A program made the translations under genes and the position numbers. A DNA stretch of 64,000 nucleotides from contig NZ_FQZZ01000003.1 in assembly GCF_900142185.1 (NCBI RefSeq), forward strand, positions 248,001 to 312,000, given 5' to 3'. This document shows, in pieces, positions 1 to 64,000 of this stretch. Under the pieces are notes generated by a model, which was given only the letters and a program-made list of their open reading frames with translations, did not search any database and was not told where the DNA came from. This stretch comes from Lutimaribacter pacificus (lineage in GTDB: Bacteria > Pseudomonadota > Alphaproteobacteria > Rhodobacterales > Rhodobacteraceae). The stretch's first letter is position 1. Every line of letters starts with the position of its first letter.

Positions 1-1856
1 CGGCGTTCTTCCTCGACGCCCTTCAGCCCGCTTTCGTCCATGCTGCGCTGCGAGGGGAACAGCCCGTCCTCCCATCCCGGCAGGAACACGGCGGGAAATT
101 CCAGCCCCTTGGCGGCGTGCAGCGTCATGATTGACACTTTCTGCCCGCCATCGTCGGATTCGTTGTCCATCACCAGGCTGACATGTTCCAGGAACCCTTG
201 CAGGTTCTCGAATTCCTCAAGGTGGTTCACCAGTTCCTTGAGGTTCTCCAACCGCCCCGGCGCCTCGGGCGTCTTGTCGTTCTGCCACATCTCGGTATAG
301 CCGGATTCGTCCAGGATCAGGCCCGCCAGTTCGGTATGGTCCACGTCCCTGTCACCGGCCATCCGGCCCCAGCGCGCGATGTTGTCGACAAGAAACGACA
401 GTTGCGCCGCGCCCTTGCCGGTCAGGCGCTTTTCCCCGACCGCGATGCGCGCGCCCTCGACAAGGTTCACGCCGTTTTCGCGCGCGGTGCGCTGGATCGT
501 CTGCTGCGCCTTGTCGCCCAGCCCCCGTTTTGGCGTGTTGACGATGCGTTCGAAGGCAAGGTCGTCCTCGGGGCTGATGACGACCCGGAAATAGGCCATC
601 GCATCGCGGATCTCCATCCGCTCGTAGAATCGCGGCCCGCCGATCACGCGATAGGGCAGCCCGATGGTCAGGAACCGGTCCTCGAAGGCGCGCATCTGGT
701 GGCTCGCGCGCACGAGGATGGCGATTTCATCGAGACCGAAGGGCCGCATCCCGCGCGTGCCCTGCTGCATCGATTCGATCTCTTCGCCGATCCAGCGCGC
801 CTCTTCCTCGCCGTCCCAATGGCCGATCAGGCGAACCTTCTCGCCCTCTTGCGCCTCGGTCCACAATTCCTTGCCCAGCCGCCCCTCGTTGCCGCGAATG
901 ACGCCCGAGGCGGCGGCCAGGATATGCGGGGTCGAGCGGTAGTTCTGTTCCAGCCGCACCACCTGCGCGCCGGGAAAATCCTTTTCGAACCGCAGGATAT
1001 TGCCCACCTCGGCGCCGCGCCAGCCATAGATCGACTGGTCGTCGTCGCCCACGCAGCAGATATTGCGGTGCCCGCCTGCCAGCAGGCGCAGCCACATGTA
1101 TTGCGCCACGTTGGTGTCCTGGTATTCGTCCACAAGGATATAGCGGAACCAGCGGCGATATTGCTCCAGCACGTCGTCATGGGTCTGGAAGATGGTGACC
1201 ACATGCACCAGCAGATCGCCGAAATCGACGGCGTTCAGCTCCTTCAGCCGTGCCTGGTACTGGGCATACAGCTCCACCCCGCGATTGTTATAGGCGCCCG
1301 CCTCGCCCGCCGGCACCTTGTCGGGGGTCCAGCAGCGGTTTTTCCACTGGTCGATGATCCCCAGCAGCATCCGCGCCGGCCATCGCTTGTCGTCGATACT
1401 GGCGGCCTGCACCAGTTGCTTGAGCAGGCGCAGCTGGTCGTCGGTATCGAGAATCGTGAAATTGGTCTTGAGCCCCACCAGTTCCGCGTGGCGGCGCAGC
1501 AGCTTGACGCAGATCGAATGGAAGGTGCCCAGCCACGGCATCCCCTCGATCTGCTGGCCCAGCAGGCGGCCCACCCTGTCCTTCATCTCGCGCGCGGCCT
1601 TGTTGGTGAAGGTCACGGCAAGGATCTCGTTCGGGCGCGCGCGGCCGGTGTTCAGAAGGTGCACGATCCGCGTGGTCAGCGCCTTGGTCTTGCCGGTGCC
1701 CGCGCCCGCCAGCATCAGCACGGGGCCGTCCAGCGCCTCGACCGCCTGCCGCTGCGCGGGGTTCAACTCGTCCAGGTAAGGCGCCCCGCGCGGGGCCATC
1801 GCCCGCGACGAGAGCGACGCCCCCTCGAACGCATCCATTTCGTCAAAACTGCTCAT
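1..1856 (-). CDS. uvrD: ATP-dependent DNA helicase UvrD/PcrA (3' end outside the window)
   Basis: Superfamily 1A 3'-5' helicase that unwinds DNA in nucleotide-excision and mismatch repair. About 618 residues are visible; the family is about 750-800 long, so the C-terminus lies beyond base 1. Visible motifs: Walker A AGAGTGKT (about residues 50-57), motif Ia AVTFTNKAA, Walker B VDEYQDTN, motif III GDDDQSIYGWRG, motif IV LEQNYRS and motif V MTLHAAKGLEF. The start at 1854-1856 (MSSFDEMDAF) gives a normal short N-terminus before the helicase core, with only a weak ribosome-binding site. A LexA box lies about 41 bases upstream, so the gene is probably induced in the SOS response. UvrD and PcrA cannot be told apart from sequence alone. 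Confidence 0.95.
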   Translation of the reverse strand, partial: MSSFDEMDAFEGASLSSRAMAPRGAPYLDELNPAQRQAVEALDGPVLMLAGAGTGKTKALTTRIVHLLNTGRARPNEILAVTFTNKAAREMKDRVGRLLGQQIEGMPWLGTFHSICVKLLRRHAELVGLKTNFTILDTDDQLRLLKQLVQAASIDDKRWPARMLLGIIDQWKNRCWTPDKVPAGEAGAYNNRGVELYAQYQARLKELNAVDFGDLLVHVVTIFQTHDDVLEQYRRWFRYILVDEYQDTNVAQYMWLRLLAGGHRNICCVGDDDQSIYGWRGAEVGNILRFEKDFPGAQVVRLEQNYRSTPHILAAASGVIRGNEGRLGKELWTEAQEGEKVRLIGHWDGEEEARWIGEEIESMQQGTRGMRPFGLDEIAILVRASHQMRAFEDRFLTIGLPYRVIGGPRFYERMEIRDAMAYFRVVISPEDDLAFERIVNTPKRGLGDKAQQTIQRTARENGVNLVEGARIAVGEKRLTGKGAAQLSFLVDNIARWGRMAGDRDVDHTELAGLILDESGYTEMWQNDKTPEAPGRLENLKELVNHLEEFENLQGFLEHVSLVMDNESDDGGQKVSIMTLHAAKGLEFPAVFLPGWEDGLFPSQRSMDESGLKGVEEER

Positions 1857-1896
1857 GCCCCGACAATAGCGCCCCCTGCCCGCGAATTAAAGATAT

Positions 1897-1911
1897 GTTC
1901 AGCAATTGTTC
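1897..1911. promoter_or_regulatory. LexA (SOS) box upstream of uvrD
   Basis: GTTC-AGCAATT-GTTC is an exact GTTC-N7-GTTC direct repeat, the LexA operator known from Rhodobacter and Rhizobiales. It sits 41 bases before the uvrD start codon and also lies between uvrD and the divergent dehydrogenase gene. Confidence 0.8.
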
Positions 1912-1914
1912 TGC

Positions 1915-1972
1915 CTCCTCTCTCTGGAAATATTCCAGGGGGAGCGCGAGGGGGCTGGCCCCCTCGCTCCTG
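1915..1972 (+). repeat. Dispersed intergenic repeat, copy 1 (CTCTGGAAATATTCC core plus GC hairpin)
   Basis: A short conserved core (CTCTCTCTGGAAATATTCC) is followed by a GC-rich hairpin, arms about 1941-1955 and 1959-1970 with one bulged base. Related elements occur at 12311, 34123, 50478 and 63641 (inverted). Such elements are common between genes in roseobacters and may act as terminators or mRNA-end structures. Confidence 0.6.
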
Positions 1973-2032
1973 CCCTGCCCGGCTGCGCTGCGCGGTCTGG
2001 ACAATCGCGCAAAGCCGCGCCCAAATGCGGGG

Positions 2033-3169
2033 ATGGACCTGCATTCGCGTTACCCCGGTCTCGACGATCTCAGGCGCCGCGCCGAACGGCGTATCCCGCG
2101 ATTCGTCTGGGAATATCTCGACAGCGCCACGGGGACCGAGGCGACGATGCACCGCAACCGCGCCGCGCTTGATGCGATCCTGATGCGCCCGTCGATCCTG
2201 CACGGGCCGCTGGACCATGACACGACGGCAACCCTGATGGGCGACACATACGCCCTGCCCTTCGGCGTGGCGCCGGTGGGCATGTCGGGGCTGGTCTGGC
2301 CGGATGCCGAACGTATCCTGGCCCGCACCGCCGCCCGGGCTGGCATCCCCTATTGCCTGTCGACGGTGGCCTGCAAGACGCCCGAACAGGTCGGGCCGCT
2401 GACCGGCGGCCGGGGCTGGTTCCAGCTTTACCCGCCGAAAGACCCCGAAATTCGCCGCGACATGGTGGCCCGCGCCCGCGATGCCGGGTTTCGCACGCTG
2501 GTGCTGACGGTCGACCTGCCCGCGCCCTCGCGCCGCGAACGGCAGACGCGATCCGGCCTGACGCAGCCGCCGCGCCTGACCCCGCGCCTGCTGGCGCAGA
2601 TCGCCGCGCGGCCCGCATGGGCGCTGGCCACCGCGCGCCATGGCCGCCCGCGTATGCCCACCATCGCGAAATACGCCCCCGACACGCCCGGCATGGCCCC
2701 GACCGAGCATATCGGCTACATCCTGCGCACCTCGCCCGACTGGGATTACCTGCACTGGCTGCGCGATCACTGGGACGGGCCCTTTGTCGTCAAGGGTGTG
2801 CTGGAGCCGGAGGATGCCGCAAGGCTGGAGCAGGCGGGCGTCGACGGTATCTGGGTGTCGAACCACGCGGGCCGCCAGTTCGACGCCGCCCCCGCCAGTA
2901 TCGAGGTGCTGCCGGCGATCCGCGCGGCCACATCCCTGCCCATCATCTTCGACAGCGGCACGGGCGGGGGGCTGGATATCCTGCGCGCCCTGGCGCTGGG
3001 GGCCGACATGGTGATGATGGGCCGCGCCTGGCATTATGCGCTGGCGGCCCTTGGCCGTGACGGGCCGGCGCATCTGGTCGAAATGCTGAAACGCGATATC
3101 GAGGCGAATATGGGCCAGATCGGCGCCGCGCGCCTTGACCAGCTGCCCGAACGGCTGATCCGCGCCTGA
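2033..3169 (+). CDS. FMN-dependent alpha-hydroxy-acid dehydrogenase (L-lactate dehydrogenase-like)
   Basis: A 378-residue TIM-barrel flavoprotein that oxidises an L-2-hydroxy acid, possibly L-lactate, to the 2-oxo acid and passes electrons to quinone or oxygen. It starts MDLHSRYPGLDDLRRRA, as LldD-type proteins do. The catalytic His is in SNHAGRQFD (H278, R281). The C-terminal flavin loop reads DSGTGGGLDIL (from D307), while lactate and glycolate oxidases have Arg in the centre (DSGxRxGLD); that phosphate-contacting Arg is missing here. The in-frame reading extends upstream to 1895, but the ATG at 2033 matches family length. Substrate is uncertain, because lactate, mandelate and glycolate enzymes share these motifs. 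Confidence 0.85.
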   Translation: MDLHSRYPGLDDLRRRAERRIPRFVWEYLDSATGTEATMHRNRAALDAILMRPSILHGPLDHDTTATLMGDTYALPFGVAPVGMSGLVWPDAERILARTAARAGIPYCLSTVACKTPEQVGPLTGGRGWFQLYPPKDPEIRRDMVARARDAGFRTLVLTVDLPAPSRRERQTRSGLTQPPRLTPRLLAQIAARPAWALATARHGRPRMPTIAKYAPDTPGMAPTEHIGYILRTSPDWDYLHWLRDHWDGPFVVKGVLEPEDAARLEQAGVDGIWVSNHAGRQFDAAPASIEVLPAIRAATSLPIIFDSGTGGGLDILRALALGADMVMMGRAWHYALAALGRDGPAHLVEMLKRDIEANMGQIGAARLDQLPERLIRA

Positions 3170-3308
3170 CGCGCAGGGCATGTCAAACCTGTCGTGAAAT
3201 GTTACGGGAATCTTTCGGGCCGCGCATCTGCGGGACTTGCGCTGCGGTGCGGCATGACGCTAGCAATGCAGAACCTTACGTCAAATGACGGTGAAGAAGG
3301 AGCTGCCG

Positions 3309-6300
3309 ATGACCGAGTTCAGGAAAATTCTCATCGCGAACCGGGGTGAGATCGCCATCCGCGTGATGCGCGCGGCGAACGAGATGGGCAAGCGCACCGT
3401 CGCCGTCTTTGCCGAAGAGGACAAGCTGGGCCTGCACCGCTTCAAGGCGGACGAGGCCTATCGCATCGGCGAGGGGCTGGGCCCGGTGGCCGCCTACCTG
3501 TCGATCGACGAGATCATCCGCGTGGCGAAGGAAAGCGGCGCCGACGCGATCCACCCCGGCTATGGCCTGCTGTCGGAGAACCCCGATTTCGTCGATGCCT
3601 GCACCGCCGCCGGCATCACCTTTATCGGGCCGAAATCCGATACCATGCGCGCGCTCGGCGACAAGGCCAGCGCCCGCAAGGTCGCCATCGCGGCGGGCGT
3701 GCCGGTGATCCCGGCCACCGACGTTCTGGGCGACGATTTCGACGCCATCGCGCAGGAGGCGGACGAGATCGGTTATCCGCTGATGCTCAAGGCAAGCTGG
3801 GGCGGCGGCGGGCGCGGGATGCGCCCGATCAACGACCCGAAGGAGCTGAAGGAAAAGATCCTCGAAGGCCGGCGCGAGGCCGAAGCCGCCTTTGGCAATG
3901 GCGAGGGCTATCTGGAAAAGATGATCACCCGCGCGCGCCATGTCGAGGTGCAGATCCTCGGCGACAACCAGGGCAATATCTATCACCTTTACGAGCGCGA
4001 CTGCTCGGTCCAGCGCCGTAACCAGAAGGTCGTGGAACGCGCCCCCGCGCCCTACCTCTCCGATGCGCAGCGCGAGGAGCTGTGCGAACTGGGCCGCAAG
4101 ATCTGCGCCCATGTGAATTACGAATGCGCCGGCACGGTCGAATTCCTGATGGATATGGAGACCGGCAATTTCTACTTCATCGAGGTCAACCCCCGCGTAC
4201 AGGTCGAACATACCGTCACCGAGGAAGTGACCGGCATCGACATCGTGCAGGCCCAGATCATGATCGCCGAGGGCAAGTCGCTGGCCGAGGCCACCGGCAA
4301 GGCGTCGCAATACGACATCCGCCTGAACGGCCACGCGCTGCAATGCCGCGTGACGACAGAAGACCCGCAAAACAACTTCATCCCCGATTACGGCCGCATC
4401 ACCGCCTATCGCTCGGCCACCGGCATGGGCATTCGCCTCGATGGCGGCACGGCCTATGCGGGGGGCGTGATCACGCGCTATTACGACAGCCTGCTGACCA
4501 AGATCACCGCCTGGGCGCCGACGCCGGAAAAGGCCATTGCCCGGATGGACCGCGCCCTGCGCGAGTTCCGCATTCGCGGGGTCAGCACCAATATCGCCTT
4601 TGTCGAGAACCTGCTGAAACACCCCACCTTCCTGAACAACCAGTATACCACCCGGTTCATCGACGAGACGCCCGAGCTGTTCCGGTTCTCCAGGCGGCGC
4701 GACCGGGGCACCAAGGTGCTGACCTATATCGCCGACATCACCGTGAACGGGCATCCCGAAACCGCGGGTCGCGCGAAACCGCCCCTTGACCTGAAAGACC
4801 CGCGCCCGCCCGCGCCGCGTGGCGAACCGGCACCCGGCACCAAAACGCTGCTCGAGGAAAAGGGCGCCAAAGCGGTGGCCGACTGGATGCTGGCGCAGGA
4901 CCGGCTGCTGCTGACCGACACGACGATGCGCGACGGGCACCAGTCGCTGCTGGCGACGCGTATGCGCTCGATCGACATGATCCGGGTGGCGCCGGCCTAT
5001 GCGGCGAACCTGCCGGGCCTCTTCAGCGTGGAATGTTGGGGCGGCGCGACCTTCGACGTGGCCTATCGCTTTTTGCAGGAATGCCCCTGGCAACGCCTGC
5101 GCGACCTGCGCCGCGCGATGCCCAACGTGTTGACCCAGATGCTGCTGCGCGCGTCGAACGGGGTGGGGTACACCAACTATCCCGACAACGTGGTGCAGGA
5201 GTTCGTGCGGCAGGCGGCGGAAACCGGCGTCGATGTGTTCCGCGTCTTCGACAGCCTGAACTGGGTCGAGAACATGCGCGTGGCAATGGACGCGGTGATC
5301 GACAGCGGCAGGATCTGCGAAGGCGCGATCTGCTATACCGGCGATATCCTCGACCCCGACCGCGCCAAATACGACCTGAAATACTATGTCGGCATGGCCA
5401 AGGAACTGCAGGCCGCCGGCGCGCATGTGCTGGGGCTCAAGGACATGGCCGGGCTGCTGAAACCGCAGGCCGCGCGGGTGCTGGTCAGGGCGCTGAAGGA
5501 CGAGCTGGATATCCCCGTGCATTTCCACACCCACGACACCAGCGGCATTGCGGGCGCCACCGTCCTGGCGGCGGCCGATGCCGGGGTCGATGCGGTGGAC
5601 GCGGCAATGGACGCGTTCTCGGGCGGCACCTCGCAACCCTGCCTGGGCTCGATCACCGAGGCGCTGCGCCACACCGACCGCGACACCGGGCTGGATATCG
5701 AGCGTATCCGCGAGATCTCGGATTACTGGGAACAGGTGCGCGCGCAATACGCGGGGTTCGAATCCGGCCTGCAGGCCCCCGCCTCGGAGGTCTATCTGCA
5801 CGAGATGCCCGGCGGGCAGTTCACCAACCTCAAGGCACAGGCGCGCAGCCTCGGGCTGGAGGACAAATGGGCGCAGGTCGCCAGGACCTATGCGGACGTG
5901 AACCAGATGTTCGGCGATATCGTCAAGGTCACGCCGTCGTCCAAGGTGGTGGGCGACATGGCGCTGATGATGGTCAGCCAGGGCCTGACCCGCGCCGATG
6001 TCGAAGACCCGATGAAGGACGTGGCCTTTCCCGACTCGGTCGTGGACATGATGCGCGGCAACCTCGGCCAGCCGCCGGGCGGCTTTCCCAAGGCGATCCT
6101 GCGCAAGGTGCTGAAGGACGAAGACCCCAACACCGAACGCCCCGGCAAGCACCTGCCCCCCGTCGACCTGGAGGCGACGCTGAAGGAGCTGACGGACCAG
6201 CTCGACGGCAAGGGCATCGATAACGAGGACCTGAACGGCTACCTGATGTATCCCAAGGTGTTCCTGGACTACATGGGGCGCCACCGGCTTTACGGCCCGG

Positions 6301-6749
6301 TGCGCACGCTGCCGACGCGCACCTTCTTCTACGGGATGGAACCGGGCGAGGAAATCTCGGCCGAGATCGACCCCGGCAAGATCCTGGAAATCCGGCTGCA
6401 GGCGGTGGGCGAAACCGACGAGAAGGGCGAGGTCAAGGTGTTCTTCGAACTCAACGGCCAGCCGCGCTCGATCCGGGTGCCCGACCGCAAGGTCAAGTCC
6501 GAGGCCACCGCCCGGCCCAAGGCCGAGCACGCCAACCCCGCCCATGTCGGCGCGCCGATGCCCGGCGTCGTCGCCTCGGTCGCGGTGAGCGCGGGCCAGA
6601 AGGTGACCGAGGGCGACCTGCTGCTGACCATCGAGGCGATGAAGATGGAAACCGGCATCCACGCCGAACGCGACGCGGTGGTCAAGGCCGTGCACGTGCA
6701 ACCCGGCAGCCAGATCGACGCCAAGGATTTGCTGATCGAATTCGAGTGA
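3309..6749 (+). CDS. pyc: Pyruvate carboxylase
   Basis: Single-chain 1146-residue biotin enzyme making oxaloacetate from pyruvate, bicarbonate and ATP, which refills the TCA cycle. Domains in order: biotin carboxylase (about 1-450, starting KILIANRGEIAIR, ATP-grasp glycine loop KASWGGGGRGM at about 161), carboxyltransferase (about 530-800, TTMRDGHQS with D542, later LKDMAGLLKP), allosteric/tetramer linker, and the C-terminal biotin carrier with EAMKMETG, biotinyl Lys about K1112. Full length for the family. The ATG at 3309 is preferred over an in-frame ATG at 3285 because AAGGAG sits 6 bases before it. No partner subunit gene is needed, and it is flanked by unrelated genes. Confidence 0.97.
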   Translation: MTEFRKILIANRGEIAIRVMRAANEMGKRTVAVFAEEDKLGLHRFKADEAYRIGEGLGPVAAYLSIDEIIRVAKESGADAIHPGYGLLSENPDFVDACTAAGITFIGPKSDTMRALGDKASARKVAIAAGVPVIPATDVLGDDFDAIAQEADEIGYPLMLKASWGGGGRGMRPINDPKELKEKILEGRREAEAAFGNGEGYLEKMITRARHVEVQILGDNQGNIYHLYERDCSVQRRNQKVVERAPAPYLSDAQREELCELGRKICAHVNYECAGTVEFLMDMETGNFYFIEVNPRVQVEHTVTEEVTGIDIVQAQIMIAEGKSLAEATGKASQYDIRLNGHALQCRVTTEDPQNNFIPDYGRITAYRSATGMGIRLDGGTAYAGGVITRYYDSLLTKITAWAPTPEKAIARMDRALREFRIRGVSTNIAFVENLLKHPTFLNNQYTTRFIDETPELFRFSRRRDRGTKVLTYIADITVNGHPETAGRAKPPLDLKDPRPPAPRGEPAPGTKTLLEEKGAKAVADWMLAQDRLLLTDTTMRDGHQSLLATRMRSIDMIRVAPAYAANLPGLFSVECWGGATFDVAYRFLQECPWQRLRDLRRAMPNVLTQMLLRASNGVGYTNYPDNVVQEFVRQAAETGVDVFRVFDSLNWVENMRVAMDAVIDSGRICEGAICYTGDILDPDRAKYDLKYYVGMAKELQAAGAHVLGLKDMAGLLKPQAARVLVRALKDELDIPVHFHTHDTSGIAGATVLAAADAGVDAVDAAMDAFSGGTSQPCLGSITEALRHTDRDTGLDIERIREISDYWEQVRAQYAGFESGLQAPASEVYLHEMPGGQFTNLKAQARSLGLEDKWAQVARTYADVNQMFGDIVKVTPSSKVVGDMALMMVSQGLTRADVEDPMKDVAFPDSVVDMMRGNLGQPPGGFPKAILRKVLKDEDPNTERPGKHLPPVDLEATLKELTDQLDGKGIDNEDLNGYLMYPKVFLDYMGRHRLYGPVRTLPTRTFFYGMEPGEEISAEIDPGKILEIRLQAVGETDEKGEVKVFFELNGQPRSIRVPDRKVKSEATARPKAEHANPAHVGAPMPGVVASVAVSAGQKVTEGDLLLTIEAMKMETGIHAERDAVVKAVHVQPGSQIDAKDLLIEFE

Positions 6750-6858
6750 CGCCCGACGGAACCGCCCGCCCCTGCGGCAATTGGCCCTCCGGGGCCGGCC
6801 TTTCATTATCCTTGCCGATACGCAGCTTGGCGGGGACGGACATTTTTTGGAGAGTACC

Positions 6859-7248
6859 ATGGCCCTTGCCATCACCCCGCTTTACGCCGGCCTTCTGGGC
6901 CTTGTCTTTGCCGTTCTCAGCGCCGAGGTGATCCGCGCACGGGCACGGGCCAACGTCTCGGTGGGCGATGGCGGCGATCCCGGTCTGATGCTGGCCATGC
7001 GCGTTCAGGGCAATTTCGTCGAATACGTGCCCTTCGCCCTGCTGCTGATCGCGATGGCGGAAATACAGGGGGCGCCCGGCTGGGCGTTGCACGGGCTGGG
7101 CGCCGTACTGCTGCTGTCGCGGGTGATGCACGCACTGGGCCTGCGCCGGAGCCCCTCGGTCCCGCCCCTGCGCGGCGGCGGCTTTGCGCTGAGCCTTCTG
7201 GTGCTGGTGATCGCCGCCGCGCTCAACATCCTCTACGCCCTGAACTGA
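6859..7248 (+). CDS. MAPEG-family membrane protein
   Basis: A 129-residue integral membrane protein of the MAPEG family (membrane-associated proteins in eicosanoid and glutathione metabolism). About four hydrophobic helices are visible, and the family-typical segment MLAMRVQGNFVEYVPFALLL follows the first loop. Bacterial members are mostly uncharacterised; some have glutathione-transferase or peroxidase activity, which cannot be assigned here. The ATG at 6859 has GGAGAG five bases upstream; the in-frame ATG at 6781 would add a poorly hydrophobic leader that overlaps the pyc tail region. It follows pyc on the same strand with about a 110-base gap and may be transcribed separately. Confidence 0.85.
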   Translation: MALAITPLYAGLLGLVFAVLSAEVIRARARANVSVGDGGDPGLMLAMRVQGNFVEYVPFALLLIAMAEIQGAPGWALHGLGAVLLLSRVMHALGLRRSPSVPPLRGGGFALSLLVLVIAAALNILYALN

Positions 7249-7341
7249 GGCCGCCTGCCCCGCCGCAACGGGCATTGCGATCGTGACCGGCGGGCTGCTT
7301 GCGGGGCAGGAAATAATTTCCCGGGGGGCGGCATTTTCCTC

Positions 7342-7370
7342 TTGCAGCATCCGGTCAGATTTCATATCTC
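7342..7370 (+). promoter_or_regulatory. Candidate sigma-70 promoter for tRNA-Gly
   Basis: TTGCAG, a 17-base spacer, then TATCTC; the -10 element ends 16 bases before the tRNA. Two other tRNA genes in the window have similarly spaced elements. The match is moderate. Confidence 0.4.
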
Positions 7371-7386
7371 CCCGCTACCCAAGGAC

Positions 7387-7461
7387 GCGGGCGTAGCTCA
7401 GGGGTAGAGCATTACCTTGCCAAGGTAAGGGTCGTGAGTTCGAATCTCATCGCCCGCTCCA
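7387..7461 (+). tRNA. tRNA-Gly(GCC), copy 1
   Basis: Full cloverleaf with encoded CCA. Acceptor stem GCGGGCG/CGCCCGC, anticodon stem TTACC/GGTAA around loop TTGCCAA, anticodon GCC at 7419-7421, T-loop TTCGAAT. Identical over 75 bases to the copy at 7523. Confidence 0.97.
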
Positions 7462-7477
7462 TAGGGTCTCATGAATG

Positions 7478-7501
7478 GGCGCCGGTTTCAGGCGCCTTTT
7501 T
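7478..7501 (+). terminator. Intrinsic terminator between the two tRNA-Gly genes
   Basis: GGCGCC, a 7-base loop, GGCGCC, then five T. It lies 17 bases after the CCA of the first tRNA and 22 bases before the second, so the second copy may need its own promoter or read-through. Confidence 0.65.
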
Positions 7502-7522
7502 CATTGCAGGGCAGGCATCCGG

Positions 7523-7597
7523 GCGGGCGTAGCTCAGGGGTAGAGCATTACCTTGCCAAGGTAAGGGTCGTGAGTTCGAATCTCATCGCCCGCTCCA
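7523..7597 (+). tRNA. tRNA-Gly(GCC), copy 2
   Basis: Exact 75-base duplicate of the gene at 7387, offset by 136 bases, anticodon GCC at 7555-7557, CCA encoded. The flanks are not duplicated beyond one or two bases, so only the tRNA itself is repeated. Confidence 0.97.
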
Positions 7598-7745
7598 GAT
7601 GCCGGTTGCCCCATCCCTCCGCATCCCCGGATTGTTTTTCGCCTGTGGCAGCGCGGCACGGGGTCGCGCCATTGCGCGCCGCGCCCCCTTTCCCCGCAGG
7701 CGCCACGGGCCTATAAGCGGCCCGAACCAGGAAACGAGGCCGCCC

Positions 7746-8333
7746 ATGCGCACCGCCAGCATCACCCGCAAGACCGCGGAAACCGACATCTCGGTCGAGA
7801 TCGACCTAGACGGCACCGGCACCTATGACAACGAAACCGGCGTGGGGTTCTTCGATCACATGCTGGACCAGCTTGCCCGCCACGCGCTGATCGACATGCG
7901 CGTGCGCTGCAAGGGCGACCTGCATATCGACGATCACCACAGCGTCGAGGATGTTGGCATCGCGCTGGGGCAGGCATTGACGCAGGCGCTTGGCGACAAG
8001 CGCGGCATCCGGCGCTATGGCGAATGCGCGCTGCCGATGGACGATGCGCAGGTGCGTTGCGCGCTCGACCTGTCGGGGCGGCCGTTCCTTGTCTGGGATA
8101 TCGACATGCCGACGCCGAAAATCGGCACGTTCGACACCGAGCTGGTGCGCGAATTCTTCCAGGCGTTCAGCACCCATGGCGGCATCACGCTGCACCTGCA
8201 CCGGGTCTGCGGGTTCAACAGCCACCACATCGCCGAGGCCGCGTTCAAGGCGGTGGCGCGCGCGCTGCGCGTGGCGGTGGAAACCGATCCGCGCAAATCC
8301 GACGCCGTGCCCTCGACCAAGGGGACGCTCTGA
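7746..8333 (+). CDS. hisB: Imidazoleglycerol-phosphate dehydratase
   Basis: A 195-residue enzyme that dehydrates imidazole glycerol phosphate to imidazole acetol phosphate in histidine synthesis, using manganese. The metal-binding His clusters are present: HMLDQLARH near residues 39-47, [17 protein letters not shown] in the first repeat and the matching [13 protein letters not shown] in the second. This is the stand-alone dehydratase; no phosphatase domain is fused. The ATG at 7746 starts the conserved R-x-A-x-I-x-R-x-T-x-E-T segment; the longer reading frame from 7599 overlaps the tRNA and is not used. hisH follows two bases after the stop. Confidence 0.96.
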
Positions 8334-8335
8334 CC

Positions 8336-8974
8336 GTGACGACCGTCATCATCGACTACGAAAGCGGCAACCTGCATTCCGCCGAAAAGGCGTTTCAGCG
8401 CATGGCGGGCGAGGTCGGCGCCGGGGCCGTCACCGTGACGTCAGACCCCGACACGGTGCGCCGGGCCGACCGGATCGTGCTGCCGGGCGACGGGGCCTTT
8501 CCCGCCTGCCGGGCACAGCTTTTCGACCATCGCGGGCTGTTCGAGGCGATGGAAGAGGTGGTGATCGCGGGCGGCAAGCCGTTCCTGGGCATCTGCATCG
8601 GGATGCAGATGCTGGCGACCCGCGGGCTGGAATACGAGGAAACGCCGGGCTTCGACTGGGTGTCCGGCACGGTCACGCGGATCGCGCCCGCCGATCCCGC
8701 GCTCAAGGTGCCGCATATGGGGTGGAACGACCTGGTGATCGACCAGCCGCACCCGGTATTCGACGGCATCGAAACCGGGCACCACGCCTATTTCGTGCAT
8801 TCCTATCACATGCTGGTGGACGATCCCGCGCAACTGCTGGCGCATGTGGATTATGGCGGTCCGGTCACCGCGGTCGTGGGCCGCGACAACATCCTCGGGA
8901 TGCAGTTCCACCCCGAGAAAAGCCAAGCCACGGGGTTGCGCATGATCGGCAATTTCCTGCGCTGGACGCCCTGA
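8336..8974 (+). CDS. hisH: Imidazole glycerol phosphate synthase, glutaminase subunit
   Basis: A 212-residue class I amidotransferase that releases ammonia from glutamine and passes it to HisF. Catalytic triad visible: C87 in GICIGMQ and H192/E194 in FHPEKSQ. The oxyanion segment PGDGAF is present. The start is GTG at 8336, two bases after the hisB stop, giving the expected MTTVIIDYESGNLHS N-terminus; no ATG fits. Its partner hisF is 2.2 kb downstream, beyond three opposite-strand genes. Confidence 0.95.
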   Translation: MTTVIIDYESGNLHSAEKAFQRMAGEVGAGAVTVTSDPDTVRRADRIVLPGDGAFPACRAQLFDHRGLFEAMEEVVIAGGKPFLGICIGMQMLATRGLEYEETPGFDWVSGTVTRIAPADPALKVPHMGWNDLVIDQPHPVFDGIETGHHAYFVHSYHMLVDDPAQLLAHVDYGGPVTAVVGRDNILGMQFHPEKSQATGLRMIGNFLRWTP

Positions 8975-8980
8975 CCGCCC

Positions 8981-9415
8981 CTACCCGGCCCAAAGCCGCG
9001 GCTCGGCCATTTCCACCGAATTGCCAGCCGGATCGCGGAAATAGATCGACCGCGCGCCGTTGGGCCAGGTGAAATCCGCCTCGATCCCGACCCCGGCCGC
9101 CTCAAGCCGTGCGCGCCATGCATCCAGCGCCCGCCCCGCGACCGCGAAACAGAAATGCCCCGGCCCCCGCGCCCCGTGCGGCGGCACCGGCATGTCGGGA
9201 TTGCCGGGGGGCTTCGCGGTTTCGGCCGGGTTGAAGATCAGCAGAACCCCCGCGCCCATCCGGTAGAACACGTGCCGCTCGCCCACGCGCACGATCCGCT
9301 CCAGCCCGAGCAGACCGCCATAGAACGCCTCGGCCGCGTCCAGATCCCCGGCATAAAGCGCGGCTTCCAGTATGGTGTCGGGCGGCGGGGCGGCGGGCAG
9401 GTCACGATCGCTCAT
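8981..9415 (-). CDS. VOC-family (glyoxalase/bleomycin-resistance fold) protein
   Basis: A 144-residue protein with the two-module VOC fold. The N-terminal module (ILEAALYAGDLDAAEAFYGG) and the C-terminal module ending in FRDPAGNSVEMAEP are typical of small dioxygenase/glyoxalase relatives. The metal-ligand pattern is partly visible (GHFCFAV, final Glu in NSVEM). Function cannot be assigned. The ATG at 9415 is chosen, since the upstream in-frame ATG at 9451 adds an Arg-rich unlikely leader. It is convergent with hisH, the stops only 6 bases apart, and it interrupts the histidine locus. Confidence 0.85.
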   Translation of the reverse strand: MSDRDLPAAPPPDTILEAALYAGDLDAAEAFYGGLLGLERIVRVGERHVFYRMGAGVLLIFNPAETAKPPGNPDMPVPPHGARGPGHFCFAVAGRALDAWRARLEAAGVGIEADFTWPNGARSIYFRDPAGNSVEMAEPRLWAG

Positions 9416-9454
9416 GGCCGCCAGCCTAACCCGGCCGCGCCCGCGGTGCAAAGC

Positions 9455-9841
9455 TCACTCGACCCGCGTCCAGCTTTGCGACCGGCAGACCGGCCCCAGG
9501 CAGCCCTTCAGCGTCAGGCGATTGCCGTTCACGTCGAACAGCCCGTCCACCACCGTCTTGTAAAGCGGCAGCAGCACCTTGCCGCGATAGCTGCCCTGCC
9601 CGTCCGGCGTGACGTCCCAGATCACCTGCTTGCCGACATTCGGCGTGGTGACCGGCTGGCCCGTCTTGTCGAAGGCGCGCAGGACCGTGCCGCAAATCCC
9701 CGCGTCGCAACGCGCGATCCGCATATGGGCCACCTGCTCCTTGTTGTCGGGGCCGGTCAGCCAGGTGCCCAGAATGGCCTCGGCCTGCGCGATATCCGGC
9801 ATCCCCATCCAGAACAGCAAGATCAGGCCCCAGCGACTCAT
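9455..9841 (-). CDS. DUF2147 secreted protein (paralogue 1)
   Basis: A 128-residue exported protein with a signal peptide (MSRWGLILLFWMGMPDIAQA, cleavage after AQA) and a DUF2147 beta-sandwich domain, seen in GTWLTGPD and the NGNRLTLKGCLGPVC tail. Two Cys pairs (CDAGIC and CLGPVC) could form disulfides. The first in-frame ATG at 9853 is followed by GGAGG, which is the ribosome-binding site of the second ATG at 9841, so 9841 is chosen. It lies next to a same-length paralogue at 9931, a tandem duplication. Role unknown. Confidence 0.82.
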   Translation of the reverse strand: MSRWGLILLFWMGMPDIAQAEAILGTWLTGPDNKEQVAHMRIARCDAGICGTVLRAFDKTGQPVTTPNVGKQVIWDVTPDGQGSYRGKVLLPLYKTVVDGLFDVNGNRLTLKGCLGPVCRSQSWTRVE

Positions 9842-9930
9842 CCCGGCCTCCATTCAAAGATGCGGACAGGATACAGAAAAACCGCCCGCCTTGCAGCGGA
9901 CGGCCCTGTTTGCAGGCGGAACCGTGCCGA

Positions 9931-10317
9931 TTACCTGACGCGCGCCCAGGTCTGCTTGGCGCAGATCAGCCCGCCGGCGACGCAGCCGGCCAGCTTCATC
10001 GAATTGCCGTTCAGGTCGATCTTGCCGATATAGACCTTGTCGTTCGACGGCCGCCAGACCCTGCCCTCGTACCGGCCGTTGCCGGCGGGTTTCATGTTGC
10101 GCACCAGTTGCTTGCCGATATTGGGCGAGCTGTATTCGCCGCCCGAGTTGAAGGTGCGCGTGATGGTGCCGCAATAGGCCCCGCCGCAGGGCGCGATCTG
10201 CACATGGGCATAAGAGCCGTCATCCTCCTGCGTCTTCCACAGCCCCTCGATCGGGTCCGCCGATGCCGCGCCGGCCCCTGCCAGCGCCAGCGCCGCCGCG
10301 ATGATCCAGTGTTTCAT
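9931..10317 (-). CDS. DUF2147 secreted protein (paralogue 2)
   Basis: A 128-residue exported protein of exactly the same length as its neighbour at 9455. The signal peptide [20 protein letters not shown] is followed by [19 protein letters not shown] and the DUF2147 pattern ([21 protein letters not shown]). The Cys pairs are CGGAYC and [13 protein letters not shown] lies 9 bases before the ATG at 10317. The two genes are 89 bases apart and probably co-transcribed, convergent to hisBH and divergent from hisA. Function unknown; the family is thought to bind small ligands or be structural. Confidence 0.85.
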
Positions 10318-10453
10318 TGCTCCGGTCCTCCCTTGGTCCTTTGCCCGATCCTGTGCGCAATCGCCGCCTTCGATCAAGCCTGACATGAGGTCACGTTGCA
10401 TTTCCGCGCGGCCCGTGCAAAACGGCGCGCAGCAGTTGCGAAAGGGCCCCGGC

Positions 10454-11176
10454 ATGATCCTCTACCCCGCCATCGACCTCAAGGACGGCAAGGCCGTGCG
10501 CCTCTACAAGGGCGAGATGGAGCGCGCCACGGTGTTCAACGACGACCCGGCCGCGCAGGCGATGGAATTCGTCGCGGCGGGCTGCGAATGGCTGCACCTT
10601 GTGGACCTGAACGGCGCCTTCGCGGGTGAGCCGGTGAACGCCGCCCCGGTCGAGGCGATCCTGTCGCAAACGAAGGTGCCCGCGCAGCTTGGCGGCGGTA
10701 TCCGCGACATGGCCACGATCGAACGCTGGCTGGATCGCGGGCTGGCGCGGGTGATCCTGGGCACCGTGGCGGTGGAAAATCCCGACCTCGTGCGCCAGGC
10801 CGCGCGCGCCTTCCCCGGCCAGGTGGCGGTGGGTATCGACGCCCGCAAGGGCATGGTCGCCACCAAGGGCTGGGCCGAGGAAACCGACGTCACCGCCACC
10901 GACCTTGCCAGATCCTTCGAGGACGCGGGCGTGGCGGCGATCATCTATACCGACATCAACCGCGACGGCGCGATGCAGGGCCCGAATGTCGCGGAAACCG
11001 CCGCGCTGGCCCGCGCGGTTTCGATCCCGGTCATCGCATCGGGCGGGGTCAGTTCGCTGGACGACCTGCGCGCGCTGAAAAACTGCGGCGCGCCCCTGAA
11101 CGGCGCGATCTCGGGCCGTGCGCTCTATGACGGGGCGATCGACCTGAAAGAGGCCCTTGCCGTGCTGCGCGGCTGA
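10454..11176 (+). CDS. hisA: ProFAR isomerase (phosphoribosylformimino-AICAR-phosphate isomerase)
   Basis: A 240-residue TIM barrel that opens the ribose ring of ProFAR (an Amadori rearrangement) in histidine synthesis. The two catalytic Asp are D8 in [13 protein letters not shown] and the Asp of [16 protein letters not shown]. Phosphate loops LGGGIRD and [11 protein letters not shown] mark the two half-barrels. The ATG at 10454 gives the canonical start [10 protein letters not shown]; longer frames overlap the divergent DUF2147 promoter. hisF follows after 48 bases. Confidence 0.96.
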
Positions 11177-11224
11177 CCCGCCCCCCCCCTTTCCCCCGGT
11201 CCCTAAACAGGCGATAACCGATCC

Positions 11225-11989
11225 ATGCTGAAAACCCGCATCATCCCCTGTCTCGACGTGGCCGACGGCCGCGTGGTCAAGGGCGTCAATTTCGTCGATC
11301 TGCGCGATGCCGGCGACCCGGTGGAATCGGCGCGCGCCTATGACGCGGCCGGCGCGGACGAGCTGTGTTTCCTCGACATCCATGCCACCCACGAAAACCG
11401 CGGCGTGATGATGGACGTGGTCACCCGCACCGCCGAGCAATGCTATATCCCGCTGACCGTGGGCGGCGGCGTGCGCAGCGCGGCGGATGTGCGCAACCTG
11501 CTGCTGGCGGGCGCCGACAAGGTCAGCTTCAACTCGGCCGCCGTCGCCAACCCCGACGTGGTGGCCGAAGCCGCCGACCAGTTCGGCAGCCAGTGCATCG
11601 TCGTGGCCATCGACGCCAAGACCGTCGCCCCCGGCCGCTGGGAAATCTTCACCCATGGCGGGCGCAAGCCCACCGGCATCGACGCCGTCGAATTCGCCCG
11701 CCTGGTCGAGCAAAAGGGCGCGGGCGAGATCCTGCTGACCTCGATGGACCGTGACGGCACGCGCGCAGGCTTCAACCTGCCGCTGACCCGCGCCATCGCC
11801 GACGCGGTGGACGTGCCGGTGATCGCCTCGGGCGGGGTCGGCACGCTCGACCACCTGGTCGAAGGCGTGACCGAAGGCCATGCCAGCGCGGTCCTGGCCG
11901 CCTCGATCTTTCATTTCGGCGATTATTCCATCGCCGAGGCCAAGGCTTACATGGCCGCCGCCGGCATCCCGATGAGGTTGAACGGATGA
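11225..11989 (+). CDS. hisF: Imidazole glycerol phosphate synthase, cyclase subunit
   Basis: A 254-residue TIM barrel that condenses HisH-derived ammonia with PRFAR to give imidazole glycerol phosphate and AICAR. Catalytic Asp residues are D11 ([15 protein letters not shown]) and the Asp of VVAIDAKTV. Phosphate loops VGGGVRS and ASGGVGT are present. It is homologous to HisA, the gene just upstream. The hisE start overlaps its stop (ATGA). Confidence 0.97.
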
Positions 11990-12297
11990 CGCTCGAGGAA
12001 CTCGAACAGGTCGTCGCCACCCGCGCCGCCGCCAGCCCCGACGAAAGCTGGACCGCGAAGCTGCTGGCCAAGGGCCCCGAAAAGGCGGCCGAGAAATTCG
12101 GCGAAGAGGCCATAGAGGCGGTGATCGAAGCGGTCCGCAACGACCCCGACAGGCTCACCTCCGAGGCGGCCGATGTGCTGTTTCACCTGCTGGTCATGCT
12201 CCACGCCCGCGGCGTGCGCGTGGCCGATGTCATGGCCGAGCTCGACCGCCGCCAGGGCCAGTCCGGCCTTGCCGAAAAGGCCGCACGCAAACCCTGA
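11986..12297 (+). CDS. hisE: Phosphoribosyl-ATP pyrophosphatase
   Basis: A 103-residue all-alpha MazG-like enzyme that hydrolyses phosphoribosyl-ATP to phosphoribosyl-AMP, the second step of histidine synthesis. The motif [14 protein letters not shown] with the later [14 protein letters not shown] gives the Mg-binding Glu/Asp residues. It is stand-alone rather than fused to HisI, which is usual in Rhodobacterales. It overlaps hisF by four bases, so translation is probably coupled. Confidence 0.95.
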
Positions 12298-12310
12298 TCG
12301 CGGGCCCCTC

Positions 12311-12362
12311 TGTTTCCTCTCTCTGGAAATATCCGGGGGGTCCGGGGGGCAGCGCCCCCCGC
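12311..12362 (+). repeat. Dispersed intergenic repeat, copy 2
   Basis: TTTCCTCTCTCTGGAAATAT core followed by a perfect GGGGGGC/GCCCCCC hairpin (12344-12360). It lies between the convergent ends of hisE and the CoA-binding gene. The core matches the element at 1915 over CTCTCTCTGGAAATAT. Confidence 0.6.
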
Positions 12363-12379
12363 AACAACGCCGCCAGGGC

Positions 12380-12862
12380 TCAGAGCTTCGAGGATATCAC
12401 CCCGGTGGCGAACCCGCCCATGCGCAGCTCGCCGAACAGGCGCTGGTACTCGATCTTGGGGCAGCGATCCATGATCACGTCGACCCCGCGCGCACGGGCC
12501 ATCGCGGCGGCCTCTTCGTTGACCACGCCGATCTGCATCCAGACGGTGCGCAGGCCGGGAAACGCCGCAAGCGCCTCTTCGACGATGGGCGGCACGTGTT
12601 CGGGGCGGCGGAAGATGTCGACCATGTCCACCTCTCCCTCGATCTCGGACAGGCTGGCCACCACGGTTTCGCCCAGCAGTTCCTTGCCGGCATGGCCGGG
12701 GTTCACCGGCACCACCTGGTAGCCCTTGAGCCTGAGGTAACGCGCCACGTAATAGCTGGGGCGCACCGGGTTCGGCGACACGCCGACCACGGCGATGCGC
12801 CGGGTACGCGACAGCACCCCGCGCAGGAAATCGTCTGTGTATGTTTCGCTCATGCCGGTCAT
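12380..12862 (-). CDS. CoA-binding domain protein (YccU-like)
   Basis: A 160-residue Rossmann-like CoA-binding protein of the YccU family. Glycine-rich start RRIAVVGVSPNPVRPSYYV, then GYQVVPVNPGHAGKELLGE and the conserved DRCPKIEYQRL near the C-terminus, which is diagnostic. In this family the domain occurs alone and its role is unknown, perhaps CoA-dependent sensing. CAGGG lies four bases before the ATG at 12862; an in-frame ATG at 12853 is also possible. An intrinsic terminator for upstream transcription lies 20 bases before its start, so it should have its own promoter, which I cannot pick out. Confidence 0.85.
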   Translation of the reverse strand: MTGMSETYTDDFLRGVLSRTRRIAVVGVSPNPVRPSYYVARYLRLKGYQVVPVNPGHAGKELLGETVVASLSEIEGEVDMVDIFRRPEHVPPIVEEALAAFPGLRTVWMQIGVVNEEAAAMARARGVDVIMDRCPKIEYQRLFGELRMGGFATGVISSKL

Positions 12863-12882
12863 TTTACCCTGCCGCGCGGAAA

Positions 12883-12913
12883 GAAAAAAGCGCCCAAGGA
12901 ATGCCTTGGGCGC
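12883..12913 (-). terminator. Strong intrinsic terminator
   Basis: On the minus strand GCGCCCAAGG, loop CATT, CCTTGGGCGC, then six T: a perfect 10-bp stem. It ends transcription from the zinc-ribbon gene at 13049 or from an unrecognised short transcript between them. Confidence 0.8.
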
Positions 12914-13048
12914 CAGTCACGGAACGAGGGACAGTGAAGAGGCCACAGGCGTTCCGGGCCTGCGCCTCTGACTAAGATGTAGGAAGCCATGCGTGGAAAG
13001 GAAGGGCGCCGCCTCAACATGTGATCACAAATTCGTGCCCCGCCAGGA
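12914..13048 (-). other. Structured gap with a bulged stem-loop, possible small RNA
   Basis: No convincing gene. At 12938-12969 AGAGGC-CA-CAGGC pairs with GCCTG-C-GCCTCT around loop GTTCCGG, a bulged 11-bp hairpin. On the minus strand it is followed by the terminator at 12883. A hairpin plus terminator could be a small RNA or the 3' UTR of the zinc-ribbon mRNA. A 53-codon minus-strand reading frame runs through the terminator hairpin and is not credible as a gene. Confidence 0.35.
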
Positions 13049-13381
13049 TCAGTCGAAGATATCCTCGACCACGTCCCAAAGCTCGCTCAGCATCTTGCGG
13101 CGCAGGGATTTGCGGCGCCTGCGCGGCTTGTCCGGCCGGTGCGGCGCGGCATCGCCCAGCGCGTGACGCCGCTCGGCCTGCCAGTCGACGCGCACCCTTT
13201 CGCGCGGCACCGGCGGCTTGCGGCCCGGGCGCCCCGCCCCGCGCGAGACCGGCATCATCTTCATCTCGTGCAGGGGTGCGCCGCACCTGCCGCAGCTCAG
13301 CTCGTGCCGGCCCCGGTCCAGCACCAGCGCGGCACGGGTGCCGCAATAGGAACAGGTGACGATCCTGGGGCTTTGGGGCAT
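13049..13381 (-). CDS. Small zinc-ribbon protein of unknown function
   Basis: A 110-residue protein with an N-terminal four-Cys zinc ribbon: CSYC and CGRC separated by about 15 residues. The ribbon is followed by a Pro/Arg-rich, strongly basic middle and the acidic-ended tail MLSELWDVVEDIFD. The basic stretch RPDKPRRRRKSLRRK suggests nucleic-acid contact, but nothing more specific can be said. The ATG at 13381 is preferred over 13408 because GGAGAG lies a few bases upstream. It stands alone on the minus strand between rlmB and a terminator. Confidence 0.7.
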   Translation of the reverse strand: MPQSPRIVTCSYCGTRAALVLDRGRHELSCGRCGAPLHEMKMMPVSRGAGRPGRKPPVPRERVRVDWQAERRHALGDAAPHRPDKPRRRRKSLRRKMLSELWDVVEDIFD

Positions 13382-13442
13382 GGTCTCTCCTCGCGGTCCG
13401 ACACTCACCTAGGCACGGCCACCGCGCGCGGCAAGCCCCGCC

Positions 13443-14222
13443 CTAGCGCGGCAGACTGGCGTAAAGCGCCACGGCGGCTGCGTTCGACACATTCAGCGAT
13501 CCGAACGCGCCCGCAAAGTCGATGCGCACCAGCGCGTCGCAGGTTTCGCGCGTCTTCTGGCGCAGCCCCGGCCCCTCGGCCCCCAGCACCAGCGCCACGG
13601 GCCGGTCGCGCCGCTCCTCCAGCGCCTGCTCGATGCTCTGTTCCGCCTCGCCGGCAAGGCCCAGCACGATATAGCCCATGCGCTGCAACTCGGTCATGGC
13701 ATCGGCCAGGTTGCGCACCCGCAGGTAGGGCTGACGCTCCAGCGCGCCGCTGGCGGTCTTGGCCAGCGCGCCGGTTTCGGGGGCGGAATGGTGGCGCGGG
13801 GCGATCACGGCTGCGGCACCGAACACCTCGGCCGAGCGCAGGATCGCACCCACGTTATGCGGATCGGTCACCCGGTCCAGCAGGATCACGCGCGGCACCC
13901 GGTCGGGGCTGCCCGCGCAGACATCACTGATGCGCCCCCAATCCAGCGGCTTCACCTCCAGCGCAGCACCCTGATGCACCGATTGCGGGTCGATGGGGGC
14001 GGCGAAGTTGCGCGGGTCGCTGACCTCGGGCGTGACGCCCGAGGCGGCGATGGCGTCGGCCAGCTTGTCGGCGGCGTTCTTCGTGACCACCAGCCGCAGC
14101 TTTTCGCGCGCCGGGTTCATCAGCGCATCGCGCACCGCGTGCAGACCGAAAAGCCACACGGTTTCCGCCGCCGAGGCGCGTTTCTGGCGCTCTTTCTCGA
14201 CCACCCATTTCGGCTTTTTCAT
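13443..14222 (-). CDS. rlmB: 23S rRNA 2'-O-methyltransferase, TrmH/SpoU family (RlmB-like)
   Basis: A 259-residue SPOUT methyltransferase. The N-terminal substrate-binding domain (WLFGLHAVRDALMNP) is followed by the knotted SAM domain with the three SpoU motifs: RVTDPHNVGAILRSAEVFGA, VLGAEGPGLRQKT and GSLNVSNAAAVALY. This arrangement fits RlmB (Gm2251 of 23S rRNA), though other TrmH members look alike. The basic leader MKKPKWVVEKERQKR is common in this group. The ATG at 14222 is chosen for family length. It is divergent from tRNA-Tyr. Confidence 0.85.
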   Translation of the reverse strand: MKKPKWVVEKERQKRASAAETVWLFGLHAVRDALMNPAREKLRLVVTKNAADKLADAIAASGVTPEVSDPRNFAAPIDPQSVHQGAALEVKPLDWGRISDVCAGSPDRVPRVILLDRVTDPHNVGAILRSAEVFGAAAVIAPRHHSAPETGALAKTASGALERQPYLRVRNLADAMTELQRMGYIVLGLAGEAEQSIEQALEERRDRPVALVLGAEGPGLRQKTRETCDALVRIDFAGAFGSLNVSNAAAVALYASLPR

Positions 14223-14295
14223 CGCATCCGTTCCCTTCGCCGCGCATCCCGCCCTACCTGCGCCAGCCGCGCGCGCATCGCAAGGGATTTTCCTG

Positions 14296-14324
14296 TTGAC
14301 GCCTCCGGGCACCGCTTGTAATCA
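14296..14324 (+). promoter_or_regulatory. Candidate promoter of tRNA-Tyr
   Basis: TTGACG, exactly 17 bases, TAATCA. The -35 element matches five of six consensus bases. The tRNA begins 31 bases after the -10 element. Confidence 0.55.
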
Positions 14325-14355
14325 CCCCCTCACGTTGACCGCCGCGCGGTCATCT

Positions 14356-14439
14356 GGGCGACGAGCTGCAAGGTGCGGCAGCGGACTGTAACTCCGCCGG
14401 GGAGACCCATGCCTGGTTCGATTCCAGGGTCGCCCACCA
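14356..14439 (+). tRNA. tRNA-Tyr(GTA)
   Basis: Class II tRNA of 84 bases with encoded CCA. Acceptor stem GGGCGAC/GTCGCCC, anticodon stem GCGGA/TCCGC around loop CTGTAAC, anticodon GTA at 14388-14390. A long variable arm (about 14398-14411) and T-arm CCTGG/CCAGG follow. Confidence 0.95.
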
Positions 14440-14583
14440 TTTTCCCCTCCCCGATCCAGCCTTCCCTTGCAAGCGCGCATCGCCCGCGGCTTTTCCGCCG
14501 GAATCCCCCTCCCGGCCCCTTCCGGTCGCCCGGCTTTCCGCCCTATAGTGCCGCAAAACATCCGGGCCGGGGCAGTTCCGAAC

Positions 14584-15588
14584 ATGGGCAAGCGCAGCAA
14601 GACAAGCCAGGCGTTCAACATCGTGATCGTGGCGCAGGCCGGGCGGCTGCAATACGAGGCGGTGCTGTTTGCCGCCTCGCTGCGCGCCAACAGCCCCGGT
14701 TTCACCGGCCGCCTGCTGGTCGCGGTGCCGCAGCCGGGGCCGTTGTGGAATGGCGATCCGTCGGTCCGCGACGCCGAGGTGCTGGGCCTGCTGGCCGCCT
14801 TCGGGGCCGAGATCGTGCCCTTTGAAAACCGCCATTTCGGCCAGTCCTACCCCTATGGCAACAAGATCGAGGCGCTGGCCGCGATGCCCGGGGGGGAGCC
14901 CTTCGTCTTTTTCGACACCGACACGCTGATCCTTGACGACATCGGCCAGGTGCCCTTCGATTTCGACCGCCCCGGCGCCTCGCAGAGGGTCGAGGGCACC
15001 TGGCCGAAGATCGAACTTTACGGGCCCGGCTATACGCAGATCTGGAAATCGCTTTACGACAGGTTCGGGCTGGATTTCGAAACCACGCTGGATTTGTCGC
15101 AGCCCGACGAATACTGGCGGCGGTATCTCTATTTCAACGCCGGCTGGTTCTTTGGCCGCTGCCCGGTGGAATTCGGCGAACGCTTCACCGATTACGCCGT
15201 GACGATCCGCGACGACGCGCCGCCCGAACTGGTGTGCCAGTCGCTCGACCCGTGGCTGGACCAGGTGGCCTTGCCGCTGGTGATCCATGCGCTTGGCGGC
15301 GGGCGCGACACGATCCCGGAGGGGCTGCTGGACGGGTCGGTATCGTGCCATTATCGCCTCTTGCCGCTGCTTTACGCGCGCGAGGCGGATCGGGTCGTGG
15401 CGACGCTGGAAACCGTGGCCGCGCCCAACAAGGTCAAGAAGGTGATCAAGAAATACGACCCCGTGCGGCGGATGATCTACCAGGGCCGGGGCGAGAAGGT
15501 GCGCGCGCTGTTCGACCGCGACGCCCTGCCCCGCCGCGAACAGGCGATCCGCAACACGATCAAGAAAAACGGCTTCTGGATGCGCTGA
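14584..15588 (+). CDS. Glycosyltransferase-like protein (GT-A fold with DxD motif)
   Basis: A 334-residue cytosolic protein. The N-terminus (NIVIVAQAGRLQYEAVLFAA) opens a nucleotide-binding half, and FVFFDTDTLILDD carries a DxD pair typical of metal-dependent GT-A glycosyltransferases. The C-terminal 60 residues are strongly basic (KVKKVIKKYDPVRRM). There is no signal peptide. The ATG at 14584 (MGKRSKTSQ) is preferred over the in-frame ATG at 14467, which overlaps the region just after the tRNA. I do not know the acceptor, and no polysaccharide cluster adjoins it. Confidence 0.6.
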   Translation: MGKRSKTSQAFNIVIVAQAGRLQYEAVLFAASLRANSPGFTGRLLVAVPQPGPLWNGDPSVRDAEVLGLLAAFGAEIVPFENRHFGQSYPYGNKIEALAAMPGGEPFVFFDTDTLILDDIGQVPFDFDRPGASQRVEGTWPKIELYGPGYTQIWKSLYDRFGLDFETTLDLSQPDEYWRRYLYFNAGWFFGRCPVEFGERFTDYAVTIRDDAPPELVCQSLDPWLDQVALPLVIHALGGGRDTIPEGLLDGSVSCHYRLLPLLYAREADRVVATLETVAAPNKVKKVIKKYDPVRRMIYQGRGEKVRALFDRDALPRREQAIRNTIKKNGFWMR

Positions 15589-15663
15589 AGGCTGGAAAGG
15601 CGCGTGACAGGGGATGCACCCGCGCCTAGGCTCGGGCCTGCTGTCAGAACCGGGGGCTCCGCG

Positions 15664-16047
15664 ATGAAATTCCGCTACACCATCCTTTACGTCGATGACG
15701 TTGCCGCGACGCTCGATTTCTATACCCGCGCCTTCGGGCTGGAACGGGCGTTCCTGCACGAATCGGGCGATTACGGCGAGTTGGCCACTGGCGATACCAA
15801 ACTGGCGTTCTCCTCGACCGCGCTGATGCGGCAACTGGGCAAATCCCCCGCCCCGGCCAACCCGAAGGCGCCGGTATTCGAGATCGCGCTGGAAACCGAC
15901 GACGTGCGCGGCGCGCTGGATCGTGCGCTGGCCGCGGGGGCCACGCTGGTGCAGGACGCGCGGGACGAACCCTGGGGCCAGACTACATCCTATGTCAGCG
16001 ATCCCAACGGGTATCTGGTGGAACTCTGCTCGCCGGTCGCGGGCTGA
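15664..16047 (+). CDS. VOC-family (glyoxalase I-like) protein
   Basis: A 127-residue single-domain VOC protein. The N-terminal YTILYVDDVAATLDFYTRAF and the C-terminal SYVSDPNGYLVELCSPV carry the usual beta-alpha-beta modules, with the terminal Glu as a possible metal ligand. These genes are widespread and catalyse varied reactions, from glyoxalase to antibiotic binding; the substrate here is unknown. The ATG at 15664 gives the normal start MKFRYTILYVDDV. It follows the glycosyltransferase by 75 bases. Confidence 0.85.
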   Translation: MKFRYTILYVDDVAATLDFYTRAFGLERAFLHESGDYGELATGDTKLAFSSTALMRQLGKSPAPANPKAPVFEIALETDDVRGALDRALAAGATLVQDARDEPWGQTTSYVSDPNGYLVELCSPVAG

Positions 16048-16065
16048 GCGCGAAGGGATTTCCGC

Positions 16066-16165
16066 AAACCGCGCGGTTTCGGGAACAAACCGCGCGCATG
16101 ATCATCATGCGAAATACCACGATCCTTTCCGCGCGTGCGCGATTGTCGCAGCGCGGGCAATCGCG
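16066..16165. promoter_or_regulatory. Inverted-repeat-rich leader of metY
   Basis: The 154-base gap before metY holds three inverted repeats: AAACCGCGCGGTTT (16066-16079, perfect) with a further half copy AAACCGCGCG at 16086-16095; GCATGAT-C-ATCATGC (16096-16110); and CGCGATTG/CAATCGCG (16138-16145 and 16158-16165). They may be operators or an RNA leader. No known SAM riboswitch consensus is visible. Confidence 0.5.
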
Positions 16166-16201
16166 TAACCCTGTGCGCAACATTTCCGATGGGAGGATTC
16201 C

Positions 16202-17494
16202 ATGACAGACGCACCGACCTATGGCTTCGACACGCTGGCCATCCACGCAGGCGCCCGCCCCGACCCGGCCACGGGCGCGCGGCAGACGCCGATCTACCAG
16301 ACCACGGCCTATGTGTTCCGCGATGCCGATCACGCCGCCGCCCTCTTCAACCTGCAGGAGGTGGGATACATCTATTCCCGCCTGACCAACCCCACCGTGG
16401 CGGTGCTGCAGGAACGCGTGGCCACGCTGGAAGGCGGCGCAGGCGCAGTCTGCTGCTCGTCGGGGCACGCGGCGCAGATCATGGCGCTGTTCCCGCTGAT
16501 GGGGCCGGGCCGGAACGTGGTGGTCTCGACCCGGCTTTACGGCGGTTCGATCACCCAGTTCAGCCAGACCATCAAGCGGTTCGGCTGGAACGCGAAATTC
16601 GTCGATTTCGACGATCTGGGCGCGGTCGAGGCCGCGATCGACGATGACACCCGCGCGGTGTTCTGCGAATCCATCGCCAATCCCGGCGGCTATATCACCG
16701 ACCTGGACGCCATCGCGGCCATCGCCGACAAGGCGGGCCTGCCGCTGATCGTCGACAACACCAGCGCCACCCCCTACCTGTGCCGCCCGATCGAGCATGG
16801 CGCGACGCTGGTGGTGCATTCGATGACCAAGTTCCTGACCGGCAACGGCACCGTCACCGGCGGCGTAGTGGTGGATTCGGGCAAGTTCGACTGGTCCGCC
16901 AGCGACAAGTTCCCGTCGCTCAGCGCGCCGGAACCGGCCTATCACGGGCTGAAATTCCACGAAACCTTCGGCCCGCTGGCATTCACCTTCCACGGCATCG
17001 CCATCGGGCTGCGCGACCTCGGCATGACGCTGAACCCGCAGGCGGCGCATTACACGCTGATGGGGATCGAAACGCTGAGCCTGCGGATGGAACGCCACAT
17101 CGAAAACGCCACGAAGATCGCCGAATGGCTGGAAGGCCACGACGCGGTCGAGGGCGTGACCTATGCCGGGCTGAAATCCTCGCCCTATAACGACCGGGTG
17201 GCGCGGATCTGCCCCAAGGGCGCGGGCGGGCTGTTCACCGTGGCGCTGAAGGGCGGCTATGACGCCTGCGTGACATTCGTCGACAGCCTGGAGCTGTTCA
17301 GCCACGTGGCGAACCTGGGCGATACGCGCAGCCTTGTCATCCACTCGGCCTCGACCACGCACCGCCAGCTGACCGAGGACCAGCAGGTTGCCGCGGGCGC
17401 CGCGCCCAACGTGGTGCGCATCTCGATCGGGATCGAGGATGCCGACGACCTGATCCGCGACCTGGACCAGGCACTGGCCAAGGCCGCCGGCTGA
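16202..17494 (+). CDS. metY: O-acetylhomoserine sulfhydrylase (aminocarboxypropyltransferase)
   Basis: A 430-residue PLP enzyme of the Cys/Met metabolism family that joins O-acetylhomoserine with sulfide (or methanethiol) to give homocysteine. The PLP Lys is K210 in HSMTKFLTGNGT. Other family marks are TPIYQTTAYVFRD, YSRLTNPT, SSGHAAQIMAL and the C-terminal VRISIGIEDADDLI. Length and the GNGTVTGGVVVDSG segment favour MetY over cystathionine lyases. GGGAGG lies 5 bases before the ATG. It is preceded by an unusual repeat-rich leader and followed by a clear terminator, so it is probably monocistronic. Confidence 0.93.
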   Translation: MTDAPTYGFDTLAIHAGARPDPATGARQTPIYQTTAYVFRDADHAAALFNLQEVGYIYSRLTNPTVAVLQERVATLEGGAGAVCCSSGHAAQIMALFPLMGPGRNVVVSTRLYGGSITQFSQTIKRFGWNAKFVDFDDLGAVEAAIDDDTRAVFCESIANPGGYITDLDAIAAIADKAGLPLIVDNTSATPYLCRPIEHGATLVVHSMTKFLTGNGTVTGGVVVDSGKFDWSASDKFPSLSAPEPAYHGLKFHETFGPLAFTFHGIAIGLRDLGMTLNPQAAHYTLMGIETLSLRMERHIENATKIAEWLEGHDAVEGVTYAGLKSSPYNDRVARICPKGAGGLFTVALKGGYDACVTFVDSLELFSHVANLGDTRSLVIHSASTTHRQLTEDQQVAAGAAPNVVRISIGIEDADDLIRDLDQALAKAAG

Positions 17495-17520
17495 CCGGGA
17501 CCGGCCTGCGGGCAAAGCAA

Positions 17521-17549
17521 AAGGCGCACCGGACGGGTGCGCCTTTTTC
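17521..17549 (+). terminator. Bidirectional intrinsic terminator after metY
   Basis: GGCGCACC, 5-base loop, GGTGCGCC, then five T; A residues precede the stem, so it can also serve the convergent gene at 17575. Confidence 0.85.
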
Positions 17550-17574
17550 GTTCATGAACAATGCGTTGCAGCGC

Positions 17575-18258
17575 CTAGTTCAACTCATACACCATCGAGA
17601 CCGTGGCGCTCAGGCTGACCTCGCCCTCGGCGATGGGCACGGCGGCGACATCGGCGGCCATCCGCTCCATCATCACCGGGCGCGGCATTCCGCCGCCCGC
17701 CTCGCGGATATCGCGGACCTCGCCCAGCCCGACGCCTGCGGCCTCGGCCAGCAGTTCGGCCTTGCGCCGCGCATCGGCCACGGCGCGGCGGCGGGCCTCG
17801 TCCATCGCCTCCTCCCCGTCCTGCAGGGTGAAGGAAATACCGTCGATCCGGTTCGCGCCATCGCCGACCAGCGCCCCCAGAACCGCGCCGGTGCTGGGCA
17901 GGTCGCGCACCCGCACCAGGACCGAGTTCATCGCCTCGAACCCGACGACCCGGCGCGTCCGCGTGCCGCTGCTGTTCTCGTAAACCGGGTTCAGCGAAAG
18001 CTGGGTCGTCTGGATGTCGCGCGGCTCGATCCCCTGCCCGGCAAGCTGGGCCTGCATCCGCGTCATCGCCTCGGAGGCGCGCGACAGCGCGACCTCGGCC
18101 GACTTGTCCTGTTCCACCACGCCCACGCGGATCACCGCCATGTCGGGCGCGCGCGCCACCTCGCCGGTGCCGGTCACGGTCAGCACGCGCGCGGCATCCT
18201 CGGCCCATGCGGTGGCGGGTGCCAGCGTCAGAAGCGCGCAGATCAAGATATTTCTCAT
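17575..18258 (-). CDS. SIMPL-domain (DUF541) periplasmic protein
   Basis: A 227-residue exported protein. The signal peptide MRNILICALLTLAPATAWA is followed by the SIMPL domain: VLTVTGTGEVARAPDMAVIRVGV at the start, the central GFEAMNSVLVRVRDL and the EARRRAVADARRKAELLAEA helix. Members form oligomeric rings in the periplasm or outer membrane; some, such as BP26, are antigens, and E. coli YggE lowers oxidative stress. GGAGGG lies 5 bases before the ATG. It is convergent with metY and divergent from the gene at 18423. Confidence 0.88.
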   Translation of the reverse strand: MRNILICALLTLAPATAWAEDAARVLTVTGTGEVARAPDMAVIRVGVVEQDKSAEVALSRASEAMTRMQAQLAGQGIEPRDIQTTQLSLNPVYENSSGTRTRRVVGFEAMNSVLVRVRDLPSTGAVLGALVGDGANRIDGISFTLQDGEEAMDEARRRAVADARRKAELLAEAAGVGLGEVRDIREAGGGMPRPVMMERMAADVAAVPIAEGEVSLSATVSMVYELN

Positions 18259-18422
18259 GGGAATCCCTCCGAAAACCTAATGGTTTACAGCCTGACGCCT
18301 CTGCGGGCGCGCGCAAGGGGGAACTGCGCCGATGCCTTCCCCTAGGCAACAAGCTGCTGTATCCTCCTCGCGTCCGAACGGGGGACTCCCCTGTCATGCC
18401 ATGAGATGTTAAACGCCCGGCG

Positions 18423-20891
18423 ATGAAACCGAATTTCGCCCTTGTCCTTTCATTCGACGGTATCCGCCTGCTGCATCGCGCGCCGGCGGGCTGGTTGCGC
18501 GTGGGCGCGGCGGCGCTGGACGCCCCCGATCTGACCGCCGAGCTGGAGGGGGTGCGGGGCAAGGCGCTGCGGCTCGATCCCGGCGGGATACGGGCCAAGC
18601 TGGTGATCCCGAACGAGCAGATCCGCTATCTCACCATCGAAACCGGGGACCTGGACGAGGGCGACATCCCTGCCCGGGTGCGCGATGCGCTGGATGGCGC
18701 GACGCCTTACGCGGTCGGGGACCTGGCCTTTGACTGGGCCCGCGACGGAGCACAGACCCATATCGCGGCGGTCGCGCGCGAAACGCTGGACGAGGCCGAG
18801 GATTTCGCCACCGAACATGCGTTCAACCCGGTCAGTTTCGTGGCAATCCCGCCCGAAGGCGCGTTTTCCGGCGAGCCGTTCTTTGGCCCCGCGCCCTCGT
18901 CGGCGGGCTGGCTGCCCGCGACCGAAAGCCTGACGCGCGATTTGCAACCGATCCGCGTGGTCGGCCGGGCCGAGGTGCCCGCCGCGCCGCCGCCGACCGC
19001 CCCGGAGCAGGATGAACCGGCGGAAAGCGCCCCGGTGGCCGAGGCCGAAGCGGATGTTCAGGAGGGTGCGCCCGACACCCCCGAAGCCGCATCGCAGGCA
19101 GCGGACGACGCGCCCGAAGCCGCGCCGTCAGACGCGGACACGCCCGAAACCGTGCCGGAGCCGGACGATACGCCCGAAACCGACGAGACCGGGGAGGAAG
19201 AGGCACCGCCGCTTGCCGTGCCGGTGGAAACACCGCCCGTCCCGGCCTTTTCGTCGATTCGCGCCGCGCGCGACGAGGTGCCGCCACCGCCACGGGTCAG
19301 CGCCACCGCCCCGGTGATCGAGCTTGAGGACGACTTGCCCGGGGCGCCACCGGTCACCGGCAAACCGGCGGCCGCGAAACCGGCGCGCGACGTGCATTTC
19401 ACCGGCCCCGCCCGCCCCGACGGTGACGCAGGGCAGGACAGTGGCGGGTTCTTTTCGCGCCGTGGCGGCAGCGAGGCCCGCAAGGCGCCCGCCCCGCCCC
19501 GACCCGCGCCGATCCCCCCCGCGCCGCCCGACCTGAGCGCCAGCCTGCTGGCCACCGCGCCCGCCGCAGCCGATCCCGAGACCGAGCGCCAGCGCATGAC
19601 GATCTTCGGCGCGCGCCAACCCGCCAGGCCCCGCGCGCAGGTGGGCGGCAAGCCGCGTTACCTTGGGCTGATCCTGACCGTGGCGTTGCTGCTGTTCCTT
19701 GCCGGTGTCGCGGCCTGGGCCTCGATCTTTTCCGACGAGGGGCTGTCGCGGCTGTGGGGGCCGGTCGAAACCGAGGTGGTGACCCTGCCCGACGAGGGCA
19801 CGGCGCCCATAGATACGCTTGAAATCGAGGGCGACGAGGCGCTGAGCGGAGAGGACGAGATCGACCTGGCAGCGGTCGATCCAACGGCGCTGCCCGATAC
19901 CCTGCTGCCCGAGGATACCCCCGAAACGCTGGCCCAGCCCGCCCCGCTGCCCGACCTGACCCCGGAAGAGGCCGCCGTGCGCTATGCCGCGACGGGCATC
20001 TGGCAGATGGCGCCCGAGCCGCCCGAAACGCCCGGTTTCACCCAGCTTGACGAGCTTTACACCGCCTCGATCGACCCGAAGGTCGATACCGGGGACGCGG
20101 TGGCGCTGCCGCCGGTGTCGGCGCTTCTGGGCGACGCCATGATGGAACCGCAGGCCTCGCCCGCGGCACCGGGAACCGCCTTCGACCTTGACGAGCGCGG
20201 GCTGGTGCGCGCCACGCCCGAGGGCGCGCTGACCCCCGACGGGATACCGGTCTATGCCGGTCGCCCGCCGCTGTTGCCCGCGCGGCTGCCCACCCGGTTC
20301 GAACAGACCCCGCAAGAAATCACCGAGGATCTGGCACGGCTGGCCGCGTTCCGCCCGCGCACGCGCCCCGGCGACCTTGTGCAGCAGAACGAACGCAGCA
20401 ACCTGGGCGGGCTGACCCGCGACGAACTGGCCGAGATCCGCCCGCGCCTGCGCCCCGAGGCCGCCAAGGCCGAGGAAGAGGTCGACGAAACCGCGACCGC
20501 GCAGGCGGTTGGCGCCTCGCTCAAGCCGCGTGTCCGGCCGTCGAACATCGCCCAGATCGTGCAGCGCGCCGAAAGCATCGAGCGCACACAGCCCGTGCAG
20601 ACCGCCGCCGTGGTGGCCCCGCGCACCGTCAGCCCCAGCGTCCCCTCCAGCGCCAGCGTCGCGCGCGAGGCCACGGTGCAGAACGCCATCCGGCTGAACC
20701 GCGTGAACCTGATCGGCGTCTACGGCAAACCTTCCAGCCGCCGCGCGCTGGTGCGGATGTCGAACGGGCGCTACGTCAAGGTGCAGGTGGGCGACCGGCT
20801 GGATGGCGGCCGCGTGCAGGCCATCGGCGAAAGCGAGCTGAGCTATGTCAAGAACGGCCGCGCCGTCACCCTGACCATGCCGCGGGGGTAA
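18423..20891 (+). CDS. PilM/GspL-like to PilP/GspC-like single-span membrane protein
   Basis: An 822-residue protein with three parts. Residues 1-170 (MKPNFALVLSFDGIRLLHR... TIETGDLDEGDIPARVRDALD) look like the cytoplasmic PilM/GspL fold. Residues 180-400 are low-complexity, rich in Pro, Glu and Asp. One membrane helix at about 413-435 (YLGLILTVALLLFLAGVAAW) is followed by a long periplasmic linker. The C-terminal 60 residues (VNLIGVYGKPSSRRALVRM... GDRLDGGRVQAIGESELSY) resemble the PilP/GspC homology region. The assignment is by pattern, not search. No other pilus or type II secretion gene adjoins it, so its partners must be elsewhere. It may have been annotated as a translation factor because of the repetitive middle. 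Confidence 0.6.
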   Translation: MKPNFALVLSFDGIRLLHRAPAGWLRVGAAALDAPDLTAELEGVRGKALRLDPGGIRAKLVIPNEQIRYLTIETGDLDEGDIPARVRDALDGATPYAVGDLAFDWARDGAQTHIAAVARETLDEAEDFATEHAFNPVSFVAIPPEGAFSGEPFFGPAPSSAGWLPATESLTRDLQPIRVVGRAEVPAAPPPTAPEQDEPAESAPVAEAEADVQEGAPDTPEAASQAADDAPEAAPSDADTPETVPEPDDTPETDETGEEEAPPLAVPVETPPVPAFSSIRAARDEVPPPPRVSATAPVIELEDDLPGAPPVTGKPAAAKPARDVHFTGPARPDGDAGQDSGGFFSRRGGSEARKAPAPPRPAPIPPAPPDLSASLLATAPAAADPETERQRMTIFGARQPARPRAQVGGKPRYLGLILTVALLLFLAGVAAWASIFSDEGLSRLWGPVETEVVTLPDEGTAPIDTLEIEGDEALSGEDEIDLAAVDPTALPDTLLPEDTPETLAQPAPLPDLTPEEAAVRYAATGIWQMAPEPPETPGFTQLDELYTASIDPKVDTGDAVALPPVSALLGDAMMEPQASPAAPGTAFDLDERGLVRATPEGALTPDGIPVYAGRPPLLPARLPTRFEQTPQEITEDLARLAAFRPRTRPGDLVQQNERSNLGGLTRDELAEIRPRLRPEAAKAEEEVDETATAQAVGASLKPRVRPSNIAQIVQRAESIERTQPVQTAAVVAPRTVSPSVPSSASVAREATVQNAIRLNRVNLIGVYGKPSSRRALVRMSNGRYVKVQVGDRLDGGRVQAIGESELSYVKNGRAVTLTMPRG

Positions 20892-21069
20892 GGCGGCCCC
20901 GCGGGGCGCTTCGGCAACCGGCCCTGCATCGTCCTGCCACCCGCCACTGCCGCCCATTCTCGCGGCAGGACAGCACCATTCCGCGCATTTTAATCATTCC
21001 CGCGCCCCGCTCCCCCTCGACACGCGCGAAATTCACATTATTGTCGCAGAAAACGCGGAAAATACGCAC

Positions 21070-21525
21070 ATGATGGACGAAACCGATAAACGGCTGCTGG
21101 CGGCGCTGCAGGCCAATGCGCACCTGACCGCACAGGAGCTGGGCGAGATGCTGAACCTGTCCTCCAGCCAGGCCGGGCGCCGGCGGCAGCGGCTGGAGGC
21201 CGAGGGCTATATCCGGTGCTATTGCGCGCGGCTCGATCCCGGGCGGATCGGGCTTGCGGTGCAGGCCTTCGTGCAGGTGCAGCTGGGCCCCAACGCGGCC
21301 GAACAGTCGCACAGTTTCGCGCGGCTGATCGACACCAGCCCCGAGGTCACCTCGGCCTGGACGCTGACGGGGGATGCGGATTACCTGCTGCGCGTCTGGT
21401 GCGAGGACCTGGGCGCGCTGAACCGGCTGATTCACGACCGCCTGCTGCCGCATCCGGCGGTCGCGCGGGTGCAGAGCCAGATCGTCATGGACCAGTTCAA
21501 GCAGGACGCCCCCCTGCCCACCTGA
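21070..21525 (+). CDS. Lrp/AsnC-family transcriptional regulator
   Basis: A 151-residue regulator. The N-terminal winged helix (DETDKRLLAALQANAHLTAQELGEML with NLSSSQAGRRRQRLEAEGYI) is joined to a C-terminal RAM ligand-binding domain (VTSAWTLTGDADYLLRVWCED). It probably senses an amino acid and may act as an octamer. ATG codons at 21070 and 21073 are both possible. The antiporter gene begins 22 bases downstream and is probably co-transcribed. The 178-base gap upstream is AT-richer just before the start (GAAATTCACATTATTGTCGC) and likely holds its promoter and autoregulatory sites. Confidence 0.9.
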   Translation: MMDETDKRLLAALQANAHLTAQELGEMLNLSSSQAGRRRQRLEAEGYIRCYCARLDPGRIGLAVQAFVQVQLGPNAAEQSHSFARLIDTSPEVTSAWTLTGDADYLLRVWCEDLGALNRLIHDRLLPHPAVARVQSQIVMDQFKQDAPLPT

Positions 21526-21547
21526 GCGCGCGACAAAGGAGCGATAC

Positions 21548-23449
21548 GTGCAAGAATTTCTGTTTCAGGCCTCGATCTACCTGCTGGCGGCGGTGATCGC
21601 GGTGCCATTGGCGGCACGGCTGGGGCTGGGTTCGGTGCTGGGTTACCTGACGGCGGGCATCGTGATCGGGCCGGTGCTGGGACTGACCGGCAGCGAAACG
21701 CAGGATGTCCAGCATTTCGCCGAATTCGGCGTGGTAATGATGCTGTTCATCATCGGGCTGGAGCTTGAGCCGCGCACGCTGTGGGACATGCGCCACCGGC
21801 TGATCGGGCTGGGCGGGCTGCAGATCGGGCTGACCACGCTGGCGGTGATGGCCGGGGCGCAATGGCTGGGGTTCTACTGGTCGGTGGCGCTGGCGATCGG
21901 GATGGTGGTGGCGCTGTCCTCGACCGCGATCGTGCTGCAGACGCTGTCGGAAAAGGGGCTGATCCAGACCGGCGGCGGGCGCTCGGCCTTTTCGGTGCTG
22001 CTGACGCAGGATATCGCGGTAATCCCGATGCTGGCGGTGCTGCCCCTGCTGGCGCTGCCGGGGGCGCTGCAGATTTCGCCGCAGGGCAACGTGATGCGCG
22101 CCGGCGACATGGAGCAGGCCGCGGACGAGGCCCATCACGCCATGTCGCTGGTCGAGGGGCTGCCGGCCTGGGGCGTGACGCTGGTCACGCTGGCCGTTGT
22201 CGTCGGCATCATTCTGGCGGGCATCTACCTGACGCGACCGATATTCGCCTTCATCCACCATGCCCGCCTGCGCGAGATGTATACCGCGCTGGCGCTGCTG
22301 ATCGTGCTGGGCATCGCGCTGCTGATGCAGATGGTGGGCCTGTCGCCCGCGCTCGGCGCGTTCCTGGCCGGCGTGGTTCTGGCCAACAGCGAATTCCGGC
22401 ACGAGCTTGAGGGCGATATCGAGCCCTTCAAGGGCCTGCTGCTGGGGCTGTTCTTCATCACCGTGGGGGCAGGCATCAATTTCGGCACGCTCTGGTCGGC
22501 CCCGGTAACGCTGATCGGGCTGACGCTGGCGCTGATCCTGGTCAAGGGCGCGATCCTTTATATGCTGGCGCTGGCCTTCCGGCTGCGGGGCCGCGACAAG
22601 TGGCTGTTCACGCTCAGCCTGGCGCAGGCGGGGGAATTCGGCTTTGTGCTGCTGTCCTTTTCGGTGCAGCAATCGGTGATCCCGCGCGATGTCGCCGACC
22701 GGCTGTTGCTGATCGTGGCGCTGTCGATGCTGATCACGCCCTTGCTGTTCATCCTTTACGAATGGCTGTCGCGCCACATGGGCGACGACGGCACCGCCCA
22801 GCCCGAGGACGAGATCGACGAACAGGGCCCGGTGATCATCGCCGGGATCGGACGGTTCGGGCAGATCGTCAACCGGCTGGTGCAGTCCAGCGGCTTCAGG
22901 ACCGTGGTGCTGGATCACGACATGGAAACCATCCAGCTGATGCGCAAGTTCGGCTTCAAGGGGTTCTTCGGCGATCCGACGCGGCCCGAGCTTCTCCATG
23001 CCGCGGGGCTGGCCGAGGCCAAGGTGCTGGTGGCGGCGCTGGACGACCCGGCCGCGACGACGCGGCTGGTCGGCTATGCCCGGCGCGAACGGCCCGACCT
23101 GCACATCATCGCCCGCGCCCATGACCGCACCCATGTGTTCGAGCTGTACCAGGCCGGCGCCGACGACATCGTGCGCGAGATGTTCGACAGCTCCCTGCGC
23201 GCGGGCCGCTACGTGCTGGAGCATATCGGGCTGAGCGAGTATGAGGCCGCCGAGGCCGAGCGCGTGTTCTATCACCATGACCGCGAAACCGTGCGCGAAC
23301 TGGCGCAACTGTGGGACCCGGACATTCCCGCCTCGCAGAACGAGCCCTATATCGCCCGCGCACGCGAGCTGGAGCGCGAGCTGGAGGCGGCACTGGCCCA
23401 GCTCGAGGTGCTGCGCGACAAGGCCGAGGGCGATCCGCCCCCCGGCTGA
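21548..23449 (+). CDS. CPA2 monovalent cation:proton antiporter with TrkA-N domain (KefB/C-like)
   Basis: A 633-residue membrane transporter. About 12 helices cover residues 1-400, with the family marks LTAGIVIGPVLGLTG, FAEFGVVMMLFIIGLELEP, VALSSTAIVLQTLSE and FLAGVVLANSEFRHELE. A cytoplasmic RCK/TrkA-N domain follows (PVIIAGIGRFGQIVNRLVQS, binding NAD(H) or a nucleotide). It probably exchanges K+ or Na+ for protons. The start is GTG at 21548 with AAAGGAG a few bases upstream. The glutathione-gated Kef system is the nearest named relative, but the gating ligand is unknown. The C-terminal 30 residues form a charged coil. Confidence 0.92.
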   Translation: MQEFLFQASIYLLAAVIAVPLAARLGLGSVLGYLTAGIVIGPVLGLTGSETQDVQHFAEFGVVMMLFIIGLELEPRTLWDMRHRLIGLGGLQIGLTTLAVMAGAQWLGFYWSVALAIGMVVALSSTAIVLQTLSEKGLIQTGGGRSAFSVLLTQDIAVIPMLAVLPLLALPGALQISPQGNVMRAGDMEQAADEAHHAMSLVEGLPAWGVTLVTLAVVVGIILAGIYLTRPIFAFIHHARLREMYTALALLIVLGIALLMQMVGLSPALGAFLAGVVLANSEFRHELEGDIEPFKGLLLGLFFITVGAGINFGTLWSAPVTLIGLTLALILVKGAILYMLALAFRLRGRDKWLFTLSLAQAGEFGFVLLSFSVQQSVIPRDVADRLLLIVALSMLITPLLFILYEWLSRHMGDDGTAQPEDEIDEQGPVIIAGIGRFGQIVNRLVQSSGFRTVVLDHDMETIQLMRKFGFKGFFGDPTRPELLHAAGLAEAKVLVAALDDPAATTRLVGYARRERPDLHIIARAHDRTHVFELYQAGADDIVREMFDSSLRAGRYVLEHIGLSEYEAAEAERVFYHHDRETVRELAQLWDPDIPASQNEPYIARARELERELEAALAQLEVLRDKAEGDPPPG

Positions 23450-23455
23450 GCGGGG

Positions 23456-24466
23456 TCAGCCGTCGCTGACCCCGGCCTCGGCGAAGGTGGCCATGCCCGA
23501 CTGGCAGGCCACCGCGCCCTTGACCACCCCGATCGCCAGCGCCGCGCCCGACCCTTCGCCAAGGCGCAGGCCCAGATGCAGCAGCGGCTCCTTGCCCAGA
23601 TGGCCGAGCAGGCGGGGATGGCCCGGTTCGGCGCTGACATGGCCGGCAAGACAGTGATCCAGCGCGCCGGGCAGTTCGCTGTGCAGGCAGGCGGCGGCGG
23701 CAGTGCAGATGAACCCGTCAAGGATGACCGGGATGCGCAGGGTCCGCGCCCGCGCGATGGCCCCGGCCATCGCTGCCAGTTCGCGCCCGCCAAGGCAGCG
23801 CAGCGCCTCAAGCCCGGTGGCCCCGGCGTGGCGCGCCACGCCTGCGGCCACCACGCGGGTCTTTACGCCCAGCCCGGCATCGTCCACCCCGGTGCCGCGC
23901 CCGACCCAGTCCGCCGGATCGCCGCCGAACAGCGCATGCGCGACCGCCGCCGCCGAGGTGGTGTTGCCGATCCCCATTTCGCCCGTCACCAGCAGGTCGG
24001 ATGCGGGATCGACCGCGTCCCACCCCGTCAGGAAGGCATGCAGGAACCCGGCCTCGTCCATCGCGGGGCCTTGGGTGAAATCCGCCGTGGGCGTGTCGAG
24101 ATCCAGCGCATGAACATCCATCCGCGCGCCAAACAGCCGCGACAACTGGTTGATCGCCGCGCCGCCGGCCCGGAAGTTCAGCACCATCTGCGCCGTCACC
24201 TCGGCGGGAAAGGCGCTGACGCCCTGCGCCGTGACCCCGTGATTGCCCGCGAACACCACCACCTGCGGCGCGTCGGCATGGGGTTTGTCGGTGCCCTGCC
24301 AGCCGCCCATCCAGATCGCCAGATCCTCGAGCCGGCCCAGAGCGCCCGGCGGTTTCGTCAGCTGCCCGTTGCGCGCGCCCGCGGCGGCGATCGCGGCGCT
24401 GTCGGGGCCCGGCGCGGCGGCAAGCAGCGCGCGGATGTCGTTCAGGGTCTGGGGGCGGTCGGCCAT
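23456..24466 (-). CDS. cobT: Nicotinate-nucleotide--dimethylbenzimidazole phosphoribosyltransferase
   Basis: A 336-residue enzyme that makes alpha-ribazole phosphate, activating the lower ligand of cobalamin. Conserved parts: [51 protein letters not shown], and the C-terminal [19 protein letters not shown], where the Glu is the catalytic base. The ATG at 24466 gives a normal N-terminus ([15 protein letters not shown]). It is divergent from cobS, the enzyme that uses its product, with 76 bases between the starts. No cobalamin riboswitch fits in that gap. Confidence 0.96.
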
Positions 24467-24542
24467 GCGGGTTCCCTCGTTGATTGTTGCGTTGCCCCGG
24501 TGTTTAACCGCTGCACACATGCGCACAAGCGGAGTTCGCCCC

Positions 24543-25310
24543 ATGCCAGCGCCCGAAACCGACAGATCCCCGTTTTCCCCCGGCGATATCGCCGCCGCGC
24601 TGGGGTTGCTGACGCGCCTGCCGGTGCCCGTATCCGACGCGGCGGCGGCGCGCGGGGCGCGCGCGGCCTGGGCCTATCCGGTGGCCGGGCTGGCGGTGGC
24701 GCTGTCAGGCGGGGCCGTGGGCTGGATCGCGCTGGCACTGGGGCTGGCGCCGATGCTGGCGGCGGGGCTGGCGCTGGCCGCGATGACCGCCGCCACCGGC
24801 GCCCTGCACGAGGACGGACTGGCCGATTGCGCCGACGGGTTCTGGGGCGGGTGGGACCGCGCGCGGCGGCTGGAGATCATGAAGGACAGCCGGATCGGCA
24901 CCTATGGCGTGCTGGCGCTGGTGCTGGGCACCGGCCTGCGCTGGGGCGCGCTGGGGGCGCTGTTCGCCGCGGGCCATGTCTGGGCCCCGCTGATCGCGGC
25001 GGCGATGCTCAGCCGGGCGGCGATGCCCGCGCTGATGGCCGCCCTGCCCCATGCCCGCGACAGCGGGCTGTCGCGCCACGTGGGCCGGCCGGACGGCACG
25101 ACCGTCGCGGCGGGGGCGGGCCTTGCGCTGGTCGCGTCGGCGCTGGTGCTGGGGTTCGGCGCGGCGCTGGGGGCCACCGTCGTGGCGCTGCTTGCCGCGT
25201 CCTGCGTCGCGGCACTGGCCCGCGCGCGGATCGGCGGGCAGACCGGCGACGTGCTGGGGGCGGCGCAACAGGTCTGCGAAATCGCGGTGCTGCTGGCGCT
25301 CAGCGCATGA
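24543..25310 (+). CDS. cobS: Adenosylcobinamide-GDP ribazoletransferase (cobalamin synthase)
   Basis: A 255-residue inner-membrane enzyme that joins adenosylcobinamide-GDP and alpha-ribazole (phosphate) in the last steps of B12 synthesis. The family signature is [15 protein letters not shown] followed by [10 protein letters not shown]. Several hydrophobic helices cover the rest. The ATG at 24543 has GGAG 8 bases upstream and is preferred over 24519. It is divergent from cobT. A terminator-like hairpin overlaps the stop region. Confidence 0.95.
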
Positions 25311-25340
25311 AAAAACCGCGCCCGGTGCGGGGCGCGGTTC
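25310..25340 (-). terminator. Intrinsic terminator between cobS and carD
   Basis: AACCGCGCCC (25314-25323) pairs with GGGCGCGGTT (25330-25339). On the minus strand the stem leads into a T-tract, so it best serves carD. On the plus strand it follows the cobS stop directly and may act in both directions. Confidence 0.75.
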
Positions 25341-25368
25341 GATTTCGATACCCTCCGGGCGTTCCGGC

Positions 25369-25878
25369 TTACGCGGCGCGCGATACCAGCGCCTCGTCCA
25401 CCTTCCGGGCGGCGTCCACCTCGTCGCTGCCCGACACCGCGGCAACCTCGCGCGTGAGCCGTTCCAGCGCCGCCTCGTAAAGCTGGCGCTCGGAATAGCT
25501 CTGCTCGCGCTGGTCGTCGGTGCGGTGCAGGTCGCGCACCACCTCGGCGATGGCGATCAGGTCGCCCGAGTTGATCTTTTGCTCGTATTCCTGGGCCCGG
25601 CGCGACCACATCGCGCGCTTGACCTTGGCCTTGCCCTTGAGCGTTTTCATCGCCTGGCTGACCACGTCGGGGCTGGACAGGCTGCGCATCCCGATCTCGG
25701 TGGCCTTGTTGGTGGGCACCCGCAGCGTCATCTTGTCCTTTTCGAAGGAGATCACGAAAAGCTCCAGCTTGATGCCGGCGATTTCCTGCTCTTCGATCGA
25801 GATGATTTGTCCAACGCCATGGGCCGGATAGACCACGTAGTCATTGGGGCGAAACTCGGCTTTCTTGGCTTTGCTCAT
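25369..25878 (-). CDS. carD: CarD/CdnL-family RNA polymerase-binding transcription factor
   Basis: A 169-residue regulator. The N-terminal Tudor-like RNA-polymerase interaction domain (NDYVVYPAHGVGQIISIEEQE) is followed by the helical DNA-binding domain (MWSRRAQEYEQKINSGDLIAIAEVVRDLHR). In Rhodobacter and mycobacteria CarD stabilises open complexes at promoters lacking strong -10 features, including rRNA promoters. AAGGA lies close before the ATG at 25878. It stands next to fdxA, an arrangement usual in alphaproteobacteria. It is important here because the order lacks the T at position -7 of many promoters. Confidence 0.96.
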   Translation of the reverse strand: MSKAKKAEFRPNDYVVYPAHGVGQIISIEEQEIAGIKLELFVISFEKDKMTLRVPTNKATEIGMRSLSSPDVVSQAMKTLKGKAKVKRAMWSRRAQEYEQKINSGDLIAIAEVVRDLHRTDDQREQSYSERQLYEAALERLTREVAAVSGSDEVDAARKVDEALVSRAA

Positions 25879-26179
25879 TCAGTCCTTCCTTGCAAGCGAC
25901 CGCCCGGGGATCGGGCGACAGCGAACACGGCGTGGCCTGTCCAGGCCCCGTCGAGCAGCGTTTCTTGTCGCAAAATACACCGGCTGCCAGCATCCTCCGG
26001 CTCGGGTGCGTCAGGTGTTTCATGTCATATGAGCGACACAATAGCACAAAACAAGGGCACAATCAAAACCCATGCCGGGCCTGTGCCGAATCCGTGGGTT
26101 TCGGCACAAGTCAATCCGGCAAATCGCAGCCGCCCCGCATTCTGACCTTACGTCACGCCGGCCAGCGGGCGCGAATCGG
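25879..26179. other. 300-base gap before carD with one inverted repeat
   Basis: No gene is supported; it should hold the carD promoter and the 3' end of the fdxA transcript. At 26082-26108 TGTGCCGAA and TTCGGCACA form a perfect 9-bp stem with a 9-base loop, without a T-tract. The AT-rich part at 26010-26070 (minus strand TTGTTTTGTGCTATTGTG) is the likeliest promoter zone, but I cannot fix the elements. Confidence 0.4.
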
Positions 26180-26518
26180 TCAGCCGCCCTCGCCCGGCGC
26201 CTCGGAGAAATACTTGCCCAGTTTCTCGGGTTCGCCGTCGCGTTCCTCGGCCTCGGGCAGCGGGTCTTTCTTCGAGATGATGACCGGCCACATTTCCGAG
26301 TATTTCCGGTTGAACTCGACCCATTGCTCCATGTCGGGCTCGGTATCGGGGCGGATCGCGTCGGCGGGGCATTCCGGTTCGCACACGCCGCAGTCGATGC
26401 ATTCGTCGGGATGGATCACCAGCATGTTCTCGCCCTCGTAGAAGCAATCCACTGGGCAGACCTCGACGCAGTCGGTGTATTTGCAGGCGATGCAGTTATC
26501 AATGACGACATAAGTCAT
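26180..26518 (-). CDS. fdxA: 7Fe-type ferredoxin
   Basis: A 112-residue electron carrier with one [3Fe-4S] and one [4Fe-4S] cluster. Cys at 9, 12, 17, 21 and 25 ([17 protein letters not shown]) and 40, 43, 46 and 50 ([11 protein letters not shown]) match FdxA. The C-terminal 50 residues ([15 protein letters not shown]) form the usual extension. It is essential in several alphaproteobacteria. It follows the S4 and helicase genes on the same strand, with 52 bases between it and the S4 gene. Confidence 0.96.
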
Positions 26519-26570
26519 GGGCGTTTCTCATCCTTGACGGTTGCCCCGTGACCTAGACCAGAGGGCGGGA

Positions 26571-26960
26571 TCAATCAAGCACCCTGCGCCGGGCTGCGTC
26601 GATCTTTCGCCGGTCGCGTTTCGTGGGGCGGCCACCATCGCCATGGGCGTTGTCATAGGCCGGGGCGCGGGCGGGCGTTTCGGGGGCGGGATCGCTCAGA
26701 TCGTCGTAAAGCGCCTGCGCCTCGGGGGCCGGTCCGCGCCTGGTGCCGACCGCCACGATCCGCACCACCCGCACGCGATCGCCCTTGGCGAATGTCAGAA
26801 CGTCCCCCGGCCCGACCTTGTGCGCGGGCTTGCCGGCCTTGTCGCGGTTCACCCGCACATGGCCGCCGCTGACCATGTCGGCGGCGATCCCGCGCGATTT
26901 CGCAAACCGCGCGTGATACAGCCACTTGTCCAGCCGGATGCGGGCGACCTCGTCGGACAA
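26571..26960 (-). CDS. S4-domain RNA-binding protein (HslR-like)
   Basis: A 129-residue basic protein. The S4 domain is clear: IRLDKWLYHARFAKSRGIAADMV, then GGHVRVNRDKAGKPAHKVGPGDVL. The C-terminus is Arg/Lys-rich (RPTKRDRRKIDAARRR). HslR (Hsp15) binds 50S subunits carrying nascent chains and recycles them after heat stress. It lies 8 bases after the Suv3-like helicase stop, so the two are probably one transcript, linking an RNA helicase and an RNA-binding protein. Confidence 0.88.
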   Translation of the reverse strand: MSDEVARIRLDKWLYHARFAKSRGIAADMVSGGHVRVNRDKAGKPAHKVGPGDVLTFAKGDRVRVVRIVAVGTRRGPAPEAQALYDDLSDPAPETPARAPAYDNAHGDGGRPTKRDRRKIDAARRRVLD

Positions 26961-26968
26961 CGTGCCGC

Positions 26969-29824
26969 TCAGCCCTTGTCCTTCAACCCCATCAGCGCCG
27001 CTGCGAACGGGTTGTCGGGGTCGATCCGGTCGGATTTCTTCGGCGCGGCGGAATAGGTCTTGGGGCCGGCCTCGCGGCGCGGGCCCTTGCCCTTGGGCGG
27101 CCTGCCCTTGCCTTTTTGCGGCTTGCCGCCACGGCCCTTGTTGCCGTCACGCTCGGGGCGTTTTCCGCCGCCGCTGCGCGCGCGCCCGGCCCAGGTAAAG
27201 GTATAGAACACCTCGGTTTCGGGCGTATCCGCGGCGGTATCCGGCGCCTCGCCCACCGGCGTTTCGCCTTCCGAGGCTTCGGGGATCGCGGGCGCAACCT
27301 CGGCCTCCGCAGGCAGATCCTCGGCCACCGGGGCGATGCCTTCGTCAGCGATCTCCTCGACCTTGTCGGCGATTGTTTCGGGCGTTGCCTCCCCTGCCGC
27401 TTCGGCCTGCTGGTCGGGGGCCTCTGCCACCGCCTGATCCACCGGCTTGACCTTTTCGCGCTCGCCCTTTTCGGCCTTGTAGCCGAGGCCCTGCATCAGG
27501 TCGGCGAACTGTTCCAGTGTCATGCCGGTGATCGACAGCATGTCGGCCGTCGCCTCGAACCCGGCGCGGCTGTCCTGCCCGCGCAGCATGTCGGCCAGCC
27601 GTTCCAGCATGTCGATACGGATCGAGCGTTCGCCCGCCGCGCGATAGCCCGCCATCGCATCGTAGCCTTCGGGCGCCGCCTTGTCGGTCGGCACCGTCAC
27701 CAGCCCCGGCGGCGGCGCCTCGGGGAAGGTATCGAGCCCTTTGGCCAGGCTCCACAACACCAGCCGCAGCCGGGTCGGTGCGGGTTTCAGCAAGAGCGGC
27801 ATGAAGATGGTGAACTGCCCGAACCGCACGCCATGCTTGCGCAGCGCGCCGCGCGCGTCCTGATCCAGCGCCTTGACCTCGTCGGCCACCGCGCCGCGCG
27901 GCAGGATGCCGAGCCCTTCGACCAGCCGGAAGGCGAAACCGCGCGCCAGCCCGGTCAGCGCCTCGTCGCGCGACAGCGCCAGCAGCGGCTCGAACAGGGT
28001 GGCGACCTTGCGATCCACGAAATGCTGCAACCGGCGCTCGACCTTCTGGCGGACATCCGTGCCCGCCTCGTCGTCGACAAAGCCCTGCACCTGCGGCTTG
28101 AGGGGGTCGGCCCCGGCGACAAGCTTGCCCACCGCCTGTTCGCCCCACATCAGCCCGCCCTGTTCGGTAAAGTCGATCTCGGTATCGGGCGCGTTGTAGA
28201 AACGATCGGCACGCAGATGGAATTGCGGCACCAGCGCCTGCAGCGACGCGCTGCGCAGCGTCCTGGCCTCCTGCCCGGTCGCGTCCTTGTCCTGACGGAA
28301 GCGGAACCCTTCCAGACGACCGACGAATTCGCCTTCGACGGTCACTTCACCCTTGTCGTTCACCTCGGCCAAAAGGGCCTCCTTCTGCTTGAGCCGGCGC
28401 AACAGCACGCTGGTGCGCCGATCCACAAATCTTTGTGTCAGACGCATGTGAAGCGCATCTGACAGGCGATCTTCTACCGCGCGGGTTTCGCCACGCCAAT
28501 GACTTTCGTCATTTACCCAGCCCTTGCGCTGCGCAACGTAGGTCCATGTGCGGATATATGCCAGCCGCTTGGACAGCGCGTCGATGTCGCCGTCGGTGCG
28601 GTCGATGCGGCGCACCTGCCGGGCCAGCCAGTCGTCGGGCATGCCGCCGCCCTCGTACAGAAAGCCGAAGATACGCTCCAGCAGGCCCGCATGTTCGGCA
28701 TGGCTGATGCCGCGGAAATCGGGAACGCGGCAGACATCCCACAGCAGCCGGACCGAGGCCGCATCCGAGGCGCGCGCCGCGATTTCGCCCTGTTCGGCCA
28801 GCGCCTTGAGCGCCAGCAGGTCGTCGCTGTCGCGGGTGCGCGTCAGCAATTCGTCGCGCGGCTGCTCCTCGAGCGAGGCGATCAGCGCAGCGGGCGAGCC
28901 GAAACTGAGCGCGGCGTTGCGCCATTGCAGCTTGCGGATGGGGGCAAAGCGGTGATCGCAGATCGCCTGCGCCACCTCCTCGGGGATCGGCGGCGCCTCG
29001 CCGGTGACGCCGAAGGTGCCGTCCGACATGCCCCGCCCCGCGCGCCCGGCAATCTGGGCCAGCTCGTTGGGCGCCAGCGGCCGCATCCGCCGCCCGTCGA
29101 ACTTGCTCAGCGACGAAAAGGCGACGTGGTCGATATCGAGGTTCAGCCCCATCCCGATGGCGTCGGTGGCCACCAGGTAATCGACCTCGCCATTCTGGTA
29201 AAGCTCCACCTGCGCGTTGCGCGTGCGCGGGCTGAGCGCGCCCATCACCACCGCCGCACCGCCCTTCTGGCGCCGCAAAAGCTCGGCGATGGCATATACA
29301 TTTTCAACCGAAAACCCCACGATCGCGCTGCGCGGCTGCATCCGGCTTATCTTTTTCGAACCCAGATAAGAAAGCTGCGACATCCTCTCGCGGTGCATGA
29401 ACTGCACCTCGGGGACCAGCGCCGCGATGGTGGGCCGCATGGTGTCCGAGCCAAGGAAAACCGTTTCGTTCAGCCCCCGCGCCCGCAGCAGCCGGTCGGT
29501 AAAGACATGGCCGCGTTCCGGGTCGGCGCAAAGCTGGATCTCGTCCACCGCCAGGAAATCGCAGCCCAGCCCCTCGGGCATCGCCTCGACCGTGCAGACC
29601 CAGTATTGCGCACGCTCGGGCACGATCCGTTCCTCGCCGGTGACCAGCGCCACCACCGACGGGCCGCGCACCGCGACGATCCTGTCATAGACCTCGCGCG
29701 CAAGCAGCCGCAGCGGCAGCCCGATGATGCCGGTGCGATAGCCCAGCATCCGCTCGATCGCGTAATGGGTCTTGCCGGTATTCGTCGGCCCGAGGACCGC
29801 CGTTATCCGCTCGTTCCGGGCCAT
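26969..29824 (-). CDS. Suv3-like superfamily 2 RNA/DNA helicase
   Basis: A 951-residue Ski2-like helicase, the alphaproteobacterial relative of the mitochondrial degradosome helicase SUV3. Helicase motifs: AVLGPTNTGKTHYAIERML (Walker A, residues about 9-27), AVDEIQLCAD (motif II), LATDAIGMGLNLDIDHVAFSSL-type motif V (ATDAIGMGLNLDID) and QIAGRAGRG (motif VI). The C-terminus has an acidic low-complexity stretch, then a Gly/Lys/Arg-rich tail (GNKGRGGKPQKGKGRPPKGK), likely RNA-binding. The role is probably RNA turnover; no exonuclease gene adjoins it. Confidence 0.9.
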   Translation of the reverse strand: MARNERITAVLGPTNTGKTHYAIERMLGYRTGIIGLPLRLLAREVYDRIVAVRGPSVVALVTGEERIVPERAQYWVCTVEAMPEGLGCDFLAVDEIQLCADPERGHVFTDRLLRARGLNETVFLGSDTMRPTIAALVPEVQFMHRERMSQLSYLGSKKISRMQPRSAIVGFSVENVYAIAELLRRQKGGAAVVMGALSPRTRNAQVELYQNGEVDYLVATDAIGMGLNLDIDHVAFSSLSKFDGRRMRPLAPNELAQIAGRAGRGMSDGTFGVTGEAPPIPEEVAQAICDHRFAPIRKLQWRNAALSFGSPAALIASLEEQPRDELLTRTRDSDDLLALKALAEQGEIAARASDAASVRLLWDVCRVPDFRGISHAEHAGLLERIFGFLYEGGGMPDDWLARQVRRIDRTDGDIDALSKRLAYIRTWTYVAQRKGWVNDESHWRGETRAVEDRLSDALHMRLTQRFVDRRTSVLLRRLKQKEALLAEVNDKGEVTVEGEFVGRLEGFRFRQDKDATGQEARTLRSASLQALVPQFHLRADRFYNAPDTEIDFTEQGGLMWGEQAVGKLVAGADPLKPQVQGFVDDEAGTDVRQKVERRLQHFVDRKVATLFEPLLALSRDEALTGLARGFAFRLVEGLGILPRGAVADEVKALDQDARGALRKHGVRFGQFTIFMPLLLKPAPTRLRLVLWSLAKGLDTFPEAPPPGLVTVPTDKAAPEGYDAMAGYRAAGERSIRIDMLERLADMLRGQDSRAGFEATADMLSITGMTLEQFADLMQGLGYKAEKGEREKVKPVDQAVAEAPDQQAEAAGEATPETIADKVEEIADEGIAPVAEDLPAEAEVAPAIPEASEGETPVGEAPDTAADTPETEVFYTFTWAGRARSGGGKRPERDGNKGRGGKPQKGKGRPPKGKGPRREAGPKTYSAAPKKSDRIDPDNPFAAALMGLKDKG

Positions 29825-29840
29825 GCCGCCCCCGCCTGTG

Positions 29841-30401
29841 TCAGAGTTCGCGGCCTTCGACCTCGGCCTTCAGCCGGGCGCGCGCCGCCCTGGCCTCGTC
29901 GTAATGCGGGTGCATCTGCAGGACAAGCGCATAGGTCTCGTAGGCCAGCGCGGGCTTGTCCAGCTGCTCCAGCACGGTGCCCAGCCCGTAAAGCGCGTCG
30001 AAATGATGCGGGTTCAGCATCAGCGCCTGTTCCAGGTCGGCCAGCGCCGGGCCGGCCAGCCCTTCGGCGAAATAGGCCTGCGCGCGGCCGTGATAGGCCT
30101 CGGCGAAATCCGGCGCATGGTCGATCACGGCCGAGAAATGGTCGATCGCCGCCGCGGTCTCGCCCCGCTCCAGCGCGTCCTGCCCGCGTTTCAGCACCAG
30201 GTCCATCGCGTCCGAACCGCTTTGCGCCCATTTCATGCGAATCTCGCGCGTGATACCCTTGGAATCCACCGCCTCGGCGTCTTTCAGCCGGTCGTATAGC
30301 GGGGTCAGCGCCGCCTCGTCCGCCGTCACGGGTAAGGAATACGTGACTGTCAGCAAGGCTGCCGCGACGATATGTTTGATGATCGGGGGCCACGTGCTCA
30401 T
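29841..30401 (-). CDS. Secreted TPR-repeat protein
   Basis: A 186-residue protein with a signal peptide (MSTWPPIIKHIVAAALLTVTYSLPVTA) and three tetratricopeptide repeats: GQDALERGETAAAIDHFSAV, AYHGRAQAYFAEGLAGPALA and LYGLGTVLEQLDKPALAYET, so it probably scaffolds protein contacts in the periplasm. The start at 30401 is the only in-frame ATG before the signal peptide. The gene is 16 bases upstream of the helicase start and may be co-transcribed. It is divergent from the SCP2 gene. Partner unknown. Confidence 0.8.
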   Translation of the reverse strand: MSTWPPIIKHIVAAALLTVTYSLPVTADEAALTPLYDRLKDAEAVDSKGITREIRMKWAQSGSDAMDLVLKRGQDALERGETAAAIDHFSAVIDHAPDFAEAYHGRAQAYFAEGLAGPALADLEQALMLNPHHFDALYGLGTVLEQLDKPALAYETYALVLQMHPHYDEARAARARLKAEVEGREL

Positions 30402-30470
30402 AACGTGTAAAAGTGTAATGCACCTTCGGGGGAATACCAGCCCCCGCCAGATCAAAAAGGGATGATCGAG

Positions 30471-30761
30471 ATGAGCAACGTGATCGAGGCCGCCGTCGCG
30501 GCCCTGAACGACAAGCTGGGCGGAACCGATTTCGACGGGTCGGCGAAATTCGTCATCGAAGGCGAAGGCGCCGTTGTCGTCGATTCGTCGGGCGCGCGCG
30601 CCAGCGACGAAGAGGCCGACGTGACCCTGACCGCCGATACCGACACCTTCCAGTCGATGATGTCGGGCGATCTGAACCCCACCGCGGCCTTCATGTCGGG
30701 CAAGCTCAGCGTCGATGGCGACATGGGCATGGCGATGAAGCTGGGCACGATCCTGGGCTGA
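30471..30761 (+). CDS. SCP2 sterol-binding domain protein
   Basis: A 96-residue protein with the SCP2 fold: FDGSAKFVIEGEGAVVVDS, then TLTADTDTFQSMMSGDLNPTAAFMSGKLSVDGDMGMAMKLG at the end, which is the lipid-pocket segment. Such small proteins may carry acyl chains or sterol-like lipids. AAGGG lies 10 bases before the ATG at 30471, better spaced than for the in-frame ATG at 30462. The hydrolase start lies 7 bases after its stop, so the two probably work on one lipid substrate. Confidence 0.9.
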   Translation: MSNVIEAAVAALNDKLGGTDFDGSAKFVIEGEGAVVVDSSGARASDEEADVTLTADTDTFQSMMSGDLNPTAAFMSGKLSVDGDMGMAMKLGTILG

Positions 30762-30768
30762 CCCGACC

Positions 30769-31719
30769 GTGAAGCCTGCGCCGTTCTTTGCCGATCTTGC
30801 CGACGGGCCCGGAACCGGCGCAGCCTGGTGGCTGACCGCGGATGACGGCCCGCGCATCCGCGTGGGCGCATGGCCGCTCGACGGCGCGAAAGGCACCGCG
30901 CTGATCTTTCCCGGCCGCACCGAGTATATCGAGAAATACGGCCGCGCCGCCCGCGACCTGGCGGCGCGCGGCTATGCCACGCTGGCGATCGACTGGCGCG
31001 GGCAGGGCCTGGCCGACAAGGCGCTCGACGATCCGGCCACCGGCCATGTGGAGCGGTTCACCGACTACCGGAACGACGTGGCCGCCGCGCTGCGCGCCGC
31101 CGAAACGCTGGACCTGCCCCGCCCCTGGCACCTGATCGCGCATTCCATGGGCGGCTGCATCGGGCTGCGCGCGCTGTACGAGGGCCTGCCGGTCAACACA
31201 TGCGTATTTTCCGCGCCGATGTGGGGGATCACCATGCCGGCCCGGAAACGCCCCGTCGCCTGGGCGCTGGGGTGGAGCACGCTGCACCTGCGGCTGGGCA
31301 CCGCGATGGCCCCCGGCACCAGCCCCCGGCATTACGTCGCCAGCGAACCGTTCGAGGGCAATCCGCTGACCACCGACCCCGAAATGTTCGACTATATGCG
31401 CCGGCATCTCGAAGCCGAGCCCGCGCTGGCCCTTGGCGGCCCGTCGATCCGCTGGGTCTATGCCGCGCTGTCCGAGATGCGCAACCTTGCCCGGCGCCCC
31501 GCGCCCGGCCTGCCCTGCCTGACCTTTCTCGGCACCGGGGAAACCATCGTCGATCCGGGCCGGATCAGGGCGCGCATGGCCAACTGGCCCGGTGGCGAGC
31601 TGCGCATGATCGCGGGCGCCGAACACGAGGTGATGATGGAAACCCCGCCGATCCGCGCCGATTTCTTCGACCGCGCGGCGGCGCTGTTCGACGCACATCG
31701 CGGCACCGCCCCGGCCTGA
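30769..31719 (+). CDS. Alpha/beta hydrolase (lysophospholipase/monoglyceride lipase-like)
   Basis: A 316-residue serine hydrolase. The nucleophile is S126 in AHSMGG, a variant elbow with Ala in place of the first Gly of G-x-S-x-G. Likely partners are the Asp in GTGETIVDPGRI and the His in GAEHEVMME. The segment FPGRTEYIEKYGRAARDLAARGYATLAIDWRGQG resembles the PldB/monoglyceride lipase group. The start is GTG at 30769, 7 bases after the SCP2 stop. A lipid ester is the likely substrate. Confidence 0.85.
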   Translation: MKPAPFFADLADGPGTGAAWWLTADDGPRIRVGAWPLDGAKGTALIFPGRTEYIEKYGRAARDLAARGYATLAIDWRGQGLADKALDDPATGHVERFTDYRNDVAAALRAAETLDLPRPWHLIAHSMGGCIGLRALYEGLPVNTCVFSAPMWGITMPARKRPVAWALGWSTLHLRLGTAMAPGTSPRHYVASEPFEGNPLTTDPEMFDYMRRHLEAEPALALGGPSIRWVYAALSEMRNLARRPAPGLPCLTFLGTGETIVDPGRIRARMANWPGGELRMIAGAEHEVMMETPPIRADFFDRAAALFDAHRGTAPA

Positions 31720-31831
31720 GCGGGTCAGCCGAAACCGCAGGCAAACGCCACCGGCGCGACACGGCCAGGGTTGAGGCCCCGGCCCCCACGCCATATGTCT
31801 GGGCACAAGCGACAGAACAAAGGACCGCACC

Positions 31832-33652
31832 ATGTTCCACCTGCCCTTCCCCGTCCGCGATGCCAACGCCGCCTCCGGCTCCGGCAACCTGGGCGATTTG
31901 CCCGAATGGGATCTGACCGACCTCTACAAGGGCGAGGACGACCCGCAGCTGCAAACGGACCTGGACTGGCTGGAACGGGAATGCGCCGCCTTCGCCGCGG
32001 ATTACGAGGGCAAGCTGGATACGCTCGACGCCGTGGGCCTGCTGGGCTGCGTGCAGCGCAACGAAAGGATCAGCGCCATCGCCGGGCGCATCATGTCTTT
32101 CGCGGGCCTGCGTTACTACCAGCTGACCACCGATGCGGGCCGGGCGAAATTCCTGTCGGACGCACAGGAAAAGATCACCAATTTCACCACGCCGCTGGTG
32201 TTCTTCACGCTGGAGCTGAACCGGATCGACGATGCGCGGCTGGATGCGATGCTGGCCGATAACGCCGATCTGGGCCGTTACCGCGCGGTTTTCGACCGAA
32301 TCCGCGCGATGAAGCCCTATCAGCTGTCCGACGAGCTGGAAAAATTCCTGCACGACCTGGGCGTGGTGGGCGATGCATGGGAACGGCTGTTCGACGAAAC
32401 CATCGCCGGGCTGGGCTTCGAGGTGGATGGCGAGCCGCTGAATATCGAGGGCACGCTGAACCTGCTGACCGACCATGACCGCGACAGGCGCGAATCCGCC
32501 GCGCGCGAACTGGCCCGCGTTTTCGGCATGAATATCAAGACCTTCGCCCGCGTTCACAACACGCAGGCCAAGGAAAAGGAAGTGATCGACCGCTGGCGCG
32601 GGATGCCCACGGCGCAGACCGCGCGGCACCTGTCCAACGATGTCGAACCCGAGGTGGTCGAGGCGCTGCGCAACGCCGTTGTCGCCGCCTATCCCCGCCT
32701 CAGCCACCGCTATTACGAACTCAAACGCAAGTGGCTGGGCCTCGACCGGATGCAGGTCTGGGACCGCAACGCGCCGCTGCCGATGGACACGCCCCGCATC
32801 GTCGGCTGGGACGAGGCCCGCACCATCGTGACCGAGGCCTATGCCGGGTTCGATCCGCGCATGGCCGATCTGGCCGAACCGTTCTTTACGAAGGGCTGGA
32901 TCGACGCGGGCGTGAAACCGGGCAAGGCGCCCGGCGCCTTCGCGCATCCCACGGTGACGGATGTGCACCCCTACGTGATGCTGAACTATCTTGGCAAGCC
33001 GCGCGACGTGATGACCCTTGCGCATGAGCTGGGCCACGGCGTGCACCAGCGGCTGGCCGCCGACCAGGGCGAAATGCTGTCCTCGACCCCGCTGACGCTG
33101 GCCGAAACCGCCTCGGTGTTCGGCGAGATGCTCACCTTCCGCAAGATGCTGGACAAGGCGAAGGACGACACCGAACGCAAGGTGCTGCTGGCCGGCAAGG
33201 TCGAGGACATGATCAACACCGTGGTCCGCCAGATCGCGTTCTACGATTTCGAATGCAAGCTGCACGAGGCGCGGCGCGGCGGCGAACTGACCCCGGACGA
33301 CATCAACGATATCTGGATGAGCGTTCAGGGCGAATCCCTCGGCCCGGCCTTCGATTTCATGGACGGGTATGAAACCTTCTGGGCCTATATCCCGCATTTC
33401 ATCCACTCGCCCTTCTACGTCTATGCCTATGCCTTCGGCGACGGGCTGGTGAACGCGCTCTACGCCGTCTACGAAGAGGCGCCCGAGGGCTTTCAGGACA
33501 AGTATTTCGACATGCTCAGGGCGGGCGGGTCCAGGCACCACAAGGCGCTGCTGGCGCCCTTCGGGCTGGATGCCTCCGACCCGGAATTCTGGACCAAGGG
33601 CCTGTCGATGATCGAAGCCATGATCGACGAGCTTGAGGCGATGGAGGGGTGA
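31832..33652 (+). CDS. pepF: M3-family oligoendopeptidase (PepF-like)
   Basis: A 606-residue cytosolic zinc peptidase that cuts short peptides. The HExxH motif is in LAHELGHGVHQ (H398, E399, H402), with the downstream Glu in LAETASVFGEMLTF. An all-helical N-terminal domain covers the first 200 residues. Length fits PepF. It overlaps the following GNAT gene by 4 bases (GTGA). It probably recycles peptides inside the cell. Confidence 0.93.
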   Translation: MFHLPFPVRDANAASGSGNLGDLPEWDLTDLYKGEDDPQLQTDLDWLERECAAFAADYEGKLDTLDAVGLLGCVQRNERISAIAGRIMSFAGLRYYQLTTDAGRAKFLSDAQEKITNFTTPLVFFTLELNRIDDARLDAMLADNADLGRYRAVFDRIRAMKPYQLSDELEKFLHDLGVVGDAWERLFDETIAGLGFEVDGEPLNIEGTLNLLTDHDRDRRESAARELARVFGMNIKTFARVHNTQAKEKEVIDRWRGMPTAQTARHLSNDVEPEVVEALRNAVVAAYPRLSHRYYELKRKWLGLDRMQVWDRNAPLPMDTPRIVGWDEARTIVTEAYAGFDPRMADLAEPFFTKGWIDAGVKPGKAPGAFAHPTVTDVHPYVMLNYLGKPRDVMTLAHELGHGVHQRLAADQGEMLSSTPLTLAETASVFGEMLTFRKMLDKAKDDTERKVLLAGKVEDMINTVVRQIAFYDFECKLHEARRGGELTPDDINDIWMSVQGESLGPAFDFMDGYETFWAYIPHFIHSPFYVYAYAFGDGLVNALYAVYEEAPEGFQDKYFDMLRAGGSRHHKALLAPFGLDASDPEFWTKGLSMIEAMIDELEAMEG

Positions 33653-34119
33653 GCGTCACGCTTGCCCCGCTGTCGCGGGACGATCCCGGCCGGGTGGCGC
33701 ATATCCGCGTCCATCCCGACCAGGTCCGGTTTTCCGGCACCGTGGCGCAGGCTTTCGCCGCCGACGAGGCGGGCGTGGATTTCCACGCCATCCTCGAAGG
33801 TCCGCAGCCGGTGGGCTTTTTCAAGATCGACCGGCTTTACCCCGAAACCTACCCCTTCGCGCAGCCGGGCGAGCTGGGCCTGCGCGCCTTCATGGTCGAT
33901 GCCGGGTGCCAGGGCCGGGGCCTTGCCAGCGCCGCGATCCGCGCCCTGCCCGCCTATCTGCGGCGGCACTACCGCGACGCGCCGGCGCTGGTTCTGACGG
34001 TCAACCTGGCCAACCCGGCGGCGATCCGCGCCTATCTCAAGGGCGGGTTCACCGACACGGGCGAAATCTGGCCGCACGGGGCAGCCGGGCCGCAGCAGGT
34101 CATGCGCCTGTCCCTCTGA
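33649..34119 (+). CDS. GNAT-family N-acetyltransferase
   Basis: A 156-residue acetyl-CoA-dependent transferase. The acetyl-CoA loop is in AFMVDAGCQGRGLASAAIRALPAY (Q-G-R-G-L-A), and VNLANPAAIRAYLKGGFTDTG is the usual C-terminal N-x-x-A-x-x-x-Y-x-x-x-G-F segment. It starts with GTG at 33649, overlapping the pepF stop, so translation is coupled. Substrate unknown. Confidence 0.85.
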   Translation: MSVTLAPLSRDDPGRVAHIRVHPDQVRFSGTVAQAFAADEAGVDFHAILEGPQPVGFFKIDRLYPETYPFAQPGELGLRAFMVDAGCQGRGLASAAIRALPAYLRRHYRDAPALVLTVNLANPAAIRAYLKGGFTDTGEIWPHGAAGPQQVMRLSL

Positions 34120-34122
34120 CCG

Positions 34123-34178
34123 CTTCATCGTTCTGGAAATACTCAAAAAACAGCCCCATCCCCGGACACGCCCGGGGG
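34123..34178 (+). repeat. Dispersed intergenic repeat, copy 3
   Basis: CTTCATCGTTCTGGAAATAC core, then CTCAAAAAA and a GC hairpin (CCCCGG/CCGGGG). Read on the minus strand the hairpin leads into TTTTTT, so this copy can end transcription of the DksA-like gene at 34180. It lies in a convergent gap. Confidence 0.6.
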
Positions 34179-34179
34179 A

Positions 34180-34449
34180 TCATTTCAACTGGCTGTCCTT
34201 CGACCCGCGCCGGTTGATCCCCCCGCGCGCCTTGTAGGCGCCATCCCGCTCGGCGGCGCAATCGACGCAGAGCTTGACGCCCGGGATGGCCTGCCGGCGT
34301 TTCCCGGGGATCTCCTCGCCGCATTCGGCGCATTCCGTCAGGCTGTCGCCCACCGGCTTGGGGCGCGCCTGCATCCGCTTCAACTCGTCCTCGATCGAGG
34401 CTTCGATCTGTTCGCTCACCGCGCCGTCGCGGGCCCATCCACCGGCCAT
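34180..34449 (-). CDS. DksA/TraR-type zinc-finger protein (short)
   Basis: An 89-residue protein with the C4 zinc finger CAECGEEIPGKRRQA... CVDC, preceded by a coil (SEQIEASIEDELKRMQARPK). It is shorter than DksA, resembling TraR or YbiI-like relatives that bind the RNA polymerase secondary channel. The N-terminal Asp pair of DksA is not present, so regulation by ppGpp is uncertain. The ATG at 34449 has GGAGGG about 7 bases upstream; an ATG at 34455 is too close to it. Confidence 0.82.
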   Translation of the reverse strand: MAGGWARDGAVSEQIEASIEDELKRMQARPKPVGDSLTECAECGEEIPGKRRQAIPGVKLCVDCAAERDGAYKARGGINRRGSKDSQLK

Positions 34450-34562
34450 GTCCATGCCCTCCGTTCCTGCCAGTTTACCCGAAACAGCCAGCAGCCGCCA
34501 CGTCAGGCTTGGCCCGCCGCGATTTTTGCCGCACCTTTCCGACAAACGCAGGGAGGGACGTC

Positions 34563-35738
34563 ATGCGCTTCATTCTAAAGGGCCTTCTGGGGCTGGTCGT
34601 TCTGGCGCTGGTGGCGCTGGCCGGGTTCTTCGCCTTCGCCCCCGCCTATGTCGAGTCGCAGCGCAACGCGATCGTCCCGCACGATCCCTACCCTGTCAGC
34701 GCCGAGGCGCGCGCGCTGCACGAAGGGCTGGTCGTCGGCGACTGGCACGCCGATCCGCTGCTGTGGAAGCGCGACCTGACCGAACGCGGCACGCGCGGCC
34801 AGGTCGATATCCCCCGTCTGATCGAGGGCGGCGTCGCGGTTCAGGTCTTTACCGCCGTCACCAAATCCCCCGCCGGCCAGAATTACGAGGAAAACAGCGC
34901 CGAGGCGTTCGACAACATCACGCTTCTCGCCTTTGGCCAGCTCTGGCCGATGCGCACCTGGACCAGCATTTACGAGCGCGCGATCTACCAGGCGCAAAAG
35001 CTGCACGGGTTCGCGGAGGATATGGACGGCACGCTGAGGATCATCAGGACCGAGGCCGATCTCGACGCGGTGCTGGCCGCCCGCGCGGCGGGGCAGGAGG
35101 TGGTCGGCGGCATCCTCGGGGTCGAGGGGCTGCACCCGCTCGAAGGCGATTTCGACAAGCTTGACGGGCTGTACGCCGCGGGTCACCGGCTGTTCGGGCT
35201 GCACCATTTCTTCGACAACGAGCTTGGCGGCTCGCTGCACGGGATCGGCGACAAGGGGCTGACCGAATTCGGCCGCCGGGTGGTGGCGGACCTGGCCCGC
35301 CGCCCGGTCATCATCGACGTGGCACATTCCAGCCCCCGCGTCGTCGCAGAGGTGCTGGAAATAACCGATGTGCCCATCGTGCTGTCGCATTCGGGCATCC
35401 ACGGGCATTGCCCGGTCAAGCGCAACATACCCGACGAGCTGATGCGCCGCGTCGCGGCCACCGGCGGGGTGATCGGCATGGGCTACTGGGCCGATGTTGT
35501 CTGCGGGCCGATCACGCCCGACGGCATCGCCGCGATGATCCTTACCGCCATCGAAACGGTGGGCGAGGATCATGTCTCGCTCGGGTCGGATTTCGACGGC
35601 TCGGTCGAAACCGCCTTCGACACCTCGGAACTGCCCGCGCTGACCCATGCGCTGCTGCAACAGGGGCTGAGCGAGGCGCAGATCGCCAAGGTCATGGGCG
35701 GCAACATGATCCGCGTGCTGCGCGCGCGGCTGGACTAA
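34563..35738 (+). CDS. Membrane-anchored dipeptidase, M19 (renal dipeptidase) family
   Basis: A 391-residue zinc dipeptidase. The N-terminal helix (FILKGLLGLVVLALVALAGFFAF) anchors it so that the catalytic domain faces the periplasm. Binuclear zinc ligands: GDWHAD (His-x-Asp), GVEGLHP (Glu), and His in VAHSSPRVV and SHSGIHGHC. The C-terminal GSDFDGSVETAF is also conserved. Such enzymes cut dipeptides, some with D-residues. GGGAGGG lies just before the ATG at 34563. The convergent host-attachment gene ends only 2 bases beyond its stop. Confidence 0.92.
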   Translation: MRFILKGLLGLVVLALVALAGFFAFAPAYVESQRNAIVPHDPYPVSAEARALHEGLVVGDWHADPLLWKRDLTERGTRGQVDIPRLIEGGVAVQVFTAVTKSPAGQNYEENSAEAFDNITLLAFGQLWPMRTWTSIYERAIYQAQKLHGFAEDMDGTLRIIRTEADLDAVLAARAAGQEVVGGILGVEGLHPLEGDFDKLDGLYAAGHRLFGLHHFFDNELGGSLHGIGDKGLTEFGRRVVADLARRPVIIDVAHSSPRVVAEVLEITDVPIVLSHSGIHGHCPVKRNIPDELMRRVAATGGVIGMGYWADVVCGPITPDGIAAMILTAIETVGEDHVSLGSDFDGSVETAFDTSELPALTHALLQQGLSEAQIAKVMGGNMIRVLRARLD

Positions 35739-35740
35739 GC

Positions 35741-36187
35741 CTAAACGGCCAGAACGTCGTCCAGATGCGCGGGCAGGTCGGCCAGCGGCAGCTTGATCAG
35801 ATCCTTGTCCAGATCGGCGCGCAGCACGGATTTCAACGCCTCGGGCATGTCGTCGCGCAAAGCGCCCAGCATCTTGGGCGCGGCGGCCACCACCAGCCGG
35901 TCATACCCATCGGCGGCAAAGATCCGGGCGGTTTCGTCCATCACGTGATCGGCGAAATCCTCGCGCTGCTGGCGGCGTTCCGATGTGGGGCGTTCGAACC
36001 CGTGATGGGCCATGCCCGGCGCGGCACGCTGGCTGCCGGGCGCGTCGGCATAGCGCGCGCTGATCGCGCCCAGGTCGTCGACGGTATATTCCGCCACCTC
36101 GGCTATGCCCTTGCCGACGCCGGTGTTTTCGCAAAGCCGCATCTTCTTTTCACTGGCCAAAAGGATCAGGGTGCGGATGGGTTTCAT
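35741..36187 (-). CDS. Host-attachment family protein (Host_attach/baeRF-like)
   Basis: A 148-residue protein of the family named for attachment to host cells (first noted in Agrobacterium). Marks: TLILLASEKKMRLCENTG at the start, the HHGFERPTSERRQQREDFAD segment and the DRLVVAAAPKMLGALRDDM C-terminal part. The fold resembles the central domain of archaeal/eukaryotic release factor 1, so a ribosome role is possible. It has no signal peptide, so a surface adhesin role is unlikely. GGAAGAG lies 5 bases before the ATG. Confidence 0.82.
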   Translation of the reverse strand: MKPIRTLILLASEKKMRLCENTGVGKGIAEVAEYTVDDLGAISARYADAPGSQRAAPGMAHHGFERPTSERRQQREDFADHVMDETARIFAADGYDRLVVAAAPKMLGALRDDMPEALKSVLRADLDKDLIKLPLADLPAHLDDVLAV

Positions 36188-36258
36188 GCCACTCTTCCTT
36201 TCATTCGCGTTGCATGTTCGAGTCTGGGCACGATCGGCCCCGCGTTCAATGATTTGTA

Positions 36259-37197
36259 TCAGATTGCATGGCCCGTGGCACGAACACGCCGCAGAACCTG
36301 CCCGGTCAGCGCGTCCGCGCCGGCATTCACGCAGTTCAGGCCGAAATACCAGTAGACGTATTTCGCGTATTGCCGGGCCGGTGCCGGGGCGGCCAGCGCC
36401 GCGGCCAGTGCGGCGGGGTCTTGCGCGGTGGTGGCGATATGGTGGAAATCGGTTTTTCCGCACAGGATCACCGGCTTGCGGTGCAGATACGCCTCGACCC
36501 CCACGGCCGAGTTGATCGTGACCACCCGGTCCGAGGCGGCGATGATGTCGTGGATATTGCCGGTGCTGATCTGCAGCCGGGGATGGGCGTCGCGCAGCGC
36601 GATCAGCCGGTCATAGACCGCGCTGTCCAGCTCGCGCGGGTGGGGTTTGACGATCACCGTTCCGTTTGTGGCGTCGAGAACGGTTTGCAGCATCGTCCAG
36701 CGGTCCATGTAACAGGTCTCGCCCACGATGCGGTGGGTTTCGGACTGGAAGAACACCGCCGCCTGCGCATCGGGCAGCGCGCCGGGTTCCTGCGGCTGCT
36801 CATAGCGCGATACGCGCGCTTCGACCAGCCGCGCGCGCAGGCGGCGAAAGAACGCCTGCGCCTTGTCGGCATCCACACGGGCGGGACGAAAGGATTTGTC
36901 GGCGATAGAGGAAAACGCCCGTATCCCCTGCGGATCGAGGTTCCAGAACGGGTAGATATAGGCAATCCCGGCATTCAGCACGCGAGGGTGGCGCAATTGC
37001 CCGTGATTGACGATGTGAAAGGCGTCGTCGTCGTCAATCTTGCCGGGCAGCGCGTTGCGGTCGATCGGCACCGCGCGCCAGCCGATCCCGGCCTCGGACA
37101 GCCCGGCCGTCAGCTTGCGGTAAAAGGGCAGCATGGCCGACGGGTCGGCCACCCAGTCGCGCGGCAGGTGAAAGACGATCTCGCTCATCGCCGCCAT
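36259..37197 (-). CDS. Capsule/polysialyltransferase-like GT-B protein (KpsS/KpsC-type)
   Basis: A 312-residue cytosolic protein. The segment GTVIVKPHPRELDSAVYD with the later INSAVGVEAYLHRKPVILCG matches the K-P-H-P and S-S/A-V-x-x-E-A motifs of capsule Kdo-transferases and polysialyltransferases, which have a GT-B fold. It may add a sugar to a surface polymer or lipid. The ATG at 37197 or 37188 could be the start; 37197 has a better purine stretch upstream. No capsule gene cluster is adjacent. It follows rpoH with a terminator between. Confidence 0.65.
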   Translation of the reverse strand: MAAMSEIVFHLPRDWVADPSAMLPFYRKLTAGLSEAGIGWRAVPIDRNALPGKIDDDDAFHIVNHGQLRHPRVLNAGIAYIYPFWNLDPQGIRAFSSIADKSFRPARVDADKAQAFFRRLRARLVEARVSRYEQPQEPGALPDAQAAVFFQSETHRIVGETCYMDRWTMLQTVLDATNGTVIVKPHPRELDSAVYDRLIALRDAHPRLQISTGNIHDIIAASDRVVTINSAVGVEAYLHRKPVILCGKTDFHHIATTAQDPAALAAALAAPAPARQYAKYVYWYFGLNCVNAGADALTGQVLRRVRATGHAI

Positions 37198-37224
37198 AGG
37201 ACAGCCCCCGCCCGGCAAAGACAA

Positions 37225-37250
37225 GGCCCCGCGCGTCGCCGCACGGGGCC
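37225..37250 (-). terminator. Hairpin terminator after rpoH
   Basis: GGCCCCG and CGGGGCC form the outer 7-bp stem (37225-37231/37244-37250). On the minus strand it is followed by TTGTCTTTG, a weak T-tract. It lies 27 bases after the rpoH stop. Confidence 0.55.
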
Positions 37251-37277
37251 TGCCTGTTTTCGGTGGGTCCGCACGCC

Positions 37278-38174
37278 TTACGCGGCGGGCAGCATCCCCT
37301 TTTCGGCGGCCAGTTCGCGCATCCGTTCCTGCAGCTTTTCGAAGGCGCGCACCTCGATCTGGCGGATGCGTTCGCGGCTGACGTCGTATTGCGTGCTGAG
37401 GTCTTCCAGCGTCACGGTATCCTCGCTCAGCCGGCGCTGGGTCAGGATATCGCGTTCACGCTCGTTCAGCACCGACATCGCCTCGGCCAGCATCTCGCGC
37501 CGCGCCTCCAGCTCGTCGCGTTCCTCGTAATCGGCGGCCTGGTCGGCGTCTTCGTCCTCCAGCCAGTCCTGCCATTGCATGGTGCCTTCGCCCTCCTGCC
37601 CCACGGTGGCATTGAGCGATGCATCCCCGCCCGACATGCGGCGGTTCATGCTGATGACCTCGTCCTCGGTCACGCCCAGGTCATGCGCGATCTGCTTGAC
37701 GTTCTCGGGGCGCAAATCGCCCTCTTCCAGCGCGCCGATACGGGCCTTGGCCTTGCGCAGGTTGAAGAACAGCTTTTTCTGCGCCGAGGTCGTGCCGAGC
37801 TTCACAAGGCTCCAGGATCGCAGGATATATTCCTGGATCGAGGCGCGAATCCACCACATCGCATAGGTCGCAAGGCGGAACCCCTTTTCGGGATCGAACC
37901 GCTTGACCGCCTGCATCAGGCCGACATTCGCCTCGGAAATCACCTCGGCCTGCGGCAGGCCGTAGCCGCGATAGCCCATGGCGATCTTGGCCGCCAGCCG
38001 CAGGTGCGACGTGACCATCTTGTGCGCGGCTTCCGCATCCTCCTGCTCGACCCAGCGCTTGGCCAGCATGTATTCCTCTTCCGGCTCCAGCAGCGGAAAT
38101 TTACGGATTTCCTGAAGATAGCGGTTCAGCCCGCCTTCGGGCGTCGGTGCCGGCAGATTTGCGTAATTGCTCAT
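37278..38174 (-). CDS. rpoH: RNA polymerase heat-shock sigma factor (sigma-32)
   Basis: A 298-residue sigma factor that directs transcription of heat-shock and stress genes. The diagnostic RpoH box QKKLFFNLRK is present, with region 2 (GYGLPQAEVISEANVGLMQAVKRF, YAMWWIRASIQEYIL) and region 4 (RERDILTQRRLSEDTVTLEDLS and ERIRQIEVRAFEKLQ). Rhodobacterales often carry two RpoH paralogues; which one this is cannot be told. A heat-shock-type promoter lies 42 bases upstream, so it probably activates itself. Conserved proteases and chaperones act on RpoH after translation. Confidence 0.96.
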   Translation of the reverse strand: MSNYANLPAPTPEGGLNRYLQEIRKFPLLEPEEEYMLAKRWVEQEDAEAAHKMVTSHLRLAAKIAMGYRGYGLPQAEVISEANVGLMQAVKRFDPEKGFRLATYAMWWIRASIQEYILRSWSLVKLGTTSAQKKLFFNLRKAKARIGALEEGDLRPENVKQIAHDLGVTEDEVISMNRRMSGGDASLNATVGQEGEGTMQWQDWLEDEDADQAADYEERDELEARREMLAEAMSVLNERERDILTQRRLSEDTVTLEDLSTQYDVSRERIRQIEVRAFEKLQERMRELAAEKGMLPAA

Positions 38175-38215
38175 GTTCCCTGTCCCCTCCTTAATGTTTA
38201 AGGGCTTAACATAGC

Positions 38216-38244
38216 AGATAGGGCGCTATGCGACCCGTTTCAAG
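38216..38244 (-). promoter_or_regulatory. Heat-shock (sigma-32-type) promoter of rpoH
   Basis: On the minus strand CTTGAAA, 14 bases, CCCTATCT. The -35 matches the E. coli sigma-32 consensus in full, and the -10 differs at one base from CCCCATNT. The -10 ends 42 bases before the rpoH ATG. Confidence 0.7.
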
Positions 38245-38332
38245 GGTTCGTGTCCTACATACGGGATATGGGCAAACCTCCGTCGGTTTACCCGTTCTGT
38301 GACAGCGCGATCACGCCCTTGTGCACGGGGTT

Positions 38333-39358
38333 TCAGCCCCGCAATGCCGCCAGCAGCGCCGCGAAATCGGCGGGCGGCGCGGCCTCGAACCGCAGGGTTT
38401 CGCCGGTCACGGGATGCACGAAGCCCAGGATCGCGGCGTGCAGCGCCTGCCGGGCAAAGCCGCGCGCCGCCCCGGCAGCGACCGGGCCAAGCGCCTTTTC
38501 CGACAGCTTGCGCCGCCCGCCATAGACCGGGTCGCCAATCAGCCCGTGCCCGGCATGGGCCATGTGCACGCGGATCTGGTGCGTGCGCCCGGTTTCCAGC
38601 CGGCATTCGACCAGCGCCGCCGCCGGGGGCTGGCCAAAGCTTTCCAGCACCCGCGCCCGCGTCACCGCGTGCCGCCCGCCCTGGAACAGCACCGCCTGCC
38701 GCTGGCGGTCGGTCTTGTGGCGGGCAAGCTGCGTGGTGATCTTCATCACGCCGCCGGGTTCGAAGCTGACGCCGCGCACGCCCTTGAGGCGCGGATCGGC
38801 CTGGTCGGGCACCCCGTAGCACAGCGCAAGATACGCGCGCTCGACGGTGTGTTTCTCGAACTGTTCGGCCAGCCCGTGATGGGCGCGGTCGGATTTCGCC
38901 ACCACCAGCAGGCCGCTGGTGTCCTTGTCGATCCGGTGCACGATGCCGGGCCGCTTTTCGCCGCCCACCCCGGACAGCGTGTCGCCGCAATGATGCAGCA
39001 GCGCGTTGACCAGCGTGCCGCCGGGGCTGCCGGGCGCGGGATGCACGACCATGCCGGCGGGCTTGTCGATGACGATCAGGTCGTCATCCTCGTACACCAC
39101 GTCCAGCGCGATATCCTCGGCGCCGATATGGCTTTCGGTGGCCTGTTCCACGGTGATCTCGACGATATCGCCCTCGGCCACCCGCGCCTTGGCGTCGGTG
39201 GCGACCGCGCCGTTCACGCGCACCGCGCCTTCGGCGATCAGGCGGGCCAGCCTTGTGCGCGACAGCGCCGCCGCCTCTGGCACATCGCGCGCCAGCGCCT
39301 TATCAAGGCGGGGCGGCGGTTCCGCGCCGATACGCACGGTGACAAGGGTGCTTTGCAT
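38333..39358 (-). CDS. rluD: Pseudouridine synthase, RluD family
   Basis: A 341-residue enzyme that makes pseudouridine in large-subunit rRNA. The N-terminal S4 domain (RTRLARLIAEGAVRVNGAVA) is followed by the catalytic domain with HRIDKDTSG; D144 is the nucleophile. LETGRTHQIRVHMAHAGHGLIGDPVYG is the second signature. RluD (positions 1911/1915/1917) is the most likely member, but RluC is close. The start codon (CAT on the plus strand at 39356-39358) overlaps the start codon of the divergent gene at 39357. Confidence 0.9.
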   Translation of the reverse strand: MQSTLVTVRIGAEPPPRLDKALARDVPEAAALSRTRLARLIAEGAVRVNGAVATDAKARVAEGDIVEITVEQATESHIGAEDIALDVVYEDDDLIVIDKPAGMVVHPAPGSPGGTLVNALLHHCGDTLSGVGGEKRPGIVHRIDKDTSGLLVVAKSDRAHHGLAEQFEKHTVERAYLALCYGVPDQADPRLKGVRGVSFEPGGVMKITTQLARHKTDRQRQAVLFQGGRHAVTRARVLESFGQPPAAALVECRLETGRTHQIRVHMAHAGHGLIGDPVYGGRRKLSEKALGPVAAGAARGFARQALHAAILGFVHPVTGETLRFEAAPPADFAALLAALRG

Positions 39359-39659
39359 GGATGACCTGCCCCAGCCGGAAGAACCGGCAAACCTGAAATT
39401 CCTCCGCCTGCTGGTGACGACCCTGACGGCGGTGATGATCGTGGGCGTCATAGTGGTGATCGCGCTGCTTGTCACCCGTCTGCGCGACCAGGGCCCCGCT
39501 CTGCCCGACCGGATCGCCCTGCCCGCGGGCACCGGCGCCACGGCGTTCACGCAAGGGGACGGCTGGTTCGCGGTGGTCACCGACGATGACCGCATCCTGA
39601 TCTACAATGCGACAACGGGCGCGGTGCAGCAGGAAATCACGGTCACGGCCGGGGAATGA
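39357..39659 (+). CDS. DUF6476-like small membrane protein
   Basis: A 100-residue protein with one N-terminal membrane helix (LRLLVTTLTAVMIVGVIVVIALLVTRL after a short acidic leader) and a small C-terminal domain (TAFTQGDGWFAVVTDDDRILIYNATTG), which faces the periplasm. It resembles the Rhodobacterales DUF6476 family; I name this from memory. Its ATG shares two bases with the rluD start codon, and AGGG lies 8 bases upstream, inside the rluD coding region. tRNA-His (opposite strand) begins one base after its stop. Confidence 0.75.
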   Translation: MDDLPQPEEPANLKFLRLLVTTLTAVMIVGVIVVIALLVTRLRDQGPALPDRIALPAGTGATAFTQGDGWFAVVTDDDRILIYNATTGAVQQEITVTAGE

Positions 39660-39736
39660 TGGTACCGCCTCCCTGGCTTGAACAGGGGACCTCTGGATCC
39701 ACAATCCAGCGCTCTAACCAACTGAGCTAAGGCGGC
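39660..39736 (-). tRNA. tRNA-His(GTG), without G at -1
   Basis: A 77-base gene with encoded CCA. Anticodon stem CTGGA/TCCAG around loop TTGTGGA, anticodon GTG (CAC at 39700-39702 on the plus strand). The acceptor stem GCCGCCT/AGGCGGT gives a G1-U72 wobble and A73. The base before position 1 is T, so there is no encoded G-1:C73 pair. This is the alphaproteobacterial form of tRNA-His. Confidence 0.95.
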
Positions 39737-39746
39737 ACTGACGGGC

Positions 39747-39775
39747 GATTTAGCGGGCTGCGTGCGCGATTGCAA
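39747..39775 (-). promoter_or_regulatory. Candidate promoter of tRNA-His
   Basis: Minus strand TTGCAA, 17 bases, TAAATC, ending 10 bases before the tRNA. The spacing is ideal; the -10 match is fair. Confidence 0.45.
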
Positions 39776-39804
39776 GAGGATTGGGCGGATTTTCTGCGCC
39801 CCGC

Positions 39805-40296
39805 CTACAGGTCGATTTCCCACGCCTGTTCCACAAGGTCGACGCCGAAATTATGCACCGGCACCGACCGGGTGCAGCGCCATCCGTGGCTGGCATAAAG
39901 CGCGCAGGCCGCGCGGTGGCTTTCATGGGTCCAGAGCGCCATGCGCCGGTATCCGCGCGCCCGCGCCCAGTCCATGCAGGTGGTCAGCAACCGGTGGCCC
40001 AGCCCCAGCCCGCGCGCGCCGGGCACGATCAGGAACAGCCGCAGCTTGGCGGTCGCGGCGTCCTGGCGCACGCAGAATATGCTGCCCAGCCGCTCATCCC
40101 CGCGCCACGCGATCCAGGCGCGTTCGCATTCGGGGTCGTTTTCGCGGATATAGGCGGCCAGGATTTCGGCCACCAGCGCCTCGAACGTCTTGTCGAACCC
40201 CTCTTCCCGGGCATAAAGCATCCCGTGCTGCTGGATCAGCCAGCCCGCATCGCCAATCGCAAGGTCGCGCAGTTCGATATCGTCCATGATCCGCAT
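39805..40296 (-). CDS. GNAT-family N-acetyltransferase
   Basis: A 163-residue acetyltransferase. The acetyl-CoA loop is in LFLIVPGARGLGLGHRLLTTCMDWA (R-G-L-G-L-G), followed by MALWTHESHRAACALYASHGW. The N-terminal half (DAGWLIQQHGMLYAREEGFD) resembles the MarR-fused acetyltransferase group, though no MarR domain is present here. AGGG lies 5 bases before the ATG at 40296; an ATG at 40287 is also possible. Substrate unknown. Flanked by tRNA-His and the divergent DUF6324-like gene. Confidence 0.82.
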   Translation of the reverse strand: MRIMDDIELRDLAIGDAGWLIQQHGMLYAREEGFDKTFEALVAEILAAYIRENDPECERAWIAWRGDERLGSIFCVRQDAATAKLRLFLIVPGARGLGLGHRLLTTCMDWARARGYRRMALWTHESHRAACALYASHGWRCTRSVPVHNFGVDLVEQAWEIDL

Positions 40297-40367
40297 CTGA
40301 CCCTGCGGCGGCTTGCCAATCAAGGGTGAAACCGCTAATCGCCCGTTCCAGACCAAGGAGACGCCAG

Positions 40368-40562
40368 ATGGGCATCAATACCGAACGCGATATCGAGGCG
40401 AACCTTCAGATCGGCCCGACCGATCACGGCATGGTGCGCCTGTTCATCGAAGCGGGCGAGATCGAGATCCCGATGGATTTCTCCCCCGAAGAGGCCGAGG
40501 AAATCGCCGAGGAAATCCGCGCCGCCGCCCGCATGGCGCGCGGCGTCAAACCCCGAAAGTGA
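40368..40562 (+). CDS. DUF6324-like small protein
   Basis: A 64-residue acidic-to-mixed protein (MGINTERDIEANLQIGPTDH, then IEIPMDFSPEEAEEIAEEIR). A beta-strand pair is followed by one helix. It resembles the small Rhodobacterales family DUF6324, named from memory. AAGGAG lies 7 bases before the ATG at 40368. The in-frame ATG at 40326 lacks such a site. Its 3' end overlaps the end of mmcB by 17 bases (convergent). Role unknown. Confidence 0.7.
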   Translation: MGINTERDIEANLQIGPTDHGMVRLFIEAGEIEIPMDFSPEEAEEIAEEIRAAARMARGVKPRK

Positions 40563-40989
40563 AATCCGGGTCGCGGAACGCGTGCAGCCTGCGGGCGGCA
40601 TGAACCGCGAATTTCTGCGTCAGCACCTTGCGGCGCGGCGCGGGCAGTTTCGCCTCGGGGCCCATGCGGATAATCTCGGCATCCCAGGCATCGGCCAGGA
40701 TCAGCCCGGTTTCGTCCGGCAAAAGCTCGGTCGGGAAATCGGCATCGACCGCCCAGAAATACCTGTCGCACCAGTCCAGGTAGCCCTGCCATTTGCTGTC
40801 GGACTGGAAATCGGCGCGGCAGGATTTGCATTCCACCACCCACAGCTCGCCCCTGGGGCCCAGCCCCATCACGTCGACGCGCAACCCGCGCGCGGGCACG
40901 AATTCCTCGACAGAGACAAAGCCGTGGCTGGCCAGGTGCCGGGAAACGCCACGCGCCAGAAGCTGTCCGGGTTGGGTGCGGTCGGTCAT
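40546..40989 (-). CDS. mmcB: DNA-repair protein MmcB-like
   Basis: A 147-residue protein with a restriction-endonuclease-like core: RGLRVDVMGLGPRGELWVVECKSCRADF gives the D-x(n)-E-x-K pattern, followed by WQGYLDWCDRYFWAVD. In Caulobacter, mmcB belongs to the SOS regulon and protects against mitomycin C. Here a perfect LexA box lies 12 bases upstream of the start. The C-terminus runs into the end of the convergent small gene. It is likely to process damaged DNA, but activity is not proven. Confidence 0.85.
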   Translation of the reverse strand: MTDRTQPGQLLARGVSRHLASHGFVSVEEFVPARGLRVDVMGLGPRGELWVVECKSCRADFQSDSKWQGYLDWCDRYFWAVDADFPTELLPDETGLILADAWDAEIIRMGPEAKLPAPRRKVLTQKFAVHAARRLHAFRDPDFTFGV

Positions 40990-41000
40990 GGCACGATCAT

Positions 41001-41015
41001 GAACATATCGTGAAC
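41001..41015. promoter_or_regulatory. LexA (SOS) box upstream of mmcB
   Basis: GAAC-ATATCGT-GAAC, the same operator as at 1897 read on the other strand (GTTC-N7-GTTC). It lies 12-26 bases before the mmcB ATG at 40989, where LexA would block RNA polymerase. Confidence 0.85.
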
Positions 41016-41165
41016 AAATGCAACCCCTTGTCGGAGGGCCCGCAAGGGATTACGTAGCGGATTGGCGGGTGCTGCTCTTCTCGTGAAACGGTTGCATTCC
41101 GGTGGCCTTAAGCAATTCCGAGGGAGTTGGCTCTGTCCGGGTCCTGGCCCGGTTACCTGACGCCC

Positions 41166-41181
41166 ACCTGTATATACAGGT
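41166..41181. repeat. Perfect 16-bp palindrome
   Basis: ACCTGTATATACAGGT, in the 267-base gap between mmcB and the gene at 41257. It resembles an operator, but its half-site spacing fits neither the alphaproteobacterial nor the E. coli LexA box. The rest of the gap (41016-41240) holds no supported gene. Confidence 0.5.
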
Positions 41182-41241
41182 CCTCGGGAATGAGAAAACC
41201 ACACGGTCGCTGCGGGCCCGCCACTTTTCCCTTTGTTTTCA

Positions 41242-41265
41242 GAAAATTAGCGCCGCTCAGCGGCG
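41242..41265 (-). terminator. Terminator whose loop is the stop codon
   Basis: On the minus strand CGCCGC, TGA, GCGGCG, then CTAATTTTC. The 3-base loop is the stop codon of the gene at 41257. The stem is only 6 bp and the T-tract modest. Confidence 0.5.
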
Positions 41266-41580
41266 GCGCGGCGCGCGTGCGGCAGCCTTGACCGGCACCG
41301 GGCGCGTCATGTCCACACGGACGGGGCTGCGGTTGCCGCCGCGCGGCTCGTCATCGTCGTCGTCCTTCATCCGCATCACGGCAATGGCGAACTGCACCCC
41401 GGCGAACACGATCCCGTTGGCCAGCCACAGCACCAGAACGGCCAGCAGCCCCTTGTCGGAATGGGTAACGAGGTGCCAGAGGTTCGCCACGTTGAAATAC
41501 AGCATCATCCCCACGAACGCCGCCGCGATGCCGAAGCCGATGGCGACATTGACGATATAAAGGCGGATGAGCCGGGGCAT
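41257..41580 (-). CDS. Small two-helix membrane protein of unknown function
   Basis: A 107-residue protein with two membrane helices: NVAIGFGIAAAFVGMMLYF and KGLLAVLVLWLANGIVFAGV. An acidic stretch (KDDDDDE) and a basic tail (AARAPRRR) follow, so both ends are probably cytoplasmic. GGAG lies 8 bases before the ATG at 41580. Its stop codon is the loop of a hairpin that looks like its own terminator. Not recognised beyond being lineage-typical. Confidence 0.7.
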   Translation of the reverse strand: MPRLIRLYIVNVAIGFGIAAAFVGMMLYFNVANLWHLVTHSDKGLLAVLVLWLANGIVFAGVQFAIAVMRMKDDDDDEPRGGNRSPVRVDMTRPVPVKAAARAPRRR

Positions 41581-41740
41581 GGGTTTTCTCCGTGAAGCTG
41601 GTATTCAGGATAGGCCAGCGCCCCGCGCCTTCAAGCCCAAAGCCGGAAAAACAGGCGGATCGGGCCGGTTTCGGCCGCAACTGCGCTGATTTGCAGCAGG
41701 CAAACCGGGCCGGTGCGCCCGGCTTTGCCCTGCCGGGGGA

Positions 41741-42220
41741 TCAAAACGCCTCGGGCCGCGCCTCGCGCGCCATGTGGTCGAGCACGGCGTTGACGAAACC
41801 GGGCTCGCGCCCGTCGGGAAAGAAGGCGCCGGCGATATCGACGAATTCCTTGATCACGACCTTTGGCGGGGTGTCCTGCGTCACCAGTTCGGCGCCCGCC
41901 GCGCGGAACAGCGCGCGCAGCACGGAATCGATGCGCCCCAGCGGCCATTTCGCCACCAGCGCGCGGTCGGTCATGTGGTCGATCTTCGACTGCCAGTTGA
42001 CCGCCTCTTCCACCAGGGCGCGGAACAGGTCGGGATTGCCCTCGGCCATCTCGTCGCCCTCGTAGGTGGCGCCGAAGCGGTGATCGAGGAATTCCTGCAC
42101 CACCGCATCGGCGGACTGGCCGGATTGTTCCATCTGGAACAGCGCCTGCACGGCATAAAGCCGGGCGGCGGATTTCTTCTGTCTGCGGGCATCGCCCTTG
42201 GGCGCGGAGCGGCTGGTCAT
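41741..42220 (-). CDS. nusB: Transcription antitermination protein NusB
   Basis: A 159-residue all-helical protein that, with NusE (S10), binds boxA of rRNA leaders and prevents early termination. Marks: RRQKKSAARLYAVQALFQME at the start, IDSVLRALFRAAGAEL and the VVIKEFVDIAGAFFPD segment. The ATG at 42220 overlaps the ribH stop by four bases (ATGA), so it follows the usual ribH-nusB order of alphaproteobacteria. It ends a three-gene unit ribB-ribH-nusB. Confidence 0.95.
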   Translation of the reverse strand: MTSRSAPKGDARRQKKSAARLYAVQALFQMEQSGQSADAVVQEFLDHRFGATYEGDEMAEGNPDLFRALVEEAVNWQSKIDHMTDRALVAKWPLGRIDSVLRALFRAAGAELVTQDTPPKVVIKEFVDIAGAFFPDGREPGFVNAVLDHMAREARPEAF

Positions 42221-42768
42221 GCGGTGGTGTCGTCCCTGGATTGCCCCGCGATCCGGTATTCGTCGCGCGCGGGCTGGAACCCCACGCCGGCGCGGGGCGC
42301 GCCCCACTTACGGGCAAGCGCCACCAGATGCAAGGCCGCCGCGGCCGCCCCGCCGCCCTTGTTCTGATCGCCGGGATCGGCGCGGACCTCGGCCTGCTTG
42401 CGGTTTTCCACCGTCAGGATGCCGTTGCCGATGCACAGCCCCTGAAGGCCCAGCAATGTCAGGCCCCGGCTGCTGTCGTTGCAGACGGTGTCGTAATGCG
42501 TCGTCTCGCCCCGGATCACGCAGCCAAGCGCCACGTAGCCGTCGAAATTGCTCAGCCGTTCGGCCATGCCGATGGCGGTGGGTATCTCCAGCGCGCCGGG
42601 CACCTCGACGATGTCCCAGGTGCCGCCCGCGGCCTCGATCTCGGCCGTGGCGCCGGCGATCATGTTGTCGGCAATGTCCCTGTAATAGGGCGCGACCACG
42701 ATCAGCAGCTTCACCGGCTTGTCGAACTCGGCGCGCGGCAGGGTATAGTGGGTTTCCGATCCGGCCAT
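42217..42768 (-). CDS. ribH: 6,7-dimethyl-8-ribityllumazine synthase
   Basis: A 183-residue enzyme that joins the RibB product with the pyrimidinedione to give lumazine, the precursor of riboflavin. The sequences VEVPGALEIPTAI and GCVIRGETTHYDTVC with the catalytic His are conserved. It forms pentamers or icosahedra. The C-terminal extension (about 30 residues after RKWGAPRAGVGFQPARDEYR) is longer than usual. The ATG at 42768 has GAGAGG about 9 bases upstream and follows the ribB stop directly. Confidence 0.95.
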   Translation of the reverse strand: MAGSETHYTLPRAEFDKPVKLLIVVAPYYRDIADNMIAGATAEIEAAGGTWDIVEVPGALEIPTAIGMAERLSNFDGYVALGCVIRGETTHYDTVCNDSSRGLTLLGLQGLCIGNGILTVENRKQAEVRADPGDQNKGGGAAAAALHLVALARKWGAPRAGVGFQPARDEYRIAGQSRDDTTA

Positions 42769-42769
42769 C

Positions 42770-43906
42770 TCAGGCACCTCTCGTGATCTTGCGGGTTCCG
42801 GTGATCTCCAGCCCGTAGGCGTCCAGCCCGACCACCTTGGGGGTGCCGGAATTGGTCAGCAGTTCCAGCCGCGACAGCCCCAGAGAGCTGAGGATCTGCG
42901 CCCCCAGCCCGTATTGGCGCAGGGTTTGCGGGCTCACCTCGCCCTCGTGCACGATCTTCATTTCCAGGTCGCGCAGCAGCACCACGACACCGCGCCCCTC
43001 CTGCGCGATCTGGCGCATGGAATCGCTGAACTCGAACGCGCGCCCCTTCGGCCCCGCGCCGACCATGTCGTGCAGCGGGTCGAGCGCGTGCATCCGCACC
43101 AGCACCGGCGTGTCGCCCGAGATGTCGCCCTTGATCAGCGCGATATGCTCGGCCCCCTGGGTTTCGTCGGTATAGACCCGCATCTGCCACGCCCCGCCGA
43201 ATTCCGAGGTGATGGTCTTTTCGGCGCTCATCCTGACCAGGTTGTCATAGCGGCGGCGATAGCCAATCAGGTCCGAGATCGTCCCGATCTTCAGCCCGTG
43301 CCGCTGCGCGAAGGCCACCAGATCGGGCAGCCGCGCCATGGTGCCGTCCTCGTTCATGATCTCGCAGATCACGCCCGACGGGTTGAGCCCGGCCAGCCGC
43401 GCCACGTCGACCGCCGCCTCGGTATGGCCGGCGCGCACCAGCACGCCGCCGTCGCGGGCGCGCAGCGGAAAGACATGGCCGGGCGTGGCGATATCCTGTG
43501 CCCCCTTGCCCGCGTCGATCGCCACCGCGACCGTGCGGGCACGGTCATGGGCAGAGATCCCGGTGCTGACGCCCTCGCGCGCCTCGATCGAGATGGTGAA
43601 GGCGGTTTCGTGGCGCGACGAGTTGTGGGTGCTCATCAGGTGCAGGCCAAGCTGGTCCACCCGGTCCGAGGTGAGCGACAGGCAGATCAGGCCGCGCCCG
43701 TGGGTGGCCATGAAATTGATCGCCTCGGGCGTGGCCATCTGCGCGGGGATCACCAGATCGCCCTCGTTCTCGCGGTCCTCGTGATCGACGAGGATGAACA
43801 TGCGCCCGTTGCGCGCGTCCTCGATGATGTCCTCGATCGACGAGATCGCATCGTGCCAGTTTTCCTCGACCGGGCCGGGTGTTTCGTATTTCGCGCTTTC
43901 GGCCAT
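42770..43906 (-). CDS. ribB: 3,4-dihydroxy-2-butanone-4-phosphate synthase with degenerate GTP cyclohydrolase II domain
   Basis: A 378-residue two-domain protein. Residues 1-210 are RibB: DHEDRENEGDLVIPAQ and the Ser/His segment STHNSSRHETAF. It converts ribulose 5-phosphate to the four-carbon unit for riboflavin. Residues 215-378 align with cyclohydrolase II (RibA) in layout, but the zinc Cys triad is lost: the region reads ALIKGDISGDTPVLVRMHAL with no Cys. That half is probably structural, so a separate cyclohydrolase must exist. The ATG at 43906 has AGGGG 6 bases upstream; 43924 is the other in-frame ATG. It heads the ribB-ribH-nusB unit. Confidence 0.92.
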   Translation of the reverse strand: MAESAKYETPGPVEENWHDAISSIEDIIEDARNGRMFILVDHEDRENEGDLVIPAQMATPEAINFMATHGRGLICLSLTSDRVDQLGLHLMSTHNSSRHETAFTISIEAREGVSTGISAHDRARTVAVAIDAGKGAQDIATPGHVFPLRARDGGVLVRAGHTEAAVDVARLAGLNPSGVICEIMNEDGTMARLPDLVAFAQRHGLKIGTISDLIGYRRRYDNLVRMSAEKTITSEFGGAWQMRVYTDETQGAEHIALIKGDISGDTPVLVRMHALDPLHDMVGAGPKGRAFEFSDSMRQIAQEGRGVVVLLRDLEMKIVHEGEVSPQTLRQYGLGAQILSSLGLSRLELLTNSGTPKVVGLDAYGLEITGTRKITRGA

Positions 43907-44010
43907 CTGCATCCCCTGCGGCATCCTACCCCGGCGAGATAGCGCAGGGCGCCCGGGATGGCCAGAGGGACGGCGCGTCCTCCCCCAAGATCAAAGCGGA
44001 AGTTTGAAAG

Positions 44011-44188
44011 ATGCACCCGCCCGGAACAGCCGCGCAAGCGGCCCGGGCATCGCACGGCCGCCCCCCGGCCGGGCGATTGGCTGCCGCAGGTGCCACGGCC
44101 TGAGGGAGGAGGTGGCTGCAGGATAAACTGCCACTGACAGCCGTTGGATCGCCCGACCGCGGCCGTGCGATGCCCTTCTGTTGCGAAC
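44011..44188. repeat. 178-bp structured intergenic repeat, copy 1
   Basis: It matches 52890-53067 with 15 substitutions and two single-base gaps. Outer stem: GGGCATCGCACGGCCGC (44045-44061) pairs with 44159-44175, 17 of 17. Inner stem: about CGGGCGAT with ATCGCCCG. At the tip are two hairpins: A (44087-44102, CAGG/CCTG) and B (44116-44140, CTGCAG/CTG-A-CAG around a 12-base loop). It lies upstream of ribB and after the MBL gene (both minus strand). It resembles no riboswitch or IS that I know. An 11-C run follows, near 44208-44218. Confidence 0.85.
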
Positions 44189-44226
44189 TGCAGGGGAGCA
44201 GGTCGCGCCCCCCCCCCCTGCCCCCG

Positions 44227-45198
44227 TCACTCGGTGAATTGCCACAGCGCGGGCAGGAAGCGATAGCTGTCGCCCTCGCGCAGCACATGGCCCACGCCGG
44301 GGAACGGGAAGTGATAACCCAGGATCGCGATCCGGTCGGCGGCGGCCATGTCCAGCAGGCGCATCCGCGTCGCCACGGTCTGATCGCCATCGGCGTCGAA
44401 ATTGTTGTACCATTCGGGATGGGCGAAATTGGTATAGGCGTGCGACATGGCATCGCCCAGCGCCATCACCTGCCTGCCGCCCGCCTCCAGAACCACGCTC
44501 ATATGGCCCGGCGTGTGGCCGGGCGTGTCGATCACGCGGATGCCCGGCACGATTTCCTGGTCGTTCTGCAGCAGCGTCCAGTCCAGCCCATCGGCGGTGA
44601 GCGAGTTCACCGCCCCCAGCACGAATTGCTGGTCCTCGGGCGCCACCCGGTTCACCAGGTCGTCCTGAATCCAGTAATCGTGCTCGGCCTGACCGATGAA
44701 ATACTGCGCGTCGGGAAACAGCGGCTCGTCGAAATCGTCGCGGATGCCCCAGATGTGATCGGGATGGGCATGGGTGATGACCACATGGGTGATCCCGGAC
44801 GGGTCGATGCCGGCATTCTCCATGTTGGCCATCAGCCGCCCGACCGTGGGCAGGAACCGGCTGCCCGAGCCGACATCGACCAGCACCTTGGCGTCGCCGC
44901 TTTCCACCAGCAGGTGGTTGGTATGGGAATAGCCGTCTTCGGGCGACAGGTAATGCGCCTCAAGGAAGGCCCGCACCTCGTCGCGCGGGGCGTTCACGCC
45001 CAGCCCGTCGGCGGGCAGGCTGAAGAACCCGTCCGACAGGATGGTGATGCGCGCATCGCCCAGGGTAAAGCGGAAATGCGCGGGGTTGGGCGTGTCGGGC
45101 GCGCCGAGCTGCGCGCGCACCGCACCCGGCAGCGCAAAGGCCGGCGCCATCGCGGCCAGTTTCAGGATCTCGCGGCGCGTGGGTTTCAGAACTGTCAT
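44227..45198 (-). CDS. Exported MBL-fold metallo-hydrolase
   Basis: A 323-residue metallo-beta-lactamase-fold protein. The N-terminus TRREILKLAAMAPAFALPGAVRA has the twin-Arg of a Tat signal, so it is probably exported folded. The zinc motif is THAHPDH (H-x-H-x-D-H), with DTPGHTPGHM and a late His in GYHFPFPGVGH. Such proteins include lactonases and phosphodiesterases; the substrate cannot be told. It has an open gap of about 160 bases after it to the next minus-strand gene, with no further feature seen. Confidence 0.88.
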   Translation of the reverse strand: MTVLKPTRREILKLAAMAPAFALPGAVRAQLGAPDTPNPAHFRFTLGDARITILSDGFFSLPADGLGVNAPRDEVRAFLEAHYLSPEDGYSHTNHLLVESGDAKVLVDVGSGSRFLPTVGRLMANMENAGIDPSGITHVVITHAHPDHIWGIRDDFDEPLFPDAQYFIGQAEHDYWIQDDLVNRVAPEDQQFVLGAVNSLTADGLDWTLLQNDQEIVPGIRVIDTPGHTPGHMSVVLEAGGRQVMALGDAMSHAYTNFAHPEWYNNFDADGDQTVATRMRLLDMAAADRIAILGYHFPFPGVGHVLREGDSYRFLPALWQFTE

Positions 45199-45359
45199 CT
45201 AAGGCATCCTCCCGTTCCTGCGTTTCGTGCAAGGATAGGGCACGGCGCGGCGGACGCAATGCATTTCGTGAATATGATACGGGTCGCGGGCGGGGGGCTT
45301 CGTTCAAACCCCGGCGGATCGCCGGCACGCCATCCTTTGGGAAACGGACCCCCGGTTCG

Positions 45360-46043
45360 TCACGGCGCCGGCCACGCCCCGGGCGTTGCCAGCAGCGTTC
45401 GCACCAGCGGGTCCAGCGCGTCGCGCGGCAGGATAAGCAGCATCCCCGGCGCGGCAAAGCGCAGCCGCACCGGCCCGGTCGCCACGTTCGAGGTGCCCAC
45501 CCGCGCGTCGGGCGCGAAATCCAGCCCGTCGATCGGCCAGTGCAACCCCTCGGACCAGCCATGCAGCGCGCGCATCGGAAACAGCGACACCCGCGTGCCG
45601 GGATGCAGGTCGATCGTCAGGTCGGGCGGTGCCAGCGTCACAAGTTCGTCCATCCCCACCAGCACGCAACGGCGGTGCGGATGGCGCACCAGCGCGTTGA
45701 AATTCGCCAGCTCGTGATCGCGCCGCGCCCCCATGAACCCCGCGCCCAGGATCAGCGGCGCCGCGACCGAGCGCAGCGCCTTGTCGAAATCGGTGCTCTC
45801 CTGTTCCGCGATACGGTGCAGCCGCGCCGGGTCGATCCGGGCGCGCGCGGCATCGTCCAGGCTGTCCATGTCGCCGATCACCGCCAGCGGCATCTCGCCC
45901 GACGCCAGCACCAGCCCCGCGCCGCCATCGGCCGCGACGATCCCGGGCGCGTGGCGGCGCAGGTCGGCAAGCAGCGCGCGATCCGCCCAGCCCCCGCCGA
46001 CCAGCGTCAGGGGCGCCTCGCTTTCAACAATTTTATCGGTCAT
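45360..46043 (-). CDS. thiN: Thiamine pyrophosphokinase
   Basis: A 227-residue enzyme that makes thiamine diphosphate from thiamine with ATP. Marks: ADGGAGLVLASGEMPLAVIGDMDSLDD and QESTDFDKALRSV, the two Asp-rich motifs of the catalytic domain; a beta-rich C-terminal domain follows (GTSNVATGPVRLRF). The ATG at 46043 gives MTDKIVESEAPL; a GTG at 46058 could add five residues. Divergent from the acidic protein at 46182. Confidence 0.9.
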   Translation of the reverse strand: MTDKIVESEAPLTLVGGGWADRALLADLRRHAPGIVAADGGAGLVLASGEMPLAVIGDMDSLDDAARARIDPARLHRIAEQESTDFDKALRSVAAPLILGAGFMGARRDHELANFNALVRHPHRRCVLVGMDELVTLAPPDLTIDLHPGTRVSLFPMRALHGWSEGLHWPIDGLDFAPDARVGTSNVATGPVRLRFAAPGMLLILPRDALDPLVRTLLATPGAWPAP

Positions 46044-46181
46044 TGATTGATTATCCACGTTTTTGGAAACAAATCACATTCCGGCCACGAAATGATACGG
46101 TAATAACCGAAGATTCGTTCACGTTTCGGCGTCACCGGGGTGCTAGATGTCGGCTCGCAGGCAACGAAAGGCGATGTGAAC

Positions 46182-48353
46182 ATGGTGAACACGAGTAAAA
46201 TCCTGACGGTTTCCTATGGCACGTTCTCGTGCACGCTGGAAGGCTTCGATGACTCGTTCGAAACGATGAAGGCAATCGCGGAGTATTTCCGCGACCTGGC
46301 CGCCGACGATCGCTATTTCGGGGCCGAACCGCCGACCCCGGACGCCGAGATGCTGGCCCGTATCGCCGAGCGTGAAGTTGCCCGCCGGGTCGAGGCACGC
46401 GAGGAACGGGGCGGGATCGTCCTGCGCGCCGCCGACGCCGCAACGGCCGCCCCGGCCATCGGCACCGCTGCCGCCGCGCAGGAGGCCGAGGCCGAACCCG
46501 AGGCCCCGGCGCAAGAGCCGGAAGCCGCCGCCGCGCCTGCCCCCGTGACGGACAAGACACCCGAGGCCGTGGAGCCCGAGCTGGCCGAGGCAGAGGAACC
46601 CGAGGCTGCCGAGGTCGCGGAACCCGAGGCGGAGGAACCCGCCGCCGAACTCACGATGCCCGTGAGCGAAGAACCCGAAATCGAGCACGTCGTCCCCGCC
46701 GCCGCGGCCACCGATGAAAACTCGATCGCGGCCAAGCTGCAGCGCATCCGCGCGGTCGTGTCGCGTAACGCCGCCGAGGCCAGCGATTATTCCGAAGACC
46801 AGCACGCCGACAGCTTCGTCGAGCCTGAAATCGCCTCGCTCGACGCGGTGCTGACCGAAGGTGCCGATGCCGACGCCCCCGCCGACATGGCCGGGGACGA
46901 CGACAGCATCCTGTCCGATATCCTGGCCGAAACAGCCGTGGAAGACGCGCCCGAAGACCTGGCCGAACCCGCCGTGGCGGCGGAGGATACAGCCGATACG
47001 CTTGAGGACGAGCTGCAGGCGCTGGCCGGGGACGCCGTCGAAGAAACGCAAGAGCACGCACCCGAAGAGACCCTGACGCTGGACGACGAAACCCGCATCG
47101 ACGACACCGCCGGGGACTCGGACGAGGACGACGTTGCCGGCATCCTCGACAAGCTGGCCGGCCTGTCGGATGACGAGGCCGAAGACGCGCCCGAAACCGT
47201 CGCAACGGACGAGGACGAAACCGCCGCCTCCACCGAACTGGACGAGCTGGACGATTTCCTGTCGACCCTCGCCCGCGAGGAAGACGAGGACGCGGAAACC
47301 GCGCAGGACGACGCGGTCGAGGAAACCGCCATCGCCGAAGAACCCGCGCCGCTGCGCGCCCGCGTCGTCAAGATGAAGCGCGCCGATTTCGAGGCCGCCA
47401 TCGCCGGGGGCCAGCTCGAAGCCGCCGATGACGAGGACGACTGGGACGACGACTGGGACGCACTGGACGACAGCGCCCTGTCGCCCGAGGAAGAGGCCGA
47501 GTTGCAGGCCGAACTGGCCGAGGTCGAGGCCGAGCTGGAAGACGAGGATTCCGGCATACACGCCTTCGACGACGAGGCCGGGGACGAGATCGACTCGATC
47601 TTCGCCGAGGCCGAGGACGACAGCCCCGACCTGCAGGAACGCCGCCGCGCCCGCGAACAACTGGACGAGGCCGCCTCGGAACGCGACATGAGCCGCCTGA
47701 TGGCCAAGACCAACAGCGAGATGGACGAACCCGAATCCGCCAACCGCCGCAGCGCGATCCAGCACCTGCGCGCCGCCGTCGCCGCCACCCGCGCCGACAA
47801 GGCGGCCGGTATCAGCGCCCGCGAGGATACCATCAGCGAAGCCTTCCGCGAGGATCTGGCCAGCGTCGTGCGCCCCCGCCGCCCCCGCACCGAGGGCAAC
47901 GGCACCGCCCGACCGACCGAACAGGCGCGGCCTGCCCCGCTCAAGCTGGTGGCGGAACAGCGCATCGACGCCCCCGCCACCCCGCAGGCGCCGGTGCGCC
48001 CGCGCCGCGTGTCGATGGCCGATATCCACGAGGAACGGCGCGACGCCGTCCATGCCACGACCGACGGCGAAAGCTTTGCCGATTACGCCGAGTCGATGGG
48101 CGCGCATGACCTGCCCGAGATCCTCGAGGCCGCGGCCTCGTACCTGTCCTTCGTCGAAGGCCGCGACCAGTTCTCGCGCCCGCAGCTGATGACCCGCGCA
48201 CGCTCGGCCATCGGCGACGATTTCAGCCGCGAGGACGGGCTGCGCAGCTTTGGCCAGCTTCTGCGCCAGGGCAAGATCCAGAAGCTCAAGGGCGGCCGGT
48301 TCACCGTGTCCGACGATATCGGCTTTCAGCCCGGCGAACGCCGCGCGGGCTGA
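46182..48353 (+). CDS. Large acidic protein with conserved N- and C-terminal domains
   Basis: A 723-residue soluble protein. The N-terminal 80 residues (ILTVSYGTFSCTLEGFDDSF, ETMKAIAEYFRDLAADDRYF) and the C-terminal 90 (MGAHDLPEILEAAASYLSF, QLMTRARSAIGDDFSREDGL) are the conserved parts. The middle, about residues 90-500, is very rich in Glu, Asp and Ala and looks disordered. A basic segment lies between residues 550 and 640. I do not recognise a function; relatives are typical of Rhodobacterales and sometimes mislabelled. AAAGG lies 10 bases before the ATG at 46182. The AT-rich 138-base gap before it probably holds two divergent promoters. Confidence 0.7.
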   Translation: MVNTSKILTVSYGTFSCTLEGFDDSFETMKAIAEYFRDLAADDRYFGAEPPTPDAEMLARIAEREVARRVEAREERGGIVLRAADAATAAPAIGTAAAAQEAEAEPEAPAQEPEAAAAPAPVTDKTPEAVEPELAEAEEPEAAEVAEPEAEEPAAELTMPVSEEPEIEHVVPAAAATDENSIAAKLQRIRAVVSRNAAEASDYSEDQHADSFVEPEIASLDAVLTEGADADAPADMAGDDDSILSDILAETAVEDAPEDLAEPAVAAEDTADTLEDELQALAGDAVEETQEHAPEETLTLDDETRIDDTAGDSDEDDVAGILDKLAGLSDDEAEDAPETVATDEDETAASTELDELDDFLSTLAREEDEDAETAQDDAVEETAIAEEPAPLRARVVKMKRADFEAAIAGGQLEAADDEDDWDDDWDALDDSALSPEEEAELQAELAEVEAELEDEDSGIHAFDDEAGDEIDSIFAEAEDDSPDLQERRRAREQLDEAASERDMSRLMAKTNSEMDEPESANRRSAIQHLRAAVAATRADKAAGISAREDTISEAFREDLASVVRPRRPRTEGNGTARPTEQARPAPLKLVAEQRIDAPATPQAPVRPRRVSMADIHEERRDAVHATTDGESFADYAESMGAHDLPEILEAAASYLSFVEGRDQFSRPQLMTRARSAIGDDFSREDGLRSFGQLLRQGKIQKLKGGRFTVSDDIGFQPGERRAG

Positions 48354-48374
48354 GCCCGGTCACAACGCATGAAA

Positions 48375-48402
48375 AAAGGCGGGCATCGCGGCCCGCCTTT
48401 TC
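48375..48402. terminator. Bidirectional intrinsic terminator
   Basis: GGCGGGC, 6-base loop, GCCCGCC, with A6 before and T4 after the stem. It lies between the convergent acidic-protein and DUF2842 genes and can serve both strands. Confidence 0.8.
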
Positions 48403-48412
48403 GATGTTCCGG

Positions 48413-48643
48413 CTATGGCCCCTGGTCGGGATCGTCGGGATCGGGCTGCCCCACCCCGCGAAAGATGAACCGGAACGGCAGCGCCCACAGAAACCCCAGC
48501 CCGACATAGACCAGCAACTCGGCCCAGATCGGCGGGCGGCCCAGCATGTTCACCACCGTCACCGCCACCACCACATAGGCCGGTAACCCGATCAGCAGGA
48601 TTACCAGCGCCCATCGCTTGCGGGCTTTGTAACCCAGCGCCAT
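48413..48643 (-). CDS. DUF2842 small membrane protein
   Basis: A 76-residue protein with two helices (WALVILLIGLPAYVVVAVTVV and AELLVYVGLGFLWALPFRF) and the typical start [13 protein letters not shown]2842 is widespread in alphaproteobacteria without known function. Its ATG overlaps the purA stop (TGATG), so it is translationally coupled to purA. Confidence 0.88.
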   Translation of the reverse strand: MALGYKARKRWALVILLIGLPAYVVVAVTVVNMLGRPPIWAELLVYVGLGFLWALPFRFIFRGVGQPDPDDPDQGP

Positions 48644-49938
48644 CAGTCCGAGAACGGGTCGGTTACAAGGATCGTGTCGTCCCGTTCCGGCGAGGTGGAC
48701 AACAGCGCGACCGGGCATTCGATCAGCTCCTCGACCCGGCGCACGTATTTGATCGCGTTGGCGGGCAGCTCGGCCCAGCTGCGCGCGCCTTCGGTGGACT
48801 CCGACCAGCCTTCCATTTCCTCGTAGACCGGCACGCAGCGGGCCTGCTGGTCGGCGGCGGTCGGCAGGTAATCCAGCCGCTCGCCGTCCAGTTCGTAGCC
48901 GACGCAGATCTTCAGCGTGTCGAACCCGTCCAGTACATCCAGCTTGGTCAGCGAGATGCCGTTCACGCCGCTGGTGGCGCAGGTCTGGCGCACCAGCGCC
49001 GCGTCGAACCAGCCGCAACGGCGCTTGCGCCCGGTCACGGTGCCGAATTCGCGCCCGCGCTCGCCCAGCCGCTGGCCGTCACCGTCGTGCAGCTCGGTCG
49101 GGAACGGCCCCTCGCCGACGCGGGTGGTATAGGCCTTGACGATACCCAGCACGTAATCGACCGCCCCCGGCCCCAGGCCGACGCCGGTGGCCGCCTGCCC
49201 CGCGATCACGTTCGAGGAGGTGACGAAGGGATAGGTGCCGAAATCGATGTCCAGAAGCGCGCCCTGCGCCCCTTCGAACAGGATACGCTTGCCGGATTTG
49301 CGTTTCTCGTTCAGCACCCTCCAGACCGGCGCGGCGTATTTCAGGATCTCGGGCGCGATCTCTGTCAGCGCGGCGATCAGGCCGTCGCGGTCGATCGGCT
49401 CGACCCCCAGCCCCCGGCGCAACGGATCGTGATGCTGCAGCGCGCGGTCCACCCGCGCCTCGAGCGTGGCGGCGTCGGCCAGGTCCGCCACCCGGATCGC
49501 GCGGCGGCCCACCTTGTCCTCGTAGCACGGGCCGATCCCGCGGCCGGTGGTGCCGATCTTGGTGCCCTTGCTGGCGGCCTCTTCACGGGCGCGGTCAAGC
49601 TCGCCGTGATAGGGCAGAATCAGCGGGGTGTTCTCGGCGATCATCAGCGTCTCGGGCGTGATATCGACGCCCTTGCCGCGGATCGTCTCAATCTCCTGCA
49701 GCAGATGCCAGGGGTCCAGCACCACGCCGTTGCCGATAATGCTCAGCTTGCCGCCGCGCACCACCCCCGAGGGCAGCGCGTTCAGCTTGTAGACCGTGCC
49801 GTCGATCACCAGCGTATGCCCGGCGTTATGCCCGCCCTGGAAGCGGCAGATCACATCGGCCCGCTCCGACAGCCAGTCGACGATCTTGCCCTTGCCCTCA
49901 TCGCCCCATTGCGCGCCCACAACGACCACGTTTGCCAT
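48643..49938 (-). CDS. purA: Adenylosuccinate synthetase
   Basis: A 431-residue enzyme that makes adenylosuccinate from IMP, aspartate and GTP, the first step from IMP to AMP. Visible: [20 protein letters not shown] at the start with the active-site Asp and the GTP P-loop, [26 protein letters not shown] and the C-terminal [14 protein letters not shown] with [11 protein letters not shown]. Full length. The ATG at 49938 starts [10 protein letters not shown]. The divergent membrane protein lies upstream at 50079. Confidence 0.97.
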
Positions 49939-50078
49939 GTCACGACCCTTTCCTGACGGCAGAAACCGACGCCCCGTATAGCGAGGCCCGAGGCCCGGCG
50001 AAACCGGAAATTCGCCGCGGGCTGGACAGCACCGCCGCCGCGCGCCAAAACTCGTGCGCGCCAACCCGGAGGTTTTTC

Positions 50079-50474
50079 ATGGGCTTTCTCCTGCGCTGGA
50101 TCGCGGCCTTCGCGCTGCTCTCGGCCACCTACAACCCGACACGGTGGAACTATGCCCGCTGGGCCGGGCGCGACTGGGAGGCACAGATGCCGCTTGTCGT
50201 GCTGTGCGGGCTGTTGCTGCTGGTGGGCTACATCGTCTACCTGCGCGCCACGCTGCGTTCGATCGGGGCGTTCGGCATGGGGCTGGTGCTGGCGATCATC
50301 GCGGCCCTGCTGTGGGTGGCGCATGATTTCGGCTGGCTCGACCTGCGCGATCCCACGCGCAACACCTGGATCGCGCTGGTGGCGCTGGCGACGGTGCTGG
50401 GCATCGGCCTGAACTGGTCCCATGTGCGCCGCCGCCTCAGCGGGCAGGCCGACATGGACGATGTGGACGAATAG
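50079..50474 (+). CDS. DUF6524-like four-helix membrane protein
   Basis: A 131-residue integral membrane protein with about four helices (LRWIAAFALLSATYNPTRWNY, MPLVVLCGLLLLVGYIVYLRA, GMGLVLAIIAALLWVAHDF, WIALVALATVLGIGLNW), ending in a charged cytoplasmic tail (VRRRLSGQADMDDVDE). It resembles the Rhodobacterales DUF6524 family, named from memory. GGAGG lies 7 bases before the ATG. It is divergent from purA. Confidence 0.75.
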   Translation: MGFLLRWIAAFALLSATYNPTRWNYARWAGRDWEAQMPLVVLCGLLLLVGYIVYLRATLRSIGAFGMGLVLAIIAALLWVAHDFGWLDLRDPTRNTWIALVALATVLGIGLNWSHVRRRLSGQADMDDVDE

Positions 50475-50477
50475 CCC

Positions 50478-50551
50478 CTTCATCGTTCCGCAAATACTCG
50501 CTCCCCCCGCGCCCGGCACGCGCAGGTGCCGGCATGGGGGCGCCCGGGGCC
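50478..50551 (+). repeat. Dispersed intergenic repeat, copy 4
   Basis: CTTCATCGTTCCGCAAATAC core (two differences from copy 3), followed by a hairpin with CCGGCAC (50513-50519) and GTGCCGG (50526-50532), extended by a CCCCC/GGGGG outer pair. It lies in the gap between the DUF6524-like gene and secG. Confidence 0.5.
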
Positions 50552-50627
50552 GGGAATGACCGCTTGCCCCTTGGGCCAAACATCATTACATGGCCCCTGA
50601 TACGAATATCCGGCAAGCCGAGGCCCC

Positions 50628-50990
50628 ATGGAAAACGTCATCCTCATCGTCCACCTTCTTCTTGCGCTGGCGCTGATCGGCATCGTTCTGCTGCAGCGGT
50701 CCGAGGGGGGCGGCCTTGGCATCGGCGGCGGCGGCGCGGCGGCGGGCCGCGCACCGGCGACGCCGCTGGGCAAGGTGACATGGGTTCTGGCGATCGCATT
50801 CATCTGCACCTCGCTGGCGCTGACCATCGTCGCGGCGCAGAAATCGGCCGGCAGTTCGGTTCTCGACCGTATCGGCAACCAGCCGACGGCGGAGGAACCC
50901 GCCGATGCGGCGCCGGCCCTGCCTTCGGGCGACGGGTTGCTGCCGCCCGCGGGGGGCGACGACGCACCGCTGGTGCCCCGCGCCGACTGA
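50628..50990 (+). CDS. secG: Preprotein translocase subunit SecG
   Basis: A 120-residue inner-membrane part of the SecYEG channel. Two helices: VILIVHLLLALALIGIVLLQ and KVTWVLAIAFICTSLALTIV, separated by the conserved QRSEGGGLGIGGGG loop. The C-terminal 40 residues are Pro/Ala-rich and variable, as usual. It lies directly upstream of pyrG, the normal order in Rhodobacterales, but pyrG seems to have its own promoter. Confidence 0.95.
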   Translation: MENVILIVHLLLALALIGIVLLQRSEGGGLGIGGGGAAAGRAPATPLGKVTWVLAIAFICTSLALTIVAAQKSAGSSVLDRIGNQPTAEEPADAAPALPSGDGLLPPAGGDDAPLVPRAD

Positions 50991-51052
50991 GACCCGCAAA
51001 CCACAAGCGTTTGAGGACGCGCGGCAGGCCATAACAGCATCTTGCGGTCTGC

Positions 51053-51081
51053 TTGCGCTTCCTGCGCGAATCCTTTATGAC
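51053..51081 (+). promoter_or_regulatory. Candidate promoter of pyrG
   Basis: TTGCGC, 17 bases, TATGAC, ending 76 bases before the pyrG ATG. The spacing is ideal; the element match is moderate. Confidence 0.35.
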
Positions 51082-51157
51082 TTGAGTCCCGTGATGCTGC
51101 GGCCATTCGGACCGCGCGGGCGCTCGTTTCTTGCGACTTCACGGGGGATGCCACGAC

Positions 51158-52801
51158 ATGGCACGTTTCATTTTCATCACTGGCGGCGTTGTGTCCTCAC
51201 TCGGCAAGGGGCTGGCCTCGGCGGCGCTGGGATCGCTGTTGCAGGCGCGCGGTTTCTCGGTGCGGCTGCGCAAGCTCGATCCCTATCTCAACGTCGATCC
51301 CGGCACGATGAGCCCGTTCGAACACGGCGAGGTGTTCGTGACCGACGACGGTGCGGAAACCGACCTGGACCTGGGCCATTACGAACGCTTCACCGGCGTG
51401 CCCGCGCGCATGACCGACTCGGTCAGTTCCGGGCGGATCTATTCCAACGTTCTGGAAAAGGAACGTCGCGGCGATTACCTGGGCAAGACGATCCAGGTCG
51501 TTCCCCACGTCACCAACGAGATCAAGGACTTCATCTCGATCGGCGAGGACGAGGTCGATTTCATGCTGTGCGAGATCGGCGGCACCGTGGGCGATATCGA
51601 GGGCCTGCCGTTCTTCGAGGCGATCCGCCAGTTTTCCCACGACAAGCCGCGCGGGCAATGCATCTTCATGCACCTGACGCTGCTGCCCTACCTTGCCGCC
51701 TCGGGCGAGCTGAAGACCAAACCGACCCAGCACAGCGTCAAGGAACTGCAATCCATCGGCATCGCGCCCGATATCCTTGTCTGCCGCTCCGAACAGCCGA
51801 TCCCCGACAAGGAACGCGAGAAGATCGCGCTGTTCTGCAACGTCCGCAAAGAGGCTGTGGTCGCCGCCTATGACCTGAACTCGATCTACGAGGCGCCGCT
51901 GGCCTATCACCGCGAGGGGCTGGACCAGGCGGTGCTGGACGCCTTCCAGATCAGCCCGGCCCCGCGCCCCGACCTGTCGAAATGGGAAGACGTGGTCGAC
52001 CGCATCCACAACACCGACGGCGAGGTGAATGTCGCCATCGTCGGCAAATACACGCAGCTGGAAGACGCCTACAAGTCGATCAAAGAGGCGCTGACCCACG
52101 GCGGCATGGCCAACCGGGTCAAGGTCAACGTGAACTGGGTGGATGCCGAGGTGTTCGACCGCGAGGATGCCGCCCCGCACCTGGAGGGTTACGACGCGAT
52201 CCTGGTGCCCGGCGGTTTCGGCGAACGCGGCACCGAGGGCAAGATCAAGGCCGCCGAATTCGCTCGCACCCGCAAGATCCCTTATCTGGGCATCTGTCTG
52301 GGGATGCAGATGGCGGTGATCGAGGCCGCGCGCAACGTCGCCGGCGTGACCGCCGCCGGGTCCGAGGAATTCGACCACGAGGCCGGGAAAAAGCGGTTCG
52401 AGCCCGTGGTCTATCACCTGAAGGAATGGGTGCAGGGCAACCGGAAGGTCAGCCGCAAGGCCAGCGACGACAAGGGCGGCACGATGCGCCTGGGCGCCTA
52501 TGACGCGGTGCTCAAGGACGGGTCCAAGGTGGCGCAGGTTTATGGCTGCACCGCCATCGACGAACGCCACCGCCATCGCTACGAGGTGGATATCAAGTAC
52601 CGCGAAAAGCTGGAAGCGGCCGGGCTGACCTTTTCGGGCATGTCACCGGACGGGCGGTTGCCGGAAATCGTGGAATGGTCGGATCACCCGTGGTTCATCG
52701 GCGTACAATTCCACCCCGAGCTGAAATCCAAACCCTTCGATCCGCACCCGCTGTTCGCCGATTTCGTGCGCGCCGCGGTCGAGGCATCGCGGCTGGTCTG
52801 A
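51158..52801 (+). CDS. pyrG: CTP synthase
   Basis: A 547-residue enzyme that aminates UTP to CTP with ATP and glutamine. The synthase domain starts [20 protein letters not shown], with the P-loop and the [12 protein letters not shown] loop. The C-terminal class I glutaminase has C380 in GICLGMQM and the His-Glu pair in [15 protein letters not shown] lies about 10 bases before the ATG at 51158. Full length. The structured repeat copy 2 lies 88 bases after its stop. Confidence 0.97.
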
Positions 52802-52889
52802 TCCCCGGTGAACCGCGGCACACCACCGGCGGAGCTTCGCGTGACGCGCGATGAATGACGGGATCACATCTTGGGCCGATATCTGAACA

Positions 52890-53067
52890 ATGCACCCCGC
52901 CCGGAACAGCCGCGCAGCGGCCCGGGCATCGCACGGCCGCCCCCCGGCCGGGCGATTGGCTGCCGCAAGTGCCACGCTTTGAGGGAGAATGTGGCTGGAC
53001 GATAAATTGCCAGTCACAGATGTTGGATCGCCCGACCGCGGCCATGCGATGCCCTTCTGTCGCGAAC
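52890..53067. repeat. 178-bp structured intergenic repeat, copy 2
   Basis: Same length and orientation as 44011-44188. The outer arms 52924-52940 and 53038-53054 pair at 16 of 17; the one change makes C-A on the plus strand but G-U on the minus strand. Hairpin A (52966-52981) has CAAG/TTTG in place of CAGG/CCTG. Hairpin B (52995-53019) has GAC/GTC in place of CAG/CTG. These are compensatory changes. It lies after pyrG and before the convergent gene at 53193. An AT-rich stretch (53091-53125) follows, unusual for this genome. Confidence 0.85.
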
Positions 53068-53140
53068 CACTCGAGCGGTGGAGTCGTCCCAAACAACATT
53101 TTGATTTTGCATAATTTATTTTCCCGGCAACGGAACATCC

Positions 53141-53180
53141 GCGTGGCAGTTTTCACTTGGGCCAAAATACCCTGCCACGC
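53141..53180. repeat. Stem-loop 13 bases beyond the 53193 gene end
   Basis: GCGTGGCAG (53141-53149) pairs perfectly with CTGCCACGC (53172-53180) around a 22-base loop. There is no T-tract, so it may protect the 3' end of the minus-strand mRNA rather than end it. Confidence 0.4.
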
Positions 53181-53192
53181 CGCCCCCCCGGA

Positions 53193-53789
53193 TCACCCCA
53201 GGATCGGCCCCAGCAACTCGCGCCAGAGCGTCGGGCGGCCTCTGCGGGCGTTGTCGGACAGGATCGTCCGGTCGAACGGCGTGTCCTGCCCCGGCGCGGC
53301 CCCTTCCATATCCTCCTTTTCCCGCTCGGCCTGCACCGCCTTCAGCGTGATCGGGGTGAACAGCGCCGGATCGAACACCCAGCGGCCCTGGCGGCCGCGC
53401 GCGCGGTCTTCTTCCTGGCGCTCGACCCAATCGAGGATGCGGGCAAAGACGTCGCCCAGCCCCTCGTCGGGGTCGGGCAGGTAAAAGCCGCTGACCGCCC
53501 GGCGGTGGATCGCGTCCAGCACCTGGCAGCGCAGCCGCGCCTCGGCCGGCAGCCTGTCCTTGCGGAGATAGTTGTAACGCTCGGGGCGGGCGTTGAAAAA
53601 CACGATCATCGCGGTCCCGAGGTCCAGCCCCTTCTGCGCCATCGACCATCCCAGCTTGCGGGTATCGCCGCTGGCCCAGTCGAATTCGCGCAGCGCGGTC
53701 CGGCGCTCCTGCGAACTGCCGCCGCGAATCTCCTGCAGCAAATCCTGCAGATCCGTATCGTAAATCCTTCTGATGGGCTTGTGTGTCAC
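53193..53789 (-). CDS. Conserved protein of unknown function
   Basis: A 198-residue soluble, charged protein. Visible features: KPIRRIYDTDLQDLLQEIRG at the start, a helical core with FFNARPERYNYLRKDRLPAE, AVSGFYLPDPDEG, and an Arg/Glu-rich centre (DWVERQEEDRARGRQGR). No membrane helix, signal or metal motif. A GTG at 53789 is best spaced from AAGGGA; the GTG at 53795 is too near. I do not recognise the family. Divergent from the DUF1330 gene. Confidence 0.6.
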   Translation of the reverse strand: MTHKPIRRIYDTDLQDLLQEIRGGSSQERRTALREFDWASGDTRKLGWSMAQKGLDLGTAMIVFFNARPERYNYLRKDRLPAEARLRCQVLDAIHRRAVSGFYLPDPDEGLGDVFARILDWVERQEEDRARGRQGRWVFDPALFTPITLKAVQAEREKEDMEGAAPGQDTPFDRTILSDNARRGRPTLWRELLGPILG

Positions 53790-53936
53790 CGGCACATCCC
53801 TTCACCATACCAATCAACCCAGGCTAGGCAGGAATTATGGTGAGATTAGGGAGGCCGCGTGGCACGTATCGCCCCGGCCTTGACCGGGCCGCACCGGGCG
53901 CGCAGGATGCCCGCGCATGAACAACGAGAGGCTGCG

Positions 53937-54230
53937 ATGACCAAGGGCTACTGGGTGGCACATGTCCAGGTGGACGACCCCGAGATTTACGAGGACTACA
54001 AGCGCGCCAATGCCGCGCCCTTCGCCGAGTTCGGCGGGCGCTTCATCGTGCGCGGCGGCGAACAGCAGGTCCGCGAGGGCGCGGCGCGCGGCCGCACCGT
54101 GGTGATCGAGTTTCCCACCTACGAGGCGGCGCTGGCCTGCTTCGACTCGCCCGCCTACCAGGCGGCCAAGGCGATCCGCGATCCGGTTTCGTCCGCCGAC
54201 ATGGTCATCGTGAAAGGGTTTGACGGCTGA
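53937..54230 (+). CDS. DUF1330 protein
   Basis: A 97-residue alpha-beta dimeric fold of the DUF1330 family: KGYWVAHVQVDDPEIYEDY, then EFGGRFIVRGGEQQVREG and VVIEFPTYEAALACFDSPAY. It resembles stress-response dimeric ferredoxin-like barrels; role unknown. GAGAGG lies 4 bases before the ATG at 53937. Its stop overlaps the next ATG (TGATG), and it heads a run of five tightly packed genes to 56599. Confidence 0.88.
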   Translation: MTKGYWVAHVQVDDPEIYEDYKRANAAPFAEFGGRFIVRGGEQQVREGAARGRTVVIEFPTYEAALACFDSPAYQAAKAIRDPVSSADMVIVKGFDG

Positions 54231-54697
54231 TGTTCGCGCGCCTTCTGTCCCGCTTCCGCGCGGGCGAGCCCGCAGCATTGCCGCAACCCGATGCCGACCT
54301 CGCGCTCGGCGCGCTGCTGGTGCGGGTGGCGAAATCCGACCACAGCTACCGGGTCGAGGAGATCCAGCGCATCGACCGGCTGATCGCGCGGCTGTTCGAA
54401 CTGAACCCGGTGCAGGCCGCCAAGATGCGGGCGACCTGCGAAAAGCTGGAAAAGCAGGCCCCGGGCACCGGCAGTTTCGCCGGGCTGATCCGCGACAACG
54501 TGGATCACGCGCACCGGCTGGACGCCCTGCAGGCCTTGCACGAGGTGATGATCGCCGACGGTATCGCCGTCGAAGAGGAGCTGTCGCTGATCCACGCGCT
54601 GACCGAGGCGCTTGGCCTGACGCCGGAGGACGAGGCCATCGCCCGCCAGCGCGCCGAAGAGGGCCACGTGCTGCCGCCCGCACATCCAAAGGGCTGA
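54230..54697 (+). CDS. TerB-like protein (paralogue 1)
   Basis: A 155-residue helical protein. The TerB-type core is LALGALLVRVAKSDHSYRVEEIQRIDRLIARLF and HEVMIADGIAVEEELSLIHALTEALGL. TerB-like proteins bind divalent metal through acidic residues and join stress-signalling complexes; a link to tellurite is not implied. Overlaps the DUF1330 stop by one base. Paralogue of 55422. Confidence 0.8.
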   Translation: MFARLLSRFRAGEPAALPQPDADLALGALLVRVAKSDHSYRVEEIQRIDRLIARLFELNPVQAAKMRATCEKLEKQAPGTGSFAGLIRDNVDHAHRLDALQALHEVMIADGIAVEEELSLIHALTEALGLTPEDEAIARQRAEEGHVLPPAHPKG

Positions 54698-54727
54698 AAT
54701 CCGGCGGATCGTGCTATGCTGCGCCCC

Positions 54728-55480
54728 ATGCGGCGCGTCGTCTGGTGGTTTTTTCTGATCTGGCCCGCAGGCGCGCTGGCCTGCGACCGGCCGGTTTGCG
54801 GCGTCGACCCGCAAGAGCTGTCGCTGGCGCGGCTGGTGGATTTCGAGGACATGGCCGGCGGCTATGGCCCCGGGCGGCTGTACCGCCAGGCGATCGAAGC
54901 CGACGGCGTGAGTTTCGGCGAACACCTGGCCGGCCAGTCGCGCAGCGCCGATGGCCCTTATGACCGCATCGACGGACCGGCGACCCCGCCCCTGCGGCTG
55001 GGCGACGTGCCGGGCGGCGCGCTTCTCAGCATCACGCGGGTGGGCAAAAGCAGCGTGCTGAACGGCCAGGGGCCGGCCGGCTATCCCAAACGCGAGGCCG
55101 AGGGCGAGGGCGCGATCGCGATCCTGTTCGACCATGACCAGGCGGCGCTGTCGGTCGATATCGTCGGCGGCGAGGGCGGCACCGGCTGGTTTCTGTTCCT
55201 CGCCCGCGACGGATCGGTGCTCGACCGGCACGACCTGACGGGGCTCGGCGAAGAGACGCGCGCCTTTCGAACGCCCGGCATGGAGCCACGCATCGCGGCG
55301 CTGGTGATCACGAATGACGACCCCGAAGGCATCGCCATCGACAACCTGCGCTTCGAGCTGATCCGCCAGATGGGTGCGATTGGGCTTGGCGGCGATGCGC
55401 GGGCGACTTATGTCTTGGCGCATGTTGTCTCAATTGCTCTCCCGCCTGCTGGCCCCGACACCGCGCACCCTTCCCGATGA
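54728..55480 (+). CDS. Exported protein with a jelly-roll-like domain
   Basis: A 250-residue protein with a signal peptide (MRRVVWWFFLIWPAGALA, next residue Cys, though not a clean lipobox). The mature part is beta-rich and contains VDFEDMAGGYGP, AIAILFDHDQAALSVDIVGG and ITNDDPEGIAIDNLRFELI, a pattern seen in PEP-CTERM-like secreted jelly rolls. An ATG at 54716 is also possible. The last 59 bases overlap the start of the second TerB-like gene. Function unknown. Confidence 0.65.
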   Translation: MRRVVWWFFLIWPAGALACDRPVCGVDPQELSLARLVDFEDMAGGYGPGRLYRQAIEADGVSFGEHLAGQSRSADGPYDRIDGPATPPLRLGDVPGGALLSITRVGKSSVLNGQGPAGYPKREAEGEGAIAILFDHDQAALSVDIVGGEGGTGWFLFLARDGSVLDRHDLTGLGEETRAFRTPGMEPRIAALVITNDDPEGIAIDNLRFELIRQMGAIGLGGDARATYVLAHVVSIALPPAGPDTAHPSR

Positions 55481-55862
55481 GGATGCGCGCATCGCGCTGA
55501 CTGCGCTTCTGGTGCGGATCGCGCGGACCGACGGCCATTACGACCCGGCCGAGATCGCCCGCATCGACCGTATCGTGCAGGCCCGGTTCGGCCTGACCGA
55601 ACACCAGGCGCAGGAGTTGCGCACCGTGGCCGAGGGGATCGAGGCCGAGGCGCCCGATACCCACCGCTTCACCCTCGCCATAAAGGACGCCGTGCCCTAC
55701 GAAGACCGCCTTGGCATCGTCGTCGCCCTGTGGGAGGTCGTCCTGGCCGACGGCGTGCGCGAGGCCGAGGAAGACGCGCTGCTGCGCATGGTCACCTCGT
55801 TCCTCGGCATCTCGGACCAGGACAGCGCGCGCGCCCGGCAAAGGGCGGAGCGCGGCGGGTGA
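55422..55862 (+). CDS. TerB-like protein (paralogue 2)
   Basis: A 146-residue helical protein. It clearly matches paralogue 1 at the key blocks: IALTALLVRIARTDGHYDPAEIARIDRIV, and WEVVLADGVREAEEDALLRMVTSFLG. The acidic residues that could bind metal are kept in both. The ATG at 55422 gives MLSQLLSRLLAPTPRTLPDE, similar to the paralogue start. It overlaps the exported-protein gene upstream and shares GTGA with the next gene. Confidence 0.8.
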   Translation: MLSQLLSRLLAPTPRTLPDEDARIALTALLVRIARTDGHYDPAEIARIDRIVQARFGLTEHQAQELRTVAEGIEAEAPDTHRFTLAIKDAVPYEDRLGIVVALWEVVLADGVREAEEDALLRMVTSFLGISDQDSARARQRAERGG

Positions 55863-56599
55863 TCGCCGCCCTGCCGATGTACGACCTGCCGTGGCTGACC
55901 GCCACGACAGACCGTCTTTGGCAGGCGATCCGCGCCGGGCTGCCCGATGCCCCGCCCGGACTGACCCGCGACCGCGACCTTTGGGAAATCTGGCAATCGC
56001 CCGACCTGCTGCTGGCGCAGACCTGCGGGCTGCCCTTTCGCGCGCGGCTGCACGGGCACGTCACGCTGGTCGCCAGCCCCGATCACGGCCTGCCCGGTTG
56101 CCCGCCGGGGCATTACGTCAGCCAGTTGATCCGCCGGCGCGGCGACACGCGCGACCTGGCCGGGCTGGCACAGGGCGTGATGGCCTATAACGAGCCGCTG
56201 TCGCAATCGGGCTGGGCCGCGCCGGTGGCGCACCTGGCGGCGCACGGGCTTGCGCCGGGCGGGCTGCTGAAAACCGGCGCGCACCTGGCCTCGGTCGCGG
56301 CCGTGCTGGACGGGCGGGCGGATTTCGCCGCCATCGACGCGGTGACGCTGACCCTGTTCGCGCGGCATGACGAACACGCGGCCGCCCGGCTCGACCCGTT
56401 CGACCGGACCGCGCCCACACCCGCCCTGCCCTATGTCACAGCGCAGGGCCGCGATCCCGCGCCGCTGGCCCGTGCCCTGGCCCGCGCGATCGACGGGCTT
56501 TCCGCGCAGGATCGCCACGCGCTTTGCCTGCGCGGCATCGTGCATCTGCCCGCCACGGCCTATACCGCCCTGCCCCTGCCGCCCGCGCCCAAAGACTGA
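55859..56599 (+). CDS. PhnD-like periplasmic-binding-fold protein without signal peptide
   Basis: A 246-residue protein of the phosphate/phosphonate-binding fold (PF12974-like). Marks: AALPMYDLPWLTATTDRLWQAI, LTRDRDLWEIWQSPDLLLAQTCGLP, and the hinge region RADFAAIDAVTLTLFARHD. There is no signal peptide, so it is probably cytosolic, unlike a normal ABC binding protein. The start is GTG at 55859, overlapping the TerB stop. Ligand unknown. Confidence 0.75.
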   Translation: MIAALPMYDLPWLTATTDRLWQAIRAGLPDAPPGLTRDRDLWEIWQSPDLLLAQTCGLPFRARLHGHVTLVASPDHGLPGCPPGHYVSQLIRRRGDTRDLAGLAQGVMAYNEPLSQSGWAAPVAHLAAHGLAPGGLLKTGAHLASVAAVLDGRADFAAIDAVTLTLFARHDEHAAARLDPFDRTAPTPALPYVTAQGRDPAPLARALARAIDGLSAQDRHALCLRGIVHLPATAYTALPLPPAPKD

Positions 56600-56664
56600 G
56601 CGGAACCGCCGAAACACCCGTTGACCACGGGTCAGATTGCCCGATTCCCGGGTATTTGTTGCGC

Positions 56665-56703
56665 ATTGCAAGTTGCAATGACCCGGAATTTCAGCCCTAT
56701 TAT
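56665..56703 (+). promoter_or_regulatory. Operator-like palindrome over the promoter of the transporter operon
   Basis: ATTGCAA-G-TTGCAAT (56665-56679) is a perfect palindrome. TTGCAA at 56673 and TATTAT at 56698-56703, with 19 bases between, could be the -35 and -10 elements. A repressor bound there would cover the -35. Confidence 0.5.
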
Positions 56704-56740
56704 CCCGTGAACAACAAAAAACACCGCAACAGGGGGATAC

Positions 56741-57517
56741 GTGGGGGAAACCGATCCGGTCATCGAAATCCGTGACCTGCACAAGGCCTATGGCGCGCTT
56801 GAGGTGATCAAGGGCGTCGACATCCTGGCCCGGCGGGGCGACGTGGTGTCGCTTATCGGCTCGTCCGGTTCGGGCAAATCCACGATCCTGCGCTGTGCCA
56901 ACCTGCTGGAAGACAGCCAGCAGGGCGATATCCTGTTCAAGGGCGAGCCGGTGAAGTGGCGCGGCACCGATCATGGCCGCCACCCGGCCGATCCAGCGCA
57001 GGTGCTGCGCATCCGCACCAACCTGTCGATGGTGTTCCAGCAATTCAACCTCTGGGCCCATATGACCATCCTGCAAAACGTGATGGAGGCGCCGGTGACC
57101 GTGCTGGGCCGCCCCCGCGCCGAGGTCGAGACATCCGCCCGCGCCTACCTGGAAAAGGTCGGCATCGCAGACAAGGCCGACGCCTATCCCGCGCAACTGT
57201 CGGGCGGCCAGCAGCAGCGCGCCGCCATCGCCCGCGCGCTGGCGATGGAGCCCGAGGCGCTGCTGTTCGACGAACCGACCAGCGCGCTCGACCCGGAACT
57301 GGAACAAGAGGTCGTCAAGGTGATCAAGGCGCTGGCCGAGGAAGGCCGCACCATGCTGGTCGTCACCCATGACATGCGCATGGCGGCCGATATCTCGAAT
57401 CACGTCGTTTTCCTGCACGAAGGCAGGATCGAAGAGCAAGGCCCCCCCGATTCGATATTCGGGGCGCCGCAGACCGAGCGGCTCAGGGGCTTTTTGTCGG
57501 CCACCCTGCACGAGTGA
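56741..57517 (+). CDS. Polar amino-acid-type ABC transporter ATP-binding protein
   Basis: A 258-residue ATPase of the HisP/GlnQ group. Walker A is GSSGSGKST, the signature is LSGGQQQRAAIARAL, and Walker B with the next Asp is LLFDEPTSALDPE. The switch His is in VVTHDMRMA. The start is GTG at 56741, with AGGGGG 5 bases upstream. It heads the transporter set at 56741-60053, which likely imports an amine or amino acid fed to the downstream catabolic genes. Confidence 0.93.
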   Translation: MGETDPVIEIRDLHKAYGALEVIKGVDILARRGDVVSLIGSSGSGKSTILRCANLLEDSQQGDILFKGEPVKWRGTDHGRHPADPAQVLRIRTNLSMVFQQFNLWAHMTILQNVMEAPVTVLGRPRAEVETSARAYLEKVGIADKADAYPAQLSGGQQQRAAIARALAMEPEALLFDEPTSALDPELEQEVVKVIKALAEEGRTMLVVTHDMRMAADISNHVVFLHEGRIEEQGPPDSIFGAPQTERLRGFLSATLHE

Positions 57518-57553
57518 CCGGAACCGCCAACTACCAACCAAGGGAGAAACCCC

Positions 57554-58270
57554 ATGAAGAAACTGATCCTGACCGCCGCCGCGCTGAGTGTTTCGGCCGG
57601 CATGGCCATGGCCCAGGACGTCACCCGCCTGGGCACCGAGGGCGCCTACCCTCCGTGGAACTTCATCAACGACTCGGGCGAGGTCGACGGATTCGAGCGC
57701 GAACTGGGCGACGAGCTGTGCACGCGCGCCGGGCTGACCTGCGAATGGGTCACGAACGACTGGGATTCGATCATCCCGAACCTCGTGTCGGGCAATTACG
57801 ACGTCATCATCGCCGGCATGTCGATCACCGACGAGCGCAAGGAAGTGATTGATTTCACCCAGAACTACACCCAGCCCGACCCGTCGGCCTACCTGGCCGC
57901 CTCGGAGGACGCGGACCTTGAGGGCGGTGTCGTCGCGGCGCAGGCCGGCACGATCCAGGCGGCCTTTGTCGCCGAACAGGGCTGGTCCCTGCTGGAATTC
58001 GCAACGCCCGAGGAAACCATCGCCGCCGTGCGCAGCGGCGAGGCCGACGCCGTTCTGGCCGACAAGTCCTACCTCGTGCCCGTGGCCGAGGAAGATGCCG
58101 GCCTGATGCTGCTGGAGCGCGAGGAACTGATCGGCGGCGGCGTGGGCCTTGGCCTGCGCAAGTCCGACACCGCGCTGAAGGAAACCCTCGACGCGGCGAT
58201 CCAGTCGATGAAGGACGACGGCAGCCTGAACGCGCTGATCGAGAAATGGGAGATCGGCGAAACCTTCTGA
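57554..58270 (+). CDS. ABC transporter substrate-binding protein, polar amino-acid type
   Basis: A 238-residue periplasmic protein of the SBP_bac_3 family. The signal peptide MKKLILTAAALSVSAGMAMA is cleaved before QDVTRLGTEGAYPPWNFIND. The family segment VDGFERELGDELCTRAGLTCEWV follows, then DVIIAGMSITDERKEVIDFT. The ligand is not evident; neighbours suggest an amine, an amino acid or a related cation. The twin hairpins after its stop may raise its mRNA level over the permeases. Confidence 0.92.
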   Translation: MKKLILTAAALSVSAGMAMAQDVTRLGTEGAYPPWNFINDSGEVDGFERELGDELCTRAGLTCEWVTNDWDSIIPNLVSGNYDVIIAGMSITDERKEVIDFTQNYTQPDPSAYLAASEDADLEGGVVAAQAGTIQAAFVAEQGWSLLEFATPEETIAAVRSGEADAVLADKSYLVPVAEEDAGLMLLEREELIGGGVGLGLRKSDTALKETLDAAIQSMKDDGSLNALIEKWEIGETF

Positions 58271-58278
58271 CCGGCACC

Positions 58279-58341
58279 GGGGCGGGCGACCTGCCCGCCC
58301 CGTACCGGCCTGATCCCTGGGGCGGGCAGCCTGCCCGCCCT
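58279..58341 (+). repeat. Twin REP-like hairpins after the binding-protein gene
   Basis: GGGGCGGGC and GCCCGCCCC pair around GACCT (58279-58301). A near copy, GGGGCGGGC and GCCCGCCCT around AGCCT, follows at 58319-58341. No T-tract. Such tandem hairpins between a binding protein and permeases often stabilise the upstream mRNA. Confidence 0.75.
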
Positions 58342-58443
58342 CACTGACAACCGCGGGGCCCTGCCATTTTCAGCTTTTGCACCGATCCCGATGCCCTGTC
58401 CGGCCTGACCTGGCTGTCGTGCTACCTCACGACGGGCAAGCAC

Positions 58444-59250
58444 ATGTCGTTCTACTGGTCGTTCGGAACCGTGCTGCTGCTGCTGGCGATCACCGCACCG
58501 GCGGCGCTGGCCTTCGGCTTTGCCGGGGCGTCGGCGGCGCGCTCGCGCATCCCGCCGGTATCGTGGCTGGGCAAGGGCTATATCGCGGTGGTGCGCGGCG
58601 TGCCCGACATCGCGTTCTTCATGTTCTTCGTCATCGCGCTGGACCAGGGGTTCGAATATCTCCGCCACCAGTGGATGTGCCCCGACTGGGACCAGCCGAT
58701 CCGGCAGGGCAACGATTTCATCGTCTGCCAGCAGGCCAAGCTGCCATTGGGCAATTCCCCCCAGATCTGGCACGAGATCTATGGCTTCTTCCTGGCGGTG
58801 CTGACCTTTGCCATCGTGTTCGGCGCCTTTGCCGCCAACGTGCTGTTCGGCGCGATGCGCGCGGTGCCCCATGCGCAGCTGGAAACCGCCGCCGCCTACG
58901 GCATGACCCCGCGCCAGACCTTCTGGCGCATCCTGGTGCCGCAGATGTGGGTCTATGCGCTGCCCGGCCTGGGCAACCTGTGGATGGTGCTGATCAAGGC
59001 CACGCCGCTGCTGTTCCTGCTGGGGGTCGAGGATATCGTCTATTGGGCGCGCGACCTGGGCGGCACCAAGACCGCGCGCTTCACCGACTACCCGCATGGC
59101 GACTGGCGGATGTGGTATTTCGGCGCGCTGCTGATCTTTTACCTTCTGTTCACCCGGGTTTCGGAAATCTTCCTGGACCGCATGATGAAAAGGCTGACCC
59201 ATGGGCAGGCCACGATGGGCGGCGAAGCGCAGCGAAAGGCCGCGGCATGA
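58444..59250 (+). CDS. ABC transporter permease 1
   Basis: A 268-residue membrane protein of the HisM/HisQ group. The inner-membrane domain has the coupling loop ETAAAYGMTPRQTFWRILVPQM (EAA motif), where the ATPase docks. Several helices, for example GTVLLLLAITAPAALAFGFAG. The ATG at 58444 is the first standard start. However, the reading frame opens at 58348 and the bases 58366-58443 look coding (all third positions G or C for most codons), reading IFSFCTDPDALSG from an ATT. The true start could be that ATT. It overlaps the next gene (ATGA). Confidence 0.88.
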   Translation: MSFYWSFGTVLLLLAITAPAALAFGFAGASAARSRIPPVSWLGKGYIAVVRGVPDIAFFMFFVIALDQGFEYLRHQWMCPDWDQPIRQGNDFIVCQQAKLPLGNSPQIWHEIYGFFLAVLTFAIVFGAFAANVLFGAMRAVPHAQLETAAAYGMTPRQTFWRILVPQMWVYALPGLGNLWMVLIKATPLLFLLGVEDIVYWARDLGGTKTARFTDYPHGDWRMWYFGALLIFYLLFTRVSEIFLDRMMKRLTHGQATMGGEAQRKAAA

Positions 59251-60053
59251 GTTGCTGGGAAACCATCGCCGATTACGGGCTGCGCAGCCTCGGCATCGGT
59301 GAGCGCCTGTTGCCGCGCACCGATTTCACGCTGTGCCAGCAGGTCGTGCTGATCGGCTCGGGGATGATCTGGAACGTCTATTTCGGCGTGCTGGCGCTGG
59401 CCTCGGGGTTCTTTTTGGCCACGGCGCTGGCGATGGGCAAGGCCGCGCGCAGCCGGCCCGTCCGCAAGATCAGCGAATGGATGATCTTCGTCTTTCGCGG
59501 CAGCCCGCTGTTCATCCAGTTCTTCTTTGCCTATTTCCTGTTTCTCTCGCTCAAGACCGCGGTGCCGTTCTTTACCCCGCTGACCAGCGCCTGGGCCGGC
59601 GCGCTGGTGGTGCTGTTCCTGAACACCGCCGCCTATTCCGGCGAGATCTTCTATGGCGCGCTGCTGTCGGTGCCCAAGGGCGAGATGGAGGCGGCGGATG
59701 CCTACGGGTTCTCGGGCTGGAAGAAGTTTCGCAAGATCACCTGGCCCACCATGCTGCGGCTGGCCTGGCCCGCCTATACGAACGAGGCGATATTCCTGTT
59801 CCACGCCACCACGCTGGTATTCTTCAGCGGCTTTCCCGCGCAGGGGCAGCGGGGCGACGCGCTCTATTACGCCAATTACTTTGCCGACAAGACCTTCAAC
59901 CCGTTCGTTCCCTACCCGATCCTGGCGATCTATTTCATCGCGCTGACGCTGCTGATCGTCGGCCTGTTCGGGCTGGTCAACCGGCGGCTCAACCGTCACC
60001 TTCCGGCCGAGCGGCGGCGGCGCATGAAACTGCGCCCAAACCTTTTGCGCTGA
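59247..60053 (+). CDS. ABC transporter permease 2
   Basis: A 268-residue permease, partner of the preceding one. The EAA coupling loop is MEAADAYGFSGWKKFRKITWP, with FRGSPLFIQFFFAYFLFLSLK and AAYSGEIFYGALLSVPKGE as the usual amino-acid permease segments. Starts at 59247, overlapping the stop of permease 1 by four bases, so the two are translated together and form the channel. Confidence 0.93.
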   Translation: MSCWETIADYGLRSLGIGERLLPRTDFTLCQQVVLIGSGMIWNVYFGVLALASGFFLATALAMGKAARSRPVRKISEWMIFVFRGSPLFIQFFFAYFLFLSLKTAVPFFTPLTSAWAGALVVLFLNTAAYSGEIFYGALLSVPKGEMEAADAYGFSGWKKFRKITWPTMLRLAWPAYTNEAIFLFHATTLVFFSGFPAQGQRGDALYYANYFADKTFNPFVPYPILAIYFIALTLLIVGLFGLVNRRLNRHLPAERRRRMKLRPNLLR

Positions 60054-60079
60054 CGCCGCGAAACCGGGCCGTTGCCCGG

Positions 60080-60114
60080 AAACCGCGCGATTTGCCTTGA
60101 TTTCCGCGCGGTTT
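60080..60114. repeat. 10-bp inverted repeat at the end of the transporter operon
   Basis: AAACCGCGCG (60080-60089) pairs with CGCGCGGTTT (60105-60114), 15-base loop, no T-tract. The same half-site (AAACCGCGCG) occurs twice upstream of metY, so it may be a shared regulatory motif rather than a terminator. Confidence 0.45.
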
Positions 60115-60128
60115 GAAGGCTATCCCAT

Positions 60129-60140
60129 ATTTGATCAAAT
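60129..60140. promoter_or_regulatory. Operator-like palindrome before the ligase gene
   Basis: ATTTGATCAAAT, a perfect 12-bp palindrome 20 bases before the ATG at 60160. It differs from the FNR box, which needs a 4-base gap. Confidence 0.45.
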
Positions 60141-60159
60141 TTTCCGACGGCCGTTTCCG

Positions 60160-61509
60160 ATGACCACAATGACGCCCACAGACTGGCTTCGCGCGCATCC
60201 GCAGGTGCGCACGATCCGCGTTGCCGCCTCTGACCTCAACGGCCAGCCGCGCGGCAAGCGCATCCCCACCCGCTTTGCCGGAAAGGTGGTCGAGGAAGGC
60301 ACGCGCTTTCCGCTTTCCGCGCTCAACCTCGATATCTGGGGCGAGGATATCGACGACAGTCCGCTGGTGTTCGAAACCGGCGATGCCGATGGCGTGCTGC
60401 GCCCGACCGAACGCGGCTTCATGCCGATGCCGTGGCTGTCGGCGCCCACCGGACTGTTGCCGATCTGGATGTTCCACGAGGATGGCCGCCCCTTCGACGG
60501 CGATCCGCGCCACGCGCTGGCCCGCGTGGTCGAACGATACAAGGCGCGTGGGCTGACCCCTGTTGCGGCGGTCGAGCTGGAGTTCTTCCTGATCGACGAC
60601 AGCGGCAAGTCGCTTCAGGTGCCGATCAGCCCGCGCTCGGGCAAGCGGCGCAAGGCGGCCGAGGTCCTGTCGATCCGCGCGCTGGATGCGTTCGACGAGT
60701 TCTTTACCGATCTCTACGACGCCTGCGAGGAAATGGACATTCCCGCCGACACCGCGATTTCCGAGGCCGGGCTGGGCCAGTTCGAGATCAACCTGATGCA
60801 CCAGGACGACGCGCTGCGCGCCGCCGACGATGCGTGGCTGTTCAAGATGCTGGTCAAGGGCATGGCCCGGCGGCACGGCTTTGCCGCGTCCTTCATGGCC
60901 AAGCCCTACGAGGATTACGCCGGGTCGGGCCTGCATGTGCATTTCTCGGTCCTGGACCGCGACGGCAACAACATCTTCGACGATGGCGGGCCGAAGGGAT
61001 CGGATGCGCTGCGCCACGCGATTGCCGGCTGCCTGAAGGCGATGCCCGACAGCATGCTGATCTTCGCCCCGCACGCCAACAGCTATGACCGGCTGGTGCC
61101 GGAAAACCACGCGCCGACGGGTATCGCCTGGGCCTATGAGAACCGCACCGCCGCGATCCGCGTGCCCGCGGGCAACCCCGCGGCGCGGCGCATCGAACAC
61201 CGGGTCGCGGGCGGCGACGTGAACCCCTATCTGCACCTGGCGGCCGTCCTGGGTGCGGCGCTGACCGGCATCGAGGATGGCGAGGAACCGCCCGCGCCGA
61301 TCACCGGCAACGCCTATGCGCTGGACCTGCCGCAGGTGCCCAACACCTGGGCCGAGGCCATCGACGCCTTCGACCGGAGCGAACGGATGAAGCGCATCTT
61401 CGCCCCGATGCTGATCCAGAACCTGCTGCTGACCAAGCGGCAGGAAATGCACTACATGGCCGAACTGACGCCGCAGGAGCAGGTGGAGATATACCTCGAC
61501 ACGGTCTGA
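60160..61509 (+). CDS. Glutamine-synthetase-family gamma-glutamyl ligase (PuuA-like), copy 1
   Basis: A 449-residue GS-fold ATP-dependent ligase. Metal/glutamate segments: AAVELEFFLID (E-x-E), GLGQFEINLMHQ, GSGLHVHFSVLD (the H-V-H-x-S motif), and the late ATP segment EHRVAGGDVNPYLHLAAVLGAALTG. In the Puu pathway such ligases join glutamate to putrescine or another amine. The exact amine cannot be told. Two possible ATG codons (60160, 60169). The palindrome upstream may be its operator. Confidence 0.88.
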   Translation: MTTMTPTDWLRAHPQVRTIRVAASDLNGQPRGKRIPTRFAGKVVEEGTRFPLSALNLDIWGEDIDDSPLVFETGDADGVLRPTERGFMPMPWLSAPTGLLPIWMFHEDGRPFDGDPRHALARVVERYKARGLTPVAAVELEFFLIDDSGKSLQVPISPRSGKRRKAAEVLSIRALDAFDEFFTDLYDACEEMDIPADTAISEAGLGQFEINLMHQDDALRAADDAWLFKMLVKGMARRHGFAASFMAKPYEDYAGSGLHVHFSVLDRDGNNIFDDGGPKGSDALRHAIAGCLKAMPDSMLIFAPHANSYDRLVPENHAPTGIAWAYENRTAAIRVPAGNPAARRIEHRVAGGDVNPYLHLAAVLGAALTGIEDGEEPPAPITGNAYALDLPQVPNTWAEAIDAFDRSERMKRIFAPMLIQNLLLTKRQEMHYMAELTPQEQVEIYLDTV

Positions 61510-61574
61510 GGCGGGCCTTGCCCGCCTGCCCCGCCCTGCGATACGCTTCGACCATCCAAACCCATTGGTGATCC

Positions 61575-62270
61575 ATGAAAATCGGCATCCTGCAAACCGG
61601 CCACGCCCCCGACCAGATCCGGGAGAGCGTCGGCGATTACGAAGACATGTTCCATAGCCTGCTTGCGGCGCATGGCTTCGACTTCCAGACCTGGAACGTG
61701 GTGGACGGCGCGTTTCCACCCGGCCCCGACGCCGCCGACGGCTGGCTTGTCACCGGCTCGAAACACGGCGCGTATGAGGACCACCCGTGGATTCCACCGC
61801 TCGAGTCGCTGATCCGCGCGATCCGCGACAGCGGGCGGCCGCTGGTGGGTGTCTGTTTCGGGCACCAGATCATCGCGCAGGCGCTGGGGGGCCGGGTCGA
61901 GAAATTCGCCGGCGGCTGGGCCACCGGGCCGCAGGTTTACGACCTGTCCGAAGGCGGGCAGATCACGCTGAACGCCTGGCACCAGGACCAGGTGGTGGCG
62001 CTGCCGCCGGGCGCCAGGGTGCTGGCGACCAACCCGTTTTGCGAAAACGCCGCGCTGGCCATCGGCGACAGCATCCTGACGGTGCAGGCCCATCCCGAAT
62101 TCGGCCGCGACGTGATCGCGGGGCTGCTGGAGCATCGCGCCGGCGGGCTGGTGCCGGACGAGCAGATCGCCGACACCCGCGCGCGGCTGGACACACCCAC
62201 CGAGGGCAGCGATTTCGGGGCGCGCATCGCCGCCTTTTTCCACCAGCACGCATCGGAGGGCGCGATATGA
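61575..62270 (+). CDS. Class I glutamine amidotransferase-like hydrolase (PuuD-like)
   Basis: A 231-residue class I amidotransferase-fold hydrolase. C94 in GVCFGHQIIAQALGG is the nucleophile; the His and Glu are in VQAHPEFGRD. In the Puu route such enzymes release glutamate from a gamma-glutamyl product. It is closer to the GMP-synthase-like group than to E. coli PuuD, so its role is inferred from neighbours. It overlaps the next gene by four bases. Confidence 0.85.
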   Translation: MKIGILQTGHAPDQIRESVGDYEDMFHSLLAAHGFDFQTWNVVDGAFPPGPDAADGWLVTGSKHGAYEDHPWIPPLESLIRAIRDSGRPLVGVCFGHQIIAQALGGRVEKFAGGWATGPQVYDLSEGGQITLNAWHQDQVVALPPGARVLATNPFCENAALAIGDSILTVQAHPEFGRDVIAGLLEHRAGGLVPDEQIADTRARLDTPTEGSDFGARIAAFFHQHASEGAI

Positions 62271-63625
62271 CCGACTGGACGGATCAGCTGCCCGAGGCCG
62301 CCCGCGCCTATCTGGAAGGCCGCCGGCTGGACGAGGTGGAATGCATCGTTTCGGACCTGCCCGGCATCGCGCGGGGCAAGGCCGTCCCGGCGTCGAAATT
62401 CGGGCGGATGAATTATTTTCACCTGCCCGACAGCATCTTCTACCAGACCATCACCGGCGACTGGGGCGAAGCGGCGGGCAAGGAGGGGTTCATCGAACGC
62501 GACATGCTGCTTTACCCAGACATGTCCACCGCCACCGCCGCACCCTGGACCGCCGACTGGACCCTGCAGGTGATCCACGACGCCTTTGACCGCAAGGGCG
62601 ATCCGATCCCGTTTTCCCCGCGCAACGTGCTGAAACGGGTGGTCAAGCTCTATCACGATCAGGGCTGGAAGCCGGTCGTCGCACCGGAGATGGAGTTCTA
62701 CCTCGTCGCGCGCAACCTGGACCCGGCCAAGAAGATCGAGCCGATGATGGGCCGCTCTGGCCGGCCGGCGGCGGCGCGGCAGGCCTATTCGATGTCGGCG
62801 GTGGACGAGTTCGGCCCGGTGATCGACGATATCTACGATTTCGCCGAGGCGCAGGGGTTCGAGATCGACGGCATCACGCAGGAGGGCGGCGCGGGGCAGC
62901 TGGAGATCAACCTGCGCCACGGATCGCCGGTGAAGCTGGCCGACGAGGTGTTCTATTTCAAGCGCCTGATCCGCGAGGCGGCGCTGCGGCACGATTGCTT
63001 TGCCACCTTCATGGCCAAGCCCATCGCCGAGGAGCCGGGCAGCGCCATGCATATCCACCATTCGGTGCTGGATATCGAAACCGGGCAGAACATCTTTTCC
63101 GGCCCGCAGGGGGGTGAGACCGACGCGTTCTTCAACTTCCTCGGCGGGATGCAGAAATACCTGCCCTCGGTCATCGCGGTGATGGCGCCCTATGTGAACT
63201 CCTACCGCCGCTACGTGCGCGACCACGCGGCGCCGATCAACCTGGCCTGGGGGCGCGACAACCGCACCACCGGCATCCGCGTGCCGCTGTCGCAACCCGA
63301 AAGCCGCCGGGTCGAGAACCGGCTGGCGGGGATGGATTGCAACCCTTACCTCGGCATCGCGGCCTCGCTGGCCTGCGGATACCTGGGCCTGATGAACGAG
63401 GAATGGCCCGACAAGCAGTTCAAGGGCGACGCCTATGAAAGCGAAGAGGACATTCCCCGCGTGCTGGGCGAGGCGCTGGACCTGTTCGAAGGCGCGGACA
63501 AGCTGCACGAGGTGCTGGGCGAGGAATTCGCCCGCGTCTATGCCATCGTGAAACGCACCGAGTACGAGGAATTCCTGCAGGTGATCTCGCCCTGGGAACG
63601 CGAGCACCTGCTGCTGAACGTGTGA
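62267..63625 (+). CDS. puuA: Glutamine-synthetase-family gamma-glutamyl ligase (PuuA-like), copy 2
   Basis: A 452-residue GS-fold ligase, paralogue of 60160 but with a closer match to gamma-glutamylputrescine synthetases. Marks: VVAPEMEFYLVARNLDP, EGGAGQLEINLRHG, GSAMHIHHSVLD, and RRVENRLAGMDCNPYLGIAASLACGYLGL. The ATG at 62267 overlaps the amidotransferase stop (ATGA). Having two ligases side by side suggests two amine substrates, or a two-subunit enzyme. Confidence 0.87.
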   Translation: MTDWTDQLPEAARAYLEGRRLDEVECIVSDLPGIARGKAVPASKFGRMNYFHLPDSIFYQTITGDWGEAAGKEGFIERDMLLYPDMSTATAAPWTADWTLQVIHDAFDRKGDPIPFSPRNVLKRVVKLYHDQGWKPVVAPEMEFYLVARNLDPAKKIEPMMGRSGRPAAARQAYSMSAVDEFGPVIDDIYDFAEAQGFEIDGITQEGGAGQLEINLRHGSPVKLADEVFYFKRLIREAALRHDCFATFMAKPIAEEPGSAMHIHHSVLDIETGQNIFSGPQGGETDAFFNFLGGMQKYLPSVIAVMAPYVNSYRRYVRDHAAPINLAWGRDNRTTGIRVPLSQPESRRVENRLAGMDCNPYLGIAASLACGYLGLMNEEWPDKQFKGDAYESEEDIPRVLGEALDLFEGADKLHEVLGEEFARVYAIVKRTEYEEFLQVISPWEREHLLLNV

Positions 63626-63640
63626 TCCCGGACGGGTCGG

Positions 63641-63694
63641 CGACGGGGGGCGCTGCCCCCCGCACCCCCCGGAGTATTTCCGGCAAGATGAAGG
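63641..63694 (-). repeat. Dispersed intergenic repeat, copy 5 (inverted)
   Basis: On the minus strand CTTCATCTTGCCGGAAATAC followed by TCCGGGGGGT and a GC hairpin made by a G6 run and a C6 run (about 63645-63661). It matches copies 3 and 4 in the core. Confidence 0.6.
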
Positions 63695-63709
63695 ACAAGG
63701 GGCGCCCTC

Positions 63710-64000
63710 ATGGACCTGCTTTACGCCAATGACCGCAAGGGCACCTATCCGCAAAGCTGGTATGCCGCCACCGCCCACGAGGCGCCCGACCGGCCCGAAC
63801 TGACGGGCGAGGTGCGGGCCGATGTCTGCGTGGTCGGCGGCGGGTTCACCGGGCTGTCCACCGCGCTGCACCTGGCGGAGCGGGGTGTGGACGTGGTCCT
63901 GGTCGAGGCACATCGCGTGGGGTTCGGCGCCTCGGGGCGCAATGGCGGGCAACTGGGCAGCGGCCAGCGGCAGGACCAGGAGGCGCTGATCCGCATGGTG
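63710..64000 (+). CDS. FAD-dependent amine oxidoreductase, PuuB-like (3' end outside the window)
   Basis: The first 97 residues of an FAD oxidase. The Rossmann dinucleotide site is VCVVGGGFTGLSTALHLAERG, followed by VVLVEAHRVGFGASGRNGGQLGSG, typical of the D-amino-acid-oxidase-like group with gamma-glutamylputrescine oxidase. It should oxidise the gamma-glutamyl amine from the ligases. AAGGGG lies 7 bases before the ATG at 63710. The gene runs past the window end. Confidence 0.85.
   Translation, partial: MDLLYANDRKGTYPQSWYAATAHEAPDRPELTGEVRADVCVVGGGFTGLSTALHLAERGVDVVLVEAHRVGFGASGRNGGQLGSGQRQDQEALIRMV

Follow-up and report, generated by a model that had tools for sequence, protein, structure and literature searches.

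The window, a stretch of 64,000 nucleotides from Lutimaribacter pacificus, carries on contig C3 of its genome (G000) a gene for a protein of 822 residues, in which a GspL/PilM-like domain, predicted to be the first half of an actin-like fold, and an HR domain of the PilP/GspC type are joined in one chain through a single membrane helix. Both domains are near-universal in the family Rhodobacteraceae, and the gene lies at a locus where relatives carry separate gspL, gspM and gspC genes; these two observations go beyond the earlier note on this DNA. The fused gene is probably a collapsed GspC-GspL-GspM (C-L-M) platform of type II secretion, and the account favoured here, with moderate confidence, is that of a single-chain descendant of this platform, still at the ancestral locus and reused as an envelope tether. 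If so, a secretion platform has shrunk to a single protein with a new use, both stages, separate and fused, can still be read at one locus, and the gene would be a minimal test case for the C-L-M platform and for the HR domain without a secretin. Nearly every sampled member of this large bacterial family has kept the gene, and its domains are recognisable; part of an old export machine thus seems to be retained for another job in the cell envelope, though the machine itself is often missing.

Build of the fused protein

The gene had previously been described as a fusion of 822 residues with a PilM/GspL-like start, an acidic, Pro-rich linker, one membrane helix and a GspC/PilP-like end, and this description was borne out in all its parts (Table 1). 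Indeed, the 822-codon frame is open, and the same build is conserved in the window protein and 42 orthologues as well as in 14 more divergent fusions.

Table 1. Parts of the fused gene and the two synteny anchors beside it (positions are those of the window)
Feature	Residues	Position	Strand	Basis
Whole gene, fused GspL/PilM-like N domain and PilP/GspC-like HR domain, 822 aa	1-822	18423..20891	+	open frame; orthologues of like build
Half-actin GspL/PilM-like domain (predicted first half of the fold; subdomains 1A+1C by comparison)	1-156	18423..18890	+	AlphaFold2, Foldseek, VIA-align
Acidic, Ala/Pro-rich linker	157-410	18891..19652	+	composition; conservation in 43 aligned sequences
Single transmembrane helix	~411-438	19653..19736	+	hydropathy only; membrane segment in each of the 43 aligned sequences
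Arm, presumably periplasmic	439-760	19737..20702	+	conservation; motif count
HR domain (PilP/GspC fold)	761-822	20703..20888	+	TIGR03021 below cut-off; profile against PDB sequences; fold search
O-acetylhomoserine sulfhydrylase-like gene (metY), synteny anchor		16202..17494	+	present in fetched regions of relatives
SIMPL-type gene, divergent neighbour, second synteny anchor		17575..18258	-	also in L068 beside separate gspL-gspM-gspC

Residues 1-170 were modelled with AlphaFold2 (mean pLDDT 94.4, pTM 0.89), and the predicted model shows the actin-type fold that had been set beforehand as the check on the PilM/GspL-like start. In Foldseek, GspL or PilM chains take all of ranks 1-15, with E from 2.3e-8 to 1.3e-5, and FtsA comes next, and in VIA-align the best match is EpsL (Z 11.3, rmsd 3.4, 147 residues). 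The solved structures in the PDB that lie closest to this model are GspL (PulL, EpsL) and PilM, then FtsA; chains of 3jc8 were counted as PilM and PilP by their labels. The N-domain sequence profile gave only chance-level matches against PDB sequences (best E 0.47), so that the assignment rests on the predicted structure, and no curated GspL or PilM model of Pfam or NCBIfam matched the window protein up to E 10. As modelled, the N domain is the first half of an actin-like fold, nearest to GspL/PilM. The second half, as in PilM, is absent: the conserved folded part ends near residue 156, and the stretch that follows is of low complexity and poorly conserved, its place being taken in the divergent fusions by the membrane segment, which comes at once.

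At the other end of the chain, residues 761-822 form an HR beta fold of the PilP/GspC type, as judged from sequence profiles and predicted structure, so that the second fold set beforehand as a check is likewise present in the predicted model. The NCBIfam model TIGR03021 (pilP_fam) matches residues 721-803 with E 5.4e-7 and 30.7 bits, below its cut-off of 34.65, and the Pfam PilP model (PF04351) gives E 0.079 and 13.3 bits, its cut-off of 25.6 not being reached. When the HR profile was compared with PDB sequences, GspC (7oio) came first (E 0.0082) and PilP (2y4x) next (E 0.0088). The AlphaFold2 model of residues 720-822 has a mean pLDDT of 76.7 and a pTM of 0.56, with block means of 92-94 in the HR core. 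Foldseek places PilP or GspC chains at ranks 1-6 for this model, only rank 1 lying below E 0.001 (3.8e-4) and rank 6 standing at 0.062, and the best VIA-align match is 3oss_C, from a GspC-GspD complex (Z 10.0, rmsd 1.5, 60 residues).

Between the two folds, composition and hydropathy distinguish a linker rich in acidic residues, proline and alanine from a single hydrophobic segment; the N domain is presumably cytoplasmic, and the arm of about 320 residues that separates the membrane helix from the HR domain presumably lies in the periplasm. In the alignment of 43 sequences, more conserved short stretches are found at residues 271-280 and 391-400 of the window protein's linker, the latter preceding the membrane helix, and at 521-530, 591-610, 641-650 and 661-680 of its arm. 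The arm also contains xPRxRP motifs starting at residues 644, 673 and 701. Across the 43 proteins, the pattern around this motif occurs 1.65 times per protein versus 0.053 times in shuffled proteins, a comparison that overstates its significance because the shuffle control preserves whole-protein and not local composition; at least one copy is present in 35 of the 43 and at least three in 10. A juxtamembrane linker pattern is present in 30/43 sequences, and both patterns were chosen after the alignment had been inspected.

Being long and variable with few conserved stretches, the acidic linker between the N domain and the membrane in the main group is not what one would expect of a tether that is purely rigid. 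It would suit a signal relay, in which an envelope ligand or stress is sensed by the periplasmic arm and the HR domain, and a cytoplasmic partner is informed through the half-actin domain. Such a relay is nevertheless improbable, given that the Pfam and NCBIfam scans of the chain report no domain of a kinase, transcription or second-messenger kind and that the neighbours conserved around the gene provide no functional or recognisable regulatory hint.

Other candidates were rejected in the course of the analysis: an arm with a hidden PilN-, PilO- or GspM-like domain (neither Pfam nor NCBIfam reports one up to E 10), a phage protein (no PHROGs family up to E 1), a chance resemblance of a low-complexity protein (the folds and the conservation), and an assembly artefact (the build recurs in other assemblies).

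Spread and conservation in the Rhodobacteraceae

Among 40 genomes, the window's own included, 23 match, that is 23 of the 24 family members in this set. In a draw of 340 genomes from the class, 7 match, of which 6 belong to the same family and one, a weak match (E 3.7e-4), lies outside it. A survey of 296 Rhodobacteraceae genomes, at least 95% complete and taken at about one per genus, gave matches to the N-domain profile in 283 and to the HR profile in 293; these counts show the domains and not the fusion, because the N count takes in separate GspL-like genes (G019, G212, G072) and because in many genomes a small paralogue is also picked up by the HR profile. The presence of the two domains in a single frame was established in the loci read, a subset of the 296 genomes.

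The window protein and its 42 orthologues, which had been picked as full-length, each contain a membrane segment as well as both domains; L083 has one further hydrophobic stretch. The alignment of these proteins includes 15 sequences from the first 20 regions, after removal of L037 (cut by the contig end), L048 and L050 (split and HR only, respectively) and L049 and L051 (divergent), and 27 from a second set of 32 loci, after removal of L072 (from the same genome as L032) and of L077, L080, L093 and L101, which we read as partial. Both domains are likewise found in 14/14 of the more divergent fusions, which were drawn from loci already known as fused, and across these and the 43 the arm is at least 242 residues long. 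The linker before the membrane helix has a median length of 23 residues in the divergent fusions versus 318 in the main group. In two of the 14 the best hydrophobic window stays below the threshold of 1.7 (1.48 in G138, 1.68 in G108), so that their membrane helix is less sure. In three Boseongicola loci (L094, L096, L098), the HR domain is 63-67% identical to that of the window protein and the N domain 29-32%; the two ends evolve unevenly.

Against the same-genus relative G001, dN/dS is 0.119 for the N domain and 0.117 for the HR domain, and three further pairs, some with dS >1, give 0.205-0.336 (N) and 0.206-0.373 (HR). These ratios bear on the idea that the gene is a decaying leftover without function, which could be read from the separate operon persisting in few genomes, from the 13 of 296 genomes missed by the N profile and from the splitting of the gene in G016 and G077. 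In view of the low dN/dS of about 0.12 in both domains and of the profile matches in nearly all genomes of the survey, such conservation makes a leftover very unlikely, to the point of being hardly credible.

A plasmid search returned two partial relatives, one in an unannotated record and one annotated as a hypothetical protein. Furthermore, a small HR/PilP-like protein is encoded elsewhere, in L052 (9267-9608, minus strand; G000:C1:917275-917514), L053 (9228-9491), L054 (9131-9460), L055 (9166-9486) and L056 (8942-9334). As read, it has 87-130 residues and no visible signal sequence, and a cytoplasmic HR domain would be odd. In L052 and L053 its gene lies between two genes that we take to be purF-like and short-chain dehydrogenase-like.

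The locus and the probable origin of the fusion

The names metY, SIMPL, Lrp, KefC and purF given to neighbouring genes are our presumption from reading the sequences. With metY as anchor, the fetched region contains this gene together with the fused gene or its parts in 18/20 regions of the first set (L032-L051) and in 13/20 of the second (L119-L138), which was selected for weak or missing matches and includes some short contigs.

At this same locus, G212 (L068) has separate gspL-gspM-gspC genes, which adjoin SIMPL and metY. Its gspL encodes a PilN domain (Pfam 6e-5, above cut-off), its gspM matches T2SSM_b (7.7e-11) and its gspC matches T2SSC (1.7e-4, below cut-off). In G019 (L071), one contig end carries metY, then a GspE-like gene (T2SSE 3.1e-32, MshEN 6.9e-16), then a GspL-like gene running off the contig, and the end of another contig carries a GspM-like gene (T2SSM_b 4.6e-8) and a GspC-like gene; the L and M genes are presumably adjacent across the contig break. 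The three genes are contiguous in G072 (L070), with no metY found in the 19.5 kb read, and G010 (L069) has gspM-gspC at a contig end. A search with the GspM-like protein of G019 found matches in 6/295 family genomes, two of them weak (E 1.9e-4 and 7.2e-4), and those of G019, G212, G010 and G072 look real. The GspE-like protein of G019 (L059/L071 1017-3896, minus strand) has its MshEN match at residues 200-285; a long stretch of low complexity follows, and ATPase matches begin only at about residue 735.

The fused and the separate proteins resemble one another in their build. Indeed, the GspL-like proteins of L068 and L070 have a membrane segment right behind a half-actin N domain sized like the fused one, and in the fused proteins of G119 and G006 the membrane segment lies 20 and 26 residues past the N domain, as in the separate GspL-like proteins. 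In an RpoB tree, the separate-gene genomes G019, G212 and G072 group together (SH-aLRT support 93) and join four outgroups (93), apart from 22 fused, split or HR-only genomes; the tree is a quick search on one gene in 29 genomes (30 were asked, G010 giving no RpoB match), and the long branches of the separate-gene genomes and outgroups make attraction possible.

Descent from a C-L-M platform is supported by the locus shared with separate gspL-gspM-gspC genes and by the RpoB tree, and the direction of change is inferred by parsimony. The collapse of one L-M-C operon is the simplest account, since the reverse would need the regain of GspM and of the PilN domain at that very place. After the collapse, the simplest account is splitting in some lines (G016, G077) and loss of the N part in others (G017, G229). 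In G016 and G077, which lie on long branches of the RpoB tree and are probably secondary splits, the N part and the HR part are two neighbouring genes (L048 8860-9528 and 9510-10343; L136 6606-7388 and 6115-6570). HR-only relatives, with no N domain detected beside them, stand at the locus in L050 (9051-9722) and L122 (5822-6643); the protein of L050 begins with a signal-like sequence and contains PRPRP repeats.

Secretin context, proposed function and known systems

A single secretin match was found in the window genome, in a Tad locus on contig C1 together with T2SSE, TadB_TadC_N, T2SSF and RcpC matches; further T2SSE matches are four partial ones on other contigs. The pseudopilin PF08334 has no match in this genome, and contig C3 has no secretin, pseudopilin or T2SSE match, in agreement, for these three families, with the claim that no pilus gene is nearby.

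Across the family, a secretin match is present in 266/296 genomes and none was found in the other 30 (20 listed directly, 10 derived by comparing match lists), the survey relying on one profile, PF00263, which may miss divergent secretins. Both domains occur in 25/30 genomes without a detected secretin versus 257/266 with one (Fisher p 0.008). The secretin-less exceptions are G048 (no HR domain), G108, G266 and G281 (no N domain) and G331 (neither); if one adds the weak N-domain matches that lie within fused frames in G108, G266 and G148, the figures become 27/30 versus 258/266 (p 0.09). A secretin is therefore not required for retention, and an association of the two domains with secretin systems is possible. 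The earlier note's suggestion of a single-protein link used in another machine gains support from the 25 genomes, the machine itself remaining a proposal.

The position of the window genome's only secretin match and the higher frequency of both domains where a secretin is found would also fit a role in the Tad pilus, as an accessory platform in the inner membrane that adds to RcpC/CpaB; the Tad secretin would then be the docking site of the HR domain, and the TadA/TadB/TadC side that of the half-actin domain. This reading seems unlikely, because both domains occur in 25 of the 30 genomes without a detected secretin, and because the Tad locus has its own RcpC and lies on C1, whereas the gene lies on C3. 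A second possibility, that the protein does the work of GspL and GspC in any type II secretion system a genome may have, is compatible with the PF08334 match in 6/21 genomes tested, the fused G003 and G007 among them. As a general function it is highly improbable, since the remaining 15/21, the window's own included, have no PF08334 match yet carry the gene, its parts or separate genes. The separate-gene G212 and G019 also have no PF08334 match, and each has one secretin about 3 kb from a TadA-type T2SSE match, at what are presumably Tad loci; the platform may therefore have left type II secretion before the fusion.

A secretin-independent envelope tether is accordingly taken here as the best reading. 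In an ancestor of the family, the chromosomal locus of the fused gene would have carried a C-L-M assembly platform like that of type II secretion. Two parts of this platform would have survived and been joined: from GspL the cytoplasmic half-actin end together with the membrane helix, and from GspC the HR end. GspM would have been lost, as would the periplasmic PilN-like domain of GspL and, in lines that once had it, the ATPase; in relatives with separate genes the cytoplasmic end of GspL is already only half-actin. In the resulting protein, the N domain would hold an inner-membrane partner by its cytoplasmic tail, in the way that PilM holds PilN and FtsA holds FtsN, the flexible arm of at least about 240 residues would span the periplasm, and the HR domain would dock to a periplasmic or outer-membrane partner, not necessarily a secretin. 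In PilM and FtsA, the tails of PilN and FtsN are bound by a cleft between subdomains IA and IC (PMC7613929), and these two subdomains are the part retained in the N domain of the window protein. The XpsCLM complex of Xanthomonas forms independently of the secretin (PMC11981180). Taken together, the retained subdomains, the binding of tails in their cleft and the formation of XpsCLM without a secretin point to a tether. More tentatively, and with rather less confidence than for the tether, the gene could belong to a near-universal, secretin-independent envelope machine of the family, the core of which would be a one-chain platform joining a new cytoplasmic/inner-membrane complex to a new periplasmic/outer-membrane partner.

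In the open-licence papers searched, neither this gene nor any fusion of GspL with GspC was found to be described. To our knowledge, the nearest known relatives in build are PilO2 and BfpC. In these proteins of type IVb pili (PF06864), two domains are joined by one membrane helix and the actin-like N domain has up to 194 residues; they are encoded in pilus operons, PilP is a separate gene in R64-type operons, and the accessible part of the source describes no HR domain in them (PMC3984277). PF06864 does not match the window protein up to E 10, and the PilO2/BfpC structures 3VHJ and 4BYZ are not among the 50 structure matches listed for the N domain. FtsA, unlike the window protein, has a whole actin-like fold and is not known to have an HR domain. 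It follows GspL and PilM in the Foldseek ranking, and its likeness lies in the IA-IC cleft, which binds the tail of a bitopic protein; FtsA itself binds the membrane via a C-terminal amphipathic helix (PMC7613929).

PilM-PilN-PilO-PilP of type IV pili shares the PilM-like fold and the PilP HR fold with the window protein, in which they stand at the two ends of one chain. By contrast with that system, the window protein is fused, no PilN or PilO domain is reported in it, and its contig is the one without a secretin, pseudopilin or T2SSE match. The GspC-GspL-GspM assembly (XpsCLM) likewise contains both end domains, and its genes are separate at the shared locus in relatives. In this platform GspC, GspL and GspM are separate proteins, as also in L068 and L070, whereas the window protein is one chain with no reported GspM or PilN-like domain and with only half of the actin-like fold. 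Furthermore, such a platform would be expected together with its own secretin, GspE and pseudopilins in one genome, whereas the window genome has no pseudopilin match and its secretin lies in the Tad locus. In G003, which also carries the fused gene, two loci (C8:113340-120411 and C1:398414-406176) each combine matches to a secretin, a pseudopilin and T2SSE in a span of less than 8 kb.
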